A stretch of DNA of 64,000 bases from assembly GCA_946481315.1 (NCBI GenBank), contig CAMLMH010000010.1, positions 50,535-114,534 of the forward strand, written 5' to 3'. The position numbers were made by a program, and so were the translations under genes. Below, in pieces: positions 1-64,000 of the stretch; the first letter of the stretch is position 1, and each line of letters starts with the position of its first letter. The notes below the pieces were generated by a model. The model ran no database searches, had not been told where the DNA came from, and saw nothing but the letters and a program-made list of their open reading frames with translations. Origin of the DNA: an uncultured Bacteriovorax sp. (GTDB lineage: Bacteria > Bdellovibrionota > Bacteriovoracia > Bacteriovoracales > Bacteriovoracaceae).

Positions 1-589
1 GTGTTTCTACCAGTGTAACATCAGTCGATTTTAATCCCCAGCCCCGGCATGTTTCAATCTGATTGGTAAGCAGCATTTCACCGTGAAACATGACCCCCTT
101 AGGCATTCCGGTTGATCCAGAAGTAAAAAGCATCAGGATCGGGTCCTGCATGCCCGAGCGAGTGTTTTCAAAATCGCGGTCTGTAAATTCGTGGTTTAAT
201 TTTACACTCTGGATATCGAGATACTGCCCGCTGCTTTTAAGCAACTGGGATCCGACTCCGGCATAGAGCTTAGGAGAAAGATGCGAGAGAACGGTTTCTA
301 ATTCGCTAACTGAAAGACGAAAATTGAGTGGAACAAAAAGTGCCTTTATTTTTGCACAGGCAAGCATAAGAGTGAGGTGGGCCAGGCAATTGGCCGGAGC
401 ATGAAAGGCCACGCAGTCTGCTGCTCCTACTCCGCGCTCTTTTAAAACACCGGCCCAGGCGTTTACTTCCTGATTTAATTCTAAATAGGTTAATGAGCGA
501 GACTGCCCATTTTCCAGCTGGGCAATGACAGCTGTTTTCTCTTTAAACTCACGCGCATTTTTTTCTAAAAATTCAATCCAGTATTTCAT
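1..589 (-). CDS. AMP-dependent acyl-CoA synthetase/ligase, N-terminal part (cut by window edge)
   Basis: The N-terminal 196 residues of an ANL-superfamily adenylating enzyme, which activates a carboxylic acid as acyl-AMP and usually passes it to CoA. The reading frame runs from an ATG at 589 off the left edge of the window. The A3 phosphate-binding loop FTSGSTGMPKG is seen at residues 155-165, and the region before it matches the usual N-terminal subdomain (LTYLELNQEVNAWAGVL). The start overlaps the stop of the hydrolase gene as ATGA, so the two are probably translationally coupled. It is the last visible gene of a five-gene minus-strand operon with a condensing enzyme, an SDR and two hydrolases. 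The substrate cannot be read from the visible part. Confidence 0.9.
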   Translation of the reverse strand, partial: MKYWIEFLEKNAREFKEKTAVIAQLENGQSRSLTYLELNQEVNAWAGVLKERGVGAADCVAFHAPANCLAHLTLMLACAKIKALFVPLNFRLSVSELETVLSHLSPKLYAGVGSQLLKSSGQYLDIQSVKLNHEFTDRDFENTRSGMQDPILMLFTSGSTGMPKGVMFHGEMLLTNQIETCRGWGLKSTDVTLVET

Positions 590-1299
590 AGTATAGTCTC
601 TAACCAGGGAACAATATGTGTATCCATAATACCTGGCCGTTCAATGAGTGAAGCATGTCCGCCCGGGGCCACTTTTAGCTCGGCATTCTTTGTTTTTGTC
701 AGCATTTTTTCATGAATAAAAACCGGAGTCAGAACATCTTCTCGTCCGGCAATAAAAAGCACAGGGCAACTAATTTCAGTGAGGTCAATAGACGTTTCCA
801 TGGCCCCCAAAATCAGTCCACGAACAACATGCCCGGGAATATCTCCGGCCCGAGTGCGATAAGATAAAAGAAGTTCGTTTTTATCATTGAATACTTCTTC
901 GCCCCAGATCCAGGGAGTGGCAATATCAAAACGATGCTCGCCACCGCCTTGTTCATAGGCTGCTAACCAGCTGCCGAGTTTCGCTTTCATCATCGGCGTC
1001 GGTATATCGTAAGTGTCACAGGCCACACAGGCCTTAACTTTCTCACTAAAACGCCGGGAGAATTCCAAGGCAATTCTTCCACCGTTAGATAAACCAATCA
1101 GGATAATATTTTGCAGTTCGTGCTTATCCAGCACGGCAAGCAAATCTTCCACATGATCATCGAGATGATAAATATTGTCCGGTTTAGGAGATTTCCCCTG
1201 TCCACGACAGTCATATCGTAAAATCTGAAACTTCTCTCGTAGATAAAAACAAGCTCCGTCAAATGAAGTGAGATCGGCAAATAGTCCGTTCACCATCAC
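586..1299 (-). CDS. alpha/beta-fold hydrolase
   Basis: A cytoplasmic alpha/beta hydrolase. The nucleophile elbow is GLSNGG (Ser71), the acid is probably the Asp in GREDVLTP and the His lies in GGHASLIERP. The start is doubtful: GTG at 1299 and ATG at 1296 lie inside the first conserved strand (VVMVNGLF). The open frame continues upstream for 21 more codons that look like the expected beta strands (residues ending in PADPTVV) but contain no ATG, GTG or TTG. Only an ATT at 1362, preceded by GGTGG, could serve as a start there. Its 3' end overlaps the ligase start (ATGA). Its role in the lipid operon is inferred only from context; a thioesterase, lactonase or decarboxylase activity are all possible. 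Confidence 0.85.
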   Translation of the reverse strand: MMVNGLFADLTSFDGACFYLREKFQILRYDCRGQGKSPKPDNIYHLDDHVEDLLAVLDKHELQNIILIGLSNGGRIALEFSRRFSEKVKACVACDTYDIPTPMMKAKLGSWLAAYEQGGGEHRFDIATPWIWGEEVFNDKNELLLSYRTRAGDIPGHVVRGLILGAMETSIDLTEISCPVLFIAGREDVLTPVFIHEKMLTKTKNAELKVAPGGHASLIERPGIMDTHIVPWLETIL

Positions 1300-1352
1300 A
1301 ACAGTTGGATCTGCCGGATGTCGTTTTGTTCCTTCTAGCTGTGAAAAAAGTT

Positions 1353-2084
1353 CTAGCCTAATATTGTACCACCATCAACGTTCAGGCATGTACCTGTAAT
1401 GTAAGAAGCATCATCACTTGCTAAGAATGCATAAGCAGCAGCAATGTCCGCCGGCTCCCCTAATCTTCGAAGACTTGCTTTTTCTTCCATCATGGCGAGA
1501 ACTTTTTCCGGCATTTTCTTAACCATTGGAGTAGCGATGAATCCAGGGGCCACAGCGTTCACGCGGATTTTATCTTTACCTAATTCTTTGGCCATAGTCT
1601 TGGCCATAGCGATTACACCGGCCTTAGTTGCAGAGTAGTTTGTCTGTCCGAAGTTTCCGTAGTGAGCAACAACCGAAGCAGCATGAATGATAGATCCACC
1701 TTTTCCAGCTGCCTTCATGACTTCAGCAGCAGCTTTAGAAAGCTTGAATATAGAAGTGAGGTTAACAGCGATAACGTCGTCCCATTGCTCATCTGTCATT
1801 TTTAACAAAGTCGCATCTTTTGTAATCCCGGCATTGTTGATTAGAACGTCTACACCTTTTGCCATTTCTGCTTTGATCGCGTTTAATGTATCAGCTTTTG
1901 TAACGTCACCAGAAATGTATGTCATCTTATTGGGAAATAGGGCCTTGAGCTCTGATTGCTCCAGCGTCGGCATATCAATTAAGACCAGTTCTGATCCTTC
2001 AGCATAAAATCTTTCCGCTGTCGCGCGACCGATCCCTGAAGCAGCACCTGTGATAAAGACTCTTTTGTTTGTTAAACCTTTCAT
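1353..2084 (-). CDS. short-chain dehydrogenase/reductase, FabG-like (3-oxoacyl reductase type)
   Basis: A classical SDR of 243 residues, the usual length for FabG/PhaB. The cofactor motif TGAASGIG is at 12-19, NNAG at 83-86, and the catalytic Ser137, Tyr150 and Lys154 lie in the AAS and YSATKAG motifs. The C-terminus has the family's typical ITGTCLNVDGG stretch. It probably reduces a beta-ketoacyl thioester with NAD(P)H. It lies 21 bases downstream of the KAS III-like gene, and its stop is next to the following hydrolase, so condensation and ketoreduction are likely steps of one pathway. It is not OleD-like, because OleD proteins belong to the longer extended SDRs. The exact substrate is unknown. 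Confidence 0.9.
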   Translation of the reverse strand: MKGLTNKRVFITGAASGIGRATAERFYAEGSELVLIDMPTLEQSELKALFPNKMTYISGDVTKADTLNAIKAEMAKGVDVLINNAGITKDATLLKMTDEQWDDVIAVNLTSIFKLSKAAAEVMKAAGKGGSIIHAASVVAHYGNFGQTNYSATKAGVIAMAKTMAKELGKDKIRVNAVAPGFIATPMVKKMPEKVLAMMEEKASLRRLGEPADIAAAYAFLASDDASYITGTCLNVDGGTILG

Positions 2085-2105
2085 AAATTCTCCTGCTATT
2101 ATTTT

Positions 2106-3140
2106 TTATCCTAAATCCTGAAGTTCATTCGTCTCAAATGTGTTTGTGTCCCAGCGAAGGGACATCGCAGACCACATGTAACCAATACCTGCTGATGCCA
2201 GTACCACGTGATCACCTTTTTTCAAAAGACCACGTTTTTCAGCAAGTCCCAATGAAAGAACCTGATCAGGGGCTCCGAAGTGACCATAGTGATCGAGGTA
2301 AATCGATTGCTCTGACTTTAATTCCATAGGCCCTAAAATCGCATCGTGTGCTGATTTTTTCATGTGCAGCAATGCCAGGTAATCAATTGGTTTTTTAAGT
2401 TCATTGTCGGCCGCTTCCCGAATCACTTGCAAAAAGTTGACGATTGATCGCTTTTCAAGACGCTCGCGCATTCCCTCAACATCCGGAACCTGAAGAAAAC
2501 TCATGCTGACATCCGGATTGTCGCGAAGCGGATTTCTTGTTCCACCGGCCGGCACGATAACGTCAGTTGTGAAATCGCCATCAGTGATGATGGAAGATTC
2601 TAAAAGAGGATTTTCTGCTATATCGCTTTTTTCCAGAAGGATCGCTGATGCGCCATCGGCAAGATTGTATAAAAAACGTGTGTTGGGATCTTTGTAATTT
2701 ACCAGGTCACCGGTTTTGTGTCCGCCACAAAGCAAAACGCGGTTAATTTTTTTGTCCGTTAACATCAGAGATTTTGCTAAATGCAGACCCAGGATTTTAT
2801 TTGAACAACGGGCAGAGATATCAAAGGCGCGGGCCTTTTTTAATCCCAGCTCTCTTTGGACGTAAATTCCTGCTGTCCAGACGATATAGTCTTTGTATTC
2901 TGATCCTGTCCAGATCACCATATCGATGGAATCCGGATCGATACCTTTCATTACTTTTCGGGCGGCCATCACGGCCATATCACCCGGATGAGTAAATTTA
3001 TCTGCACGACATTTGCGGACAATTCCCATTTTGGATTTAACGACGTGTTCAGGAACTCCGGATTCGCGGGCAATATAGGCCGCATCCTCAAATCCTTCCG
3101 GTAACCAGACAGCTGCTTTTTTCAGGTTGATGAATGTCAT
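2106..3140 (-). CDS. 3-oxoacyl-ACP synthase III-like condensing enzyme with atypical active site
   Basis: A 344-residue thiolase-fold condensing enzyme related to FabH. The nucleophile Cys is at 112 (ARCSNK), the same number as in E. coli FabH, and the His259 in LLHMKK matches the FabH His. Where FabH has Asn (YGN), this protein has His287 (YGHFGAPD). The triad is therefore Cys-His-His rather than Cys-His-Asn, unlike the housekeeping enzyme. It probably makes a C-C bond between two acyl thioesters in a specialised lipid pathway. The start codon overlaps the upstream hydrolase stop (TAATG), indicating coupling. A housekeeping fabH role is unlikely given the neighbours and active site. Confidence 0.85.
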   Translation of the reverse strand: MTFINLKKAAVWLPEGFEDAAYIARESGVPEHVVKSKMGIVRKCRADKFTHPGDMAVMAARKVMKGIDPDSIDMVIWTGSEYKDYIVWTAGIYVQRELGLKKARAFDISARCSNKILGLHLAKSLMLTDKKINRVLLCGGHKTGDLVNYKDPNTRFLYNLADGASAILLEKSDIAENPLLESSIITDGDFTTDVIVPAGGTRNPLRDNPDVSMSFLQVPDVEGMRERLEKRSIVNFLQVIREAADNELKKPIDYLALLHMKKSAHDAILGPMELKSEQSIYLDHYGHFGAPDQVLSLGLAEKRGLLKKGDHVVLASAGIGYMWSAMSLRWDTNTFETNELQDLG

Positions 3141-3967
3141 TAGAGTTTCCCTTTAAAAAATTGTGTTAATCTTGCAGCGACTGCTTGTGGTTTTTCCAGA
3201 AAAAAGAAGTGATCGGTTTCATCGATCCAATCTGTTTCAACTGTCGCTTGAGTCAGCATTTTTTTAAATATGTTCGGTGAATCAGGAGACACAAACCGGT
3301 CTTCCCGTCCGGCCAGGGCCAGTACCGGCATAGTAAGTTCTGATAGATCAGTTTCTTTTTCAATAAAGGCCACGGCCGCACGATTTTGACGAACGAGCTC
3401 TTCAATATCAGCTTTATGCTCTAAGCGCAGATTGATAATGCGGGAAAAGCGATCCGGATTTTTTTCTGCAAGAGTTGGATGTACTGTTCCCATTGTCGCA
3501 TATTGCGCCTGAACCAGCGGATCAAAACTATTAAATTGCCGTAGTCCTTCTTCAGTGAGTTTTGTCGGATGATTAAAATGCGGAGGACCGGAAGTTGTGC
3601 ACATTAAAGCAAGGGCCGAAACTCTCTTTGGATCAAGCAAAGCTAGCTCCTGAGCGATAAAACCCCCCATGGAAATTCCCATAACACCAAATCTCTTAGT
3701 TCCAACGGCATCCATGATGGCCAGCGCATCTTCCGCCAGATTTTTGATCGTATAATCCTCCGGAGTTTTTCCGGATTTGCCCATGCCGCGGTTATCAATT
3801 AACACAATGGTAAAATGTTTTTGTAATTCAGGAGCTAGATCAATGTAATTGTAATGAGAGCAACCAAAGCCAGACAGTCCTAAAAGAACAGGTCCTTGAC
3901 CTGCAACATAATAGGCCACATCCCCGAAATCTCTTTTGATATATTGGAGAATCATCTTTATACCCAC
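3140..3967 (-). CDS. alpha/beta-fold hydrolase, first gene of the lipid operon
   Basis: A 275-residue alpha/beta hydrolase with nucleophile Ser99 in GISMGG, an oxyanion-side SGFG motif near 32-35, an acid in GREDRFVSPD and the His in TDHFFFLEKP. It starts with GTG at 3967; an ATG four codons later (3955) has GTGGG just upstream and is an equally good start. It is the first gene of the five-gene minus-strand operon and overlaps the condensing enzyme by one base. With a second hydrolase in the same operon, one may act as thioesterase and the other as C-C or lactone hydrolase; that split is conjecture. Confidence 0.87.
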   Translation of the reverse strand: MGIKMILQYIKRDFGDVAYYVAGQGPVLLGLSGFGCSHYNYIDLAPELQKHFTIVLIDNRGMGKSGKTPEDYTIKNLAEDALAIMDAVGTKRFGVMGISMGGFIAQELALLDPKRVSALALMCTTSGPPHFNHPTKLTEEGLRQFNSFDPLVQAQYATMGTVHPTLAEKNPDRFSRIINLRLEHKADIEELVRQNRAAVAFIEKETDLSELTMPVLALAGREDRFVSPDSPNIFKKMLTQATVETDWIDETDHFFFLEKPQAVAARLTQFFKGKL

Positions 3968-4167
3968 TTAAAAAAAATGAAGTCCAAAAAGTCACGCTTC
4001 TCCCTCTTATTGTCAAGGTGAGTCTCATCATATTTTTCAATCTAACTTTTTCTGACATCACTACGGAGAATCACTCCTTAACCTCGACGAATACACTGCC
4101 CTCAACTAGTATCTATTTTTTTTTAGACTCATTGTTCAAACCTGGATTTTTCTCGAGGATACTTTTG

Positions 4168-5157
4168 ATGAAGAAATTTTTAACACTGATAGGTTTTCTG
4201 TTTGCAACACATACTGCGATGGCCGCAAATGATGGAATGGAAACCGGAAGTTATCGTGGTGCTTATGGAACACGCAACTTTAAAGTATATGTTCCAAAAA
4301 ATAAGTCAGGAGTCCGATCACTTAAAACAAAACTTCCGGTCGTCGTTATGCTTCATGGTTGTCAGCAAAATGCTGATGATTTCGCTAAAGGTTCCCGTAT
4401 TACAAAATGGGCCGATAAAGAAAAATTCATTGTACTTCTTCCGGAACAAAATCTTGCCTACAATCCTTTCAAATGCTGGAATTGGATCATTCCTTCCAAC
4501 AACTCCCGTTTTGGTGAATCTGAAGTTATCGTTTCTATGGTTGATCAGGTCATCGAAAAATATAATGGTGACAAAGAACGGGTGTTTGCTGCCGGCATGA
4601 GTGCTGGTGCTTCAATGGTCAACATTCTAGGGAACTGTTATCCGGAGCGCTTTAAAGCACTGGGCTCACATGATGGAACTCAATACTACTCTTCTTATTA
4701 CGGTCTGGACTTCGCTGAAGTCGTGCTCTCTGGAGCTTCTGTTCCTGCTCACGTTTCGGCCTTCACTGGTTATGCCTGTGCCAGCATGGTCAAAGAGCGT
4801 CCGAAAAAAATGCCGATCATTATCTTCCACGGCATGAAGAGTCCGCTGATGAGCCCGATGCACGCATTTCAGGTTGAATCGGAATTTAAAATTTTCAACG
4901 ATCTTCTGGATAACGGTATCAGAGATAATTCTTACTTTCTGGATAAAAATGTTGAAAACGTCGCCGAGGGTGATCGCTACGGTTACAATAAATATTCAGT
5001 GATAGATCAGGACAATGATGTGCTGATTGAGCGCTACATGATCAATGATCTGGGACATGGCTGGAGTGGTGGAATGCCGAATATGCCTTACAATGATCCC
5101 AAAGGCCCGGATGCAACGGCCCTCATTATTAAATTTTTCAAACAATACGGATTATAA
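4168..5157 (+). CDS. secreted PHB depolymerase/feruloyl esterase-family protein
   Basis: A 329-residue exported protein. The ATG at 4168 is chosen because it follows TCGAGGA with good spacing and opens a clear signal peptide (MKKFLTLIGFLFATHTAMAA); the open frame continues further upstream but without such features. The mature part matches the Esterase_PHB family: VVVMLHGCQQ oxyanion region, nucleophile in GMSAGAS, and a C-terminal His in DLGHGWSGG. The usual acidic residue after the FHG motif (commonly FHG-x-x-D) is replaced here by FHGMKSPLMSP, so the triad may be changed or the acid may come from elsewhere. It is likely a periplasmic or secreted esterase. It ends just before a hairpin terminator shared with the convergent neighbour. 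Confidence 0.85.
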   Translation: MKKFLTLIGFLFATHTAMAANDGMETGSYRGAYGTRNFKVYVPKNKSGVRSLKTKLPVVVMLHGCQQNADDFAKGSRITKWADKEKFIVLLPEQNLAYNPFKCWNWIIPSNNSRFGESEVIVSMVDQVIEKYNGDKERVFAAGMSAGASMVNILGNCYPERFKALGSHDGTQYYSSYYGLDFAEVVLSGASVPAHVSAFTGYACASMVKERPKKMPIIIFHGMKSPLMSPMHAFQVESEFKIFNDLLDNGIRDNSYFLDKNVENVAEGDRYGYNKYSVIDQDNDVLIERYMINDLGHGWSGGMPNMPYNDPKGPDATALIIKFFKQYGL

Positions 5158-5161
5158 AAAA

Positions 5162-5183
5162 AAGGCCTGCAAACGCAGGCCTT
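5162..5183. terminator. bidirectional intrinsic terminator
   Basis: A 9-bp stem, AAGGCCTGC paired with GCAGGCCTT, with an AAAC loop. On the minus strand it is followed by an uninterrupted run of eight T, so it is strongest for the exported protein gene at 5209-6126. The plus strand has a weaker T-rich tail for the esterase gene. Confidence 0.9.
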
Positions 5184-5208
5184 GTTGATTCTTCATTTTT
5201 TTGTTTTG

Positions 5209-6126
5209 TTAATCGAGCTTATAAAGTTTCCCGTCACCAGTTACGAAAAATGATTCTGCTGTTGTGATGTTTCTCGTCCAGTTTTTTACTGTGTACTGGA
5301 TTTCAACTGTGGCCCCTGCAACTACGTTTTGTGGAGTTCCGATGTTAGAAATCTGAATGAGCTGTGACGTTGCATCCAGGTCAAATCCCCATGAGATTGT
5401 AATATTTCTGGCCGAAGCTCTGATACCTGTAAGGTATTTTCCTTTTCCTTCATACTGGCCGCCGTACTGGAAACTTACACTGTAAACGAAGGAGATAACT
5501 TCAGCACCCAGTCCGTTTGTATAAACGATCTTGTAGTGTTTTGTTACCGGAAGGGACCAGTTCCCCATTTCGTGGACAACAGGATCTTTTGTATCCAGAC
5601 GCGGAAGAACAGAAACTGAGGCCATTGGATTGTTGTTTACAACGGCTCGGCCTTTATCGATTGTCGGCATGATTTTTTGTCCGATGGCAATAAGCTTATC
5701 GACAACCATGATGACACCGTCAAGAAATCCACGTGGTGCCGGAGAAGAACCTCCGCCTTCAGCTGCGACCAGATCTCCGAGATTATTCGAAGGAGGACTA
5801 GGTGGAATTTTTGGAGGACGATTATCTTTATTCTTTTTTGTGTTAATCACTTCACCTTCATCGTTAACTTCCGTCACACTTTTAGGTGTTGCATTGATGA
5901 ACTCCATCGCTTCTTCATCAGTCAGCTGTCTGACTTTAACAGATTTGATCTGAAAGTATGGATCAGTGATAGCTTCTTTTTTAGAAGTAAGCAGAGTTTC
6001 TTTAATTCTTTTTCCGCTGATTTTTCTGATTCGAGAAACTTCAGTTGCCTGTGAATTGACGGCTCCTAAAAGAAGTGCTGCCGTTAATACGGCCAGTGTA
6101 GTTCTCGATAAATTAGGTCTACTCAT
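5209..6126 (-). CDS. exported protein of unknown function
   Basis: I do not recognise the family. The start is taken at ATG 6126, preceded by GGGGGGAT, giving 305 residues; a GTG at 6141 is in frame but lies in the ribosome-binding site. The N-terminus is a signal peptide (SRTTLAVLTAALLLGAVNSQA). A basic, low-complexity Pro/Asn-rich linker around 105-125 separates an N-terminal helical segment from a C-terminal region (about 190-305) that is predicted to be beta-rich and resembles a surface or outer-membrane adhesion-like domain in composition only. It is monocistronic, ending in the strong hairpin at 5162-5183. It is probably periplasmic or surface-exposed. Confidence 0.75.
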   Translation of the reverse strand: MSRPNLSRTTLAVLTAALLLGAVNSQATEVSRIRKISGKRIKETLLTSKKEAITDPYFQIKSVKVRQLTDEEAMEFINATPKSVTEVNDEGEVINTKKNKDNRPPKIPPSPPSNNLGDLVAAEGGGSSPAPRGFLDGVIMVVDKLIAIGQKIMPTIDKGRAVVNNNPMASVSVLPRLDTKDPVVHEMGNWSLPVTKHYKIVYTNGLGAEVISFVYSVSFQYGGQYEGKGKYLTGIRASARNITISWGFDLDATSQLIQISNIGTPQNVVAGATVEIQYTVKNWTRNITTAESFFVTGDGKLYKLD

Positions 6127-6285
6127 TGGTAATCCCCCCACATAATTTTGTTACGAGAGGATGTATCCGTAATTTGGAAAAATCTCAATCAAAGACGTAT
6201 GCATGAGTAAATTTTACAGTAAACCGTGCCCTTCGAGCTTTAACCTTGGCAAAGACTATGTTCTTTTTTTATGGTGGGGAGAAAT

Positions 6286-7122
6286 ATGTCACCGAGACCA
6301 AAATCCATTTTAAGAAAAGAAGGGCTCTTCTATCATCCTACTTTTGTCAAAAAGGCGGAAAAAGAAGAGATCTTAAGTTATTTGCGAACGTTGTACCCCA
6401 TCTGGGAGATGCGCTACTCTGAGCACAATCCCCCGCCCGAGGGCGATACTCAGCGCCAGCTTCTGCGGCCTGTGTATTGGTTGGGGAACTGGCAGTTTGC
6501 CTGCCTTAATTATTATCATCCGCCCAAAGGCATTCACAATCGTTGCATTCACGCGGAAGAGTATCCTCCGGTACTAAAAAAAATGCTTCAAGTGATTGAG
6601 GGAATAACCAAGACACATTTTAAAAAACATGAAATTCCAAAAGGCTGGAAGCTCAATACTTGTCTGATTAATTTCTACGGAACGAAGATTGAAGAAGACG
6701 GAAAAAAAACAGATACGGCCCGGGTGGGAGATCACAAAGATTTTGAACTAGGTCCGGTGGCCTCAATCTCGTTCGGTGAACGGGCCTTCTTTCAATTTGT
6801 GATAGGAAAAAAAGACCTGAAGAACAATGTTGTTTATGAACAGTGGCTGGACGATTGTTCACTGCAGATTTTCGGTGGCGATCTCTATAAGGACCGTCTT
6901 TTTCATCGTGTTCAGAGGGTGGAAAACAAGCTTAAAACACCTTTTCAGCTCAATGTCGGCAACTTTGAAACAAGAAGAATCAATTTTACCTTCCGCTATG
7001 TTCCTGCCGAGCACATTGTGGACTTTGCCCGGCTGCCCGCTGACTTAAAAAGTGATATTACTCCTTACGTAAAGGAGCTTGCATCGCATAACTCTTTTTG
7101 GGAAAAAATCCTTAAAAATTAA
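6286..7122 (+). CDS. AlkB-like 2-oxoglutarate/Fe(II)-dependent dioxygenase
   Basis: A 278-residue protein with the AlkB-fold signature: HKD (HxD iron ligands, in VGDHKDFELG), a distal His in RLFHRVQRV, and the 2-oxoglutarate-binding Arg residues in RRINFTFRYV. ATG 6286 is chosen because GGGGAG lies four bases upstream; an in-frame ATG at 6271 is upstream of that site. AlkB proteins demethylate alkylated nucleic acids, but several bacterial relatives act on other substrates. It appears to be a single-gene unit and is not linked to an ada or alkA gene here. The oxygenase fold is well supported; the DNA-repair role is inferred. Confidence 0.82.
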   Translation: MSPRPKSILRKEGLFYHPTFVKKAEKEEILSYLRTLYPIWEMRYSEHNPPPEGDTQRQLLRPVYWLGNWQFACLNYYHPPKGIHNRCIHAEEYPPVLKKMLQVIEGITKTHFKKHEIPKGWKLNTCLINFYGTKIEEDGKKTDTARVGDHKDFELGPVASISFGERAFFQFVIGKKDLKNNVVYEQWLDDCSLQIFGGDLYKDRLFHRVQRVENKLKTPFQLNVGNFETRRINFTFRYVPAEHIVDFARLPADLKSDITPYVKELASHNSFWEKILKN

Positions 7123-7197
7123 AAAGTTGTTGCCTTTGTCTACTTCTTCAATTATTTGTTTGAGCAATCAAACATCTTAATTTAAGGAGTGTTCTTA

Positions 7198-7641
7198 ATG
7201 AAAGCTATGCTTTTTTCACTCGTTCTTTTCTCTTTATCCTCTTATGCCCATGTTGAACCAGGCAACTATTCAGGCCGGGATCAAAACGGTAAAGATTGTT
7301 CATTCATTGTCGGCGACATGTGGTTTGAAGATAACATGCACCATCCTCTGACTGAGCGTTTACCTGTTTCTGGAATTACTTTCGCTGGTGTGCAAATGGA
7401 CAACGTCATCTGGAATTTAGGTCATCCTCCGGTGATCAATACAGAAGTAGGAACGAACCGCTACAATCATGGTTTGTTTCAGCAAATTATTCCGACAAAA
7501 GTGGGAGCTGAAAGTGTGACCCTTCTCAAAAGAGACGACAAAGAAGATGAAGAAGATGGACGCCCGGTGGGAATTATCTTTGTTAAAGACAATTACCGCA
7601 GTCGCGATCTCTCAGTAGTTAGGACTTGTTTGCTTGATTAA
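7198..7641 (+). CDS. small exported protein of unknown function
   Basis: A 147-residue protein with a signal peptide (MKAMLFSLVLFSLSSYAHV). ATG 7198 has AAGGAG nine bases upstream, which settles the start against the in-frame GTG at 7189. The mature part has an acidic stretch near 110-120 (RDDKEDEEDGR) and two Cys residues, one early and one near the C-terminus (VRTC), that could form a disulfide. I recognise no family. It is probably periplasmic. Confidence 0.75.
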   Translation: MKAMLFSLVLFSLSSYAHVEPGNYSGRDQNGKDCSFIVGDMWFEDNMHHPLTERLPVSGITFAGVQMDNVIWNLGHPPVINTEVGTNRYNHGLFQQIIPTKVGAESVTLLKRDDKEDEEDGRPVGIIFVKDNYRSRDLSVVRTCLLD

Positions 7642-7684
7642 GAAAAAAATATTTTAGAGTTTTTAAAAAAGGTGAAGCCTGGGC

Positions 7685-7713
7685 TTGACTTACGCAAAAG
7701 TTACGCTTAGGCT
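7685..7713 (+). promoter_or_regulatory. lexA promoter with direct-repeat candidate LexA operator
   Basis: A -35 box TTGACT (7685-7690) and a possible -10 box TAGGCT (7708-7713) are separated by 17 bases. Between and over them lie two copies of TTACGC (7690-7695 and 7701-7706), repeated with an 11-base period, one helical turn, in the place where an autorepressor would bind. There is no Shine-Dalgarno site before the ATG at 7722, and the expected transcription start falls at about 7720-7722, so the mRNA may be leaderless. The operator role is inferred. Confidence 0.6.
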
Positions 7714-7721
7714 TTATCTAT

Positions 7722-8333
7722 ATGGCACTTACAAAAAAACAAAAAGAATTCTATGACTTTATTGTGGCCTACAACCAGGAACATGGCCACTCTCCCACGC
7801 AAAAAGAAATCAAAGATCATTTTGGTCTTAAGTCTTTTGGCTCGGTTCAAAAATATCTGCAGTATCTCTCAAAAGAAGGATTGATTGAAACAGAATGGAA
7901 CCAGCGCCGAAGCCTGGAAGTCAAAGCTCCGGATGTTGAATCCGATTCAGATCATATCCCGCTTTTAGGGATGGTCGCAGCGGGAAATCCGATTGAGGCC
8001 ATAGAAAATCCCACTAACACCATCGCTGTTCCCCGCTCCTTTTTAAAAGGCGGTTATCGTTATTTCGCTCTCACTGTTAAGGGTGACTCCATGATTGAAG
8101 CCGGAATTTTAGAAGGTGACGTGATTGTTTGTCGCTCTACCAAAGAAGCCCGAAATGGTCAGATAGTCGTTGCGGTTATTGATGGCGAGGCCACAGTGAA
8201 AACTATCAGTTATCAGAAAAAATCGATTGAACTACTTCCCTCCAATAAAAATTATAAACCGATTGTTGTCGATGAAACTGTCGGTGATTTCAAAATTGTG
8301 GGAAACTTAGTAGGACTGCTGCGTTCTTATTAA
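7722..8333 (+). CDS. lexA: LexA repressor
   Basis: The SOS-response repressor, 203 residues, the normal length. The N-terminal winged helix covers about 1-65 (SPTQKEIKDHFGLKSFGSVQKYL). The autocleavage site is Ala87-Gly88 in VAAGNP, and the catalytic dyad is Ser123 (GDSMIEAG) and Lys160 (ATVKT). It binds operators upstream of damage-inducible genes and is cleaved with RecA help. It is followed 44 bases later by dinB, a classic SOS gene, then by a menE-menH fusion, with no terminator until 11925. The promoter holds a TTACGC direct repeat that may be its own operator. Confidence 0.97.
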   Translation: MALTKKQKEFYDFIVAYNQEHGHSPTQKEIKDHFGLKSFGSVQKYLQYLSKEGLIETEWNQRRSLEVKAPDVESDSDHIPLLGMVAAGNPIEAIENPTNTIAVPRSFLKGGYRYFALTVKGDSMIEAGILEGDVIVCRSTKEARNGQIVVAVIDGEATVKTISYQKKSIELLPSNKNYKPIVVDETVGDFKIVGNLVGLLRSY

Positions 8334-8377
8334 AAATAAGTTTTAAAAAATAAAGATACCCTGCAATTTATAAAACA

Positions 8378-9475
8378 ATGAACCGTAAAATTATCCATGT
8401 TGATATGGACTGTTTCTACGCTCAGGTCGAAATGCGTGATCGCCCGGAGCTTAGAAATGTTCCGCTGGCCATTGGTGGCAAACCGGGAACGAGAAGTGTT
8501 CTTTGCACCAGCAATTACATTGCCCGCACCTATGGGGTGAAGTCAGCGATGCCTACAGATTTCGCGGTAAAGTTATGTCCCAAGCTTGTCGTTCTTCCTC
8601 CTGACTTCCGCAAATATGAAGAAGCCTCGGAAATAATCCATTCCATTTTCTGGAAATATTCATCCAATGTTGAAAGTGTTTCACTGGATGAAGCGTACCT
8701 GGATGTCACCGGTGCTGTGAACGCTACGGAAATCGGGCGAAAGATTAAACAGGATATTCTGGAGGCCACAGGACTTACTTGTTCAGTGGGAATTGCCCCT
8801 AACAAATTTCTCTCTAAAATTGCCAGCGACTGGAAAAAACCTAATGGTCTTTTCGTTATTCGGCCGCAAGAAGTGGAAGATTTTATCATTGATTTACCGG
8901 TAAAACTTATTCCGGGTGTAGGGAAAAAAAGTGCTGAGTACATGGAATCCATGGGAATCAAAACCTGCCGGGATATTCGAAAAACTGCTCCGGAAATAAT
9001 GCTACTGTCCTTCGGTAAATTCTCCCACGATCTTTATGAATATTCGTTTGGACGCGATGATCGGGAGGTTATAAGTGAATGGGAACGCAAATCATTAAGT
9101 GTGGAGAATACTTTTTTAAAAGACATGACTGACTTCAAAGAAATGGAAGCGGCCTTAAGTGATGTGCTTGATGAAATGAAATTACGCTTAATTGGTCACC
9201 TGGAAGATGAACCTCATAAAAAAATCAAAAAAATATTCGTCAAAGTAAAATATGCTGATTTCAAGCAGCTCTCCAGTGAAGAATCCATTATCCCTTTTGA
9301 TAAAACTGAACGGGATATTGATAATTCTATTGTTATTGAAGATTTTATCCGCCTGCTTCGCATGACACTTCTGCGCAAAAATGCCCCGGTAAGACTTTTA
9401 GGCGTGGGTGTGCGCTTTCTCACTGCAGAAGAAGGCTCTCCTATTCAGCTTTCTTTTCTGCCATTATGTGGCTAA
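8378..9475 (+). CDS. dinB: DNA polymerase IV (Y-family)
   Basis: An error-prone translesion polymerase of 365 residues. The N-terminal VDMDCFYAQVE and the SVSLDEAYLDVT motif carry the metal-binding acidic residues; helix-hairpin-helix residues follow in IPGVGKKSAEYM, and the C-terminal little-finger domain is present. No beta-clamp-binding QLxLF motif is obvious, but the C-terminus IQLSFLPL is a good candidate for it. It lies downstream of lexA on the same strand, fitting SOS control. No convincing ribosome-binding site is seen in the A/T-rich leader. Confidence 0.96.
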   Translation: MNRKIIHVDMDCFYAQVEMRDRPELRNVPLAIGGKPGTRSVLCTSNYIARTYGVKSAMPTDFAVKLCPKLVVLPPDFRKYEEASEIIHSIFWKYSSNVESVSLDEAYLDVTGAVNATEIGRKIKQDILEATGLTCSVGIAPNKFLSKIASDWKKPNGLFVIRPQEVEDFIIDLPVKLIPGVGKKSAEYMESMGIKTCRDIRKTAPEIMLLSFGKFSHDLYEYSFGRDDREVISEWERKSLSVENTFLKDMTDFKEMEAALSDVLDEMKLRLIGHLEDEPHKKIKKIFVKVKYADFKQLSSEESIIPFDKTERDIDNSIVIEDFIRLLRMTLLRKNAPVRLLGVGVRFLTAEEGSPIQLSFLPLCG

Positions 9476-9485
9476 ACTAGCTAAC

Positions 9486-11591
9486 ATGAGCGCTCAGTCT
9501 TTCCGCCAGCACATCAATCAGTTAATGACTCTTTCCGATTCATGCCTTTTTTATAAAACCTCCGGGAAAGAAATTTCTTATCCGCAGTTTTTTAAACTCA
9601 CTAAGGAAATCATAACTGCCCTTCAGCATGAAAAAGAAAAAAAATTGATCGTAAAATGTCAGGATCCGCTGTTTGTTTTTTCAGTTGTTCTGGCCGCATT
9701 CTTTGCCGGAAAAAAAATCTTTCTTGTTCCTGGTTCTCTGCAGGAACACCAGCTTTCATTATATGAGCTGAACGGACTTAAATGTCTGACTTCCCTGAAT
9801 GATTTAGCGATCAGTGAATCGCAAAAGGATAGTGATCTTTTTGCTTCTGCGTTCAATGAAACCCAACCCTATCTCTATTTCTTCAGTTCGGGAACGACAG
9901 GAAAACCTAAGGCCATTGGTCATTCCATCCGGACACTGACGGCTTCTGCCGGGTCCATAGTTTCAGTATTCAAAATGCAAAAAGGTCAGACGACTTATTT
10001 AAATCTTCCTGTGCATCACGTAGGCGGACAGATGACCTTATGGCGGGCCTTTTTGTCTGAAGGTCTGATTGATCTAAGCGGTGACCATTTTGATTATGCT
10101 TCTTTTGTGCCTTTGCAGATTGAACGTATGCTGGATGATGCCCCCCAGACTGAAAAATTAAAAAAGGCCCGGGCGATTCTTATCGGTGGCGGAATTTTAA
10201 AAGAAGATCTGAAAACAAAACTGCAAGAACTACAAATTCCTTTTTTTGAAACTTATGGGATGACCGAGTCGGCTTCGGCGGTCATGCTCAATGGAAAACC
10301 ATTGCCTGAGCAGCAAATAGAGCTTGAAAACGGAAAGTTCAAAATAAAAGGACCGACGCTCGCCCCCACTGTGAAATTAGATGCCGATGGTTTTTACCGG
10401 ACAAATGATTGTGGTGAATGGAAAAGTGATGGTCACATGGTTTTCACGGAAAGAAGTGACCTCAATTTTAAAAGTGCCGGTGAACTGATTAATCCATTAG
10501 TGATTGAGAGTGTGATTAAAGAACTCTCCTGGATCAAAGAAGCCGTGGTCACGGGCCTTCCGGATGCTACCTGGACACAGGCGGCGACGCTGTTGTATCA
10601 GACGAATCATTTGCGAATGGAAGACGATACAGAAAAAGAGCGGAATGAAATTTCCGCCCATATAAAAAAATTTCTTCCTTCCTATATGGTACCCAAATAT
10701 TTTTTTCGCCATCAGTTTGCTGAAGAGGGAATAAAGCCTTCACGCTTTTTGCTTTTAAAAAAAGCACGCCAATATCAGGCGCAGGAATTAATTAATCATG
10801 ACTTTATTCCCGCCAGAAAAGAAAAGCAGCGTTTAATTGTTTTTCTGCATGGTTTTATGGGGACACTCTCCGATCTTAAGGAATGTTTTGCTCAGTCAGT
10901 GCAGGAGCATTTTCCCCACACGGCCCAGCTCTACATTGATCTACCCGGACATGGAAAAACAAAATTTGCTGCTGTATCAACACGTGTGGATGCCCTCCTG
11001 AAATTAAGCGATCTGATTGAAGCTTATCGTTCATCTGACAATGAAGAGCTCCTGCTCTATGGATATTCCATGGGAGGAAGACTTGCCCTGGATCTTTCCC
11101 TGCGATATCTTCCGGTCACAAAACTAATCGTGGAATCTTCTTCTTTTGGATTGTCATCGCCTGGTGAGCGCGAGGAAAGATTAACAAGTGATCAGACCTT
11201 AATATCAGAGCCCCAATTTAAGCAGGAAGCCTTTTTGCGAAAGTGGTATGCAGCTCCGCTTTTTTATAACTACAACTCTCATCCGCGTTTTGAATCTGAT
11301 TTAAAAAATAAGCTGCCACACGACTATCGGGAATGGCAAAAGGCCATGGCCCTCTTTTCTCCGGGATATGATTCGTTAAAAAGTGAAACCATCGCTGATT
11401 TAAAAATGAAGGCCCTGTCCGTTTATATGGTCACCGGTTCTCATGATGAAAAATACCGGGATCACATGCAGGAAATAGCCACTGAGCTGGGCTTGTCCCT
11501 GGATTTCGTTACAGAGGCCGGCCACAACCCTCACCGCACTCATCCCATCGAGATGCGCGCTATTCTTCTGAAAATATTAGCATTAAAGTAA
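9486..11591 (+). CDS. fused O-succinylbenzoate-CoA ligase (MenE) and SHCHC synthase (MenH)
   Basis: A two-domain protein of 701 residues. Residues 1-430 are a compact ANL ligase with the A3 loop SSGTTGKPK (134-142), YGMTES (257-262) and a YRTNDCGEW hinge region, matching MenE in size and pattern. Residues 445-701 are an alpha/beta hydrolase with FLHGFMG, nucleophile Ser528 in GYSMGGRLAL, an ESSSFGLSS stretch and a GHNPHRTHP His region, matching MenH. Both act in menaquinone synthesis (MenH makes SHCHC; MenE activates succinylbenzoate), but not in consecutive steps, since MenC acts between them. ATG 9486, ten bases after dinB, is used. No other men gene is nearby. The assignment of both halves is by family pattern. 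Confidence 0.85.
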   Translation: MSAQSFRQHINQLMTLSDSCLFYKTSGKEISYPQFFKLTKEIITALQHEKEKKLIVKCQDPLFVFSVVLAAFFAGKKIFLVPGSLQEHQLSLYELNGLKCLTSLNDLAISESQKDSDLFASAFNETQPYLYFFSSGTTGKPKAIGHSIRTLTASAGSIVSVFKMQKGQTTYLNLPVHHVGGQMTLWRAFLSEGLIDLSGDHFDYASFVPLQIERMLDDAPQTEKLKKARAILIGGGILKEDLKTKLQELQIPFFETYGMTESASAVMLNGKPLPEQQIELENGKFKIKGPTLAPTVKLDADGFYRTNDCGEWKSDGHMVFTERSDLNFKSAGELINPLVIESVIKELSWIKEAVVTGLPDATWTQAATLLYQTNHLRMEDDTEKERNEISAHIKKFLPSYMVPKYFFRHQFAEEGIKPSRFLLLKKARQYQAQELINHDFIPARKEKQRLIVFLHGFMGTLSDLKECFAQSVQEHFPHTAQLYIDLPGHGKTKFAAVSTRVDALLKLSDLIEAYRSSDNEELLLYGYSMGGRLALDLSLRYLPVTKLIVESSSFGLSSPGEREERLTSDQTLISEPQFKQEAFLRKWYAAPLFYNYNSHPRFESDLKNKLPHDYREWQKAMALFSPGYDSLKSETIADLKMKALSVYMVTGSHDEKYRDHMQEIATELGLSLDFVTEAGHNPHRTHPIEMRAILLKILALK

Positions 11592-11618
11592 TTGAGTATT
11601 TTGGTCGAAAAGCTTCTT

Positions 11619-11921
11619 ATGAACGACCCTATTCGCAGAATTAACATGCTTCGTGCCTTTCATACCGGTAGAGAAGCAGGCTCTTCTTCTGAAGTCACCC
11701 GGGAACTCAAACAGATTAAGGGTGAGCTGCGCATTTTGAATGATGAAAATGCCCGCAAAACTACGCCAATCACCAATGCGACTAATTCACCTTATTTGCC
11801 GGATCAGAGCTTTCAGACACCGGGTGTAGTTTTTAACTCCACGGAAGAAACGGAATGGAAAGAAGTGAAGACGGCCGAGCAGCAACTGGCCCAGGCCCGA
11901 CGAAAACTCAACATACTCTAA
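11619..11921 (+). CDS. small cytoplasmic protein of unknown function
   Basis: About 100 residues from ATG 11619; an in-frame TTG at 11592, adjacent to the menE-menH stop, is an alternative. The protein is hydrophilic, with a helical C-terminal third (WKEVKTAEQQLAQARRKLNIL) that could form a short coiled coil. No signal peptide or known domain is seen. It is the last gene before the terminator at 11925 and so probably belongs to the lexA-dinB-menEH transcript. Confidence 0.65.
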   Translation: MNDPIRRINMLRAFHTGREAGSSSEVTRELKQIKGELRILNDENARKTTPITNATNSPYLPDQSFQTPGVVFNSTEETEWKEVKTAEQQLAQARRKLNIL

Positions 11922-11924
11922 AAA

Positions 11925-11951
11925 AAAAGGGCGATTTACACCGCCCTTTTT
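11925..11951. terminator. bidirectional intrinsic terminator
   Basis: AAAAGGGCG pairs with CGCCCTTTT around an 8-base loop. Runs of A and T flank the stem on both sides, so it can end both the plus-strand lexA transcript and the convergent gene at 11975. Confidence 0.9.
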
Positions 11952-11974
11952 ATTCATGCCTTTAATTTAATTTT

Positions 11975-12706
11975 TTATTTTTTCTTTTTCTTTTTCATTT
12001 TGATCAGGAAGAAGGCCACTGCCGCTGCCCCAATCAGTCCAATCATTGTCGTTGTATCAGAATTGTCTCCGGAACCTTTAGCATTTTTATTCACGCCGAT
12101 GTCAGCTTTGTTTCCGGCATCCGGGATATAAGTCGTATCACCCAGTAGATTTTCATCTTTATTTTTTGGTTTATAAGTTTCTCCGGAAGCAGCTTTCTGA
12201 TCGAATACTTTCAGTGTTGCAATGATCTTCTCGAAAATATCCTGGTAAGCATCATAGTGATCCTTAGCAACTGAAAAAGTAACAGCGATTCCCAATGAAT
12301 CTTTTACAGTGGCCAGATACTTTGTATAGAAACCTGGAACTTCAGAGGCAAGGTGAAGTGCATCGACCCATTTTTGTCCGTTGATTTCCCGAACGGTCAC
12401 TGACTTAGCTTCGGAAATTTGTGTTTTTCCACCAGGCAGAGTGAAGGCCTTAGCTTGTTTTAAATAGGCCTGATATTGATCCAGTGAATCCTGTTCACCT
12501 CTGTACTTAGCGGCAAGAATAATAATGGCTTCTTTTTTGCGGTCTTTGTTTTCACTCTGACAAACCCATTCCGAACCCTCAAGAGCACATTCCCAACCAT
12601 TTGGTAATTCAAATTCACAAAACTGTGAGGTAAATGTCTTAGCAAAAACCGCCGGAACAAATAGCATAAAGGCCAGAACTATAATCAAAAGCTTCTCAAA
12701 TCTCAT
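11975..12706 (-). CDS. exported protein with C-terminal membrane anchor and lysine tail
   Basis: A 243-residue protein of no recognised family. A signal peptide (LLIIVLAFMLFVPAVFA) leads into a compact domain with three Cys residues near the start (CEFELPNGWECALEGSEWVC). A low-complexity linker (about 180-215) is followed by a hydrophobic helix and a tail of seven Lys after Met (KMKKKKKK). This signal-domain-linker-helix-basic order suggests a periplasmic domain held to the inner membrane from its C-terminus, or a sorting signal. It lies 83 bases downstream of the outer-membrane barrel gene on the same strand. Confidence 0.75.
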   Translation of the reverse strand: MRFEKLLIIVLAFMLFVPAVFAKTFTSQFCEFELPNGWECALEGSEWVCQSENKDRKKEAIIILAAKYRGEQDSLDQYQAYLKQAKAFTLPGGKTQISEAKSVTVREINGQKWVDALHLASEVPGFYTKYLATVKDSLGIAVTFSVAKDHYDAYQDIFEKIIATLKVFDQKAASGETYKPKNKDENLLGDTTYIPDAGNKADIGVNKNAKGSGDNSDTTTMIGLIGAAAVAFFLIKMKKKKKK

Positions 12707-12789
12707 GCGTTTCTCTTGGGTAAAAGAGTTAATAATGTATTTGTTTAATCTTACACTAAGAAATATTTTTTGGAATAGTTAATTCATGC

Positions 12790-13986
12790 CTATGGATTTT
12801 CAATTCCTCGGGCGGCAAAGCCTGGCTTGATGGCAATCTCATTATATTTTTTTACGAGTTTAATGACCGACCAATCTGATCCGACTTCATAAACCACACC
12901 AGTGGCCACCAGCACGTTTCCACCGAAATAATCAGTCTGATAGACATCAAAACGCATACCTTTTTCCACATCAGTTGAGAGTCCCTGATCGATACGAATA
13001 AAATTTCCACGAGCTGACACTTTTAAAACAGAACCATCGATAGTGTATTCTTTAAAAGATTCAATCTTAATTGATTCTTTGGTCACTCCACTGGTGGCAA
13101 AACGAAGCCCAAGTTCAATAAAATTTCCCCGGTCAGTTGACTGCCCCTTGACCACAGATCCTCCACGAGCAAAAAGATTTACACTATCCAGTGCATAGGC
13201 TGCGCCCAGATAAGGCAGAATGCGTTCACGGTTAATACTGTTAAAAAGGGCCGTCGCTCCCGTTGCCTGAAAAGGTTTAGTCGCGGGTGCATCGCTAAAG
13301 GGATCAGTGCTCAAGGAGTGGATGCCTTCTACACCGGCAAACAAAGAGAGCTTCGTCCAGTTATAGGATCCTTCAACCTGATATGTTATTTCTTCACTCA
13401 GATCATTGCCTGGATTATTATATCCTACCCGGAAATCCCATCTCCAGGCCTTAAGGCCATGAGAGAGCAGCAGATCGATCCCATACTGACTACCAGAATC
13501 ACCGAGCACATGTTCATCGGCAGGAATGGCTGCCCGGGAATTATAGATCTCATTGTCGTAGAGGGTCTGTGAATAATGAACGCCGACAGCATAACGGGTT
13601 TCATTGGTCTTAGGAAAAGAATATTTGGCATAAATACCTAAGGATTCTAATCCGCTGGCAGAAGTGTCCGTTCCGTTAATTGTAGAAGTCACCTGACGAA
13701 CGCGGGCAAGTCCCGTCAGTTCCACTTTATTGCTTATGCCGTAAGAGACACCGAGATCCAGATTCATCATTTTGAAGTCAGAATCCGGCAGCATTTCCAC
13801 CTCACTGCCTTCACTGTCATAGTAAGAAGTGGTCTGAAAAGCAGAGCCTTTTAAAGAGACTGCATATGCAGATTTATTAAGAGTATCCGCACTCCCCCTT
13901 TTGTCAGCTGCTGCGATGGCAGCAGCTGAATAAAAAGAAGTAATCAATGTTCCAAATACAAAAGTACGAGTTAAGATTGAAGACAT
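12790..13986 (-). CDS. outer-membrane beta-barrel-like protein
   Basis: A 398-residue exported protein: signal peptide (SILTRTFVFGTLITSFYSAAAIAAA), then repeated alternating amphipathic strands (for example VELTGLARVRQVTS, LFARGGSVVKGQS, FIELGLRFATS) typical of an outer-membrane barrel up to about residue 300. The last 100 residues (KIESFKEYTIDGSVLKVSA onward) look like a soluble domain with an SH3-like beta pattern. Its start overlaps the end of the 2H-like gene by 16 bases, implying coupling. No family name is assigned. Confidence 0.72.
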   Translation of the reverse strand: MSSILTRTFVFGTLITSFYSAAAIAAADKRGSADTLNKSAYAVSLKGSAFQTTSYYDSEGSEVEMLPDSDFKMMNLDLGVSYGISNKVELTGLARVRQVTSTINGTDTSASGLESLGIYAKYSFPKTNETRYAVGVHYSQTLYDNEIYNSRAAIPADEHVLGDSGSQYGIDLLLSHGLKAWRWDFRVGYNNPGNDLSEEITYQVEGSYNWTKLSLFAGVEGIHSLSTDPFSDAPATKPFQATGATALFNSINRERILPYLGAAYALDSVNLFARGGSVVKGQSTDRGNFIELGLRFATSGVTKESIKIESFKEYTIDGSVLKVSARGNFIRIDQGLSTDVEKGMRFDVYQTDYFGGNVLVATGVVYEVGSDWSVIKLVKKYNEIAIKPGFAARGIENP

Positions 13987-14573
13987 AATTGGTCTACGAA
14001 AAAAAAATGATTCCGAACATCGAAATCAAAAAGGTTATTTCTGGCCGTCCATTGCTGGGGCGTCTTTTCAAAAAGTACAAAGGAGAGAGCATTCATCACA
14101 AAGGGAGAAGAGAATTCGATTTTGGCCTGCTCAATTGCAGCTTCGAGCTGATCGAAATAATCGAACCGGCCGATGGCCAATAAAGGATTGAGAGCATTTT
14201 TTGTTTTTTTAAATTTTGCGCCTCTTTCTTTAAGAAAGAAATAAAGCGATTCCTGACAATGCAGCAGATCCGGAGAAATGATGGGAGTCAATGCCAGTAC
14301 GCCCTTCTTTCCCATGGAAAAAGTAATACCGTTGAATTCAATCTGGGCGGCATCGGCCAGACCGTGCAGATGTCCTTCCAGCAAATCACTAAGCTCTTCC
14401 AGAAAATCTTTCATCTGATCATTACTGGAAAAATCAATAGTAAAAGGAGGCAGAACAGTCAGCTGTAGCTGTTCACCCTTAGCGTATTTAGAATCATAAC
14501 GCTTGCGAAAGCTTTCGACTTTGTTTTGATGGATTGAGCCTGGATCAAAAGTTAGACCAATAAAAAATTCCAT
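13971..14573 (-). CDS. 2H phosphoesterase-like protein lacking both catalytic histidines
   Basis: About 200 residues, resembling the 2'-5' RNA ligase/2H phosphoesterase fold in length and in the positions of its two strand motifs. The usual HxT motifs are replaced by QLTVLPPF (about 37-44) and PLLAIGRF, so both His are gone. If the fold assignment holds, the protein is not a standard phosphoesterase and may only bind RNA or a nucleotide. ATG 14573 is used because AAGGAG lies five bases upstream; a GTG at 14579 overlaps that site. Fold assignment is moderate, based on pattern only. Confidence 0.55.
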   Translation of the reverse strand: MEFFIGLTFDPGSIHQNKVESFRKRYDSKYAKGEQLQLTVLPPFTIDFSSNDQMKDFLEELSDLLEGHLHGLADAAQIEFNGITFSMGKKGVLALTPIISPDLLHCQESLYFFLKERGAKFKKTKNALNPLLAIGRFDYFDQLEAAIEQAKIEFSSPFVMNALSFVLFEKTPQQWTARNNLFDFDVRNHFFFVDQLCLQS

Positions 14574-14639
14574 GCTCACTCCTTGAGTAAAAGAAAGGTC
14601 TCCTTATAGCTTAGGGACAATCTGCGCTTGTGACAAGCC

Positions 14640-15290
14640 TTAGGCAGCTTTTTTTAAAACTTCGGATGAAGAAATTTGAAGAGGGATGGTCAGTTTATTA
14701 ATCCATTGTCCGTCAATTTGCTGAAATTGATATTCACCACTCAAGAGTTCACTCAGATGAGAAATAGATTTAAGACCAAGCGACCCCTCGGGCCGACCTC
14801 TTTGGTCAACTATCTTGTTGCGGGATTTAACCAGCAGCTTATTTTGAACGAGCTCAACTGACAGATGAACTTCTCCGCTGCTGTTTTCCGCGATGTTTTT
14901 GATCAGATTGCCCAGAATGCGCTGAACGGCACTATGGGAGACTGAATGGGCCTGGTCCAGGGCCTCAGAAATTTCCGGATCTATGTGAACGTGTACATCC
15001 CACTTTTCCCCGCTCAAATAAGTATCCAACAGTAACTTTAATCCTTCCTTAAAAGATTGGCCGCAAAGCTGATCAGATGAGGGAGTGATGTGACGATGAT
15101 TAAACTGGTAGTGATTTTTTATCAGTTGCTGAAATCTTTCGATCTCAGATCTAAGTAAAGACATTTCACTGAGGGATAGCCCCTCACCTTTTATGCTCTT
15201 TTGCTCCAAAAAGAGTAAGATGCCGTGGGTATGGTTGATGAGATCATGCAGGAAGAACTGAAGCTCGTTTTGTTTTTTTTCTTCTGACAT
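14640..15290 (-). CDS. small cytoplasmic histidine-kinase-like protein (DHp plus ATPase fold)
   Basis: A 216-residue protein with no membrane segment or sensor domain. A His box is seen at the start (FLHDLINHTHG, His15), then a helical dimerisation-like region, an N-box-like GNLIKNIAENS and a glycine box GSLGLKSI. The D-x-G box is degenerate (NKIVDQRGR). This could be an orphan kinase, or a phosphotransferase of the ChpT type, which keeps the fold and the HD motif but does not bind ATP well. No receiver domain is adjacent. It follows eno by 67 bases on the same strand. Confidence 0.7.
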   Translation of the reverse strand: MSEEKKQNELQFFLHDLINHTHGILLFLEQKSIKGEGLSLSEMSLLRSEIERFQQLIKNHYQFNHRHITPSSDQLCGQSFKEGLKLLLDTYLSGEKWDVHVHIDPEISEALDQAHSVSHSAVQRILGNLIKNIAENSSGEVHLSVELVQNKLLVKSRNKIVDQRGRPEGSLGLKSISHLSELLSGEYQFQQIDGQWINKLTIPLQISSSEVLKKAA

Positions 15291-15357
15291 AGTTTCCCGC
15301 CGATCTTTAAAGTTCCTGAATAACCTTAGAACCTTATCGACCGGCAGGAAAAAAATT

Positions 15358-16638
15358 TTATTTTACCGGCAGGTATTCTGCTTTTGTTCCGAGCTTTTCT
15401 TCTATTCTTAATAGCTGATTATATTTCTCCATACGATCGGAACGGCTGGCCGAACCGGTCTTAATATGAGCTGCCCCGGTGGCTACCGCCAGGTCAGCAA
15501 TAAAAGCATCGCCTGTTTCACCCGAGCGGTGAGAAATAATGGCCTTATAGTTATGTTTAAAGCCCAGCTCCATCGCTTCAAAAGTTTCTGATAGCGTACC
15601 AATCTGGTTAACCTTTACCAGGATGGCATTGGCCTCACCGGCCTTAATGCCTGCTTCAAAGATTTTTCGGTTCGTCACAAATAAATCATCACCAACCAGT
15701 GTAATTTTATTTCCCAGCGCGCGGGTTAGTTCAATCCATCCCTGATGATCTCCTTCGTCCAGGCCATCTTCAATGGAGTAGATTGGGTATTTGGAACAAA
15801 ACTCTGAATAATAATTAATCATGTCTACAGAAGAGTAAACTCTTCCCTGCATTTCATATTTTCCGTCTTTATAAAATTCTGAAGCTGCACAGTCCAGTGA
15901 TAGTGAAATATCAACACCCGGTTTGTAACCGGCATTGGTAATTGCTTTTAAGATAAGTTCGATTGCTTCTTCATGGGATTTTAGATCAGGGGCAAATCCT
16001 CCTTCATCGCCAACGTTTGTTGAATAACCGGCATCAGTTAAAACTTTTTTGAGTGAATGAAAAACTTCAACTCCGGCACGGAGGTTTTCTGAAAATGATT
16101 TTTTCATGTGAGGAACAATCATGAATTCCTGGATGTCCAGATTGTTTGAAGCATGTGATCCGCCATTGATAATATTCATCAATGGTGTGGGCATAATGTA
16201 CTTTTTATGCGGATTTGGAGCGGCACACTTTTCAAAAAGATATGTTACCAGTTCCATCCCTTCATCCAGAGCTCCGGCACGGGCACAGGCCATCGACACA
16301 CCCAGCAGAGCATTGGCGCCCAGCTTTGATTTATTTTCTGTGCCATCCATTTCCAGCATCAGAGAGTCAATTTGCTTTTGAGATGTTACTTCCATACCAA
16401 TAAGTTTTGGTGCAAGAATGCTCTCAACATTTTTCACCGCTTTCAAAACAGACTTACCCATGAAATAGGATTTATCACCATCACGCAGTTCCAGTGCCTC
16501 TTTAGAACCGGTAGAAGCTCCTGAGGGAACTGCTGCACGACCTAAATTATTTTTTTCCGTAATGACATCTACCTCAATAGTAGGATTTCCGCGGGAGTCG
16601 AGAATCTGACGGGCCTTGATTGATTTGATTTTAGACAT
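15358..16638 (-). CDS. eno: enolase
   Basis: The glycolytic enzyme converting 2-phosphoglycerate to phosphoenolpyruvate; 426 residues, the usual length. The N-terminus [14 protein letters not shown], the AVPSGASTG loop, [10 protein letters not shown], and the C-terminal signature [11 protein letters not shown] and SHRSGET are all present. Its start overlaps the murI stop by eight bases, a tight link between glycolysis and wall-precursor synthesis. It also contributes to the RNA degradosome in some bacteria; nothing here tests that. Confidence 0.98.
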
Positions 16639-17434
16639 AATGATCCTTGTTTTTTAAAAAGGGTCCGAGAAATTCATCTCTTTTTCTTTTGACCCATTGA
16701 TTATTTGAACTGGAGTAAAAATGAAAATCAGATAATTTTTCTGATGCACTATTCTGGACACCACCGTTTAATTCCACTACCCGCTGGGCCACATGCCTGC
16801 AAGGACTGACGGCGACAAGGCTGCAGATCTTTTCAATTTTTTTCCGCACCAGTGGATAATGAGTACAGCCCAAAATAGCGTGGGTATATCCTTTTCCTGA
16901 AAGTGGCGCCAGCTCAGCTTCAGTCAGCTGATCAAATTCCCCTTCAAAAGATGGATCCTGGTAAAAATGTTCTACATTTTTTGCCAGTGTTTTAAGTGCA
17001 TAGTGATCAATATGTCCTTCCGGATCAAGTCTTTCCTTAAGCCTTTTGAAGCGTTCACTCTTTCCGGTTGATTCAGTTGTGAGGACGACCATTTTTCCCT
17101 TGTCGGGAATTTTATAATAAGCATTCAGATAAGGCTCAACACCAACAAATGTAATTTCGGGATACTTTTTCCGGAGCGCATCGATACTCGCGGCCGTGGC
17201 CGTATTGCAGGCAACGACAATCATCTTCACTTGCTGGCGAAGTAATTCTTCGGTGATAGCAAAACAGCGCTCATTGATATAATCATCACTTTTAGGCCCA
17301 TAAGGGGCATGGGCATCGTCGCTATAGTAATAGAAATCAGCATCTGGCATGAGCTCGAGCAATTCAGACAAAACGGAAAACCCTCCGATGCCGGAATCAA
17401 ATAGACCAATTTTGGAGCGTTGATATGAATTCAT
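16631..17434 (-). CDS. murI: glutamate racemase
   Basis: Makes D-glutamate for peptidoglycan; 267 residues. The family motifs are complete: [10 protein letters not shown] at the N-terminus, the first catalytic Cys in VACNTATA and the second in LGCTHYPL, with DDAHAPYG between. It overlaps the downstream enolase start, so the two genes are likely co-translated from one mRNA. Confidence 0.97.
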
Positions 17435-17542
17435 AGTCTGGATATTTTACTCTCTACATTTCCAAGAACTCGCATTATCTTAATAAAAGAATTCATTAAA
17501 GTTAAGTTGAATTCAAAACTTTAGGACGACTAAGACTTCTGG

Positions 17543-18292
17543 ATGGTAAAATTGTTCACATCACTATTAAAAATCTTTAAAAAACCGCGTTTCGATGATC
17601 TCGATGCTGCTTATCGCAAAGTTGATATCGAGCAATACTCCTGGGTTGCACTGGCCGTGAACCAGCGCTCTTTACAGGACAGTTTACTGACAAAAGAGCT
17701 GGTTTTAACCGGAATGACAGAAGAAAAAACCCTTTCCTGGCAGATCGCGGAAAAAGCAGAAGGCCATTATCACCTTTTTAATGTGGGAAAAAGTCCGGTT
17801 TTTAACGGGCTTCTAATTGAAGAAGGGCCCAAGAAGATGGCCGCCCATGCCTACAACACTTTCATCAATGAATTGATTGAAAAAAAATTAAAAACATTTC
17901 AAAATGAGCTTATCAAATCACCACTTTCATTCCGGCAGATGGAAACGGAAGAAAAAGCACTGGAATGGATGCGTGTCAGTTTTGAGGTTCTGGGTAAAGG
18001 TGTAGTTGAGAGCTTAACAAACCCCGATTACCTGTTTCAGTCGACTCTTTTTTGCGGCATTAATCCCAAAACACAAAAGCACGAAATACGACTTATCACT
18101 TTTAATCTGGATATGACTTTTATTGTGACAGAAAATCATGATCTGCGGGTGATGATTTATAATAAGGGGCCTAAGGAAAGTTTTGAGGGAGCAAAAGCAG
18201 CACTGCTGGGTGATTATTCCGCCCGCAAAAGAGAAATGCTCGATCAGCTGATACAACTCCTGGGCGTACTCTCCCGCGGTTTTCAGCAATAG
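17543..18292 (+). CDS. cytoplasmic protein of unknown function
   Basis: A 249-residue protein without signal peptide or membrane segment. It begins with a basic amphipathic stretch (VKLFTSLLKIFKKPRF) that could touch a membrane. The rest is mixed alpha/beta and I recognise no motif. It lies between murI (divergent) and nth (convergent; the stop codons touch at 18292/18293), so it is a single-gene unit. Confidence 0.75.
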   Translation: MVKLFTSLLKIFKKPRFDDLDAAYRKVDIEQYSWVALAVNQRSLQDSLLTKELVLTGMTEEKTLSWQIAEKAEGHYHLFNVGKSPVFNGLLIEEGPKKMAAHAYNTFINELIEKKLKTFQNELIKSPLSFRQMETEEKALEWMRVSFEVLGKGVVESLTNPDYLFQSTLFCGINPKTQKHEIRLITFNLDMTFIVTENHDLRVMIYNKGPKESFEGAKAALLGDYSARKREMLDQLIQLLGVLSRGFQQ

Positions 18293-18946
18293 CTATTTTT
18301 TTGTTTGAACTGGTTTTTTTCGATGAAAATTAACTGCGGAACAAATCTCACACGTCAGCCCATCACACCCACGGGCCGTACAATATTCCCTACCATAAAA
18401 AATAATCTGCAGGTGTAACTTGTTCCAGGTTTCCTCCGGGAAGACTTTTTTCAGATCTTTTTCTGTCTGTTCAACATTTTTTCCATTAGTCAGTCCCCAG
18501 CGCTGAGCGAGGCGGTGAATGTGAGTATCTACCGGAAAGGCCGGAATTTTAAAAACCTGAGACATGACCACAGAAGCCGTTTTATGCCCTACTCCCGGAA
18601 GCCTCTCTAGTTCTTCAAAACTTGCCGGAACCTCACCTTTGTGTTCGTTTATCAGAATCTCGGAAAGATCCCAGATGGCCTGTGCTTTCCGCGGGGCCAA
18701 TCCACAGGGGCGAATAATGTCTTCTATTTGTGGGACATTTAATTTGAGCATATCCTCTGGATTATCTGCTTTTTTAAAAAGTTTGGGGGTCACTTGATTG
18801 ACTCTGACATCTGTACATTGCGCTGACAACAAGACGGCAATCAACAGCGTGTAGGGATCTTTGTGGTCCAGCGGAATCGGAGGATCCGGATACAATTCAT
18901 TTAATCGACGAGTAATGTACTCGGCCTTATCACTTTTTAAGCTCAT
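18293..18946 (-). CDS. nth: endonuclease III (base-excision repair glycosylase/lyase)
   Basis: A 217-residue HhH-GPD glycosylase that removes oxidised pyrimidines. The helix-hairpin-helix LPGVGHKTASVV carries the catalytic Lys, and the catalytic Asp is in FPVDTHIHR. The C-terminal iron-sulfur region has four Cys, spaced C-x4-C-x4-C-x2-C (REYCTARGC to CEIC), instead of the E. coli C-x6-C-x2-C-x5-C. A cluster could still form, but with a different arrangement, or be absent. The rest of the protein is standard. Confidence 0.95.
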   Translation of the reverse strand: MSLKSDKAEYITRRLNELYPDPPIPLDHKDPYTLLIAVLLSAQCTDVRVNQVTPKLFKKADNPEDMLKLNVPQIEDIIRPCGLAPRKAQAIWDLSEILINEHKGEVPASFEELERLPGVGHKTASVVMSQVFKIPAFPVDTHIHRLAQRWGLTNGKNVEQTEKDLKKVFPEETWNKLHLQIIFYGREYCTARGCDGLTCEICSAVNFHRKKPVQTKK

Positions 18947-19026
18947 GAATGGTATTGTGCCTGCCTTTTAAGAGGAAATAAATACTAAGTTTAACATCAA
19001 TTTGCAGAATCGGTTAAACTTGAAAA

Positions 19027-19827
19027 ATGATGTTTTTCCCGAGATATCTGGCCCTTTTTATTCTTCTTGTCAGTCAGGTTTTATTTCCACATGCCAATGC
19101 TGGAAATGACCTTCAGGATCTTCTTCATTTTCAACATAAAATAAAAGAGGCAACCTCTCCCCCCTGTGCCCAATGCCTCAGTCAAAGTGAAGATTTAAGT
19201 GAAACCACGACCATTGCCTACGATGCCCGGTTAAAAAACCGGAGGATTGAAATCAGTGTTGTCTCTATGACTCGGGCAAAAGAAATTTTTAAACAGCTTG
19301 CGGCCAATGAAGATATTCCTCACGCTTTTCTTCCCGACGGTTGTTTTGCCCGGGCGCATGCCGGAGTTTTACAGATGGATGATTTAGGCGTTACCTCGGC
19401 TAAGGCCTACATCTTTGGTGACTTGCGACTGGACGGCGGAAAATTCGGAGAACTTCGCTGGCAGTATCACGTTGCTCCAGTTCTCATGGTTAAAACCCGT
19501 GAAGGTAATGTGCCTTATATTTTTGATCCCTCACTTTTTTCTGAACCCGTTCCAGTGGAGACATGGAAGAAACTTATTCTCAAACATCCTAAATCTAAAT
19601 TGGCAACACTCTCCTTTAGTGATCGTTTCAGTTTTCACCCTGATCAGATTTTTGCACAGCGGTCTTTCTACAATGAAGAAGACCTGGAACTTGCCCGGGA
19701 CATAAACCGCAATTATCGGCGTACACTGGACATGATGGCCTATGAAGATCAAGAAAAACAAAAAGAAGAAAATAAAGCAATAAAAAATAAAGGCAAAAAT
19801 AACAAATCTAAAAAAGGATCCTCATGA
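19027..19827 (+). CDS. secreted protein-glutaminase (protein deamidase)
   Basis: Deamidates glutamine side chains in proteins to glutamate, releasing ammonia. The 266-residue protein has a signal peptide (ending PHANA, about 25). The papain-like triad known from Chryseobacterium protein-glutaminase is complete: Cys106 in DGCFARAH, His148 in QYHVAPVL and Asp167 in FDPSLFS. No long pro-region like that of the Chryseobacterium enzyme is obvious, but residues 27-95 could serve. A Lys/Asn-rich tail (about 238-266) is unusual. Its stop overlaps the next small gene (ATGA). In a predator it could modify prey proteins; that role is inference. Confidence 0.87.
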   Translation: MMFFPRYLALFILLVSQVLFPHANAGNDLQDLLHFQHKIKEATSPPCAQCLSQSEDLSETTTIAYDARLKNRRIEISVVSMTRAKEIFKQLAANEDIPHAFLPDGCFARAHAGVLQMDDLGVTSAKAYIFGDLRLDGGKFGELRWQYHVAPVLMVKTREGNVPYIFDPSLFSEPVPVETWKKLILKHPKSKLATLSFSDRFSFHPDQIFAQRSFYNEEDLELARDINRNYRRTLDMMAYEDQEKQKEENKAIKNKGKNNKSKKGSS

Positions 19828-20117
19828 AATCAATTTTAGTCATTATGGCTTCCCTGCTTTTTTCCGGACAAACTATGGCAGATCAAAACAGCAAAGGTCA
19901 AATTACTGATTCATTCGTAGATATTGTCAAATCAGTGACTGAAGAAGAAAGAGAAGTTGTGATAAGATTTTCGCAGCATGCGGCAGTTTACCGTTTACCC
20001 AAAAATCATCCGCAATTTGCTGAATTAAAAAAAACATTGGAATATAATCATAAAAATGAAAAGAAAATAAAAGTAGTGGCAATAATTCCTAGTATGGAAA
20101 TTAAAGAAATAAAGTAA
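19824..20117 (+). CDS. small exported protein coupled to the protein-glutaminase
   Basis: A 97-residue protein with a signal peptide (MKSILVIMASLLFSGQTMA). The mature 78 residues are charged and helical, with no Cys and no known domain. Its ATG overlaps the stop of the protein-glutaminase as ATGA, so the two are made in a fixed ratio and exported to the same place. A periplasmic inhibitor, chaperone or partner of the deamidase is a reasonable guess but not shown by the sequence. Confidence 0.72.
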   Translation: MKSILVIMASLLFSGQTMADQNSKGQITDSFVDIVKSVTEEEREVVIRFSQHAAVYRLPKNHPQFAELKKTLEYNHKNEKKIKVVAIIPSMEIKEIK

Positions 20118-20165
20118 TAACATTTAAAAGACATTTTAAAGATAAACGAAGTCTGGAGGCCTTTT

Positions 20166-20414
20166 GTGAAGTTAGATATTGTTCAGGACGCTAAAGATCA
20201 CACTTTTACTATTTGTGTGAAGATCGATCAGTTTAAAACATTGCGCGATTATGAAGTCCTCCACAATCTTATAAATGCCATTTCCCTGGATTTTGATCTT
20301 GATCCTGAAATCAGTATTGATGATTTAAAAAATATCGTTGCTGAAGCAAAAAAAGAAGAAGCAGGAGATATTGAATGCGATATCGGTCCGGATGGAATTG
20401 ATATCGAATTCTAG
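20166..20414 (+). CDS. small acidic cytoplasmic protein, unknown
   Basis: An 82-residue, strongly acidic protein starting at GTG 20166, supported by GGAGG six bases upstream. It has the look of a small alpha/beta domain; the C-terminus is dominated by Asp/Glu and Ile (GDIECDIGPDGIDIEF). No family is recognised. It lies 48 bases after the glutaminase pair and its stop is two bases from the convergent CpaF stop. Confidence 0.7.
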   Translation: MKLDIVQDAKDHTFTICVKIDQFKTLRDYEVLHNLINAISLDFDLDPEISIDDLKNIVAEAKKEEAGDIECDIGPDGIDIEF

Positions 20415-20416
20415 CT

Positions 20417-21562
20417 CTAAGCAGCTTCGCCTTTATCACCTTTTAATTTTTGATTATACCATTCCGGGGCCAGGAAATTGCTCTTTGGAAAAGGCAGTTT
20501 GTTGACCACAATGTCTTCGAAGAAAGTCGGGACATAATTACACGGAACCATCTCACCAATGTATTTTCCGGTGTCGGGATCTTTTCCGGTTTGAACCCAG
20601 CGGAAAATATCACGGGAAATATAGTTACCATTTTTATCAATACCTGTAATTTCTGAAATGTGAGATGTTCTTCTTCCCCCGTCATGGAAACGTGAACACT
20701 GAACAATAATCTGCATGGCCGAGCCAACCATTTTTCTGACAGCATCAGGTGGAATTTTAGTATCACCCATCAGACAAAGTGTTTCTAAGCGCGTACAGGC
20801 ATCAACCGGATTGTTGGCGTGGACCGTTCCCATTGAACCGTCGTGACCTGTGTTCATAACCTGGATAAGATCGAGTGCTTCTTCACCACGAACCTCTCCG
20901 ACGATAATCCGGTCAGGACGAAGACGCATGGCCGAGATGACCAGATCACGAATAGTAACCTCAGTAATCCCTCTTTCCGGGTCGCCTTTTCTTGTTTCAA
21001 AGTTTACAACGTGTTCAGCTTTTACCTGTAACTCCGCCGCATCTTCAATAATAATTAATCGTTGTGTTTTGGGAATTCGCGATCCCAAAACGTTGAGCAT
21101 GGTCGTTTTTCCCGATCCTGTACCACCGGAAACTACAATATTTTTTCCCAGATAAATACAAATATCCAGAAAGCGGGCAGCTTCTTTGGACAAAGAACCA
21201 AATGAGATCAGATCATTGAGTGTTAATTTTTCTTTGGAAAATTTACGAATAGCAACAGTAGTACCATTCTTGGCCATCGGAGGCAAAACAACGTGAATAC
21301 GTGATCCATCAGGAAGTCGGGCATCGAGTCGCGGATTATCTTTATCAATTCTGCGTCCCACCGACTGGGCAATCGCCCGCATTGCCGAAACGAGAGCTTC
21401 TTCATTATGGAACTGGCATTCTGATTTATAAACAAGACCTTTTTTTTCAATAAAAATTTCTTTGGGCCCGTTAATCATGATTTCAGAGACGCCGGCATCT
21501 TCGAGCAATTCTTTGATCGGATAAAGAAACTGATCAATGGCGTCCTTAAAAACTGATGACAT
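20417..21562 (-). CDS. CpaF/TadA-type secretion ATPase
   Basis: A 381-residue ATPase of the type II/IV secretion superfamily, CpaF subgroup. Walker A GGTGSGKT is at 146-153, an acidic Walker-B-like IIIEDAAEL follows, and the arginine/His boxes and VGEVRGEEALDLIQVMNTGHDGSMGTVHAN are seen. CpaF normally powers Tad (Flp) pilus assembly, but no other tad gene is in the window, only a cupredoxin-like gene five bases upstream. The last 50 residues have no obvious counterpart in the minimal family. Partner machinery is probably encoded elsewhere. Confidence 0.92.
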   Translation of the reverse strand: MSSVFKDAIDQFLYPIKELLEDAGVSEIMINGPKEIFIEKKGLVYKSECQFHNEEALVSAMRAIAQSVGRRIDKDNPRLDARLPDGSRIHVVLPPMAKNGTTVAIRKFSKEKLTLNDLISFGSLSKEAARFLDICIYLGKNIVVSGGTGSGKTTMLNVLGSRIPKTQRLIIIEDAAELQVKAEHVVNFETRKGDPERGITEVTIRDLVISAMRLRPDRIIVGEVRGEEALDLIQVMNTGHDGSMGTVHANNPVDACTRLETLCLMGDTKIPPDAVRKMVGSAMQIIVQCSRFHDGGRRTSHISEITGIDKNGNYISRDIFRWVQTGKDPDTGKYIGEMVPCNYVPTFFEDIVVNKLPFPKSNFLAPEWYNQKLKGDKGEAA

Positions 21563-21567
21563 ATTGT

Positions 21568-22161
21568 CTACATTTCCTTCTCTTCATTAAAGCTGTCGAG
21601 ATCGATAATATCTTCTTTTAAATCTTCACGTTTAATCTGCACCCATTCACTTGGAGTTTCTTTGGGTCTCCAGATTTTAACAACGTCAGAGGCAAGTCCT
21701 CTACGTTGACTTTCCTGTCTATCGGAAGCTTTCTCCAAAACCATGACCCGACCGGTGAAAGTATTGTTGGGACAGTTAAACTGAAAAACGCCCACTTTAT
21801 CAAAGAAGGCCTCGACTTCCACAATTTTATCACTCTTTGGACTGGTAAAAACGTTTTTGTCAGGGATATTAAAACAGGCCGTGTCCACTCCCACACTGGT
21901 GACAAAAAAGCGGACTTTCTCCCCTTTGAAAACACTGATGCGATTAGGATAGAAACCCTCTTTACCGATGATTACAGCTTGTTCCCGGTAAGGGACATCC
22001 AGTGTTTTATCAACATTATAGGTCTCAGTCAGAGCGAAGACCTCTCGTGCAGAAAACACAGCTAGGACAGTAAGCGCAATTAAAAATAGCGTTTTAATAA
22101 ACACCTCGAGGGTATAATCACATCTCCTCTTCGGTATCTGACTAAAAAGCTTTAGTGCCAA
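21568..22161 (-). CDS. exported cupredoxin-like protein
   Basis: A 197-residue protein whose central part (about 65-145) resembles a cupredoxin: GFYPNRISVFKGEKVRFFVTS, then CPNNTFTGRVMVLE, as in COX2-type domains. Of the copper ligands only Cys-like positions are seen; the usual His ligands are missing, so a metal site is doubtful. The TTG at 22161 has no ribosome-binding site; a GTG at 22104 opens a better signal peptide (VFIKTLFLIALTVLAVFSA) and may be the real start. It is five bases upstream of the CpaF gene, suggesting a function in the same apparatus. Confidence 0.72.
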   Translation of the reverse strand: MALKLFSQIPKRRCDYTLEVFIKTLFLIALTVLAVFSAREVFALTETYNVDKTLDVPYREQAVIIGKEGFYPNRISVFKGEKVRFFVTSVGVDTACFNIPDKNVFTSPKSDKIVEVEAFFDKVGVFQFNCPNNTFTGRVMVLEKASDRQESQRRGLASDVVKIWRPKETPSEWVQIKREDLKEDIIDLDSFNEEKEM

Positions 22162-22209
22162 TAATGCTGGTCAGTTGAACGATTCATATCTCGTAAAATG
22201 AGGAATTTT

Positions 22210-22809
22210 TTAAATGGAGATGTCCTGCTTATCCGGAATCACCGGAATCCGGTCTTCTTCAGTTTTATCAGAGCGTGGTTTTACCTTTGCTGCTTTTTTC
22301 AGTTTAAACTTGATCAGCAGTTCACCGGCCTTGTTTTCAAATTCAGGATTATTCTGATCGACGTCTTCTGGTAAAGTGAATGCACGCTGGAAACTGATTT
22401 TTCTGCGGGAATTTCCGTCCGTCGTTTCCACGTCCCCCTTAAGGCGAATCATACCGTTTTCAATTTTTATATCCAGCGGCTTATCTTTGACCTGTTTGAC
22501 TTTGAGTTTTAGAATTTTATGTGTGTCAGTCCGAACCCAGTCATATTCACCGACAATCGGATCATCGAATTGCTCCAGTCCCAGTCCGAATCCGCCCATG
22601 CCTCCTTGATCAAAACGCTTAATCATATCTTCAAAACGTTTATCAAAATTTTCAAATGCACTGTCATCCATAAGCATCCGGAGCATTTCATCACGGGCCT
22701 TCATGATTTCATCTATCTGTTTTTGGCGATCGGCTGCACTCTGGGCCCAGAGAGTGGTCGAAAAAAATTGAGTGATAAAAAGTATAAAACCAAATATGAC
22801 GTTTTTCAT
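22210..22809 (-). CDS. exported Hsp20/alpha-crystallin-like protein
   Basis: A 199-residue protein with a signal peptide (MKNVIFGFILFITQFFSTTLWAQ), a charged helical N-region and, at about 90-175, a small heat-shock domain (IKIENGMIRLKGDVE, FQRAFTLPEDVD, GELLIKFKLKK). Small heat-shock proteins are normally cytoplasmic; a signal peptide would put this holdase in the periplasm. The short C-tail has an IPVIP motif of the IxI kind used for oligomer contacts. It lies 48 bases upstream of the cupredoxin-like/CpaF pair on the same strand. Confidence 0.82.
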   Translation of the reverse strand: MKNVIFGFILFITQFFSTTLWAQSAADRQKQIDEIMKARDEMLRMLMDDSAFENFDKRFEDMIKRFDQGGMGGFGLGLEQFDDPIVGEYDWVRTDTHKILKLKVKQVKDKPLDIKIENGMIRLKGDVETTDGNSRRKISFQRAFTLPEDVDQNNPEFENKAGELLIKFKLKKAAKVKPRSDKTEEDRIPVIPDKQDISI

Positions 22810-22842
22810 TTGAACCTCACACCATAAATGACTATTAGCTGA

Positions 22843-23172
22843 CTATTTTTTGCTTTCTGCTTCCCAGTCTAAACATTTATATACATCAAAGGCCGGCGTC
22901 TCATAGGGATGATTTTCTTTTAAGGCCTTAACGACATCATTCAAGATAATATCATCTAAAACCATTTCAACCCTAAGCTCATCAATTTTTTCCACATTTC
23001 CGATAGTCCCGATCGCCGGATTTGCCCCTTTTAAAGGTCTAAATTGCCCGATTCCGCGGATTTCAAAAGCACACTGGTCATAATTGCCAACCTTGCCTGC
23101 TCCCGCAGTAAAAAGGGCGTTTTTAACTTTTTCGGCCGATTCCAAAGGTACATAAAAAGTTAATTTGAGCAT
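22843..23172 (-). CDS. YqfO/NIF3 insert-domain protein (CutA/PII-like fold)
   Basis: A 109-residue stand-alone version of the domain inserted in some NIF3/YqfO proteins: LTFYVPLESAEKVKNALFTAGAG, then GxGQFRPLKGANPAIG, and HPYETPAFDVY. ATG 23172 follows GGAG at good spacing; the frame is open to 23211, but that part lies in the terminator of the upstream gene. The biochemical role of this family is not settled. Transcription probably depends on read-through of the FKBP terminator or a promoter I cannot see. Confidence 0.85.
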   Translation of the reverse strand: MLKLTFYVPLESAEKVKNALFTAGAGKVGNYDQCAFEIRGIGQFRPLKGANPAIGTIGNVEKIDELRVEMVLDDIILNDVVKALKENHPYETPAFDVYKCLDWEAESKK

Positions 23173-23182
23173 TGTGGTCTCC

Positions 23183-23219
23183 AAAAAAAAAGCCCCTTTG
23201 ATTGATACCAAAGGGGCTT
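23183..23219 (-). terminator. intrinsic terminator of the FKBP gene, next to the YqfO-like start
   Basis: AGCCCCTTTG pairs with CAAAGGGGCT around an 8-base loop; on the minus strand the stem is followed by a run of nine T that ends just before the ribosome-binding site of the next gene. Confidence 0.88.
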
Positions 23220-23246
23220 CGATTTTATAAGTTTAATTTTTTTAAC

Positions 23247-23951
23247 TTATTTTTTCTTTGCAGGAGCTGCTGGTGCTGCTGCATCCGGAGAAGCTTCAAT
23301 TCCTAAGAGTTCAACTTCGAAAACTAAAGTTGCGCCACCAGGAATTTTTGGAGGAGCACCTGCATCACCGTATCCTAGCTCTGAAGGAATAACGAATTTC
23401 GTTTTTCCACCAACTTTCATCAACTGAAGACCTTCAGTCCATCCGCGGATAACACGATTAAGCGGGAATGAGACTTCTTGTTTTCTTTCCACAGAAGAAT
23501 CAAACACTGTCCCGTCCGGAAGAGTTCCGTGGTAGTGAACTTTTACAACATCAGTTTCTTTTGGTGTTGGTCCAGTTCCTTCTTTAATGTGTTTATAAGC
23601 TAGACCTGAAGCCGTTTTTGTCGCTCCTTCTTTAATGAATTTATCCATGAATTCCTGGCCTTTCTTCTTTACTTCTACGGCCTGCTTTTCCATACGAGCT
23701 TTGAAGAGATCCTGAATTTTTTGTTGGTAGGCCATTGGGTCTACTTTTTGTTTTTCACCCTTAGCAGAATCGCGAAGACCTTGGGCCAGAGAATCGATTT
23801 CAGCGTCAGTCATACTTAATTGAGTTAAGCGAGAACCAAACATAGTTCCGATTGCATAAAAAGTTTTTTCTTCTTCAGTTTTTGGGTCTTTCCCTTTCGA
23901 GCAGCTCACAGAAACTGCAGCGATCAGAGCAAGAGCGAGAATCTTTTTCAT
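23247..23951 (-). CDS. FKBP-type peptidyl-prolyl isomerase, probable lipoprotein (FkpA/Mip-like)
   Basis: A 234-residue periplasmic folding catalyst. The N-terminus is a signal peptide with an imperfect lipobox (SVSC, Cys17). Residues 28-110 are the alpha-helical dimerisation arm of the FkpA/Mip group, and 120-220 are the FKBP domain (VKVHYHGTLPDGTVFDSS, VIRGWTEGLQLMKVGGK, IPSELGYGDAGAPPKIPGGATLVFEVELL). A short Ala/Pro/Lys tail ends it. It has its own terminator at 23183-23219. Confidence 0.93.
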   Translation of the reverse strand: MKKILALALIAAVSVSCSKGKDPKTEEEKTFYAIGTMFGSRLTQLSMTDAEIDSLAQGLRDSAKGEKQKVDPMAYQQKIQDLFKARMEKQAVEVKKKGQEFMDKFIKEGATKTASGLAYKHIKEGTGPTPKETDVVKVHYHGTLPDGTVFDSSVERKQEVSFPLNRVIRGWTEGLQLMKVGGKTKFVIPSELGYGDAGAPPKIPGGATLVFEVELLGIEASPDAAAPAAPAKKK

Positions 23952-24027
23952 TAACGTCTTCCTTGTAAGTTGTTGTGTAACAATATTTATCTACTAAGTT
24001 AAACCCAGGTCGCTTAAAGATCAAGGA

Positions 24028-24804
24028 CTAAGGGTTTTCTTTTAAGTAATGAATCCGGGATTTTTCTCTCCCTAAAGCATTTTCCCAATCACCGTAAAGC
24101 GGGTTGGGAAGAACAATAAATCTGCGACCAAATTCTGCTTTCATCTGATCAACCAGTGCGTTGCGCTCTGCCACATTTTTTTTATCAAAGGCCGCATGGT
24201 GATCTATCAGGTTGTCACCGATCAAAAGAACTATTTCATAACGGGCCGCAACCTGCTGACGGCGCACTTCTTTGCTGGAAGTCGTACTCTTTAGTAGTAA
24301 ATTCTCTTTTTTGACTGGAAAGCCCTGTGACAGCAAATTGGCATAAGTGTCGTCAAACATATCAGTGCGGCGATTAGAAATATAGAAAACCTCCACACGA
24401 TTTTCAGTCAGGAACTTGATAAATTCCAGAGCGCCGGGAACAGCAACGGCCCTTTTTTGCTTTACCCATTCTGCAAATTGATCTTCACTCCAGGGAATTT
24501 GGTTTTTAATTTCGTAAGCTCCACCATAGGAATTATCCAGAACAGTTTCGTCGATATCAAAAATGACAGCGCGTTTTTTGTTGTGTTTATTTTGTAAGTC
24601 TTGCTCAACAAGCATGCGGGCAAGATTGTATGCCTGATAAGTTAATGCGCGGTACTCACCACTTGTTTGCTGCCAGAGATAAGCACCGATTTGATATTCA
24701 CGGTCATTACTCAGAGTAGAAGTTTGAGAAACAGAAGCTGATTTCTGGGATCCGGCACAGGAAGTAATGATCACCGATAAAGCGATGATGAAAATCTGGC
24801 GCAT
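24028..24804 (-). CDS. HAD-family acid phosphatase, e(P4)-type lipoprotein
   Basis: A 258-residue class C acid phosphatase. The lipobox IITSC (Cys16) is perfect. The DDDD-type active site begins with FDIDETVLDNS (about 81-91), followed by the substrate-specificity segment FYISNRR and GDNLIDH. Haemophilus e(P4) dephosphorylates nicotinamide mononucleotide and other nucleotides at the outer membrane, supplying NAD precursors; a predator could use it to salvage prey nucleotides, which is inference. It stands alone between RNase HI and the FKBP gene. Confidence 0.9.
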   Translation of the reverse strand: MRQIFIIALSVIITSCAGSQKSASVSQTSTLSNDREYQIGAYLWQQTSGEYRALTYQAYNLARMLVEQDLQNKHNKKRAVIFDIDETVLDNSYGGAYEIKNQIPWSEDQFAEWVKQKRAVAVPGALEFIKFLTENRVEVFYISNRRTDMFDDTYANLLSQGFPVKKENLLLKSTTSSKEVRRQQVAARYEIVLLIGDNLIDHHAAFDKKNVAERNALVDQMKAEFGRRFIVLPNPLYGDWENALGREKSRIHYLKENP

Positions 24805-24825
24805 GAAAATCTCCTTATTTTATAA

Positions 24826-25485
24826 CTAAAAACCTGCTTCATCCAAAGCCAGGTTACACATCCTATCGCACATTTCATTTTGTGGATGTCCCGCATGACC
24901 TTTGACCCAGAGAAATTTGAGTGTATCAAATCGCGCAGCCAGATCATCCAGCTCTTTCCACAAAACTATATTCTCCGGCTCTTTGCCATCGGCTTTTTTC
25001 CAACCGCGATTTTTCCAACCGGGTACCCAGCTGGTTATTCCCTCGACAACATATTTAGAGTCGCTGTAAACAAAGACCGGGCTTTCATGATCGGCCAGAC
25101 CTTCTTCAATCCATCTTTCAATCAACCCCTTCAGTCCGCGAATGACGCCTTCAAGTTCCATCTTATTATTCGTGGTGGGCATATCCACACCGGAAGATTT
25201 GAGCAGGACTTCCCCTCGCGCATTCTGAATCATAGTCGCCCATGCACCAGGACCAGGATTTCCTCGGCATGCTCCGTCAGCAAATATGGCATAAGCACTT
25301 TTTTGCTCCTGCATTTCATCCGGCAATGGAAAAGTTGAATTCCAGTCAAGTTCCTTCGCCGATTTTTGTTCCGGTAAATCCGGCACAAGTTTTTCCAGCA
25401 GATCCAAAGCAGTCAGTGATTCTGGAAACGACTCGTACACAGAGCGTAATTTTTTAAGAGTTCTGAGGACTTCTGATTTTTTCAT
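24826..25485 (-). CDS. rnhA: ribonuclease HI with N-terminal extension
   Basis: Degrades RNA in RNA-DNA hybrids. From ATG 25485 it is 219 residues; the catalytic domain begins at about 67 (AIFADGACRGNPGPGAWA) and carries the acids in this motif, in NKMELEGVIRGL, in VYSDSKYV and in NEMCDRMCN. The first 65 residues form a helical, charged extension without a clear hybrid-binding (HBD) motif. The frame is open upstream to 25557, but that would overlap the divergent PTPS gene. Confidence 0.94.
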   Translation of the reverse strand: MKKSEVLRTLKKLRSVYESFPESLTALDLLEKLVPDLPEQKSAKELDWNSTFPLPDEMQEQKSAYAIFADGACRGNPGPGAWATMIQNARGEVLLKSSGVDMPTTNNKMELEGVIRGLKGLIERWIEEGLADHESPVFVYSDSKYVVEGITSWVPGWKNRGWKKADGKEPENIVLWKELDDLAARFDTLKFLWVKGHAGHPQNEMCDRMCNLALDEAGF

Positions 25486-25544
25486 AAAGTCAAATTCTAG
25501 GATATTAAATACTCTTTTTAAAGCACTTATGTTAAAACTCTTCC

Positions 25545-26048
25545 ATGAAAAATTCATACTCCATTCGTGTCTACAAGCAATATTTTAACTTCGCTTCTTC
25601 TCATTTTATGCTTTTTAAAGATGGCAGCAGAGAGCCATTGCATGGACACAATTATCGTGTGCAGGTCAAAGGCAACGCGCCGGAACTAAATCTTCTAGAC
25701 GACGATATGGTCTTTGATTTTTTAAACATTAAACCCATCGTGCGAAAGATCTGTGATAGTCTTGATCATAAATTACTCATCCCGAAACTTAACGCGACTT
25801 TGACAATTGAAGACCGCGAGAAAAATTTCAATATCATCACAAAAGATGGAAGTCTCTTTTCTATTCCCAAGACTGATGTATTATTACTTCCGATTGAAAA
25901 CACGTCCGCAGAACGAATTGCGGCCTATCTGGCCTCCGAGATTAAACGGTCTGTTTTCGAACAATATAAATTTGAATTTAGTGAGCTCGAAATCGAAGTT
26001 GAAGAAACACCAGGGCAATCAGCGGTGTTTACACTTTTCAAGGAATAG
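25545..26048 (+). CDS. PTPS/QueD-family protein of the PTPS-III type
   Basis: A 167-residue member of the 6-pyruvoyl-tetrahydropterin synthase family (COG0720). Zinc-binding His20 (SSHF), His33 and His35 (HGH) are present. The catalytic Cys of QueD/PTPS is absent; instead Glu30 gives the E-x-x-H-G-H pattern of PTPS-III proteins, which replace FolB in folate synthesis in some organisms. A loop of about 35 residues (around 90-115) is longer than in E. coli QueD. It lies ten bases upstream of the M14 peptidase gene. A folate role is inferred from the motif. Confidence 0.88.
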   Translation: MKNSYSIRVYKQYFNFASSHFMLFKDGSREPLHGHNYRVQVKGNAPELNLLDDDMVFDFLNIKPIVRKICDSLDHKLLIPKLNATLTIEDREKNFNIITKDGSLFSIPKTDVLLLPIENTSAERIAAYLASEIKRSVFEQYKFEFSELEIEVEETPGQSAVFTLFKE

Positions 26049-26057
26049 GAAACCAGC

Positions 26058-26744
26058 ATGAAATTCAATGAACTTCCCCACGGAACAACAGTTAAAGGCG
26101 AAAAAATTCACGCCTACAAATCAACAGTAGAGGCTGACAGATATTTTTATATCTTAGGCGCCGTTCATGGAGATGAAGTCGAAGGGGCCCATCTTGCCCA
26201 AAAAATGCATGAATGGCTGGCAGAAACTAATGAAGTTGAGATGCCAATCATTATTGTTCCGGTGGTGAACGTGGATGGTTTTAAGACCGGCTCTAGAGTT
26301 AACGCCAATGGCGTGGATCTCAACCGCAATCTTCCTTCGGCACAGTGGACTCCGGAAGCTCGGGAACCAAAATATTTTCCGGGAACTGCTCCGCTTTCTG
26401 AACCTGAAAATAAATTTCTAGTTTCCCTCTTTGATAAATACCCTCCACGTTTCATCATCAGCTTCCACTCGTGGTATCCGGTGATTAACTACAACGGTAA
26501 ATGCAAAGAAGTGGCGGACTTCCTGGCGAGCTATAACAAATATCCTATTGAGGCCGATTTTCTCACTCACCCGACACCGGGATCACTCGGTGAATACGGA
26601 CCTCAACACTATAAAGCTCCTGTCCTCACTTTCGAGTGTCCGGTTTTATCAGAGACAGTAACTCTTGAATCAGTATGGAAGGAAAATGAAGAGGCCTTCA
26701 AGCAACTCTTCCTCACAAAAACGATTGAAACGTTTAAAGAATAG
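26058..26744 (+). CDS. M14-family zinc amidase/carboxypeptidase (MpaA-like)
   Basis: A 228-residue cytoplasmic M14 metalloenzyme. Zinc ligands are His37 and Glu40 (VHGDEVEG) and a later His in SFHSW; the substrate Arg/Asn motif is RVNANGVDLNRN, and the catalytic Glu lies in LTFECP. MpaA removes meso-diaminopimelate from murein tripeptide during recycling, and this protein is of similar length with no signal peptide. A role in reusing prey wall peptides is plausible. It ends at a strong terminator. Confidence 0.85.
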   Translation: MKFNELPHGTTVKGEKIHAYKSTVEADRYFYILGAVHGDEVEGAHLAQKMHEWLAETNEVEMPIIIVPVVNVDGFKTGSRVNANGVDLNRNLPSAQWTPEAREPKYFPGTAPLSEPENKFLVSLFDKYPPRFIISFHSWYPVINYNGKCKEVADFLASYNKYPIEADFLTHPTPGSLGEYGPQHYKAPVLTFECPVLSETVTLESVWKENEEAFKQLFLTKTIETFKE

Positions 26745-26747
26745 CTA

Positions 26748-26782
26748 AAAAAAAAAGCCTCCGAAACGGAGGCTTTTTTATT
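26748..26782. terminator. bidirectional intrinsic terminator
   Basis: AAAAGCCTCCG pairs with CGGAGGCTTTT around an AAA loop, with A and T runs on both sides. It separates the M14 gene from the convergent ferredoxin gene. Confidence 0.92.
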
Positions 26783-26792
26783 TACAATTGTT

Positions 26793-27644
26793 TTAGGCCT
26801 TGGTGAATTTGATGACTTCAACCGGACAAGCCTCGGCCGCTTCCTGAATACGAAGTCCATCATCAAGCGGAGCACCCGGACGAATAATACATGTTGTATC
26901 AGTGACTTCGAAAACTTCCGGATAAATCCCTTCACAAGCATCACAGACAATACAGCCTGGCTCAATCCAGACTTTGGAAACCGAATAATTTTGAACCGCA
27001 GGTCCTGCGGCCGCTCCGGCAGCTGCTCCGGCACCGGCGAAATCACCGGCAAAAATCGGGTTCGTTGCAAGTTTTAGTGCCTTGGCCGATTTTGGTAATG
27101 GCGGAGAAATAAAAGTTCTCTCCGGTATTTCGAAAAGTGGCTTTTGTTTTTTGATAATAAATTTATCAGCAACATCTTCTGCTGTTTGAGTGGCCATAGT
27201 GATCTTATCGATGAAGGCCTGACCCTTAAAATCAATCTGGTGAGAAATTTTATCGCGCGAAGCGATCATCTCAATTTCTACCAGGGCCTTATCCATATTG
27301 GTGGCCGAAAGAAGTCTGTTCATTGGTTCGCCAATTTCGATATCACGGACAAAATCAACATCTGAACCATCAAACTCACGGATGATTTCTAGCTGGGCCG
27401 GATTTCCATAAGGATTGAGCAGACGGATTTTAAAACGATCAAAACGAACTGGCTCAGCATCCTGATCCCAGCGAAATGTAAAAGCGAAGCCCGATTTATC
27501 AAACTTACTTTTTAGAATTTCAATTTTTGGTTTAACGAATAAGAAATTAAGCGCACCAGAGAGTAAACTTAATGCCCCAATTCCTACCAACAAACCAATT
27601 CCCATAAGGATCGCCACAATCATGGCAATAAACGTCGTACTCAC
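26793..27644 (-). CDS. membrane-anchored single-cluster ferredoxin
   Basis: A 283-residue protein. One hydrophobic segment (about 5-37) anchors the N-terminus. Residues 38-170 are an unrecognised beta-rich domain, followed by an Ala/Gly-rich linker near 200-215. The C-terminal 60 residues are a ferredoxin with Cys231, Cys234 and Cys237 plus Cys273 before Pro, the pattern for one [4Fe-4S] cluster; an extra Cys lies at 252. It is probably an electron carrier tied to the inner membrane. It is monocistronic, with a terminator downstream. Confidence 0.82.
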   Translation of the reverse strand: MSTTFIAMIVAILMGIGLLVGIGALSLLSGALNFLFVKPKIEILKSKFDKSGFAFTFRWDQDAEPVRFDRFKIRLLNPYGNPAQLEIIREFDGSDVDFVRDIEIGEPMNRLLSATNMDKALVEIEMIASRDKISHQIDFKGQAFIDKITMATQTAEDVADKFIIKKQKPLFEIPERTFISPPLPKSAKALKLATNPIFAGDFAGAGAAAGAAAGPAVQNYSVSKVWIEPGCIVCDACEGIYPEVFEVTDTTCIIRPGAPLDDGLRIQEAAEACPVEVIKFTKA

Positions 27645-27725
27645 TTAGATACTCCCTCTTCACTATAAAACGAGTCAATTAATCGGAAATCTTTCAGCTT
27701 ATTTTAACATAAAGATGCGAGATGT

Positions 27726-28718
27726 TTAGGAAAAAAGTGCAATTGAGAGCGTAAGATTAAAAATCGCCTGTAACTCTTTACCCTGGGTCGTTTCACCTTG
27801 ACGCGCTAAACCGATCAAAACGCCATCTGCGGAATACACCCACCATAATTCCAGAGAATCAACTATACCCGTTTCAACAAGTGTCGCCTGAACGTCTTGA
27901 AAAAGAAAACGAATTCCCTGAACGTATTTTTTTGTTTGGGCCTGGCTTAAATGAACTTTGTTCAATCGTAGAACCTGATCAAGTGGCTTTCCCCAGCGCA
28001 ATAAATCAAACGCCTCACCTTTTTTAGGCCAGTCAACTGGGCGCATGGCCTGATCAATCGTATTGGGGCCAACGGCCGTTCTGTAGAGCTTTAAAAGCGC
28101 TCCATGTCCTCCCATCAGGACACTCATCTCTTCAAAGAGAGAACGGACATAGGTTCCCGAACTAACCGTCACGGAAAATTCCAGCTCCGGATAGACATAG
28201 CGATGGACTGTGAGATCAAAAATCTCGCGCTTCACTTTTTCTTTTTCAATTTTTTTTCCTTCCAGCGCATGCACATAGAGGCGTTTTCCCTGAAACTTTG
28301 TGGCAGAGACGGCATGAGGAGATTGCCAGTAATCGCCCAAAAACTCTGAGCGTAAAAAAGTTTCCATTTCTTCATTGGAGAGATTTTGAAAGTCGGAATC
28401 GATGTGTTTTTGTTCGGTCACGACAGTGGTGTGATCACCGGTATCTGTCTTTCCCCCGAAAACCCCGTAGGCCCGATAGGTTTTCGGAGCAAGCTGATGG
28501 ATATAATCATTGAGTTTCTGTGCTCCCTGAATTCCTATCAGAAGAACACCTTCAGCAAAAGGATCAAGCGTTCCGAAGTGCCCTATTTTTCCGAAATCAA
28601 AACTAAGATTTTTTTTGAAATGATGAACAACACTAAAAGACGATGGTCCGGCCGGTTTGTAGACATTAAAGACAAGCGGAATTTTAGTGTAGTCGAGTTG
28701 ATCAGGAGTCAGATTCAT
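27726..28718 (-). CDS. truB: tRNA pseudouridine(55) synthase
   Basis: Makes pseudouridine 55 in the tRNA T-loop; 330 residues. VFNVYKPAGPSSF at the N-terminus and the catalytic Asp in GHFGTLDPFAEGVL identify it, with KTYRAYGVFGGKTDTGD and VSSGTYVRSL following. Its start overlaps the rbfA stop by 17 bases, giving the common nusA-infB-rbfA-truB order. Confidence 0.96.
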   Translation of the reverse strand: MNLTPDQLDYTKIPLVFNVYKPAGPSSFSVVHHFKKNLSFDFGKIGHFGTLDPFAEGVLLIGIQGAQKLNDYIHQLAPKTYRAYGVFGGKTDTGDHTTVVTEQKHIDSDFQNLSNEEMETFLRSEFLGDYWQSPHAVSATKFQGKRLYVHALEGKKIEKEKVKREIFDLTVHRYVYPELEFSVTVSSGTYVRSLFEEMSVLMGGHGALLKLYRTAVGPNTIDQAMRPVDWPKKGEAFDLLRWGKPLDQVLRLNKVHLSQAQTKKYVQGIRFLFQDVQATLVETGIVDSLELWWVYSADGVLIGLARQGETTQGKELQAIFNLTLSIALFS

Positions 28719-29076
28719 CGCTGGCGTTTTTCTCGCGATTAATCAGGTCCATAATCTTTCGCTCTTCTTCGAATTGATTATCATAGACGAAAGAGAGTGA
28801 AGGGACATGACGGACCTGCAGAACTTTCGCAAGTTCAGAGCGAATATGACCTTTGGATGATTCAATCGCCGCTTTAGCGTCGCCGCGTGTACCGGAATCG
28901 TAAGTGTCCCATGAAACAGTGGCATAACCATAATCAGGTGAGAGTTCCACTTTTGTCACACTGACTTTTCTTAAGCGATCGTCGTTGGTGTGTGTACGAA
29001 AGAGACTGTTGATTTCATTCAACAGTCTCTCTTCATATTTTTCTTTCTTAAATTGGTTCGGTTTTGCTTTGGCCAT
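28702..29076 (-). CDS. rbfA: ribosome-binding factor A
   Basis: A 124-residue small-subunit maturation factor with the KH-type pattern: NEINSLFRTHTNDDRLRKVSVTKVELSPDYGYATVSW and LQVRHVPSLSFVYD. It follows infB by three bases and overlaps truB, so it is part of the rimP operon. It binds 16S rRNA near helix 1 in other bacteria. Confidence 0.95.
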   Translation of the reverse strand: MAKAKPNQFKKEKYEERLLNEINSLFRTHTNDDRLRKVSVTKVELSPDYGYATVSWDTYDSGTRGDAKAAIESSKGHIRSELAKVLQVRHVPSLSFVYDNQFEEERKIMDLINREKNASDESDS

Positions 29077-29079
29077 AAA

Positions 29080-31974
29080 TTATAATTGTGGTCTTTGTTC
29101 TTTAGAACCAGACTGAGTCAAACTTGAAGCATCATCAAGCGTACGTTTTTTCTGTACCATCATATAAGCTTCAAAAATATCGGCCTGTTTAATGTCAGAG
29201 TATCCTTCAAGTGCAATACCACATTCGTAACCGTTTTTGACTTCCTTAACATCGTCTTTAAAACGTTTAAGGGAAGAAAGTTTCCCGTCATGCATGATTT
29301 TTCCGTTACGAAGAAGTCTGATGCCACAGCCTTGAGCAATTTTACCGTCGATAACATAAGAACCGGCAATAACACCTGCTTTAGGAATATTGAAGACTTC
29401 GCGAACTTCTGCGCGACCGATAAATTCTTCCACGAACTCAGGATCAAGAAGACCTTCAAGCGCAAGCTTAACGTCGTTGATGAGTTCATAGATGATCGAG
29501 TAGTTTTTAATATCAACACCTTTATCTTCGGCCATCTTTCGGGCCGTTGTCACCGGACGCATGTTGAATCCGAAGATGAAGGCACCTGCAGTAGCTGCCA
29601 TCTGCACGTCAGAATCAACGATAGGACCTACGCCACCAGCGATAACTTTAACTGCAACTTCCGCATTTCCAAGTGACTCAACGGCAGATTTAATTGCCTC
29701 ATATGACCCTTGTACATCTGAACGGATGATGAGGTTAAGAATTTTTTGTTCTTCACCTTCTTTAGCAGCATTAGAGAAGAAGTCTTCCAGAGATACTTTT
29801 TTCTTTTCCGGAGCAGCTGTCAGAAGTTTTCTTTCCGCTACACGGTTTTCAGCAATCTTTTTTGCTTCTCTTTCATTCTTCACAACGTTAAGACGATCAC
29901 CTGGTGCCGGTGTCTCTTCCAGACCAAGGATTTGTACCGGAGTTGATGGGCCTGCAGAGTTTAATTGAGATCCCAGGTGATCATTAAGCGAACGGGCACG
30001 TCCGTAAGTTTCACCTACAACCAGATAGTCTCCTTTATTGAGAGTTCCGGCCTGAATAAGAAGAGTTGCCATTGGCCCTCTTCCCTGCTCAATTTTCGAT
30101 TCAATAACAACGCCTTCAACCGGTCCTTTCGGATCAGCACGAAGTTCCAGCATTTCCGCCTGAAGAAGAATGGCCTCTAAAAGATCATCAATTCCCTGCG
30201 ATTTAAGAGCAGAAACATGAACGTATTGAGTTGATCCCCCCCAGTCTTCTGGCAATAGATTAAACTCAGTCAGTTCTTGTTTAACTTTATCCGGATTCAC
30301 ACCTGGTTTATCCATTTTGTTAACAGCGACGATGATTGGTACACCGGCGTTTTCACAGAAACGAATTGATTCTTTTGTCTGTGGCATAACTCCATCATCA
30401 GCAGCAACAACCAAAACAACGATGTCTGTGGCCTTTGCTCCTCGCTGTCTCATGGCACCGAAAGCAGCGTGGCCTGGAGTATCCAGGAACGTAACTGTCT
30501 TGCCGCCTTCGACTTTTACTGAGTAAGCACCGATATGCTGAGTAATACCACCGGCTTCACCAGCTGCTACCTTATCTTTTCTGATTGTATCAAGCAGAGT
30601 TGTTTTACCATGGTCAACGTGTCCCATGATTGCAACAACAGGTGGACGCACCGGAAGTTTATGTTTGTCTTCTTCAGTGATCGTTGCTTTCTTGATAATT
30701 TTTTCTTCATTAAAGGCCTTATCTTCAACACGATAATTAAAGAGAGCACTGATTTCTGCGGCCAGTTTAGGTCCGACATAATCTGTTTCTTTAATCAGCA
30801 GGTTGAGCTTCAGACATTCGTCGAGAAGATCTTTAAATTTAATCGAAAGTTTTCTGGCCAGTTCTCCAAGCTCTACGCCTTTATGAATCTGAACAACACG
30901 CTTACTTTCTTTGACTTCGGTAATTTCTGTTTGTTGAGTTGGGCCCACATAATCCTTTTTGCGCATAATCTGCGTGTAGATCGGGCGACCTGTTCCGCTC
31001 AACGCTGTATAAGAACGAAGTTCTTCTTCAGCTCGAGAAAGAGTGATGGCCTGAGCTTTACTTGCAATTACTTTTTTACCGGTCATTAAAGAAGCAAGTC
31101 CGCCCATGCGTTTCTTGTTTTCTTCTTCGTCACCGCGTTTTTTATCGTCATCTTCATCTATAGCTGTGCTGCTGAATTTAGGTGCTGCAGCTTTAGCAGC
31201 AGCGGCCTTAGCAGCGGCTTCTTTTTCCTGATTCTCTTTGAAAAGAGGATCTTTTGAAGGTGTATAGATCGGTGTGAATCGATGCGGACGATCGATGGCA
31301 TTTTTACGCTCTTCCGCTTTTTCAGCTGCGATTGCCGCTTTATCGGCTGCAGTTCGCTTTATGACTCCCTGCTCGTTTGGCTGATCTTTTTTAGGTGCCA
31401 CCTTTTCCGGACGGGCCACTACACGCAGACCAGTTGATCCGGTTTGCGCAGTTTCGGCTGTCGCAGATTTGGCAGCTATTGCTTCTTCAGCATCAGGTGC
31501 GATCTCTTCAGTCTGACTTTCGATTTCTGTTTCACGATCTTCCGGTTGAGCCTGAATATGTTCGGCTTCTTCTTCTCCGGAAGCAGTCAGTATTTCCTCA
31601 GCTTCTTCGGCCTGTTCATCCGTTTTACGACGGATAACAGTGGCTTTTTTCTTAACTGTCTTCTTTGCCGGTTTTTCTTCAGCTCCTTCAGCCTCAGCTT
31701 TTTTTGCTGCAACTTTTGGCTCTGCGACCTTCTTTTCCACAGTTTTAGCTGCCGCCGGAGCTTTTTTACGAACAACTTTTTTCTTCGTGTCCCCTGCAGC
31801 GGCTACTTTTTCTTCTTCTTCTTTTTTAACTTCAGCGAGATATTTTTCAACATCAGCGTCCGTTAGTTCTGTCATGTGATTTCGAACAGCGAAACCCTTC
31901 GCTTTCAGCGCCTCGACGAGGTCGAGTGGCGCCATCTCTAAATCTTTTGCCAGTTCAAATATTTTTTTAGGCAT
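29080..31974 (-). CDS. infB: translation initiation factor IF-2
   Basis: The GTPase that places initiator tRNA on the ribosome; 964 residues. The N-terminus has the short IF2-N helix ([19 protein letters not shown]), then a long charged Lys/Ala/Glu-rich linker to about 330 and a second IF2-N-like helix region. The G domain starts near 455 with [12 protein letters not shown], then DTPGHAAF and NKMDKP. The C-terminal domains bind fMet-tRNA. It is in the rimP-nusA-infB-rbfA-truB operon. Confidence 0.98.
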
Positions 31975-32004
31975 TCTCTTCTCCGATTAAAATCCATTCC
32001 TTAC

Positions 32005-33414
32005 TTACTTCAGTTTAAATGCTGCAAGCTCTTCTCTTAAGCGTCTTTCAGCATCAGAGAATTTATCTTTTTCACCTGCCGTTTTATCTTCCTTATGTTT
32101 ATCAAGAAGACCTTTGTAAGCCGGAACTGCTGAAGCAGAAACTAATTCCTCTTCATCGTCCTCTAGGTTAATCGTTCCTTTTTCTATCGCTTCATGAGTA
32201 TCTTTTAAAACCTGGGCTGCGTCAGTTTCATTGCCATGAAGAATGCCTGAAAGTGTGCTTGCATCCATTGCTGCAAGGTCACCAATTGACATAATTCCGG
32301 CCTGGACCATCATCTGGGCCTTAGCATCAGAAACGGAAACAATCTGCATAAGGCTTTCAACGGCCTTCTTAATTTTTTCCTGAAGCTTAGTTTTAGAGAT
32401 AATGTTGATCTTATATCCTGTTAGCATCGCTGCCAGACGAACGTTTTGTCCGCGGCGGCCGATGGCCAGTGATAACTGATCTTCTTCAACAACCACGTCC
32501 ATAGAGTGATTGCTGTGGTCAACCTGAATGTTGGCGATTTCTGATGGAGCAAGAGCTGCGCGTGCAAACGTCTCAATGTCCGCATTCCAGCGAACGATAT
32601 CGATTTTTTCACCCTGAAGTTCATTCACAACATTTTGAACGCGGGATCCTTTCATACCAACACATGCACCAACCGGGTCAATTTCGCGATCGGAAGTATA
32701 AACGGCGATCTTCGCTCTTTGTCCTGGTTCACGGGCCGCGGATTTAATCTCGATATTTCCATCCAGAATTTCCGGAACTTCCTGCTCAAAAAGTTTTACT
32801 AAATACATTGGAGAAGTCCGTGAAAGACGGATTTCCGGTCCACGGTTTGTCATAACTACTTCTGATAAGTAAGCCTGAATCCTGTCACCGGTTTTGAAGT
32901 TCTCACCTGGAATAATTTCTTTTCTTGGAAGAACTGCATCTGACTTTCCAAGGTCAACAATCACATTCCCACGCTCATAGCGACGGGCGATACCTGTCAC
33001 TAATTCACCTTCGCGGTGCTTAAAGTCAGAGAATAAAATCTCTCTTTCGGCATCGCGCACTTTCTGGAAAATGATCTGACGGGCAGTCTGAACATCAACG
33101 CGGGTAAAATTTGGATTTTCAATTCTGATTCCCAGCTGATCGCCGATTTCAACTTCGCTGTCGAGGTTTCTTGCTTCGTTAAGCGTGATTTCAATGATTG
33201 GATCTTTAACAGTTTCAACAACGTTTTTGTATTGATAGATTTCGATTTCATCTTCAGCGTCGTTATAGCGAGTTTCGTATTCACCTTGAATACCAAATTT
33301 CTTTCTGGCCGTAACAAGGAATGCCTGCTCAATTGCGCGCACAACAACACGCTTATCAATTCCGCGGTCTTTTCCTAGAGTTTCAATCATTCGTCCTAAT
33401 TCTGAAAAATTCAT
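32005..33414 (-). CDS. nusA: transcription termination/antitermination factor NusA
   Basis: A 469-residue NusA: N-terminal RNA-polymerase-binding domain (1-135), S1 domain (GELVTGIARRYERGNVIVDLG), KH1 and KH2 (VGACVGMKGSRVQNVVNELQGEKID; LAIGRRGQNVRLAAMLTG), and a C-terminal helical acidic repeat-like region ending near 430. NusA alters pausing at hairpins and is often autoregulated; the operon's leader has a terminator-like hairpin that could be its target. Confidence 0.97.
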   Translation of the reverse strand: MNFSELGRMIETLGKDRGIDKRVVVRAIEQAFLVTARKKFGIQGEYETRYNDAEDEIEIYQYKNVVETVKDPIIEITLNEARNLDSEVEIGDQLGIRIENPNFTRVDVQTARQIIFQKVRDAEREILFSDFKHREGELVTGIARRYERGNVIVDLGKSDAVLPRKEIIPGENFKTGDRIQAYLSEVVMTNRGPEIRLSRTSPMYLVKLFEQEVPEILDGNIEIKSAAREPGQRAKIAVYTSDREIDPVGACVGMKGSRVQNVVNELQGEKIDIVRWNADIETFARAALAPSEIANIQVDHSNHSMDVVVEEDQLSLAIGRRGQNVRLAAMLTGYKINIISKTKLQEKIKKAVESLMQIVSVSDAKAQMMVQAGIMSIGDLAAMDASTLSGILHGNETDAAQVLKDTHEAIEKGTINLEDDEEELVSASAVPAYKGLLDKHKEDKTAGEKDKFSDAERRLREELAAFKLK

Positions 33415-33446
33415 GTGAACCTTCCTTTAAAATGTTAAAGAAGTCT

Positions 33447-33971
33447 TTATTCTTTATGGTTACTAATATCTGTTTCTAAATTGGCTTTTTTAATTTGTTC
33501 AAAAGGAATTTCAACAATTGATCCTTTAGCATCAACGGTAATTCCATCGTCCTTTACTTCCATCAATTTCACTTTGATCTTCAGGTTATTGCGAAGAGCT
33601 TTTGGAAAATCCGGGTATTTTGTTTCATCGATTTTTTTAATCAGGTGAAGCTGAACTTCCTGACCGATGACATCTTTAAAGTGAGAAAGCTGAGAAAGTC
33701 CGCGGTAAAGCCCAGGTGAAGAAACTTCCAGTGTGAAGTTTTCCGGGATCCAGGTTTCGGTTTCCATATAAGGATTAAAGCCGCGATCCACTTTTACACA
33801 ATCATCTAGCAGCGCTGTCTTGGTTTCAGGGTTCATGATATACACAACCAGATTTCCTGATGGTGCATGCCACTCCATCTCGTAGAGTTGGAGATTATTT
33901 TCAGCTAAGATTTTTGTCGTCAGTTCAAAAAATTTCTGTTCTAAACCCTGGCGAGGACCTTTGAGGACCAT
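33447..33971 (-). CDS. rimP: ribosome maturation factor RimP
   Basis: A 174-residue 30S assembly factor and first gene of the operon with nusA and infB. The N-terminal domain (LTTKILAENNLQLYEMEW) and SSPGLYRGLSQLSHF, the family signature, are visible; the C-terminal SH3-like domain follows. Its ribosome-binding site AAGGG lies eleven bases downstream of a terminator-like hairpin, so its expression may be set by attenuation. Confidence 0.94.
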   Translation of the reverse strand: MVLKGPRQGLEQKFFELTTKILAENNLQLYEMEWHAPSGNLVVYIMNPETKTALLDDCVKVDRGFNPYMETETWIPENFTLEVSSPGLYRGLSQLSHFKDVIGQEVQLHLIKKIDETKYPDFPKALRNNLKIKVKLMEVKDDGITVDAKGSIVEIPFEQIKKANLETDISNHKE

Positions 33972-33984
33972 TCACTACCCTTAA

Positions 33985-34127
33985 TAAAAAAAAAGGGCGG
34001 AATTATAAAATCCACCCTTACTATTGCGTACTCTTTAAATACTCACTTTCGGAGGTAATGATTTGTAGTTATGCGATCAAGCAAGCTTAAATCAGGCACA
34101 AATAAAATTCATTACGTCGCTACTATA
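33985..34127 (-). promoter_or_regulatory. rimP-operon leader with attenuator-like terminator hairpin
   Basis: From the -10 box at 34122-34127 to the rimP ribosome-binding site. Near the 3' end, AAGGG-x-GGA pairs with TCC-x-CCCTT (one internal mismatch; 33993-34001 with 34011-34019), followed on the minus strand by about nine T. The CCCTT arm could instead pair with the rimP AAGGG site just downstream, hiding it. A six-codon open frame (MNFICA) lies upstream in the leader. The hairpin also serves as terminator of the upstream GNAT gene. Attenuation is inferred. Confidence 0.6.
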
Positions 34128-34150
34128 TCAAAAAATCTATCAAATGCAAA
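34122..34150 (-). promoter_or_regulatory. promoter of the rimP-nusA-infB operon
   Basis: On the minus strand, TTTGCA (34150-34145) and TATAGT (34127-34122) are separated by exactly 17 bases. The expected start is near 34115, giving a leader of about 145 bases before rimP. Confidence 0.65.
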
Positions 34151-34160
34151 CATTTAGCAT

Positions 34161-34619
34161 TCAATCATCTCGCGTCATAATCCAGGCGTTTGATCCATTT
34201 GAATAAAATTGTTTTCTTAGATGGATTTTTTTAAACCCTGCCCGCTCATAAATGGCCTGGGCCCTCACATTATGTTCTTCCACTTCCAGAAATTGCGATT
34301 TTATCGACTGAGATTGAAGTGTTTTTAGTGTATTTTCCAAAAGCGACAAACCTGCTCCCTTTCCCCGTCCATCTGGATGAATGATAATTTTTAAAAGGTG
34401 ACCAAAGGAATCTGCGCGAGAGAGTTCAAAAAGACAAAACCCTATGGGACGCTCGCCCCAAAAGGCCACAACCAGCAATCGATCGGATTCAAAAAGATTT
34501 TTCCAGTCTTCTTTTTTCCAGGGAGTGGGGAAATAATGCAGGTCCAGATCCGCACAAAACAATTCGGCCGATGCTGTGAATTCATCGGCCGACAGTATAA
34601 CTTTAAAAGTTAGTGACAT
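34161..34619 (-). CDS. GNAT acetyltransferase, RimI-like
   Basis: A 152-residue N-acetyltransferase. The acetyl-CoA pyrophosphate loop is in HPDGRGKGAGLSLLENTL (Q/RxxGxG/A), and the C-terminal half LEVEEHNVRAQAIYERAGFKKI and the N-terminal PTPWKKEDW fit the RimI subgroup, which acetylates the N-terminus of ribosomal protein S18. The rimI name is likely but not certain. It lies three bases after the TPR regulator gene and is probably on its transcript. Confidence 0.82.
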   Translation of the reverse strand: MSLTFKVILSADEFTASAELFCADLDLHYFPTPWKKEDWKNLFESDRLLVVAFWGERPIGFCLFELSRADSFGHLLKIIIHPDGRGKGAGLSLLENTLKTLQSQSIKSQFLEVEEHNVRAQAIYERAGFKKIHLRKQFYSNGSNAWIMTRDD

Positions 34620-34622
34620 TTT

Positions 34623-35894
34623 TTAGACTGGAGAGCTCAGGTCAACGTTTCCGATTGAGCGTTCAGAGTTGGTCTTCACTTCCATATGGAAGCGAATTTT
34701 TGCCAGTGGATTAAACGTATAGCCATCTTTTCCGCGGATGATGTATTTGCGTTTAGCATCGGCATCTTCCGGCTCGATTAATTTTCTTAAACGAGACACC
34801 GAAGTATAGATTAGTTTGTCATGGATAAGCGGGTTGTATTCATCCTTCCAGATCATTTTCGCCAGTTGTTCTTTGTCGAAGTATGTTCCGGGATTTTTCG
34901 AAAGAAGGAAAAGGATTTCAAGCAGAACGAATCGGTGTTTAAAATCGATTGTTCCCAAAGTTCTCTCAACGATTTTACGGTTTGTTCGGTCGAGGTACAG
35001 ATCAACTGTTGAATCGTTGACGTCTTCAATTTCCGCTTCAATCAGGTGATTAAGACGCTTAAAGACCGTCGTATCAATCGACTCCTGAGCAAGATGAAAC
35101 ATATTAAGAGCAGCATCGAAATTGCCTGATTTTTTCAGCGCATTGGCCTTTCCAAAAAGGATGTAACCATAGAGGTTCCAGCATTTTTTGCTTTGCAGGT
35201 ATTCATTGGCCAGTTTGTAGTAGTTAAGCGCTTTTTCATTTTCGTTTAGTTCCACGAAAATTTTTGCGTAATACGTATACATTGCACCTGAAAGGTAGAA
35301 TTTTTTGATGATTTTCAAAAGGTCGTTTAACTGATCAAGGTAGCGCAGAGAAAGTTCTGTGTCTTTTCTGTAAAAGGCGTTTGTCGCCAATGACAGTAGG
35401 CATTTTGACAGGAGCTCCGGCTCATTTTCTTCCGTTGATTTTTTGTAGGCCAGCTCAAAGTTAGTACGGGCCTCTTCAAAATTTCCGCTATAATTTTTCA
35501 CAACACCTAAGTTGTAGAAAAATTCTGAATTTAGAGTAGGAAGAGCGCGGCTTAAAACGTCCATCAGTTTTTCACTTTCTGAGATGTATTTCTGGGCCTT
35601 ACTGTCTTCAAGTTTTTCTGACGCTATACGAATCAGAAATCCATAGGTTTTCAAGATGGAAAAACCGTCACGAATAGGATCGGCAAATGTAAGAGCTTTA
35701 ACAAAAGCATCCTCGGCCCGGTCCAGATCGGCCTTATCATAATAGACCTTACCGAGTTGATAGAAAGAGCGGGCAACCTGGGTTTTAGTGACAAGATTAT
35801 CGAGTTTGACATCGTCATGCAAAAGACCCAGTGAGGGCGTGATTTCATTGACGTTAGGTCCAGTTTCGAGCCCCAAATCCTGTGTTGTCACCAT
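34623..35894 (-). CDS. TPR protein with C-terminal winged-helix DNA-binding domain
   Basis: A 423-residue protein. Residues about 35-300 contain a run of tetratricopeptide-like repeats (for example SFYQLGKVYYDKADLDRAEDAFVKAL). The C-terminal part, about 305-400, is an OmpR-type winged helix (RFVLLEILFLLSKNPGTYFDKEQLAKMIWKDE, then IYTSVSRLRKLIEPE and RKYIIRGKDGYTFNP). This is the reverse of SARP regulators, where the winged helix precedes the repeats. There is no receiver domain, so the signal may be a protein bound to the repeats. Its own promoter probably lies in the region to 36034, which is shared with thrS. Confidence 0.8.
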   Translation of the reverse strand: MVTTQDLGLETGPNVNEITPSLGLLHDDVKLDNLVTKTQVARSFYQLGKVYYDKADLDRAEDAFVKALTFADPIRDGFSILKTYGFLIRIASEKLEDSKAQKYISESEKLMDVLSRALPTLNSEFFYNLGVVKNYSGNFEEARTNFELAYKKSTEENEPELLSKCLLSLATNAFYRKDTELSLRYLDQLNDLLKIIKKFYLSGAMYTYYAKIFVELNENEKALNYYKLANEYLQSKKCWNLYGYILFGKANALKKSGNFDAALNMFHLAQESIDTTVFKRLNHLIEAEIEDVNDSTVDLYLDRTNRKIVERTLGTIDFKHRFVLLEILFLLSKNPGTYFDKEQLAKMIWKDEYNPLIHDKLIYTSVSRLRKLIEPEDADAKRKYIIRGKDGYTFNPLAKIRFHMEVKTNSERSIGNVDLSSPV

Positions 35895-36033
35895 AAGGTT
35901 TCTCCAAAAATTTTATTCACTCTAGGTCGCTTAATTGACCATAGAAGTCTCTATCGCGGGAGTGTCATATCATGACGTTTATTGAGCGTCAAAAGCCCAA
36001 TGTAAGATTATTTCAAAAGTAAGATTCAACTCG

Positions 36034-36062
36034 TTGATTTATAAGGGTGTGACTGCTATTCT
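36034..36062 (+). promoter_or_regulatory. thrS promoter
   Basis: TTGATT (36034-36039) and TATTCT (36057-36062), 17 bases apart, place the start near 36069, about 40 bases before the thrS ATG, with GGAGAC as ribosome-binding site. Confidence 0.7.
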
Positions 36063-36108
36063 AGCCGTGTAAAAAAGTTAAATTCAGCCCTTTTTCGGAG
36101 ACTTAATA

Positions 36109-37857
36109 ATGGCCAAGTATGACCTCGATACGATTCGCCACTCAATGGCGCACTTAATGGCGCAGGCCGTTGATAGACTTTACAAAGATCACAATCCTCA
36201 ATTCGGTATCGGACCCGTAATTGAAAATGGATTTTATTACGACATCGACATGGATGCCAAAATCCATGACGAAGATTTAGCAAAGATTGAAGCCAAGATG
36301 ATGGAAATCATCGATGAAAAACTTCCGGTAACGAGACGTGTGTTTACTCGAGATGAATCCATAAAATTTTGGAGTGAAAAAAATCAGCCGTTAAAAGTTG
36401 AAGTTGTATCCTCCATTCCCGAAGGCGAAGAAATTTCTTGCTACCAGCAAGGAGAATTCATCGACCTGTGCCGTGGACCTCACGTTGAAAATACTGGACA
36501 CCTTCCGAAGTTTTTTAAATTGCAAAGTGTAGCCGGAGCTTACTGGAAGGGAGACTCAAAAAATAAAATGCTTCAGCGTATTTATGCTGTCGCCTTCACT
36601 ACGAAAAAACAGCTGGAAGATCACCTGACCTTTTTAGAAGAAGCAAAGAAACGCGATCACCGCAAACTAGGTAAAGAAATGGAGCTTTTCCATTTTGATC
36701 AGATTGCTCCTGCTTCGCCGTTTTTTATGCCGAAGGGAACTTCTGTCTACAATGAATTGATCGAATTCATGAGACGCATTTACAAAAAATACGACTATGA
36801 TGAAGTCATCACTCCGCAAGTTCTGGATACAGAACTCTGGAAGACTTCTGGTCACTACGATCACTATAAAGAAAATATGTATCTGACCGAAGCTGACGAG
36901 AGAGAATACGGTATCAAGCCGATGAACTGTCCTTGTCACATGATGATGTTCAAGCACTACAAGTACTCTTACCGCGATCTTCCTATGCGCTACGCTGACT
37001 TCGGTCGTCTTCACCGCTTTGAGGCGGCCGGGGCCGTTGCCGGACTCACTCGCGTGCGTACATTCTGTCAGGACGATGCTCACATCTTTATTGCTTTAAA
37101 AGATATTCAGACAGAAATCATTAAACTGATGGATATGTTTTTTGTCTGTTACGATCACTTTGGTTTCAAAGATATCAAAGTTGGTCTTTCAACCAGACCG
37201 GAAGGAAAATTAGGAGATGATAGGACCTGGGATATTGCTGAAGAGGCCCTCAAAGGTGCTCTTGAAAAATCCGGGCAGGCCTTCCATATCAATGAAGGAG
37301 ATGGTGCTTTCTATGGACCTAAAATTGATATTCAGATTTCCGATGCTATCGGACGCTTTCACCAGCTAGGAACCATTCAGCTCGATTTCCAGCTACCGGA
37401 ACGATTTGATTTAACCTTTACCAACGATCAGGGACAAGAAGAACGTCCGGTCGTTATTCACCGGGCCCTATTGGGATCACTGGAGCGCTTTTTCGGCGTC
37501 TACCTGGAGCACGTCGCCGGTGTTTTCCCGTTCTGGTTAGCTCCTGAGCAGGCGGTCATTGTTCCTGTTTCAACTGATAAACACCTTGCTTACTGTCAAA
37601 CTCTAGCGCAGGAACTCAAAGGTCTGGGTTTCAGAGTGCGTGTGGATGGACGAAATGAAACTATGGGTTATAAGACCCGTCAGATTCAGCAATCCAAAGC
37701 TCCTTTTATGCTTGTCGTAGGCGATCGGGAGATGGAAAATGCGGCCGTCAGTATTCGTGCCTATGGCGAACAGGGATCAAAATCAATGGCGCTTTCTGAA
37801 CTTAAAGAAATGTTCACAAAGCTTAACCTGGAAAGAGTTCCTGCGAAACTGAGATAA
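36109..37857 (+). CDS. thrS: threonyl-tRNA synthetase lacking the N-terminal TGS domain
   Basis: A class II synthetase of 582 residues, about 60 shorter than E. coli ThrRS. It begins directly at the editing domain (HSMAHLMAQAVD, the HxxxH motif) and continues with IDLCRGPHV, motif 1, and the catalytic core with zinc ligands in NCPCHMM, DDAHIF and VIHRALLGS, and the anticodon domain from about 480. A stop codon lies in frame upstream of the ATG, so the missing TGS domain is real, not a start error. It heads a run of plus-strand genes: ddl follows after 23 bases. Confidence 0.97.
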   Translation: MAKYDLDTIRHSMAHLMAQAVDRLYKDHNPQFGIGPVIENGFYYDIDMDAKIHDEDLAKIEAKMMEIIDEKLPVTRRVFTRDESIKFWSEKNQPLKVEVVSSIPEGEEISCYQQGEFIDLCRGPHVENTGHLPKFFKLQSVAGAYWKGDSKNKMLQRIYAVAFTTKKQLEDHLTFLEEAKKRDHRKLGKEMELFHFDQIAPASPFFMPKGTSVYNELIEFMRRIYKKYDYDEVITPQVLDTELWKTSGHYDHYKENMYLTEADEREYGIKPMNCPCHMMMFKHYKYSYRDLPMRYADFGRLHRFEAAGAVAGLTRVRTFCQDDAHIFIALKDIQTEIIKLMDMFFVCYDHFGFKDIKVGLSTRPEGKLGDDRTWDIAEEALKGALEKSGQAFHINEGDGAFYGPKIDIQISDAIGRFHQLGTIQLDFQLPERFDLTFTNDQGQEERPVVIHRALLGSLERFFGVYLEHVAGVFPFWLAPEQAVIVPVSTDKHLAYCQTLAQELKGLGFRVRVDGRNETMGYKTRQIQQSKAPFMLVVGDREMENAAVSIRAYGEQGSKSMALSELKEMFTKLNLERVPAKLR

Positions 37858-37880
37858 AAATTTAGGCAACCAAGGATAAG

Positions 37881-38903
37881 GTGAAACACATGTCGAAAAA
37901 AAATATTCTGCTGCTTTGTGGAGGATCTGGTACTGAGCATGAAGTTTCGCTCGTATCTGCTAAGTTTTTTGAAAAAATCCTGGCCGACATCGGTCTCTAT
38001 CATGTTTTTAAAGTCGAAATGGGGACACCCCGATCGACAGATAAAACCATGCGAGTCCTGCACGAAGACGGATCCCATGGGGCCGTAGTGGAAATCAATT
38101 TTCATCGCCAGCTAGTCGGACCGGATTTTACTCATGACATTCATTTTGTCATTCCTTGCATTCACGGTCCTCCGGGAGAAACCGGAGAGATTCAGACTTT
38201 TTTTGACCTGATCAAACTTCCTTATATGGGATGTGGACCTGAGGCCAGCTTGAATTGTTTTAATAAGGTCACCAACAAGCTGTGGTTAAACGCTCTGGAT
38301 ATTCCCAATACACCGTTTGAATTCTTAACCAGTATGGATGACGCTCCTAAGGCCCATGCTCTCTTTGACAAACATGGAAAGATTTTTGTCAAGGCCGCTT
38401 CTCAAGGCTCAAGTGTAGGCTGTTATCAGGCCTTCACCAGAGCTGAATTAGATAAAGCATTGCGGGATGCTTTTAATTATTCTGAATATGTGCTCGTAGA
38501 AAAAATGGTCTCGGCGCGCGAGCTTGAGATTTCGACTTATGAGTTTGGCGGAAAAATTCATTCCAGTGTTCCGGGTGAGATTAACTGTCCGTCAAAATTT
38601 TATTCCTACGAAGAAAAATATAATCCGGAAAGTAAAACGACTACTGAAGTTGTGGCACCAGGACTATCGCCGGAGACAGTAGAAAAAATGCGTACGTATG
38701 CGACCAAAGCGTTTAAAGCACTTAAGCTTCGTCACCTTTCACGCATCGATTTCTTTTATACCGAAGATGGTGAAATCTACCTGAACGAAATAAATACCTT
38801 TCCTGGTTCTACACCGATCTCCATGTTTCCCAAAATGATGGAAAACAACGGACATCGCTACATTGATTATCTAAAGGCCATCATTAGCAACAATATTTTA
38901 TAG
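37881..38903 (+). CDS. D-alanine-D-alanine ligase family (ATP-grasp)
   Basis: A 340-residue ATP-grasp ligase of the Ddl family: GGSGTEHEVSLVSA at the N-terminus, IHGPPGETGEIQ, VKAASQGSSVG and the C-terminal EINTFPGSTPISMFPK. Variations from typical Ddl include GETG for GEDG and A for P in VKPA. The standard role is D-Ala-D-Ala synthesis for peptidoglycan. Its position eight bases before the aminotransferase fusion and in one operon with it leaves open another amino acid ligase role. GTG 37881 is used; ATG 37890 is an alternative start. Confidence 0.9.
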   Translation: MKHMSKKNILLLCGGSGTEHEVSLVSAKFFEKILADIGLYHVFKVEMGTPRSTDKTMRVLHEDGSHGAVVEINFHRQLVGPDFTHDIHFVIPCIHGPPGETGEIQTFFDLIKLPYMGCGPEASLNCFNKVTNKLWLNALDIPNTPFEFLTSMDDAPKAHALFDKHGKIFVKAASQGSSVGCYQAFTRAELDKALRDAFNYSEYVLVEKMVSARELEISTYEFGGKIHSSVPGEINCPSKFYSYEEKYNPESKTTTEVVAPGLSPETVEKMRTYATKAFKALKLRHLSRIDFFYTEDGEIYLNEINTFPGSTPISMFPKMMENNGHRYIDYLKAIISNNIL

Positions 38904-38911
38904 AGATAAAA

Positions 38912-41900
38912 ATGAAAGCAAAGACAACCGTAAAACTGCCCATCATCAATTCTCAGGATTCCGACTACGGCGGCGCCGTACTGAAAAAATATTATGAAAA
39001 TAAAATGATCCCGGCAGAAAAGAAAACTTATCTGACACAATTGCGGGACTCGGTAGGTCCTTACATGGGAATTCTGGCCGAGGATGGTACTACTCATTAT
39101 ATGCTGGATGCCGCTTCTCAAATTGCGACTCTGGGACATGGATTCAATTCTTCTGTTTTCTTTGGAACTGCAGAATTTTTAGAATCATGGACGAACGATA
39201 CAACGACCAAAGAATTTAAAGACATGCGACTGGCCTTCATGAATTTTTTCAAGCGCAAACTTGGTTGGAAAAAAACACACATGACATTCGTACATTCCGG
39301 AGCTGAAGCAAATGAAACAGCACTGGGGTATTGTTACAAAAAAAGAATTAATCCTGATGCCAACAAAGTCCTGGCCTTTGAAGGATCCTTTCATGGGCGA
39401 ATGATGGTAACTCTGGCGGCCACCTGGAATAAAAGTAAGCGTGAACCTTTTGAATGGAAAAACTATCTTGCCGAATATGTAAAGTATCCGGAACTTCCGG
39501 ACAGTAAAATCAATGTAGATTTTCCGGAAAAATGGCGTGAAACATGGAATGAAGCGTCCCTGAAAGATTTCTCGATTCCGGAATCCTGGTCCAAAGATCC
39601 TGTCGTTAAAAATGAAATTGATTCGCTGCTGGCAGTTCGGTCCCAACTACTCAGCAAAAAAATCTTTGCCATCTTAATTGAGCCTATGCAATGTGAAGGG
39701 GGAGATTGTTACTCATCGGACCGATTCCATACTGCTCTTTTGCTCATGGCCCGAACGTTTAAAGTTCCGGTCATTCATGATGAAGTTCAGACGGGCTTTC
39801 ACCTTGGAAGGGAATTCTTCTGGCATCGCCAGTTAAATATGCGCGGTCTGCAGGGTGAACAATTAAATCCTGATTACGTTGTCTGTGCAAAAAAAGCACA
39901 GCTGGGAATTGTTCTATCTCATTCCGAAACAAAAAATATTTTTAAAGGTGAAGAGCTCTCTGTTGCTTCCGCCTTCAGAGGATATGCTCACGCAATCAGT
40001 CTGGATCAGTGTCAATCACGTATCATTGAGATTGAAAAACAAGTTATTCCTCGTCTGGAAAAATTGTTATCGACTCACTCACAATTTATCCGTCGTCCGC
40101 GGACAAATGGTCTGGCCTTTGCTTTTGATGTCGTCGATCCGGCAATGATGAATAAATTTGTCGACCTCCGCTTTAAACATGGTCTCCTCTATTATCCGGC
40201 CGGACACCAAACATTACGTTTTCGTTTAAACACCGCCTTTGGAAAAAAAGATTTAGATTTTCTTTTTGACCGGCTGGATGCTATTTGCCGGGAACTTTTT
40301 ATGGGTGAAACGGCTGACCTTCCTACCCATGTTGAAACAGAATTAACAATGCCGGAAGAGCATTATGACTGGCATCAGCTGCTGATTCAGACAAAACTGG
40401 ACCGGGCCCAGGGCAAAAAACCTGATACTTCAAAAATTATTGAAAAAATCAACTCCCTCATTACACGGGGGGTGGAAGTAGAATTGTTTGAAATCAATGC
40501 CGGAAACTTCCTCGACTATCGTCAAGACATTATCAACATTCAGCGTGAAGTCTATGAGCCGGCCAGACAAACAGACATTGAAAAGTTCGAGCATACTGTC
40601 TTAGACCGTAACTCACTTTGCCTGGGACTAAAGAGCGGAACAGATAAGAAGAAAAAGTTAGTAGGAATTGCTTTTGCCGGTCCACTAAAACTATACCCAC
40701 TGGAAAGAGGTGTTCGCAATGATCCACATTTTGAAGATAGTGACACACTTTATATGCTGGATGTAACAATATCTCCTTCACTGCAACGAACTGGCCTGGG
40801 CAGAAATTTAAAATATGCCTTATCGATCATGGCCAGCGCAAAAGGAATTAAGCGGATTCAGGGTCGTAATCGCGACCGTCTTGCGGGTGCGATGATTAAC
40901 ATTAACCTCTCTCTGGGAGCGATCGAACAAAATTATATTCGCGAAGATTATCCCGATTTTGAAGATTATCGCGACGTCTTCTATTACACCTCACGGGCTG
41001 ACTGGAAAAAATCAACTGTTCAGCTAGGCCATGGTATCAACATGCCGCTTACGCTTAGAAGCCTGACACCGGATTATATTGATGCTCAGCTGCCATATAT
41101 TGTAAATAAAGTCTGTCTTTCCAATTTTGTCAGCGAACCATTCCTTGCGGGAGTCAAAGATTTTCTTCAGGTGCTGCCCATTCCACTCCGTCACGGTTAT
41201 ACCACTTCCGGGCAATCCGAATGCGTGGACAAACTGGCCAAAACTATCTGGGTAAAATCACCGGAAGAATTGCGCAAAAACCATGTCAATAAAATGCTTA
41301 CTTTTCAAAATCATTATTTTGGAAATGGATCCATGCTCGCGCGTTCTTTAAGTCTGGAAAGCGATAACTATTTTAATGTAACAAGGCTTGCTCACCCTTC
41401 TGAAAATAATTATCAGGAAATTCTGGGCCTGGTTGAAAAACAACTAAAGACTAAAGAATACCTTGCTGTCTGGATTGAACCACTCCTGCAAAAGACAATG
41501 GAGAAGGTTCCTTATGAATTTTTACGTGGTCTGAAAAAAATCTGCCAGGATAACACTGTTGCCCTGATATACAATGAAACCGCCGCCCAGATGTTTCGTT
41601 ATTCACCAAAAGTTTTTATGGCCTCGAGTTTTGAAGAAATCACACCAGATGCCGGAATGGTTTATTTTTCCGGCCAATCGGGGCTGGCATTTGCTTCTGA
41701 CAAATATTTCCTGGAGCAACCATTAATGATGATTAGTACCTGGGATGGTGATGAATATCATTTCCTGACTTATTATCATGCCTTTAAAATGGTTATGAAA
41801 AATCAGGAAGATTACAAAAAAACGGCTAAAGAATTTCAACAAAAGCTTGTTGATGACCTGTCTCGTTTTGAAATCGATGCCATGAAAATTGAAAATGGTT

Positions 41901-42016
41901 TTGGTTATTTTAAAGGATCAATCCCTAATTCTATGACTAGGATGTTTATTCAAAAAGGTAATCATTATCTTGTCTGCCCAAGCTTTGATGCTATGAAGGA
42001 GTATCTGAACTCATGA
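38912..42016 (+). CDS. aminotransferase-GNAT-degenerate aminotransferase fusion protein
   Basis: A 1034-residue three-part enzyme. Residues 1-470 are a class III PLP aminotransferase resembling L-lysine 6-aminotransferase: SGAEANETAL (129-138), HDEVQTGF with Asp290, and a PLP-Lys at 327 or 328 (CAKKAQLG). About 500-715 is a GNAT acetyltransferase (LDVTISPSLQRTGLGRNL). About 720-1034 repeats the aminotransferase core in degenerate form: SGQSECVDKLA, WIEPLLQ, NETAAQMFR and YFSGQSGLAF, where the PLP Lys has become Gly/Ser. The third part may be a regulatory or dimer partner. It overlaps the next gene by four bases. Pathway is not known. Confidence 0.85.
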   Translation: MKAKTTVKLPIINSQDSDYGGAVLKKYYENKMIPAEKKTYLTQLRDSVGPYMGILAEDGTTHYMLDAASQIATLGHGFNSSVFFGTAEFLESWTNDTTTKEFKDMRLAFMNFFKRKLGWKKTHMTFVHSGAEANETALGYCYKKRINPDANKVLAFEGSFHGRMMVTLAATWNKSKREPFEWKNYLAEYVKYPELPDSKINVDFPEKWRETWNEASLKDFSIPESWSKDPVVKNEIDSLLAVRSQLLSKKIFAILIEPMQCEGGDCYSSDRFHTALLLMARTFKVPVIHDEVQTGFHLGREFFWHRQLNMRGLQGEQLNPDYVVCAKKAQLGIVLSHSETKNIFKGEELSVASAFRGYAHAISLDQCQSRIIEIEKQVIPRLEKLLSTHSQFIRRPRTNGLAFAFDVVDPAMMNKFVDLRFKHGLLYYPAGHQTLRFRLNTAFGKKDLDFLFDRLDAICRELFMGETADLPTHVETELTMPEEHYDWHQLLIQTKLDRAQGKKPDTSKIIEKINSLITRGVEVELFEINAGNFLDYRQDIINIQREVYEPARQTDIEKFEHTVLDRNSLCLGLKSGTDKKKKLVGIAFAGPLKLYPLERGVRNDPHFEDSDTLYMLDVTISPSLQRTGLGRNLKYALSIMASAKGIKRIQGRNRDRLAGAMININLSLGAIEQNYIREDYPDFEDYRDVFYYTSRADWKKSTVQLGHGINMPLTLRSLTPDYIDAQLPYIVNKVCLSNFVSEPFLAGVKDFLQVLPIPLRHGYTTSGQSECVDKLAKTIWVKSPEELRKNHVNKMLTFQNHYFGNGSMLARSLSLESDNYFNVTRLAHPSENNYQEILGLVEKQLKTKEYLAVWIEPLLQKTMEKVPYEFLRGLKKICQDNTVALIYNETAAQMFRYSPKVFMASSFEEITPDAGMVYFSGQSGLAFASDKYFLEQPLMMISTWDGDEYHFLTYYHAFKMVMKNQEDYKKTAKEFQQKLVDDLSRFEIDAMKIENGFGYFKGSIPNSMTRMFIQKGNHYLVCPSFDAMKEYLNS

Positions 42017-43110
42017 GTACCAATTGCATGTTCCCCATTATCTCCTATGAAAAAGGCAAATCTCCGCGTCAGTGGGGACAAATGCATGGAGAAAGCTATA
42101 AAACGGCCATTAAAGAACTTTTTGAGATCAGAAAAACATTAATGCTTGCTAAAAACCCGGCACTGGCACGCAAACTGGACGATCTGGCCCTTGAACAGTT
42201 CGAGCACTCAAGAAAATTTGCTCCGGAGATAGCTGCTGAAATTCAGGGTATAGCCGAAGGCGCTGGTCTTACACTTACGGATATTGTTATTCTGAATAAC
42301 TATACAGATTTCCGGGATATAATTCTTCCTGATGAGGGATGCTCCAGTGTGCATATTCAAACTCCGGAAAAAGTTTTAGCAGGTCAGACATGGGATATGC
42401 ATCGCTCTGCTAAAAACTACATGTGCCTTTTACATGTACCGGAAGCTGTTGATCATACCGCCCAGTTAGTTCTCACTCTGGTAGGATGTGTGGGTCTTAT
42501 GGGAGTGACGACAAAAAATACTTTGATTGGAGTCAACAACATCAATACAGCAAATGCAAAAACTGGTTTGATCTGGCCTTTGCTCGTTCGCCGTGTCCTG
42601 GAGCAAAAATCTCTGGCCGATATGCGATATACGCTCATTCATGCTCCTGTTACCTCAGGCCACAATTACCTAATCAGTTCGCCTGAAGGTGGAGAGCACC
42701 TGGAAATTACTCCATCAATGAGTGAAAAAGTGGGTGCATTGTTAAAGGGACAAGTTGGAGGAATTTTTCATACCAATCATTGTCTGGGTTCTGAGATCGA
42801 AAAGCTCGAAGATAAAAAATCGATGAGCTCAACTACTTTCAATCGATGGGATCTTCTGACGAAAAAAACTCACAAAGTAAGAGACCTGGAAGATTTCAAA
42901 AATTTATTGAGTGATCACGATGAATTTCCAAAATCAATTTGCTCACATTACGAAACGGGTGTTCAGGATCCTTCTTTTACCTGCGGTGGTGGAGTAAGTG
43001 ATCTTACAGCAGGAAGACATCTTTTCTGGCGGGGATGTCCGGCACACGACAGTGATTATCGCGAATACGAATTCCAGACTGATGGCGCAGATTTCAAACG
43101 AATCAAATAA
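42013..43110 (+). CDS. C45-family Ntn-hydrolase (acyltransferase/amidohydrolase)
   Basis: A 365-residue protein of the acyl-CoA:6-aminopenicillanic acid acyltransferase (peptidase C45) family. Maturation should cut between Gly109 and Cys110 (DEGCSS), making Cys110 the N-terminal nucleophile. AGQTWDMH, GVTTKNTLIGVNNINT and the C-terminal HYETGVQDPSFTCGG fit the family. Members transfer or hydrolyse acyl groups on amines. With a GNAT next to it, deacylation of an acetylated amino acid is a fitting guess. It overlaps the fusion gene by four bases and precedes the second aminotransferase by 13. Confidence 0.85.
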   Translation: MSTNCMFPIISYEKGKSPRQWGQMHGESYKTAIKELFEIRKTLMLAKNPALARKLDDLALEQFEHSRKFAPEIAAEIQGIAEGAGLTLTDIVILNNYTDFRDIILPDEGCSSVHIQTPEKVLAGQTWDMHRSAKNYMCLLHVPEAVDHTAQLVLTLVGCVGLMGVTTKNTLIGVNNINTANAKTGLIWPLLVRRVLEQKSLADMRYTLIHAPVTSGHNYLISSPEGGEHLEITPSMSEKVGALLKGQVGGIFHTNHCLGSEIEKLEDKKSMSSTTFNRWDLLTKKTHKVRDLEDFKNLLSDHDEFPKSICSHYETGVQDPSFTCGGGVSDLTAGRHLFWRGCPAHDSDYREYEFQTDGADFKRIK

Positions 43111-43123
43111 TATTGGGTTTCTT

Positions 43124-44311
43124 ATGAGTGAACTTCCTTTTTATATTTCCTGGAGTAAACAGCAGAATGCTTCAACAATTGATATTGCTGGTGTTGATGG
43201 CGTAAGAGTTAAACTGAAGGACGGCCGTGAATTATTTGACATGACCTCTATTAGTTACCAGGCCCATTTTGGACATAATCATCCTGTTATCATCAAGGCC
43301 ATTAAAGATCAGCTTGATTCCATTCCCATGAGTTCTCCCAAAGGCATTTATCCGGGAAAAATAGAAACGACTCGGGACCTTCTGCGCTACATGCAAAAAG
43401 AAGACGGTAAAATATTTTATACAACAGGTGGGGCCGAGACTGTTGAGAACGCACTGAAGATTGCCAGGGATATAACAAAAAAAAGAATTGTTCTGGCCCG
43501 TGCTAATTCTTATCACGGTGCTACTCTGGGTGCTTTAGGCGCAACTGGTGACTGGAGAAATCCCGCTCATCTCACGCCGGAAAATTGGGTTGTCCGGATT
43601 CCGGAGCCGATGGAAACTGATGCCATAAAAAAAACGCGCGAAATTATTCTCAAACATAATCCGGATCAGATCGCTGCTATTATTATTGAAACGATTACCG
43701 GCGGGAACGGTGTTTTTTACGGTGATCAGAAATGGTGGGACGGCATTCAGTCACTATGTGATGAATTCAATATTCTGCTGATCATGGATGAAGTTGTCTG
43801 TGGATTTCACCGTACCGGAAAACCTTTCGGATACATGCACTACAATGTCCGCCCTGACCTCATTACATTAGCTAAAGGAATTACGGGGGGAATGGTTCCC
43901 TTCGGTGCGCTATGGACCAGTAAAAAAATAGCAGACCATTATGAACAAAACGTTCTCGCATGCGGACTAACCAATTATGCCCATCCATTGGGTATGGCGG
44001 CCCTGAAAGGTGTTCTCTCAATTGTACAGGATGAGTCTTTCATAAAGAATTTAAGTGCACGTGAAATTCAATTCGGACAATTACTTGAAGACTTTAAGGA
44101 ACTCTCCATTGTCGGTGACATTCGGGTTAAAGGACTGCTTGCCGCGGTTGATATCAAAAAACCGGTGGAATGGAAAAAATTCTATCAGGCAGGATTATAT
44201 CTGGTCGCCCATGCAAACCGGATCATCCTCGCTCCTCCCCTAATAATAAATGAAAATGAATTACAGATTGCTATGAAGAAAATTCAGCAAGTACTTAAGG
44301 ATAATGAATGA
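43124..44311 (+). CDS. class III PLP-dependent aminotransferase
   Basis: A 395-residue aminotransferase from ATG 43124. TTGGAETVENALK (the PLP phosphate site), ANSYHGATLGALG, MDEVVCGFHRTG and the PLP Lys in TLAKGITGG are all present, so this one is catalytically complete. It belongs with omega-amino acid:pyruvate and related enzymes; the substrate is not clear. It overlaps the CoA-transferase A gene by four bases and continues the operon begun at 36109 or 37881. The frame is open upstream into the C45 gene, but that part has no aminotransferase character. Confidence 0.92.
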   Translation: MSELPFYISWSKQQNASTIDIAGVDGVRVKLKDGRELFDMTSISYQAHFGHNHPVIIKAIKDQLDSIPMSSPKGIYPGKIETTRDLLRYMQKEDGKIFYTTGGAETVENALKIARDITKKRIVLARANSYHGATLGALGATGDWRNPAHLTPENWVVRIPEPMETDAIKKTREIILKHNPDQIAAIIIETITGGNGVFYGDQKWWDGIQSLCDEFNILLIMDEVVCGFHRTGKPFGYMHYNVRPDLITLAKGITGGMVPFGALWTSKKIADHYEQNVLACGLTNYAHPLGMAALKGVLSIVQDESFIKNLSAREIQFGQLLEDFKELSIVGDIRVKGLLAAVDIKKPVEWKKFYQAGLYLVAHANRIILAPPLIINENELQIAMKKIQQVLKDNE

Positions 44312-45024
44312 AAAGTTTTGATCAGAAAAAATTCCCCAAAGTTTACACCGACGCTCACAGTGCCCTGCAAGGCCTGCAATCAGGAATGACTTTGATGAGC
44401 GGCGGATTCGGTCTTTGTGGAATTGCTGAAAACTGCATCGATGCACTGACAACAATTGATGTTAAAAATTTAACTGTCATTTCCAATAACATTGGCAATA
44501 GCGGGAGAGGATTAGTAAAAATTCTCGTTCAGGATAAAATCAGCAAGGCCTATTGTTCTTACGTTGGAGGCAACCCGGACCTTGAAGTGCGGATGCTGAA
44601 TAAACAAATCGAAGTAGAGCTTGTTCCACAGGGTACGTTTTCGGAAAGAATCCGTGCGGCCGGCATGGGCATTAGGGCCTTCTATACTCCAACCGGATAC
44701 GGAACACTGGTGGCCGAAGGAAAAGAAGTCAAAATGTTTGATCGTCCCTGTGTAATGGAAACAGCTCTGCATGCTGACTTCGCCATTATCAAGGCCCAAA
44801 AGGGTGATACATTCGGAAATCTCTGGTTTAAAGAGACGGCCCGTAACTTTTCTCCGCTTATGGCCATGGCCGCAAAGATTACCGTGGTTGAAGTGGAAGA
44901 ACTGGTGGAAGTGGGAGAAATTCCGCCGGAAGATGTTCATTTACCGGGACTCTTTGTTCAGCGGATTTTCCAGGGAAAAAATTATAAAAATGATATTGAA
45001 TTTCTTGTGACGGAGGAAAACTAA
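44308..45024 (+). CDS. 3-oxoacid CoA-transferase, subunit A
   Basis: The 238-residue alpha subunit of a SCOT/AtoDA-type CoA-transferase: LMSGGFGLCGIAENCIDAL near the N-terminus, ISNNIGNSGRGL, SYVGGNPDLE and GTFSERIRAAGMGI. With subunit B it moves CoA from succinyl-CoA or acetyl-CoA to a keto acid. Start and stop overlap with both neighbours (four bases and one base). Keto-acid substrate probably comes from the aminotransferases in the same operon. Confidence 0.95.
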   Translation: MKSFDQKKFPKVYTDAHSALQGLQSGMTLMSGGFGLCGIAENCIDALTTIDVKNLTVISNNIGNSGRGLVKILVQDKISKAYCSYVGGNPDLEVRMLNKQIEVELVPQGTFSERIRAAGMGIRAFYTPTGYGTLVAEGKEVKMFDRPCVMETALHADFAIIKAQKGDTFGNLWFKETARNFSPLMAMAAKITVVEVEELVEVGEIPPEDVHLPGLFVQRIFQGKNYKNDIEFLVTEEN

Positions 45025-45647
45025 TGAGCTGGACAAATGAGCAAATGGCCGATGTCGTAATTAGTTTTTTTAAACCGCATACTTCAGTTAATCTGGGAAT
45101 CGGAATGCCGACTGTGATCGCGCAAAGAATGCCCAAAGAGCTAAATGTCATGATTCACTCTGAAAATGGAGTTCTAGGTGTCAGTGGACGTCCAAAAAAA
45201 AATTCTGTCTCTCCTACTCTTATTAATGCCGGAAAAGAAACAATTTCAGTGGGTGCTGGCGCAAGTTTTTTTGATAGCTCTTTAAGTTTTGGAATGATCC
45301 GCGGTGGACATATTGATTACTGCGTTCTCGGTGGAATGGAAGTTGATGCTGAAAGAAACCTGGCCAACTGGATGGTACCAGGAAAAAAAGTAACCGGCAT
45401 GGGCGGGGCCATGGATCTCGTCAATGGATCCAAGCAAGTCATCGTCATGATGAATCACTTCAGCAAAGATAAAAGTGCAAAGCTTCTAAAGCGCTGCAGT
45501 CTCCCACTTACAGGAATGGATGTCGTTGACCTCGTCGTCACTGAGTTAGGAGTTTTTAAACCGACAGGTAAAGGCTTTAAAGTTGTGCAATTGGCACCTG
45601 GCGTGAGCATAGACGACTGCAAAATTGACAAAGATATCCTTCTCTAA
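45024..45647 (+). CDS. 3-oxoacid CoA-transferase, subunit B
   Basis: The 207-residue beta subunit, with the catalytic Glu47 in SENGVLG, the oxyanion GIGMPT (26-31) and GGHIDYCVLGGMEVD. It completes the CoA-transferase and ends the operon; no clear terminator is seen between it and the protease gene 80 bases on. Its ATG overlaps the stop of subunit A by one base (TAATG), which fits equal production of the two subunits. Confidence 0.95.
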   Translation: MSWTNEQMADVVISFFKPHTSVNLGIGMPTVIAQRMPKELNVMIHSENGVLGVSGRPKKNSVSPTLINAGKETISVGAGASFFDSSLSFGMIRGGHIDYCVLGGMEVDAERNLANWMVPGKKVTGMGGAMDLVNGSKQVIVMMNHFSKDKSAKLLKRCSLPLTGMDVVDLVVTELGVFKPTGKGFKVVQLAPGVSIDDCKIDKDILL

Positions 45648-45727
45648 CTGTAATCATTTGTTAGAATGCTTTCAGTTCTTCCTTGGTATGATCAGTGAGT
45701 TTTTTAACTCCACGCAAGGAAGAACTT

Positions 45728-46570
45728 ATGAAAAAAATCGCCCTCCTCACACTCGCAATTTTCTCCCTTCCTCTCCAGTCATTTGCTTTAACGAATTCAG
45801 TTATTGCCGAAGAAGATCAGTGGACACCTGTTGTTCAAATTAAATCCGAAGCTCCCGATGCTAATGGTGAGTCGATTCCCGGTTATTGTAATGCTACTTT
45901 CGTGTCCAATAATCTTTTAGTCACTGCCGCTCATTGTGTTTTGCTCGCTCATGTGTCTAATCAGACCCAACTTGATATTGAAATTGGCTATTATAAATAT
46001 GTGACCCGTCCGGATGGTCAGCGAGTGAGAATCGGTTACACGGCAAAATCGAAATTTTCAAAACACGTTAATATTCAATTGCCTCAATCCCTGCAGGATA
46101 AAGTTAATCGCAGCGGTGCTCGTACGAAGATAGGCCCGAATGAAGACTTTGCGATCGTCTGGTGGAATGAAGCAACTCCTGAAACTGCCGAGATGAAATT
46201 TTCTCCATTAGTGACTCCGGCCGAGCATGCTCAAATCACTCGATCACTGGCATCCCATCCGCTAAAAGTCTTATCAATAAACTTTTTCAGCACTTCTGAT
46301 TTAAATACAAAACGTCAGGCCGATTTAAATAACGTTCGTATGAATGGAAATTACGTACATTCTCAATCAGTAGCTCGTGTGGAAGAAGGTGACAGCGGTG
46401 CGCCTGTCTTTGCAAGAGTTAATAATCAAATGAAACTTTTTGCTGTTGTAAAAGGACGCGCAACGACCATTTTTTCTAACTGGGATGTCTATCCCACTAT
46501 TCATCCACACTTATGTGACATGAATAAAAGAATGCCAACGACAATGAAGCTTTCAGTTTGTGCAAATTAA
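45728..46570 (+). CDS. secreted trypsin-like serine protease (S1 family)
   Basis: A 280-residue exported protease. ATG 45728 follows AAGGAAG and opens a signal peptide (ending SFALT, about 20). The S1 triad is complete: His69 in TAAHC, Asp140 in NEDFAIV and Ser223 in EEGDSGAPVF. A short stretch before the first strand could be a propeptide. The substrate pocket is not read here. It ends at a hairpin that also terminates the minus-strand sRNA candidate. Such proteases are abundant in predatory bacteria; function in prey digestion is inferred. Confidence 0.9.
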   Translation: MKKIALLTLAIFSLPLQSFALTNSVIAEEDQWTPVVQIKSEAPDANGESIPGYCNATFVSNNLLVTAAHCVLLAHVSNQTQLDIEIGYYKYVTRPDGQRVRIGYTAKSKFSKHVNIQLPQSLQDKVNRSGARTKIGPNEDFAIVWWNEATPETAEMKFSPLVTPAEHAQITRSLASHPLKVLSINFFSTSDLNTKRQADLNNVRMNGNYVHSQSVARVEEGDSGAPVFARVNNQMKLFAVVKGRATTIFSNWDVYPTIHPHLCDMNKRMPTTMKLSVCAN

Positions 46571-46596
46571 TGTTTATGATTTTTTTAAGATAAAAT

Positions 46597-46672
46597 AAAA
46601 AAGGGGCCCCCTGCAAAAGGCCCCATTTTTTCTGGCATCCTGCCATCTGTCGAGAACATCCTGTTCCCTACA
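46597..46672 (-). ncRNA. candidate CsrB/RsmZ-like small RNA
   Basis: About 76 bases on the minus strand, opposite no gene. Hairpin 1 (46668-46652) has stem GGGAAC/GUUCUC; hairpin 2 (46645-46633) has stem UGGC/GCCA. Both expose an AGGAU loop, each within the heptamer CAGGAUG (46663-46657; 46642-46636), which is the repeat consensus of E. coli CsrB. A GGGGCC/GGCCCC terminator with six T follows. This is what a short CsrA-sequestering RNA would look like. There is no expression evidence and the count of two sites is low, so it stays a candidate. Confidence 0.6.
46603..46631. terminator. bidirectional terminator of protease gene and candidate sRNA
   Basis: GGGGCC (46603-46608) pairs with GGCCCC (46619-46624). 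Six T follow on the plus strand (46626-46631, after one A) and six on the minus strand (46602-46597), so it can end both converging transcripts. Confidence 0.9.
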
Positions 46673-46678
46673 ATTACG

Positions 46679-46684
46679 ATTATA
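46679..46684 (-). promoter_or_regulatory. -10 box of the candidate sRNA
   Basis: A perfect TATAAT on the minus strand, seven bases before the expected start near 46672. The -35 position (ACAGCA at 17-base spacing) is poor, but the sequence upstream is A/T-rich, so the promoter is only partly supported. Confidence 0.5.
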
Positions 46685-46800
46685 ACCGTATTTAAAATTT
46701 TTGCTGTATTATTTTTTTATAGGTAAAGTTTTCCACCAATCCCAAGATGAGTTATCATTAAGAGTATCTCTTTCAAGGTAACATCAGCTATAGGATGAAT

Positions 46801-47169
46801 ATGTTTAAGCAGCTTTTTCTGTGCTTATTAGGGAAAAAAGGCCCGAAAAAAGACTTTAAAATTCAAACTTTTACCTTTTTTATACCTGCACCTCCTCCTC
46901 GGCAGTCCGGCTATAGGGAAAAACAATTTGATAAGCTATTTTATGAATTTATCAACAGGGGCTATGAGATCCTTCATTTTAGCACCCAGGCCTGCACTGG
47001 AGAAAATAACTCAGGAATGTGGCTTGTTTTTGTTTTACGGGCAACCAATGCAGATGCTGAGAAATTAATGCTGAATGATGAATTTATCACCGATTTAAAA
47101 TCCCGTGCATCAGTAAAAGAGGAAATTGAAGGACTTTATTATATTGATGATAAGGCACAGGAACTATGA
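46801..47169 (+). CDS. protein of unknown function
   Basis: About 122 residues from ATG 46801, chosen over ATG 46795 because TAGG then lies six bases upstream. It looks cytoplasmic or peripheral: a short hydrophobic start (MFKQLFLCLLG) is too weak for a clear signal peptide. The rest resembles a small alpha/beta domain with the DKLFYEFINRGYEILHF and MWLVFVLRAT strands. Its stop overlaps the next gene by four bases (ATGA). Confidence 0.7.
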   Translation: MFKQLFLCLLGKKGPKKDFKIQTFTFFIPAPPPRQSGYREKQFDKLFYEFINRGYEILHFSTQACTGENNSGMWLVFVLRATNADAEKLMLNDEFITDLKSRASVKEEIEGLYYIDDKAQEL

Positions 47170-48449
47170 CTTATTTTGTTTCCTTATTATTAGTACTCTT
47201 ACTTTCTTCCTGTTCTTTCTTTTCCCGCAAGATTGATAATCTTGCCGAATCAAAAGTCCCACAATCGTTAGCCTCACTTGGGGTCAAAAAAAATAATTTT
47301 TGCAGTGAAAAAACCAGACTCCAATATTTCGTGGAAGACGAATCTATTCTCAAATTTTATAAAAGTCTCGATTCTGTTTTTAAGCGCGAAAGACCTTTTA
47401 TTCAAAAGGCCATCATGATGGCGCTTATTGAGCTAAACCGCCGCCCAGATTTGCTAAGTCCTTCTTCCCGCCTGCAGGTCTTCATCAAATCCGGCGGAAA
47501 AAATCATTATTTTGATTTTCGTCCGGTCAATCTGGAAGATGACACAAAAAATCCATTCATGGCCGGTCTGCTTTATCTCAATGAAAAATTTACAACCAAG
47601 ACTCCCCTTACATCTCTGGCAGATGAACTAGATGCAAACATTCCTCAGCAATTACCCGTCAGCCTGGACCTCGAACAATTTTTGGCTTCCTCCCGCGGTA
47701 ATTTACAAAACAGTGAGATGATGACGGCCCGGTTTTTTAAAGGTGATGAAACAATCACTCGTTATGAAACTTTTCACCGCATGAGTTTTAAAAATATAGT
47801 TAATCGTTTCTCACCTGCTAAAAACGAAGAAAAAGATTATGTGTTTGATAAGAATCCACTGATTCAATATGCTAAAAAAAATGAAAGTGAGATATTTTGT
47901 AATATTAATCTTGATCAGGAAAATAATTTCAGCGATGAGATTTTAAGTTCTGAAAATGCACGCATTCACACAATGGGACTAATTGAAGATGATAATATTT
48001 TTCTCGCTGTCAGCTCTGGAGTAATCCAGCGTCCGCTTAAATTTGATAAAAAATTTCTTTTTATGAAAATGCGATCGTTGCCATTTGCAGCCCCTATCTG
48101 TGATATCCGGCATGAGGAAAAGAATATCATTCTTTTTTCAGCAAGAGGCAGAAGCCCTGGCCAGCATTTAAAGCACCTCATTTCTTATGAAGTTGATAAG
48201 GTGAAAACTCCATCAGAACTAAATGAACTGCTGCGTTTTTCCAGACATCTGTTTTTGAATGATCCTGATCGTATCCTTTACGAATCCAAAAGAGGAAGAA
48301 AGGCCCAGCTGGATTTCTTTCTATCAATGAATTTTCCCATTTATCATGTAGAAAGCCTTGGAGACGTCTTTGCAAGCATTTCTACTGGTGGTAAGCATAA
48401 TCTTATTATTGACGAAAGAGATACTACGAGGCTCTCGTGTCCGAAATAG
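47166..48449 (+). CDS. lipoprotein of unknown function
   Basis: A 427-residue protein with a perfect lipobox, LLSSC (Cys16), so it is anchored in a membrane after processing. The next residue after Cys is Ser, compatible with outer-membrane sorting by E. coli rules. The body is rich in charged residues with no recognised domain. It overlaps the small gene before it by four bases and the ferredoxin after it by 13, so the three are likely co-expressed. Confidence 0.75.
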   Translation: MTYFVSLLLVLLLSSCSFFSRKIDNLAESKVPQSLASLGVKKNNFCSEKTRLQYFVEDESILKFYKSLDSVFKRERPFIQKAIMMALIELNRRPDLLSPSSRLQVFIKSGGKNHYFDFRPVNLEDDTKNPFMAGLLYLNEKFTTKTPLTSLADELDANIPQQLPVSLDLEQFLASSRGNLQNSEMMTARFFKGDETITRYETFHRMSFKNIVNRFSPAKNEEKDYVFDKNPLIQYAKKNESEIFCNINLDQENNFSDEILSSENARIHTMGLIEDDNIFLAVSSGVIQRPLKFDKKFLFMKMRSLPFAAPICDIRHEEKNIILFSARGRSPGQHLKHLISYEVDKVKTPSELNELLRFSRHLFLNDPDRILYESKRGRKAQLDFFLSMNFPIYHVESLGDVFASISTGGKHNLIIDERDTTRLSCPK

Positions 48450-48703
48450 GAAGAATAGCTATCTACGGCGGTGCCAGCAAAAAATTACTTAAGACTATCA
48501 CCGTAGAGACCTGCGAAACCGGGCCATTAATGAATTTTTTGCAGTCAAAGGGCATTCCCATTGCCTCAAGCTGCAGTGGCGATGGTGTTTGCCAAAAATG
48601 TACAATTATACTCAATCAGGCCCTGGTTCTTGCCTGTCAGGTAAAAATGGAAGATTTATTTAATCATTCCTCTGTGGTCGCTGTAGAAGTTGCATATTTG
48701 TAG
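48437..48703 (+). CDS. small [2Fe-2S] ferredoxin
   Basis: An 88-residue plant-type ferredoxin. The cluster Cys are in SSCSGDGVCQKC (C-x5-C-x2-C, as in NqrF-type ferredoxins) and ACQ. The start is GTG 48437, with GAGG six bases upstream, and overlaps the lipoprotein gene by 13 bases. Redox partner unknown. The spacing to the last Cys is short, about 13 residues. Confidence 0.88.
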   Translation: MSEIGRIAIYGGASKKLLKTITVETCETGPLMNFLQSKGIPIASSCSGDGVCQKCTIILNQALVLACQVKMEDLFNHSSVVAVEVAYL

Positions 48704-48758
48704 ACTTTTATTCTGACCTCTTTTAGCATAAGAAAAACACCTAACACTGGCCCAAACT

Positions 48759-49355
48759 ATGCGATACCTCTCTATTGATATTGAAGCTACCGGACTGGCT
48801 GAAAATGACTTTATCATTGAATTTGGAATGGTTCCTTTTTGCACTGAAAGCAAAAAGGTCGAAGAGTCTCTGGCCAGAAATTACTATATTAAATGCCCCT
48901 CTTTTGAGGAATTAAAACCACGCCTCGACAAGTGGGTTATTGAACACAATGAAATGCTTATTCACAAGGCCCATGTCACTGGCCTGCACATGGATAGCTT
49001 CAAAGACGAACTCGAAACCTATCTCATTAGTCGCGAAGTGAAATCGTACTTTAAGAACGACCGTAATGAAAAAATTATTCTCTTTGGTAAATCCATGAGC
49101 GCTATCGATTTGCCTTTTTTAACCCGGGATCTATCCTGGGAATTCATGCGTAAATATTTTCATCACCGCAATCTCGATTTATCCTCAACTGCCAATACGC
49201 TTATTGATCTTAAGTTTATTCCCCAGGAATGTTCTTCCGGCTCTCAGTTAATGAAGTTTCTGGGCATGGGTGAAGTTAAGCATACTGCGCTCGAAGACGC
49301 TAAAAACACAGCTTTGATGTACCTGAAGCTGCTTGAGATGTTCGAAAAAAAATAA
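48759..49355 (+). CDS. 3'-5' exonuclease, DEDDh family (DnaQ/RNase T-like)
   Basis: A 198-residue nuclease. The first exonuclease motif is DIEATG (Asp7, Glu9), the second acidic residue lies in SAIDLPFL, and the last motif HTALEDA carries the His and Asp of the DEDDh type. The order and length fit a stand-alone exonuclease such as oligoribonuclease or RNase T, though none of their specific residues settles which. It converges on the nlpD-like gene with no gap. Confidence 0.85.
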   Translation: MRYLSIDIEATGLAENDFIIEFGMVPFCTESKKVEESLARNYYIKCPSFEELKPRLDKWVIEHNEMLIHKAHVTGLHMDSFKDELETYLISREVKSYFKNDRNEKIILFGKSMSAIDLPFLTRDLSWEFMRKYFHHRNLDLSSTANTLIDLKFIPQECSSGSQLMKFLGMGEVKHTALEDAKNTALMYLKLLEMFEKK

Positions 49356-50009
49356 TTAACGATTGATGGCCAAGAAACCAGCAGGATCGATAGATTCGCC
49401 GTTTCGTCGGATTTCAAAATGCAGATGGGGACCGTAAGTTCTGCCCGTCATTCCGATCTGTGCTATAACCTGACCGCGGTAGACTCTCTGTCCGGTTTTA
49501 GTAAAATTAACCTTTGCATGAGCGTAAACTGTAAAGAAGCCGTTTTTGTGTGCAACAACCGTAATGTTTCCATAACCGCCAATTTCATCACCAGAATAGA
49601 CAACAACCCCGTCACTGGCAGCTACGATGTGTGATCCCACACGTCCTGGAATATCAACACCATCATGGTTCCTACCCCAGCGATGACCAAATCCAGAGCT
49701 TATTTTATTGCTGCTGGGTACAGGCCAGAGAAATTCACCGGAATTTAGGTATTGTTGAGGATCATAAGTTTTCGTTTCAAAGTCTTGTTCAAGAACTCCT
49801 CTTTTAAGCGGAATAAAAACCCATTCGCCCGGCCTGATAGGTTTCCCGGCATTGCTGGCCTCTATTTTCTCTTTAGGTACATTGAATTCTTTTGAAAGAG
49901 TATCTAGCGTGTCAGAAGGTTTGATTTGAACATAATGACCGCTTTTTACACTTGCACATGCAACTGTAAAAACCGTGGTAAGAATAAGAAGTGCGTTCTT
50001 TAGTCGCAT
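49356..50009 (-). CDS. LysM and M23 peptidase-domain lipoprotein (NlpD-like)
   Basis: A 217-residue envelope protein: signal peptide with a loose lipobox (TVAC, Cys18), a LysM domain (about 26-70, VQIKPSDTLDTLSKEFNVPKEKI), and a LytM/M23 domain. Metal ligands are His and Asp in NHDGVD and His in GPHLHFE, so the active site is intact, unlike E. coli NlpD where it is degenerate. It is likely a peptidoglycan endopeptidase. Directly adjacent to surE, recalling the surE-pcm-nlpD order of enterobacteria. Confidence 0.9.
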   Translation of the reverse strand: MRLKNALLILTTVFTVACASVKSGHYVQIKPSDTLDTLSKEFNVPKEKIEASNAGKPIRPGEWVFIPLKRGVLEQDFETKTYDPQQYLNSGEFLWPVPSSNKISSGFGHRWGRNHDGVDIPGRVGSHIVAASDGVVVYSGDEIGGYGNITVVAHKNGFFTVYAHAKVNFTKTGQRVYRGQVIAQIGMTGRTYGPHLHFEIRRNGESIDPAGFLAINR

Positions 50010-50849
50010 TTAAACCGATCTTCCTTGATTCCCCAGGGGAACACTGGCCAGAAAATTTCCCAACTCTTGCATCAATGCTTCTTTGGACATTCCATAGTCC
50101 ATCAGCTTGATTGGGGACAGAGAAATCATTTTTTGATCGACGGTGTAGCAATCAGAATCTTCGAAGGTTTCAAATCCTCTGTAGATCCCGCCGATCCAAT
50201 AATATTTACGTCCTCTGAAATCGAGTCTTTCATCAATTTCTTCAGAGTACTTCCGTAAACCCACTTTCGTGACTTTCAGGCCTTTAACTTCCGCTTCCGA
50301 ACACCATGGAACATTTACATTCAGCAAAGTCATTGGCGGAATTGATTGAGATATATTTGATAGTACTAGAGTTTTAATAAAATTTGAAGCTGTATAATAG
50401 TTTTCAGTCAATTTATCAGTTGAATTGAAATCCATGCATGAGCTGACAGCAATTGATGGAATACCGTGAAAAGTTGCTTCTCTCGCGGCCGCAACTGTCC
50501 CTGAATAAAAAACATCCTGACCTAAATTAGCACCACGATTGATTCCGGAGACCAGAAGTTGTATTTTTTCACCGTAATATTTGGAAGCTTTATTCTTGAA
50601 TAAATGACCTATGGCCATCAGTGAGCAGTCTGCAGGATAACCACTGCATCCATAAACATCTTCCTCGATTTCGTCCATTCTTAACGTATGGTCGAGAGTC
50701 AGGGTATGGCCGGTTGTAGAACGCTCCTGTAGAGGAGCAACGACAATTACACGGGCAACAGGCCGTAAAGTTTCTTTAAGAATCTTTATTCCGGGAGCGT
50801 GTACTCCGTCATCATTTGTCAGAACAATAATAGGTTTGTAGTCATTCAT
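50010..50849 (-). CDS. surE: 5'/3'-nucleotidase SurE
   Basis: A 279-residue nucleotidase with VLTNDDGVHAPG metal-binding start, VVAPLQERSTTGHTLTL and VSGINRGANLGQDVFYSGTVAAAREA. SurE dephosphorylates nucleoside monophosphates and short polyphosphate. It is slightly longer than typical (250), the extra residues being near 200-250. It abuts the TrpF-like gene without a gap. Confidence 0.95.
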   Translation of the reverse strand: MNDYKPIIVLTNDDGVHAPGIKILKETLRPVARVIVVAPLQERSTTGHTLTLDHTLRMDEIEEDVYGCSGYPADCSLMAIGHLFKNKASKYYGEKIQLLVSGINRGANLGQDVFYSGTVAAAREATFHGIPSIAVSSCMDFNSTDKLTENYYTASNFIKTLVLSNISQSIPPMTLLNVNVPWCSEAEVKGLKVTKVGLRKYSEEIDERLDFRGRKYYWIGGIYRGFETFEDSDCYTVDQKMISLSPIKLMDYGMSKEALMQELGNFLASVPLGNQGRSV

Positions 50850-51524
50850 TTAAAATTTCTCTTTAGCTCTGAATGATCTTTTCAAGGAGTGATGTTCTAA
50901 CTCCCGCCCAAGCTTTTTCAAGTCTACATTGCGATAACATATCTCTATATCGGAATTTATCGGCAAACTTAAAGTATCAAAATCAAAGATTTCAGGAAGC
51001 CCTGGAAATATATTGTCCTGCCAGAGAGTCGCCAAGATACATTCTCGATCATCGACAAGTCTGCCAAATCGCGTGTAAAAATTTGTTATGAAATTATGAA
51101 GCAGACCTTTAGTATGAACTTCCTCAAATAGCGAATAATCAAATATAAAACCTTTAAACAAAGGATTGCCGGTGAGTGTTTTTTCTTCTGCCTGCCCGTA
51201 ATACAAATAGAAACCTGTATCTGGCAATAAAACTTCGCCGTTCCATTCCTGACATATGATTGAAACACGGTCTGCAGAGACTCCGGCATTTTTTAAATCT
51301 ACAAGCACCTTGGCGATCATCGGATCACTTGAACGGGTAAAAGATAAAGTGATCTGATCACGACTTGAGAGCAAAGGAACCAATTGTTCGATAAAAACAT
51401 ATTCCTGAACAAAATTAAAACTGCGCGGATCAAAATTAAATCCGAATTTGTGAACACCTAAAGACTGCAAAAATTTTAAAGTTCTTGAATCATAGATGCC
51501 GTCAATTTTGAGAGCATTGGCCAT
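50850..51524 (-). CDS. degenerate phosphoribosylanthranilate isomerase-like protein
   Basis: A 224-residue protein whose N-terminus (LKIDGIYDSRTLKFLQSLGVHKFGFNFDPRS) matches the TrpF pattern KICGI...GADAIGFVF..SPR. The catalytic Cys of TrpF is replaced by Asp8. HisA/PriA enzymes use Asp as the general base at this place, so an active but altered isomerase is possible; otherwise it is a binding protein. The rest is poorly conserved. A TrpG/PabA-type gene lies 56 bases upstream in the same operon. Confidence 0.6.
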   Translation of the reverse strand: MANALKIDGIYDSRTLKFLQSLGVHKFGFNFDPRSFNFVQEYVFIEQLVPLLSSRDQITLSFTRSSDPMIAKVLVDLKNAGVSADRVSIICQEWNGEVLLPDTGFYLYYGQAEEKTLTGNPLFKGFIFDYSLFEEVHTKGLLHNFITNFYTRFGRLVDDRECILATLWQDNIFPGLPEIFDFDTLSLPINSDIEICYRNVDLKKLGRELEHHSLKRSFRAKEKF

Positions 51525-51580
51525 AGCTTAGCTTAACAAATGCTTTTCCTTACGGCCGGTACAGGTAAGAATCTGCCTAC

Positions 51581-52114
51581 CTAAGATTGTATAAAATTGC
51601 GGAGGTCTTCAAAGAAAATTTGATTGTCTTCAGTTCCGATGGATTCCGGATGAAATTGATAGGATATTCCGTTTTTAAACTTTCGATGAAAAATTTCTTC
51701 ATCTCTATTAAATACACCCAGCGAATTATAGCGCTGGACTTGCAGAAATCGACCTTTAAAATTAATGGTTACGGTTTGACCATGCATTTGCTCCGGCACT
51801 TTTTTAATGCTGAGGCCATCTTTCAACCCAAGGATCTGATGGCCAAGACAAATACCCATTAGATAAATTGATTCATCTGTTTGCAAAATGGAGAGATGAG
51901 AGAAATATTTTTTGTAGACTTCCGGATGTCCCGGCCCGGGTCCTAGTATAACTGCTTTTTTTCCGTGTTTTTTAATCCACTTCTCGAAAAATTCATCTAG
52001 AAAGAATGCCTCATGATGGATAACTGTGCTTTCAAGTCCTGCATCGAATAAAACTGCGGCCACATTATAAGTGAAACTGTCTTCAAAATCTATGATTAGT
52101 ATTTTAGCGGACAT
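51581..52114 (-). CDS. class I glutamine amidotransferase, TrpG/PabA type
   Basis: A 177-residue glutaminase subunit of anthranilate or aminodeoxychorismate synthase. The triad is Cys89 (GICLGHQ), His155 and Glu157 (QFHPES); LIIDFEDSFTYN and GPGPGHP are also present. A synthase subunit I gene is not in the window. With folC in the same operon and a folate-linked PTPS gene elsewhere, a PabA role is as likely as TrpG. It overlaps lptD by 11 bases. Confidence 0.9.
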   Translation of the reverse strand: MSAKILIIDFEDSFTYNVAAVLFDAGLESTVIHHEAFFLDEFFEKWIKKHGKKAVILGPGPGHPEVYKKYFSHLSILQTDESIYLMGICLGHQILGLKDGLSIKKVPEQMHGQTVTINFKGRFLQVQRYNSLGVFNRDEEIFHRKFKNGISYQFHPESIGTEDNQIFFEDLRNFIQS

Positions 52115-54542
52115 TTATGGATGTAAAGCTGTTATTGTTGTAATTGATGTAAAACAAAAACCCAAATCGCTTTTCAATTAAATCACGACCATAATTGAGT
52201 TCCAATTTCCAGCAATTGTTGAGAGGACTGTAAACGAGAGAATAAGTTGAAGAGTTAATCAACTTGCTGGCGATATCATAATCAAGTGTATTGCTGAAAG
52301 TGAAAAGATCACTGAGTTTTAAAGTAAGACCGTAACCGGCCAGACGAGAAACCGGCGTACTGACTGAATTGAATGAATTGTAAGTAAACTTCCCGTTAAT
52401 AGTCGCCCGGTCCAGTGAATAAGTAGCACCCGAAGTAAATTTATGCTCTTTAGTTCGGTGGAAGTAAAATTCCTGAATAGCAAAACTTAAACGATTAAGT
52501 GAAACTCCGGTATTAATATAGAGCCTGGTCAATCGATCATTGAAATCTGGTGAGTCAACTGTAAGGTCTATTCCCTGGGATACTTCAAAATAAGTAATGT
52601 TACGATAATGAAAATTATCTTTTAAATACCGACCATCAACAAAAGGGTCAAACTTCTTGCTGGTTTTCTGAATTAAACTGTTATTCCACTGCAATTCAAG
52701 TGTATTACTCATCGGAAGAGAATCTGTTGCTGTCGTCTGATTATATAAATGTTCTTTTGTTCTGATAGCATCGACATAATCAAATTGTCCCGCATCTGAT
52801 TCAATTTGGTTGCGAAAGTTCACATTACCTTTAAAAGTTTGATCAGAAAGAAAATAATGCTTAAGTTTAAATTCCTGCGAATGACGATAACTGTTATTAA
52901 CTATGGTTGTCGTCTGTTCCCCTTGTGCGGCCTGAACTTTAGGCAATTCACCAATAATGGTTGTTTCTGCTTGTTCTCTTTTATTTTTTTGTTCTGAATT
53001 TAAATTAACTGGTTGTTCTTCGTTAAAGGCCAGTCCGTAAATTTTTTCAAGTTCGAACTTGGCCTCGGTCTCGAAAATAAGCCCCTTTTTACTGAATGAT
53101 TTATTTTGTTCAGTTGGAAGACGATACTCCTGATAATCAAGTTTAGTCTGATTGGTAATCAAAATTGGTCCCAGTGTTCCTAGTTGCCAGTCGACATAAG
53201 GGGCAAAGTTGAGTCGCTGAGCATTTCTGATAATGGGTGATGAAACACGATTATTCTGGCGAAATATTGTATAGTCCGCCGAAAGACCCACTGTCAGATT
53301 TTTTGCAAAAGAATTTTTTGAATGGATTAAATTATAGGGAACACTGGACAAATTAATCTTAGGAAGCATCTGAACGTATTCGTTATCAAACTTCGAAGGA
53401 TCGCTTACAAGTAAATTTTTATTATAATAAGCTTCTGTTGTCAGACTAAATAAGGATGACCGTGCTTCAAGAAAACCACCGCCCCCGATTTCAGTACCTT
53501 TTATTCTTTCTTTAGCGAAAAAATCCATATCCCTGGCAGTATCCAGATCAGAAGTGTCGTTGTAATAAAAATGACTGTTGAGATGATGCTTATAAACATA
53601 ATGACCTTCCAGGTTGCTAAAATGGCGGAAAACTTTCTTTCCTGATTCGGTCACATCTGTTTTATAAGGCTCATAAATACGATCATTGATCTGAATGGAA
53701 TTGAACTCCAGCCAGGTTTTTTCTTTAAAATTCTGACGGTACTGAAACTCTCCCCCAAGTCCTCTGTTTCCAAAGGTTGAAGGCGTTAGAGTGATATCGC
53801 GATAATCATCAATCACCCAGAAGAAAGGCTGTTGGTAGCGAAAACCTTCGTCGGAATTAAATCCTAAAGAAGGAAACAAAAGCCCTGTTTCCCGGTTTTG
53901 TTTTATGGGAAAAATAATGTACGGAACATACATGGCAATGACGCCGTTGACCTTAATAAAAGCATTTTGTAAACGAATGTATTGTCCAATAGTAATCGTG
54001 ACTTTTTTCCCTGAAATACTCCATGATTCGGGACAATCTTTACAGGTAGTATATTCTGCTTCTTCGGCGTAAATAATACTTGGTTCTACCTGAGAAATTT
54101 TTTTGCCCGTAATAACATAATTGTCTGATAAAACCCGGGCATTAAAGATATCGATTTGCCGGGTGATGAAGTTATATTTCAGCTTGGTTCCATACAAGGT
54201 CATCTCAGGCGTAATGTAGCGAACATTACCGATTATTTCAGACTCGCCAGTTGTAAAATTAATAGTAGCCTTTTCGCCGTAAATAGAATTTCGCATGTGA
54301 ATAATAACAACATTACCCACGGCTTCGAATTCATTCTGCGAAGATTTGCGGAAAGCCTTGTCCGATAAGATGTTAATTTTTTCGCCCAGATTAAATTCAA
54401 ATGTCTCTCGGGCGCAGAGATTCGGACTAAGAAGGCAGAGAAAGAATAGAGCGCTGAACTTCGCCAATAAAGTAATAAGATCCACAGATAAGAATCGAAC
54501 CGGCCTGTGCATTCTGAATATGTTTATTCCAATCGGGAACAA
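52104..54542 (-). CDS. lptD: LPS-assembly outer-membrane protein LptD
   Basis: About 800 residues. The N-terminal OstA/LptA-like domain covers about 45-180 (FEFNLGEKINILSDKAFRK to GKKVTITI), with periplasmic Cys pair TTCKDC and the family's YVPYIIFPIKQNRETGLLFPSLG. The remainder is a large barrel ending in strands near the C-terminus. A Cys near the C-terminal side (NNCWK) could pair with the N-terminal ones. The start is unclear: the frame at 54542 lies inside folC by 116 bases, and ATG 54512, GTG 54485 or TTG 54464 may be the true start. Delivers LPS to the outer membrane. Confidence 0.9.
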   Translation of the reverse strand: MFPIGINIFRMHRPVRFLSVDLITLLAKFSALFFLCLLSPNLCARETFEFNLGEKINILSDKAFRKSSQNEFEAVGNVVIIHMRNSIYGEKATINFTTGESEIIGNVRYITPEMTLYGTKLKYNFITRQIDIFNARVLSDNYVITGKKISQVEPSIIYAEEAEYTTCKDCPESWSISGKKVTITIGQYIRLQNAFIKVNGVIAMYVPYIIFPIKQNRETGLLFPSLGFNSDEGFRYQQPFFWVIDDYRDITLTPSTFGNRGLGGEFQYRQNFKEKTWLEFNSIQINDRIYEPYKTDVTESGKKVFRHFSNLEGHYVYKHHLNSHFYYNDTSDLDTARDMDFFAKERIKGTEIGGGGFLEARSSLFSLTTEAYYNKNLLVSDPSKFDNEYVQMLPKINLSSVPYNLIHSKNSFAKNLTVGLSADYTIFRQNNRVSSPIIRNAQRLNFAPYVDWQLGTLGPILITNQTKLDYQEYRLPTEQNKSFSKKGLIFETEAKFELEKIYGLAFNEEQPVNLNSEQKNKREQAETTIIGELPKVQAAQGEQTTTIVNNSYRHSQEFKLKHYFLSDQTFKGNVNFRNQIESDAGQFDYVDAIRTKEHLYNQTTATDSLPMSNTLELQWNNSLIQKTSKKFDPFVDGRYLKDNFHYRNITYFEVSQGIDLTVDSPDFNDRLTRLYINTGVSLNRLSFAIQEFYFHRTKEHKFTSGATYSLDRATINGKFTYNSFNSVSTPVSRLAGYGLTLKLSDLFTFSNTLDYDIASKLINSSTYSLVYSPLNNCWKLELNYGRDLIEKRFGFLFYINYNNNSFTSINVR

Positions 54543-55692
54543 ATTCCAACATTCCTTTGTTAACGTTCGCGATGGCCTTTTTTAGACCCTCAACATCCAT
54601 TGCCTTCGGATGAACAAAACTGGTGACTTTAATTTCTGCTTCATCTGCAAAGAAGTCCATCAGACTTTTGAGCATAACTTCAATTTCGTCTCCAGGTCTT
54701 TTAGAAAAACTAACCAGGACTTCGTCTATTTGACCGGAAGATCTGTGCTTTTCCGCTTCCAACATCCGGCGGATTCCATCAGTGTTGTGTGCTCCTATAA
54801 AGATAAGTGACTTCTTGCCAAATGTCATTATCTCTCTTCGTCCTTTGAAAGAAGGAATTGTGCGGAAAAATTTTTCCTTGTGTTCTGAAAAATGAGGAAC
54901 AAAGTTTAAAAAAATTTCCCATGCCAATAACTGATTTTCACTAAAATAATTATGTTGTCCGGGAAAAGATAAAGGTGTCCAGAGAACTTCGTGCTCATCA
55001 CAATAGGTTTTGGTCAATTCATTTAGATACTCGAGGGGAAAAACAGTAAAGAGTCGTTTTCCCGGACGGCTTACAGCGATTTTTTCCAGCAGGATGGAGC
55101 GATAGGTTCCGCCTAGAATGCTTTGATGATCACGGGAAATGGATGTTATACAACTACAATCTGCATCAAAGTGATTAACAGCATCTAACCTTCCACCTAA
55201 CCCTACTTCCAGCAAAAGATATTCAGGGGGATTTTCAAGTGTTAGCTGCAGGAAAACATAAAATAGAAATTCATAAAAAGAGACCTTCGGTCCAGGATGT
55301 TCTTCACCCAGCCTGGTATGATGGTCTTTAATAGTTTGCAGCAATGCGGATGCATTAATGGATGTCGGTCGACCTTCTTTATCTGAATAAAGAAAGCGCT
55401 CTGTCACTGAAAGAATATGCGGAGAAGTCCACAAGGCCCAGCTTTTTCCTGCCTGACTAAAAAAATGAGCAAGTGTGTGGGCCGTCTGCCCTTTTCCATT
55501 TGTTCCTGCCACAATAATAATTTTTGTACCGAGGGCCTTCAGTCGTTTTTTGGCAAATGCATAAAGTGGTTTTGTCCGATCGAGTCCGGGCGTAAACACT
55601 TCCATGCCGTAGTGCTGGTTTAGGAAATTCATCAGCTCCTGTTCGGCGCTGGCATCAAAGATGGGATTAACCTGTCTGTTCATTTTCCTCAT
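54427..55692 (-). CDS. folC: folylpolyglutamate synthase/dihydrofolate synthase
   Basis: A 421-residue Mur-ligase-like enzyme that adds glutamate to folate. The P-loop is VAGTNGKGQTAHTL (about 43-56), followed by TSPHILSVTERF and VGLGGRLDAVN, with SISRDHQSILGGT and the carbamylated-Lys region LEKIAVSRPG. Its 3' end overlaps lptD, and it heads the minus-strand run down to nlpD. The start is ATG 55692 or 55683. Confidence 0.95.
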   Translation of the reverse strand: MRKMNRQVNPIFDASAEQELMNFLNQHYGMEVFTPGLDRTKPLYAFAKKRLKALGTKIIIVAGTNGKGQTAHTLAHFFSQAGKSWALWTSPHILSVTERFLYSDKEGRPTSINASALLQTIKDHHTRLGEEHPGPKVSFYEFLFYVFLQLTLENPPEYLLLEVGLGGRLDAVNHFDADCSCITSISRDHQSILGGTYRSILLEKIAVSRPGKRLFTVFPLEYLNELTKTYCDEHEVLWTPLSFPGQHNYFSENQLLAWEIFLNFVPHFSEHKEKFFRTIPSFKGRREIMTFGKKSLIFIGAHNTDGIRRMLEAEKHRSSGQIDEVLVSFSKRPGDEIEVMLKSLMDFFADEAEIKVTSFVHPKAMDVEGLKKAIANVNKGMLEFVPDWNKHIQNAQAGSILICGSYYFIGEVQRSILSLPS

Positions 55693-55786
55693 TTGGCCAT
55701 TATTTGTGGCAGTTGAAAAGCCCTATAAATACAATCCCTAGTCTTTTTCTCAAGTTTTAACGCTGATTATCCGAAAACAGAATAAG

Positions 55787-55803
55787 CCGGGATCTTTCCG
55801 GCC
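55787..55803 (+). other. short hairpin in the leader of the Cys-repeat protein gene
   Basis: GCCGG pairs with CCGGC around a 7-base loop, 17 bases before the ATG at 55820. It may be a weak structure in the untranslated leader. No run of T follows, so it is not a terminator. Confidence 0.35.
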
Positions 55804-55819
55804 TAAGATAGGTTTAATA

Positions 55820-57970
55820 ATGGCCGCTATAATAAAAAAATTGTTTATCCTCGTGACGGGACTATCATTGTGCTTTTCCGCCTGGGCGAATAATTGTGCT
55901 GCCGAAAAAGCCCGCTTTCGTGAACTCTATATAGCTCTTCAGCAGTCTTTAAATTATGAAGGAAAAGACGCTGTCCTGGTCAATGGCAAGCTGATTCTCA
56001 AACCTCATACGCAAAACTCCGCCTATGAAGGAAAAGTCTTTGAGGAAGCTCTCTATAAAGAATATCAACTCTCTTTGAAAAAAGTTGCTGCTGTTTATCA
56101 GGCTGCCAGATTCGAACAGTTTGAAAAAACAAATTCTGCTTTAGTTGAATTCATGCAGGCAGTGGATGGCAATGATTCTGCCGTATCCGAATATGTTAAG
56201 AAAAATAAAGTTGATCAGGTTATCGATCAGCTGCAGGAAGCTAGTAAAAAGAAATTTAGTCAAAACAAGAACGCACTCATCAACGATCATGATAAGTATT
56301 TGCTAAAAAAGCTTCTTACTCATGCACAGGACCGTATTTGCAGCGTAAGCAAATTTGAAGAAATTGAACAAAAAACAGGTAAACAGCAAAGATTAAAAAG
56401 CTTCTCTGCTTCCGAACTTAACCGCATAAGAAATGCTCCGCTAAATCGCCTGATCAATGCCATTAAAAAAGGCAATATCCAAGCAGACAGTGACCTGAAG
56501 CTTGATGATTTAAAAGATACTCCTAAGGCCATAACCGAGACCATTGCCAAAAATCTGGCCGCACTCAAAGAATGGAAAAAGAAAAATGAGAAATGCTTAA
56601 AAGATATAGCAAACCCATCTTTCATTCAAAGTGGTATTCAGCTTTGTAATTACAATTTATTCGTTCAGACACTGGATAAAAACACTGAGCACAACATCGA
56701 GTCAATTCTGCATTTTATTAATGCTAATGAACGATTTTTGAAGAATCCATCCGCACTTGCTGAAACGGCCCTGGACGAAATGAAGCTTGAGGCAGCGATC
56801 GATCAAAGCTTTAATGATGTCAGTAAAAAAAGCGACTCTTGTCCGCAGTTTAGTAAGAAAAATAACCGCGTCTTCATCAGCAACCTGACTTATAATGAAT
56901 CTCGCGGTTTTGATCTTTCACATGTCAAATTATCATGCAGCCGCTCCGGTGTAATTGTTGATTCAAAAAGCTGTCAAAGCAATCTGGAACTCATTTCAGA
57001 TCAAAACGGTGAAGGTGTTGAAGTTCGATTAAAAAAATCGAATGCAACCTCAGTAAAACTGGAACAACTCGTTTCGTGTGAAGGTTCAGATGCTTCAGCG
57101 CCGGTTGTCCTGGGTAGTGCCCAAGAAAGCAATTCGGGAGCATCAGAAGAAAGAAGACCTGCTATAGATTCACAGGCTTCAACAATCAAGCCTCCAGTCT
57201 TAACGGCAGTACAAAATGATGAAATTAAACCTGCCATTGGATCACAAGCTGCCACCAGGCCGCAGGATCCCTCTCGTTTATCCGAGGCACTGAGACAAAA
57301 TCAAAGACAGACCATAACCCCAAGTGCATCTCTTGCGTCAAGTGATATAACTGAGGCAGCTACGGGCAGTGAGCCAGCACAGACAACCATCATTCCAGCA
57401 ACTGAAGCTTCAGCATCACAAACGGTAACCAATGTTGAGAATCAAAAATGCGTCGAGGTGAATGGAAAAAAACAGGTATTAAATCCTACTAGTAAAAAAT
57501 GCGAAGAAAAAATCACTGAAGCCGACTGTAAAGCAAAAGAAAAAGGTGACCAGAAATTTATCTACAGAGAAAACGAGAATCGCTGTGATCCGGTCAAAAC
57601 GCAAAAAGACTGTGATAAAGAAAATAAAGACGGAAAATCTTTTAAGCTCAACTCTGAAAAGAACACTTGCGAAGAAGTAAAGGCCGAAGAAAAACTATCT
57701 GCCGAAGAGCAATGTATTAAAGATAACGAATTATGGATATCTAATCAGCTTAAGGAAGGAAATGCACCTTCTTCCCGCCATGTCTGGGATGCTGAAAAGA
57801 AGACCTGTCGAGATAAACACAAAAAAGAAACTGAGACAGCTGAGGAATCTGATGAAGAAGAAGCTCCACAGTCAAAGATCCGCTCGGCTCCGTCAGGACA
57901 AATACCTCAGCGATTTGTGCCGATTAATATTCCAAGCAGACAAATGTACATATTGCCTGGAATGCCTTAG
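55820..57970 (+). CDS. large secreted protein with C-terminal Cys-pair repeats
   Basis: A 716-residue exported protein of no known family. A signal peptide (KKLFILVTGLSLCFSAWA) is followed by an alpha-helical region (about 30-335), then a small beta domain with Cys, and a Ser/Thr/Pro/Gln-rich linker (about 440-540). From about 545 to 675 there are three or four degenerate modules of 28-38 residues, each with two Cys (for example CKAKEKGDQKFIYRENENRC and CDKENKDGKSFKLNSEKNTC). The tail is acidic, then Pro-rich. It may be a surface or secreted binding protein. Monocistronic. Confidence 0.78.
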   Translation: MAAIIKKLFILVTGLSLCFSAWANNCAAEKARFRELYIALQQSLNYEGKDAVLVNGKLILKPHTQNSAYEGKVFEEALYKEYQLSLKKVAAVYQAARFEQFEKTNSALVEFMQAVDGNDSAVSEYVKKNKVDQVIDQLQEASKKKFSQNKNALINDHDKYLLKKLLTHAQDRICSVSKFEEIEQKTGKQQRLKSFSASELNRIRNAPLNRLINAIKKGNIQADSDLKLDDLKDTPKAITETIAKNLAALKEWKKKNEKCLKDIANPSFIQSGIQLCNYNLFVQTLDKNTEHNIESILHFINANERFLKNPSALAETALDEMKLEAAIDQSFNDVSKKSDSCPQFSKKNNRVFISNLTYNESRGFDLSHVKLSCSRSGVIVDSKSCQSNLELISDQNGEGVEVRLKKSNATSVKLEQLVSCEGSDASAPVVLGSAQESNSGASEERRPAIDSQASTIKPPVLTAVQNDEIKPAIGSQAATRPQDPSRLSEALRQNQRQTITPSASLASSDITEAATGSEPAQTTIIPATEASASQTVTNVENQKCVEVNGKKQVLNPTSKKCEEKITEADCKAKEKGDQKFIYRENENRCDPVKTQKDCDKENKDGKSFKLNSEKNTCEEVKAEEKLSAEEQCIKDNELWISNQLKEGNAPSSRHVWDAEKKTCRDKHKKETETAEESDEEEAPQSKIRSAPSGQIPQRFVPINIPSRQMYILPGMP

Positions 57971-58731
57971 AAAACGTAACTTGTATCAGATGAGCCTAAG
58001 ATCGTGATACGTTCATCATCGAGTTCAGCAATTTCTTTGAACAACTGAGATTGAAAATTTGGTTTTAAATGTCCCAAGAAGATAGGAACATCAGCTGGCA
58101 TTTTTTTTATTTCTTCCCTCATGGTATTAGGCGTGTGGTGAAGAGAATCTGCCGCAACCTTGGCCATAGAATTTGGAAAGCTGACTTCAGTAAATATGGC
58201 CTTGAGGTTTTTTACCTTATGAGCGTACTCCCAAATTTTATCTGTAGGTCCCGTATCCTGCGTGAAAACAACAGAGACATTTTTTCTCTCCACGATAAAT
58301 CCTAAAGCACCGCCCTGATGATTCACCGGAATAGGCATGATTCTGTAGTCACCAAGAACTAACCCCATTTCAGGCTTTATCTCGTGAAAACGCAAAGTAG
58401 GATTTTCTTTGGAAGGCAAGGCCGAAAAATCGGGCCAGATGATATCATTTAACAAATTAGTTTTGATGGCGTCCTTGACTGGTTTATTAGCATAAACTTC
58501 AAAGGGTCTCCCCTTCATCCCGAAACAGTTATCTGCAATAAAGGCGAGGTCAGAAATATGGTCCAGATGCGCATGAGAGATTAACATATAATCAATATGC
58601 GATTGTTCCTCAATCTGAATTCCTGAAGCAACTGAGCCGGCATCAATGAGGAGTTTTCCATCGATCAGATAAGACGTGGCCTTAAACCCAGGTGAAACTC
58701 CACCATGACCACCGATAATACGAACAAGCAT
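57967..58731 (-). CDS. MBL-fold phosphodiesterase, class II cAMP phosphodiesterase-like
   Basis: A 254-residue metallo-beta-lactamase-fold hydrolase. The metal motif SHAHLDHISDL (His53, His55, Asp57, His58) and the later VNHQGGALGF, FTQDTGPTDKIWE, FTEVSFPN and HHTP follow the class II cyclic nucleotide phosphodiesterase pattern. Likely to hydrolyse cAMP or a related cyclic nucleotide in the cytoplasm. No signal peptide. Its 3' end overlaps the end of the convergent Cys-repeat gene by four bases. Confidence 0.85.
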   Translation of the reverse strand: MLVRIIGGHGGVSPGFKATSYLIDGKLLIDAGSVASGIQIEEQSHIDYMLISHAHLDHISDLAFIADNCFGMKGRPFEVYANKPVKDAIKTNLLNDIIWPDFSALPSKENPTLRFHEIKPEMGLVLGDYRIMPIPVNHQGGALGFIVERKNVSVVFTQDTGPTDKIWEYAHKVKNLKAIFTEVSFPNSMAKVAADSLHHTPNTMREEIKKMPADVPIFLGHLKPNFQSQLFKEIAELDDERITILGSSDTSYVF

Positions 58732-58816
58732 AAGGCCTCTTCAACTCTCAAAGATTTCGTTAACGATACTTGTATTTTATTTTAATTTTCAAAAATGAAA
58801 ACAGATAGGCAGCTTT

Positions 58817-59653
58817 TTATGATCTTCCTGAGCGACTTAGTTGGTCATAGATGACCTTCGTTTCACCACCGGTGGCCTTGGCAAATATTTTAGCAAGTTT
58901 TTTGGGTCCGCCTCCATTTTCCAGATAGTCACGGATCATCGTCTGCACTTCAAGCATCTGAGCGCTTTGTCCCTTGTGCTGATCCTGATGAAAAAGTACC
59001 ACGAACTCACCTTTATCAACTATTAACGACTGGAGGTCTGACAAATTTTCTTTTGTGAGCCGATAAACACTTTCGTAGGTTTTCGTCAGCTCTCGGGTGA
59101 TTACCAGCATACTATCGGGATTAATATCAAAGAAACTTTTCACCGTTTCATAGATTCGATGAGGAGATTCAAAAAAGATGTGTGTTCCATAGATACTTTT
59201 GAGTTCTGTAAAGAACTCCATCCGCTCTCCGGTAGTCCTACCCAGAAATCCCCAGAAGTGAAAAGGATGTGGTGGAAGTGCGGAAAGCTCCAGGGCCGTG
59301 ATTACTGAAGTAACGCCTGGAATAGTTTTAATCTCAATTTTTTCTTCAAGACAGCGCTTAAGCAGAGGATAGGCAGGATCAGATATGACCGGACTACCGG
59401 CATCGGACACCAGACAGACCTTTTGACCGGATTTAAGGAGAGAAATGATCAATTCAATTTTCCCGACACTCTGATCATGAAAAGAATCTATTTTTTTATG
59501 CTCCAGAGAAATTCCCTGTGAATCCAGATATTGTTTAAATACACGGGTATCCTCGGCAAAAAACACCTGTTCCTGTTTTAATGTTTCCAGTGCCCGCAGG
59601 GTAATGTCTTTCACATTTCCAATAGGTAGCGTAATGAGAACCAAATCAGACAA
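58817..59653 (-). CDS. rsmI: 16S rRNA 2'-O-ribose C1402 methyltransferase
   Basis: About 279 residues of the tetrapyrrole-methylase-like RsmI family: LVLITLPIGNVKDITLRAL, FFAEDTRVFKQYL, VSDAGSPVISDPAYPL, IPGVTSVITAL and FFESPHRIYET. The frame is open upstream to 59734, but TTG 59653 is favoured because GGAG lies five bases before it and because the family starts close to the LPIGN motif. Modifies the decoding centre of 16S rRNA. Confidence 0.94.
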   Translation of the reverse strand: MSDLVLITLPIGNVKDITLRALETLKQEQVFFAEDTRVFKQYLDSQGISLEHKKIDSFHDQSVGKIELIISLLKSGQKVCLVSDAGSPVISDPAYPLLKRCLEEKIEIKTIPGVTSVITALELSALPPHPFHFWGFLGRTTGERMEFFTELKSIYGTHIFFESPHRIYETVKSFFDINPDSMLVITRELTKTYESVYRLTKENLSDLQSLIVDKGEFVVLFHQDQHKGQSAQMLEVQTMIRDYLENGGGPKKLAKIFAKATGGETKVIYDQLSRSGRS

Positions 59654-59760
59654 AATCACTCCATTTTGTAATGGGCAAAAATTTATGCTCCTAAAAAGCA
59701 TAACCATAAAGGTGATAAAATAACCATAGCACATCTAACCTTCAAAAAGGAATGATCAAT

Positions 59761-60147
59761 ATGGCAATGAAGGCCCACATCCACACAGACTCTCAAGGGA
59801 ACATAACAGTTCGCATGAACGGCGGACTCGACTATGAAAATTCACTACCGCTCAGAATGGAGCTTCAGGAACTAACAAAGAAAAATCCTACCAGCACCAT
59901 TACACTTGATATGAATTCCTTGGATTTCGTAGGTTCTTCAGGGATTGGAATTTTTGTTGAAACATTACATATCCTCAACAAAAACCGAGCGCAAATTAAA
60001 CTCTCCAATGTAAAAACAGAATTCTTAAAAGTTTTTAAACTTTATAATTTTGATGCATTTGAATTAATGGAAAAAGAATTCGACTCTGACGAGACGGAAA
60101 GCTTAAACCAGAAATATGGTAATCGTAAGAATACTTATCAGAATTGA
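59761..60147 (+). CDS. STAS-domain protein (anti-sigma-factor antagonist type)
   Basis: A 128-residue STAS protein from ATG 59761, nine bases after AAGGA; ATG 59752 has no room for a ribosome-binding site. The phosphorylatable Ser is in DFVGSSGIGIF (Ser59 or Ser60). Such proteins are switched by an anti-sigma kinase, but no kinase or sigma gene is adjacent. A charged tail of about 25 residues follows the domain. Ends inside the last codons of the convergent gene. Confidence 0.9.
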   Translation: MAMKAHIHTDSQGNITVRMNGGLDYENSLPLRMELQELTKKNPTSTITLDMNSLDFVGSSGIGIFVETLHILNKNRAQIKLSNVKTEFLKVFKLYNFDAFELMEKEFDSDETESLNQKYGNRKNTYQN

Positions 60148-60566
60148 TAATTGAGTAAATTGACAAAAATGAGAGGATCCGCTTGCGGGTCCTTTTTATT
60201 TTCAAATTGGGCCAATTCATACGATTCCAGTGCCGGAACGTATGAATTTTCATCTTCATAAGGGCCTGAACTTTCTGGATAGTAATCCCCTTTTTGTTCC
60301 TGTCCATATCCCCGCTTTTTCATTTCATAATTTATCAGGATGTACCCACCGAAAAGTAGTCCTGCATAAAGACCGAGCGAAGCTCCCTTGGCAATCGAAC
60401 GCCCGCCTGCTCCAAACGCTAAGGTTGCTGTCCCTAACAAGGCCCCGCCAACAACTCCGTACCCTGCCATAGTGGCAACCATCTTAAGCTTGGGATCAAG
60501 CGCATAAGAGTTCGTAGAAAAAAGTAATGAGAAAGTTACTGAAAGAGCAATTAAATATTTCTTCAT
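60138..60566 (-). CDS. exported or membrane protein of unknown function
   Basis: A 142-residue protein: signal peptide (MKKYLIALSVTFSLLFSTNSYA), then a Gly/Ala-rich region with two hydrophobic stretches (GYGVVGGALLGTATLAFGAGG and LGLYAGLLFGGYILINY) that resemble glycine-zipper helices, and a soluble acidic Tyr/Glu-rich tail. Probably an inner- or outer-membrane protein with two spans. Its last ten bases overlap the STAS gene. Confidence 0.7.
   Translation of the reverse strand: MKKYLIALSVTFSLLFSTNSYALDPKLKMVATMAGYGVVGGALLGTATLAFGAGGRSIAKGASLGLYAGLLFGGYILINYEMKKRGYGQEQKGDYYPESSGPYEDENSYVPALESYELAQFENKKDPQADPLIFVNLLNYQF
60175..60197 (+). terminator. plus-strand terminator inside a convergent gene
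   Basis: GGATCCG pairs with CGGGTCC (one G-U pair) and is followed by TTTTTATTTT on the plus strand. It would end the STAS transcript, though it lies within the 3' coding part of the minus-strand gene at 60138-60566. Confidence 0.65.
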
Positions 60567-60567
60567 A

Positions 60568-60885
60568 TTAAAAGAATAATGAATCCTGATCTTTTTGGCA
60601 AAACTTTACTTCCAATTTGGTTTCAACTTCCAACAGCTTTGCTAAAAAATCCTGCGACTTTTTGAGTCGTTGCCATTGAAAGCTTCCGGGAACTGTCGAA
60701 GTTTTGACTTCTACAAGAGTGAGAACTTTACGTGTTCCAATTTTTTGTAATGTCGCAACGTCGATTTGCCCCATTCCCCGCGAACGCAGCACTAATGATG
60801 AGATGAGACAGGGATGGCCCCTCCTATGAAAGAGCTTCGTCTCCTTCGATTCCAAGATCTCCCATGATTCCCAGGTCGAGTCCAT
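60568..60885 (-). CDS. YraN/UPF0102-like nuclease-fold protein
   Basis: A 105-residue protein. The core GMGQIDVATLQKIGTRKVLTLVEVKTS matches the YraN pattern G-E-I-D...L-V-F-V-E-V-K, the metal-binding part of a PD-(D/E)xK fold. In place of the usual Glu before Ile-Asp there is Gln, so the active site may be altered. Its 5' end overlaps rnhB by 62 bases; the same rnhB-yraN neighbourhood is common in other bacteria. Start uncertain. Confidence 0.78.
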   Translation of the reverse strand: MDSTWESWEILESKETKLFHRRGHPCLISSLVLRSRGMGQIDVATLQKIGTRKVLTLVEVKTSTVPGSFQWQRLKKSQDFLAKLLEVETKLEVKFCQKDQDSLFF

Positions 60886-61600
60886 ATGCTTCCCTCACGC
60901 TTCTGAAAGTTTTGCGATGAATAGGCGTTATCCCCAACTCAAGAATGGCCTCGCGATGTCTGGGTGTCGGATAGCCTGCATTTTCCGCCCAGCCATACCC
61001 TGGATAAAGTGAATCGTATTCTTTCATCAGATTATCGCGATATTCTTTGGCGGCAATTGAGGCCATCGCGATCAACATTGATTTTGAATCACCTTCAATA
61101 ATTGTTTCGAGATCAATATCATTATAGTTCGCTTTAAATTTGCGGTTCCCATCAATGAGTACAGTTCCCGTCATATCCAATGAACAGCTTCCTTCCATCG
61201 CTTCTTTCATCGCTTTTAGCGATGCTTGCAAAATATTGATCTGATCAATCTCTTCTGCGTGAATTTCCTTGATAAGAATTTTAAACGTAATATTTTCTGA
61301 GTAAGCGTGAGAGTAAATTTGATTAATTTTGAGTTTTTCTCCGCCCTGGAACCAGTGGAGTTTTTTTAAGATGATTTCACGCTCTTCTGAGGTGAGTTTT
61401 TTGGAATCGGTCACTCCGAGTTTTTTCCATTCCCGAAGCAGCTTCATAATTTCTTTACGGTCGTAATGCCTGACTTCCAGCGAGGCACATGCGGCCACAA
61501 CCGGACCGGCCAAAGGACCACGCCCCACTTCATCACATCCGGCAATGAAGAATGTTTTGGCAGCAGCGGATTTTGTTTGGAAATAATTTATATCTACCAC
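60824..61600 (-). CDS. rnhB: ribonuclease HII
   Basis: Removes single ribonucleotides from DNA and RNA from hybrids; 258 residues, longer than the usual 200 because of an inserted stretch near 45-90. The acidic GCDEVGRGPLAGPV is at about 20, with the later IIEGDSKSMLIAMASIAAKEYRD and Tyr-Pro-Gly-Tyr-rich YPGYGW. Its last part overlaps the YraN-like gene. A terminator lies between rplS and this gene. Confidence 0.95.
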   Translation of the reverse strand: MVDINYFQTKSAAAKTFFIAGCDEVGRGPLAGPVVAACASLEVRHYDRKEIMKLLREWKKLGVTDSKKLTSEEREIILKKLHWFQGGEKLKINQIYSHAYSENITFKILIKEIHAEEIDQINILQASLKAMKEAMEGSCSLDMTGTVLIDGNRKFKANYNDIDLETIIEGDSKSMLIAMASIAAKEYRDNLMKEYDSLYPGYGWAENAGYPTPRHREAILELGITPIHRKTFRSVREAYGLDLGIMGDLGIEGDEALS

Positions 61601-61610
61601 AAGGTCCTAA

Positions 61611-61638
61611 AACAAAAAGCCCCTCTAAAAAGAGGGGC
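61611..61638 (-). terminator. terminator after rplS
   Basis: GCCCCTCT pairs with AGAGGGGC around AAAA, followed on the minus strand by TTTTTGTTTT. It ends the rimM-trmD-rplS transcript before rnhB. Confidence 0.9.
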
Positions 61639-61652
61639 ATATGGGACGAAAA

Positions 61653-62021
61653 TTAGTCTTCTTTGCGATCGTAATCAATTGCGATACGAGCTGATTTACC
61701 AGATCTTTCGCGTAGGTAGTAAAGCTTAGCTTTACGTGCCTTACCTTTTTGAGTGATAACAACTTTATCAACGTTAGGTGAGTGGAATGGGAAAACTCTC
61801 TCAACTCCAATACCGTTAGAAACTTTTCTTACGCGGAAGTGACCATTGATGTCGCCTCTTTGTTTGAAGCCAATACAAACACCTTCGAAAATCTGAATAC
61901 GAGACTTCGTCCCTTCAGTGATCTTAGTGTGAACCGCGATAGTATCTCCTGGCTTAAAAGCTGGAAGATCTTTTACTTTTGGATTCGCGTGATCCGCATT
62001 TACAATGTCGATTAAGTTCAT
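61653..62021 (-). CDS. rplS: 50S ribosomal protein L19
   Basis: A 122-residue ribosomal protein: [61 protein letters not shown] and [17 protein letters not shown]. Placed, as in many bacteria, in the rimM-trmD-rplS series, here with a SPOUT methyltransferase gene in between. A structured leader precedes it. Confidence 0.98.
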
Positions 62022-62044
62022 GATGAACTCCTATTTTCTTTACG

Positions 62045-62086
62045 CTACTCCCAGAGGACCAACACCATGTTGTTCTTACCGAGTAG
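62045..62086 (-). promoter_or_regulatory. structured rplS leader (candidate L19 autoregulatory element)
   Basis: On the minus strand an outer stem CTACTC/GAGTAG (62086-62081 with 62050-62045) encloses an inner stem CAAC/GTTG with loop ATGGT (62072-62069 with 62063-62060). It fills the 77-base gap before the rplS ATG. Ribosomal-protein leaders for L19 are known in other phyla; this one is inferred by position and structure. Confidence 0.5.
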
Positions 62087-62097
62087 GACTAATTCTT

Positions 62098-62658
62098 CTA
62101 TTCACCAAACAGTCGATCCAAATAAATGGCCACTGCTGATCTCACTGACAAGTGATTATACCCGTCAGAGTTTTTTGATATTATGGGCGAAAGCTTAAAG
62201 TCAGCTTTCTCTAAAGCAATAGGATGCAATCCCCAGCCAGTCCCAAATAACAGAAAACAAGGCATATTAAGGACTTCAAGCTTTTTTGTCAACTCGGAAG
62301 TCCCTCCGTCGAAGGAATCAAAATTCGCCCCCGTTACAGCAATCAGCGGTTTTTTTCCCTCAATCTCAGTAATCTGAGCAATAGCAGTATCGATCGAATC
62401 GACAGCTCGCGCAATACTTAAAGCATCTTGCCTATCTGGATTGAAGGCATTGGCAAAGTCCTCTTTCCAGTGGCCCAAAATAGAGTCAACTAATTCCCTT
62501 TGAAGATTAAAGGGGGTCACGATGAAATATTTCTGAACCCCAAACGTTCGGCAGCTTCGGGCAATATCATGGATGTCTAGATTGGTTACAGAAGTCGTCA
62601 CCAGCTCGCCTAATTTGTTCTTAATCGGGTGATGAACAAGTCCTAAGTACAGTTTCAT
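62098..62658 (-). CDS. SPOUT-type RNA methyltransferase (PF09936-like)
   Basis: A 186-residue SAM-dependent RNA methyltransferase: YLGLVHHPIKNKLGE, VTNLDIHDIARSCRTFGVQKYFIVTP, and the C-terminal knot segment FLLFGTGWGLHPIALEKADF and YNHLSVRSAVAIYLDRL. This family is often found between trmD and rplS in several phyla. The target nucleotide is not known to me. Its start overlaps trmD by four bases (ATGA). Confidence 0.88.
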   Translation of the reverse strand: MKLYLGLVHHPIKNKLGELVTTSVTNLDIHDIARSCRTFGVQKYFIVTPFNLQRELVDSILGHWKEDFANAFNPDRQDALSIARAVDSIDTAIAQITEIEGKKPLIAVTGANFDSFDGGTSELTKKLEVLNMPCFLLFGTGWGLHPIALEKADFKLSPIISKNSDGYNHLSVRSAVAIYLDRLFGE

Positions 62659-63398
62659 TCCTTATCCTTTTTTATGAGCAAATCCGGTCTATGCAGCTTT
62701 GTGATCCTGATTGCTTCTTCTCGCTGGTATTTGGCAATGTTTGTGTGATGGCCCGACATGAGAATGTCCGGAACATCAACCCCATCAAAAACTTTTGGTC
62801 TGGTATATTGAGGATGCTCCAGTAAATTGCTCTGGAAGGATTCCTGAGTTGCACTATCTTTATTCCCTAAAACGCCGCTGAAAAACCGAAGTGCAGAATC
62901 GATAATCGCCATTGTAGGGATTTCTCCACCGGTCAAAATGTAATCGCCAATACTGATTTGCTCATTCACATAGAGGTTTAAAAAACGTTCATCAATGCCT
63001 TCATATCGTCCGCAGATAAAAACCAGGTCTTTTGCTGATTCGTTTGAAAATCTCGCTGCGAATTCTTTGCAATAGTCGTTATTCCAGGTTTTACCTCGAG
63101 GTCCAGGGAATACGACATGGAGTTTCTCTTTCCAGTCATCGCCATAATTTCCAGGTCTAACAATCCCTTCCATGAGGGCAGCTTTCAAAACATCAGCTCG
63201 CATAACCATGCCAGCTCCTCCACCATAGGGGGAATCGTCGACACCTTTATAATCTTTTGGAGTAAAGTTTCTCAGCTGTACCGTATGCACCTCAATCTTT
63301 TGCCCACGCTCCCCGCGAAGAGCAGATCCCGTGATTCCAAAATTGATGAGTGGTGAAAAGTATTCAGGAAAAAGTGTAACGATCCAAATCTTCTTCAT
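62655..63398 (-). CDS. trmD: tRNA (guanine(37)-N1)-methyltransferase
   Basis: A 247-residue SPOUT enzyme from ATG 63398: IWIVTLFPEYF, DYKGVDDSPYGGGAGMVMRADVL, IFICGRYEG-type knot (VFICGRYEGIDERF), and ISIGDYILTGGEIP, GVLGNKDSATQESF and HPQYTRP. The open frame upstream to 63446 lies in rimM. Prevents +1 frameshifting by methylating G37 in tRNA. One base follows the rimM stop. Confidence 0.97.
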   Translation of the reverse strand: MKKIWIVTLFPEYFSPLINFGITGSALRGERGQKIEVHTVQLRNFTPKDYKGVDDSPYGGGAGMVMRADVLKAALMEGIVRPGNYGDDWKEKLHVVFPGPRGKTWNNDYCKEFAARFSNESAKDLVFICGRYEGIDERFLNLYVNEQISIGDYILTGGEIPTMAIIDSALRFFSGVLGNKDSATQESFQSNLLEHPQYTRPKVFDGVDVPDILMSGHHTNIAKYQREEAIRITKLHRPDLLIKKDKE

Positions 63399-63399
63399 C

Positions 63400-63927
63400 T
63401 TATTCGACCAGGATGGGGGGAATGATTTCCAGGCGATTTTGATCAATATCTACCACAGGAACGTACTGATTTAAAAACAGCACTTCGATAATTTCCTTGT
63501 CGGTTTTGATTTTAAGAACCACTTGAGCACCGTTTTCGTAAAAGTCCATCACACGGCCGACAAGACTCTTCGTGTAGTAGTGATAGACCTCCAGCCCAAG
63601 TAAATCGTTTATGTAATATTCATCTTCCTCAGTTTCGGGAAATGATTCACGATCAACATGAATATCAAATGGAATCATCTCTTCAACAAGATTGCGGCTA
63701 TCAACTCCTTCTAGCTGTACAATCGTTTTATTTCCAAAGCTGATTTTTCTTATTTTGAACTCTTTTCCATCTTGAGGAACACAACTTCCTGCTCCTCTTG
63801 GAGTAAGAGTGATCGTTGAACCGTTATCGAGAATTGAATCTTCAGGATTGTAGAGAACGAACGAAAATTCACCTTTGATTCCATGAGGTGAAGTACAGTG
63901 GCCAATATGAACATTCGTTTTTTTCAT
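63400..63927 (-). CDS. rimM: ribosome maturation factor RimM
   Basis: A 175-residue 16S-processing factor: HIGHCTSPHGIKGEFSF at the N-terminus, and the PRC-barrel DEYYINDLLGLEVY, GRVMDFYENGAQVVLKI and EVLFLNQYVPVVDID. rpsP probably precedes it outside the window, with the terminator at 63942-63975 between. Confidence 0.94.
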   Translation of the reverse strand: MKKTNVHIGHCTSPHGIKGEFSFVLYNPEDSILDNGSTITLTPRGAGSCVPQDGKEFKIRKISFGNKTIVQLEGVDSRNLVEEMIPFDIHVDRESFPETEEDEYYINDLLGLEVYHYYTKSLVGRVMDFYENGAQVVLKIKTDKEIIEVLFLNQYVPVVDIDQNRLEIIPPILVE

Positions 63928-63941
63928 ATTTCGTTTTCAGG

Positions 63942-63975
63942 CAAAAAAAAACCCCGAACAAAGTCGGGGTTTTTA
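63942..63975. terminator. bidirectional intrinsic terminator upstream of rimM
   Basis: ACCCCGA pairs with TCGGGGT around a 6-base loop, with long A and T runs on both sides. On the minus strand it would stop a transcript entering from an upstream gene 15 bases before rimM, so rimM needs read-through or its own promoter. Confidence 0.85.
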
Positions 63976-64000
63976 AAAATAAGAGGGTGCATTGACCTTT

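What the first reader, a model, noticed from the sequence alone, without database searches (positions are those of the whole stretch)
46597..46684. Compact CsrB/RsmZ-like sRNA candidate with two CAGGAUG hairpin loops
On the minus strand, in a 225-base gap, a perfect TATAAT box is followed by two hairpins, each presenting AGGAU in the loop inside the exact CsrB repeat CAGGAUG, then a strong terminator, all in about 76 bases. Two identical protein-binding loops on different stems (GGGAAC/GUUCUC and UGGC/GCCA) are unlikely to arise by chance, and the different stem sequences suggest the loop is what is conserved. CsrA-sequestering RNAs are poorly known outside Gammaproteobacteria; this would be one of the smallest. 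CsrB/RsmZ pattern is established knowledge; the match here is seen; the function is inferred.
Basis: partly seen in the sequence, partly recalled or inferred. Interest (0 to 1): 0.78.

Follow-up and report, generated by a model that had tools for sequence, protein, structure and literature searches.

The report
Tiny CsrA-binding RNA in predatory bacteria
A roughly 76-base RNA gene, found in most genomes examined from one family of predatory-type bacteria, looks like a minimal decoy for the master regulator CsrA, in a lineage that also has the protein decoy FliW, two controls reported hardly ever to occur together.

Summary
On the minus strand at 46597-46684 lie a TATAAT box, two AGGAU-loop hairpins, each inside CAGGAUG, and a terminator. 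All nine closest genomes (Bacteriovorax/Bacteriovoracaceae MAGs) carry it. A covariance model finds it in 111 of 129 family genomes (115 read as clear after a second model). Hairpin 1 covaries strongly (0 of 500 shuffles reach it). Its loop keeps GGA in 111 of 111 parsed copies and samples the published CsrB repeat set CAGGA(U/A/C)G. The two GGAs lie 20-27 nt apart in 92 of 93 copies that have both, within the published range for one CsrA dimer. Hairpin 2 keeps GGA in 93 of 110; 15 of the 17 exceptions carry a second twin-GGA RNA, found in 28 of 129 genomes. A palindrome, GGAAAANNTTNCC, lies at a near-fixed distance upstream. csrA and fliW are each found in 119 of 129 genomes. No Rfam family matches. 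Best reading: a minimal CsrA-sequestering sRNA outside Gammaproteobacteria, coexisting with FliW. A review I read in passages says joint FliW-sRNA control of CsrA is undetermined in any species. Transcription and CsrA binding are inferred, not shown; the window's own genome was not held.

The parts
46722..46734 (-). conserved upstream palindrome GGAAAACTTTACC (family consensus GGAAAANNTTNCC), likely activator site centred about -56
   Evidence: at least 11 of 13 positions in 107 of 107 copies with enough upstream sequence; 49-51 nt before the -10 in 95 of 107; exact 14-mer TGGAAAACTTTACC once per genome, at the sRNA, in 9 of 9 (the reversed pattern occurs once in 1 of 9); coordinates
46679..46684 (-). 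-10 element TATAAT of the sRNA promoter
   Evidence: TATAAT or TATACT in the 8 aligned close copies
46597..46672 (-). sRNA gene (sRNA-A), about 76 nt; 5' end inferred about 7 nt after the -10
   Evidence: 5' end is inference
46652..46668 (-). hairpin 1, GGGAAC-AGGAU-GUUCUC, first GGA loop
46633..46645 (-). hairpin 2, UGGC-AGGAU-GCCA, second GGA loop
46597..46624 (-). intrinsic terminator, stem 46624-46603 plus T run
46795..47169 (+). divergent 124-aa gene of unknown function, persistent neighbour
   Evidence: homologue beside 94 of 111 sRNA loci (63 of 111 under the stricter one-ORF-per-place rule); no Pfam match
47166..48449 (+). 427-aa gene, second gene of the divergent pair
   Evidence: homologue beside 100 of 111 sRNA loci (98); used to find relatives; no Pfam match
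45695..46570 (+). convergent trypsin-like protease gene beyond the sRNA terminator, not a conserved partner
   Evidence: its cluster lies downstream in 9 of 111 loci

Best explanation
A free-standing small RNA of about 76 nt, made from its own activator-dependent promoter, that captures one CsrA dimer by presenting two GGA hairpin loops about 22 nt apart, and so relieves CsrA's control of its mRNA targets. It is a minimal CsrB/RsmZ-type sponge working beside the protein antagonist FliW. Shown here: conserved structure, GGA loops, promoter palindrome, terminator, neighbouring genes, and the presence of csrA and fliW in the family. Inferred: transcription, CsrA binding, sequestration, and the activator.
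For: Present in 9 of 9 genomes of the closest relatives. Found in 111 of 129 family genomes; 115 read as clear after model R2. Hairpin 1: 90.3% of inner pair cells paired against 35-44% when slid; 0 of 500 shuffles; 77 G-U against 3 A-C of 405 cells, fixing the strand. Hairpin 2 inner stem GGC/GCC 98, GAC/GUC 8, AGC/GCU 4 of 110, every one paired (the parse leans that way). Loop 1 with its closing pair reads CAGGAUG 67, CAGGAAG 19, UAGGAUG 18, UAGGAAG 4, CAUGGAUG 2, UAGGACG 1 of 111, against the CsrB repeat CAGGA(U/A/C)G given in PMC7652899. GGA-to-GGA spacing 20-27 nt in 92 of 93; PMC7652899 gives 10-63 nt for bridging, best above 18. csrA in 119 of 129, one copy in all but one of these; RNA-contact Arg44 in 28 of 28 CsrAs read. 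A second sRNA in 28 genomes has two GGA loops in 28 of 28 with spacing 18-26 nt. Nearest downstream ORF is same-strand in only 33 of 111 loci, so it is hardly a leader.
Against: No transcript or binding data. Only two sites per RNA, so it must be abundant to titrate CsrA. 17 of 110 parsed copies lack GGA in loop 2 and one lacks it in loop 1 (G060). 14 of 129 family genomes have no clear copy: with laxer filters 13 of them gave nothing below E 0.005 and G027 only doubtful matches; some are large (G059, 4.9 Mb). On the model-fitted alignment A3 the hairpin 2 helix is only 49.6% paired, which I attribute to variable loop length. Shuffles do not keep the relatedness of the sequences; the slid control does. 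csrA is near universal in the phylum (333 of 368), so co-occurrence itself says little.
Confidence: 0.8

Rival explanations
1. A base-pairing sRNA that uses CsrA only as a chaperone or stabiliser, its main job being antisense pairing with mRNAs.
For: In 7 of the 8 aligned close copies the spacer UUACUAGU is identical, and hairpin 2 is invariant in all 8; precedents McaS and GadY are base-pairing sRNAs reported to antagonise CsrA (PMC7652899 passage).
Against: Across the family the linkers vary in length and sequence (loop-to-loop spacing 15-22 nt in 109 of 110); by eye no long unpaired stretch stays conserved except A-rich runs.
Confidence: 0.1
2. A cis-acting leader, attenuator or terminator element of a neighbouring gene.
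For: The terminator stem is near symmetric and could end the convergent protease mRNA too (sequence).
Against: The nearest downstream ORF of 100 aa or more is opposite in 64, same strand in 33, absent or at an edge in 14 of 111 loci; own -10 and palindrome upstream; the G-U pattern fits only this strand.
Confidence: 0.04
3. A conserved sRNA whose GGA loops bind another protein or the ribosome, not CsrA.
For: GGA-rich loops resemble Shine-Dalgarno sequence; binding is not shown.
Against: The CsrB set CAGGA(U/A/C)G in loop 1, GGA kept while neighbouring loop bases vary, and a like two-site spacing in a second RNA.
Confidence: 0.06

Closest known systems
CsrB/CsrC and RsmX/Y/Z sRNAs of Gammaproteobacteria
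   Same: GGA-loop hairpins, repeat CAGGA(U/A/C)G, own promoter, terminator, expected CsrA titration
   Different: two sites instead of many; no Rfam match (CsrB 7.5 bits against a cut-off of 71); no UvrY/GacA-type box near it (consensus recalled); in a FliW lineage
McaS and GadY
   Same: sRNAs reported to bind and antagonise CsrA besides other roles (PMC7652899 passage)
   Different: those base-pair with mRNAs; here no conserved seed is seen
TwoAYGGAY (RF01731)
   Same: matches a CsrA-binding motif; proposed CsrA-binding RNA outside Gammaproteobacteria (PMC4333381 passages)
   Different: listed for human gut, gamma-Proteobacteria and Clostridiales (PMC2864571 passage); no Rfam hit to it here
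CsrA-FliW system of Bacillus, Campylobacter and Geobacter
   Same: csrA beside fliW in the loci read; CsrA carries Asn55, proposed for FliW binding (PMC13407953 passage; 28 of 28)
   Different: those are described as without known CsrA-antagonising sRNAs (passages)

Membership tests
CsrB/RsmB RNA family (RF00018) | covariance-model score at or above the gathering score | tested here: not met
   Searches (window; 9 related loci): no gathering hit; 7.5 bits against 71
CsrA-sequestering sRNAs (functional class) | GGA in hairpin loops, conserved while stems covary | tested here: met
   loop 1 111 of 111 with covariation; loop 2 only 93 of 110
CsrA-sequestering sRNAs (functional class) | two or more sites at a spacing one CsrA dimer can bridge | tested here: met
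   20-27 nt in 92 of 93 copies that have both GGAs; range from PMC7652899
CsrA-sequestering sRNAs (functional class) | CsrA with the RNA-binding arginine in genomes that carry the RNA | tested here: met
   in relatives only: csrA 119 of 129, Arg44 28 of 28 read; the window's own genome is not held
CsrA-sequestering sRNAs (functional class) | binds CsrA and relieves its targets | not testable with these tools
   needs gel shift and mutants
BarA-UvrY/GacS-GacA-controlled Csr sRNAs | TGTAAG-N6-CTTACA upstream (consensus recalled) | tested here: not met
   16 matches in the window with up to 3 mismatches, none between 45512 and 47595; another palindrome is conserved instead
TwoAYGGAY (RF01731) | covariance-model match | tested here: not met
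   no gathering hit; not among the weak matches

The most novel reading that the evidence does not exclude
Bacteriovoracaceae run a dual-input Csr system: FliW reports flagellar state, while one or two tiny sRNAs, each clamping a single CsrA dimer, report another signal through an unknown activator at GGAAAANNTTNCC (seen at sRNA-A). This would break the reported exclusion between FliW and Csr sRNAs and show CsrA-sponge RNAs arising independently of CsrB/RsmZ, perhaps twice within one family.
Probability: 0.6. Interest if true: 0.85.

Novelty: new variant of a known kind. Interest (0 to 1): 0.75.

Why it matters
Csr sRNAs were reported as identified only in Gammaproteobacteria (PMC4333381 passage), and BarA-UvrY, which drives them there, as strongly anti-correlated with fliW (PMC4682653 passages). 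[quoted passage not shown] Here 109 of 129 genomes of one family carry both fliW and a copy of this sRNA that I read as clear, so the question becomes directly testable. With two sites for one dimer, it would also be a very simple natural CsrA decoy.

Tried and rejected
Divergent promoter overlapping the palindrome: suggested by close relatives, but no conserved -10 on the divergent strand across 107 copies; dropped.

Terminator loop with GCAGG as a third CsrA site: the motif is found in 107 of the 110 parsed copies, but GCAGG-type loops also occur on terminators without twin-GGA hairpins (L141, L151). Those were picked up by the model itself, so whether the loop is a general habit is unsettled. 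Not used.

Members outside the family: 9 of 239 other genomes of the phylum had weak R2 matches (E 1.9e-5 to 7.9e-4). I read 8 of them (G149 not read). Seven lack the twin-GGA architecture (two, G184 and G141, show one GGA hairpin by eye); G204 has two CAGGATG hairpins at a start codon and no terminator. In the family, G027 is doubtful: its 2.8e-4 match was read and rejected, its 5.7e-4 match was not read. Of the other 13 genomes without a clear copy I read the best weak match of two (G083, G038), neither convincing.

Plasmid search: no match. Literature on CsrA or sRNAs in this group: nothing relevant in the listings; only the held open-access library was searched.

Dropped rows: 7 antisense shadow matches were excluded from alignment A3; L087 was not parsed for hairpin 2 though by eye it keeps GGA; 4 copies with little upstream sequence were left out of the palindrome count; L185 was left out of the sRNA-B counts.

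Full report
What is there. On the minus strand between a convergent trypsin-like protease gene (45695-46570, +) and a divergent 124-aa gene (46795-47169, +) lie a TATAAT box (46684-46679), hairpin 1 (46668-46652), hairpin 2 (46645-46633) and an intrinsic terminator (46624-46603, T run to 46597). Folding gives -31.9 kcal/mol, z -3.41. Two CAGGATG at this spacing occur once in the window and in none of 100 shuffles.

Relatives. No genome is held for the window. The 427-aa neighbour found nine loci, all Bacteriovorax or Bacteriovoracaceae MAGs. Seven of the nine loci reach the region and all seven carry the same RNA at the same place. The other two genomes (G002, G009) carry it on other contigs, beside the same 124-aa neighbour (L031 and L029). 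A model from 8 sequences (R1) found it in 111 of 129 genomes of that family. A model from 100 sequences (R2), over 368 genomes of the phylum, matched 125: 116 in the family (one, G027, doubtful) and 9 weak ones of 239 outside. I read 110 family copies plus the window and five more, so 115 family genomes are clear. Of the remaining 14, searched again with laxer filters, 13 gave nothing below E 0.005 and G027 gave 2.8e-4 and 5.7e-4. E-values of these models are rough.

Covariation and loops. In 81 distinct hairpin 1 stretches, 90.3% of the six inner pair cells are paired, against 35-44% when one arm is slid and 75.7% in shuffles; none of 500 shuffles reach the observed paired fraction, number of pair types or double-change score. 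Shuffles ignore relatedness; the slid control does not. A separate count on A3, which is fitted to the model, gives a covariation score of 0.302 against 0.168 shuffled (0 of 500), with the main hairpin 1 helix at 94.8%, the terminator at 71.1% and the hairpin 2 helix at only 49.6%. I read the last as misregistration from loops of 5 or 6 nt, because parsing by motif gives all three inner pairs of hairpin 2 in 106 of 106 distinct copies, with three stem sequences. That parse demanded a C before and a G after the loop and limited letters beyond, so it leans that way. G-U pairs (77 of 405 cells) far outnumber A-C (3), so the structured strand is the minus strand of the window.

GGA is in loop 1 of 111 of 111 copies and in loop 2 of 93 of 110 parsed copies. 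Loop 1 with its closing pair reads CAGGAUG 67, CAGGAAG 19, UAGGAUG 18, UAGGAAG 4, CAUGGAUG 2, UAGGACG 1. The CsrB repeat is given as CAGGA(U/A/C)G in PMC7652899 (passage). The two GGAs lie 20-27 nt apart in 92 of 93 copies that have both; one CsrA dimer bridges sites 10-63 nt apart, best above 18 (PMC7652899 passage). Of the five later copies, G060 lacks GGA in loop 1 and the other four show GGA in both loops by eye.

Promoter. A palindrome GGAAAANNTTNCC scores at least 11 of 13 in 107 of 107 copies with enough upstream sequence and sits 49-51 nt before the -10 in 95 of 107 (the best match in the scanned stretch was taken, so some of the fit is selected). In the five later copies it is clear in some and blurred in others by eye. 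The exact 14-mer TGGAAAACTTTACC occurs once per genome in 9 of 9 close relatives, each time at this RNA; the reversed control pattern occurs once in one of them. The scan found no -35, and no UvrY/GacA-type box lies nearby (consensus recalled). I infer an activator of unknown identity. No evidence was found that it also serves the divergent gene.

Not a leader. The nearest downstream ORF of at least 100 aa is on the opposite strand in 64, the same strand in 33 and absent or at an edge in 14 of 111 loci. Upstream synteny is strong: the 124-aa gene's homologue in 94 and the 427-aa gene's in 100 of 111 loci (63 and 98 under the stricter ORF choice).

CsrA and FliW. csrA is found in 119 of 129 family genomes, 117 over the cut-off, and in 333 of 368 of the phylum. 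fliW is found in 119 of 129, the missing ten being the same ten that lack csrA, as expected if the two sit together and a contig is missing. In the two csrA loci that I read in full (L014, L010) fliW follows csrA, after a gene that by eye is a flagellar hook-associated one (gene names by eye); in G088 and G089 csrA and fliW lie on different contigs. In 28 CsrA proteins read, Leu4, Arg44 and Asn55 are invariant. Asn55 is proposed for FliW binding (PMC13407953 passage). Thus 109 of 129 genomes have both a clear sRNA and fliW (115 clear copies less 6 without a fliW match: G003, G042, G077, G084, G094, G113).

A second RNA. Weak matches of R1 and R2 led to a different RNA, sRNA-B (alignment and model R3): 28 of 129 genomes clearly, a 29th match (L185) rejected by eye. 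Its hairpin sequences and surroundings differ from those of sRNA-A, so I take it as separate, though a remote common origin is not excluded. It has GGA in both loops in 28 of 28 and GGA spacing 18-26 nt. In the 9 copies first aligned its two hairpins hardly vary; stem changes appear in the wider set by eye. Single-sequence folding shows both GGA hairpins in one of three copies folded and mainly the second hairpin in the other two. 15 of the 17 genomes whose sRNA-A lost the second GGA have sRNA-B. Most of these are near-identical relatives, so this is not 15 independent events.

What is known. Passages of PMC7652899, PMC4894983, PMC4682653, PMC13407953 and PMC4333381 say that Csr sRNAs are described in Gammaproteobacteria, that BarA-UvrY and fliW are strongly anti-correlated, and that joint FliW-sRNA control is undetermined. 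PMC4333381 proposed CsrA-binding RNAs in Clostridia, Bacillales and Lactobacillales, so prediction outside Gammaproteobacteria is not new in itself. My searches for such an RNA in this group or beside FliW listed no paper that reports one; of most listed papers I saw only the listing, and only the held open-access library was searched. The 2024 Campylobacter sRNA paper (PMC11187230 passages) treats CsrA-FliW as distinct from sRNA titration.

Verdict. A real, conserved, structured RNA; most likely a minimal CsrA sponge. It looks built to work like CsrB/RsmZ without belonging to those Rfam families. Transcription, binding and physiological role remain to be shown.

Noticed in passing
L157-L184 (28 family genomes): A second twin-GGA RNA (sRNA-B): hairpin ATCANGGANGAT, a second hairpin around GANGGA, terminator; no Rfam match in the three loci tested (L147, L157, L180).
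   Followed up: partly
L137 around 1001-1090, L138 around 1001-1074: Directly after the stop codon of what by eye is the flagellar hook gene flgE, two GGA hairpins plus a terminator (L137) or one (L138): a possible CsrA sponge in an mRNA 3' end.
   Followed up: partly
L187 476-534 (outside the family): Two CAGGATG hairpins at the start codon of a 436-aa protein with, by eye, a signal-like N terminus: a candidate CsrA-repressed mRNA.
   Followed up: partly
window 46795-48449: A two-gene unit (124 aa and 427 aa) without Pfam matches stays next to the sRNA in most of the family; its role is unknown.
   Followed up: partly
window 46603-46624, L141, L151: The sRNA terminator loop holds GCAGG in nearly every copy, and GCAGG-type loops also sit on a few other terminators of the phylum; reason unknown.
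   Followed up: no
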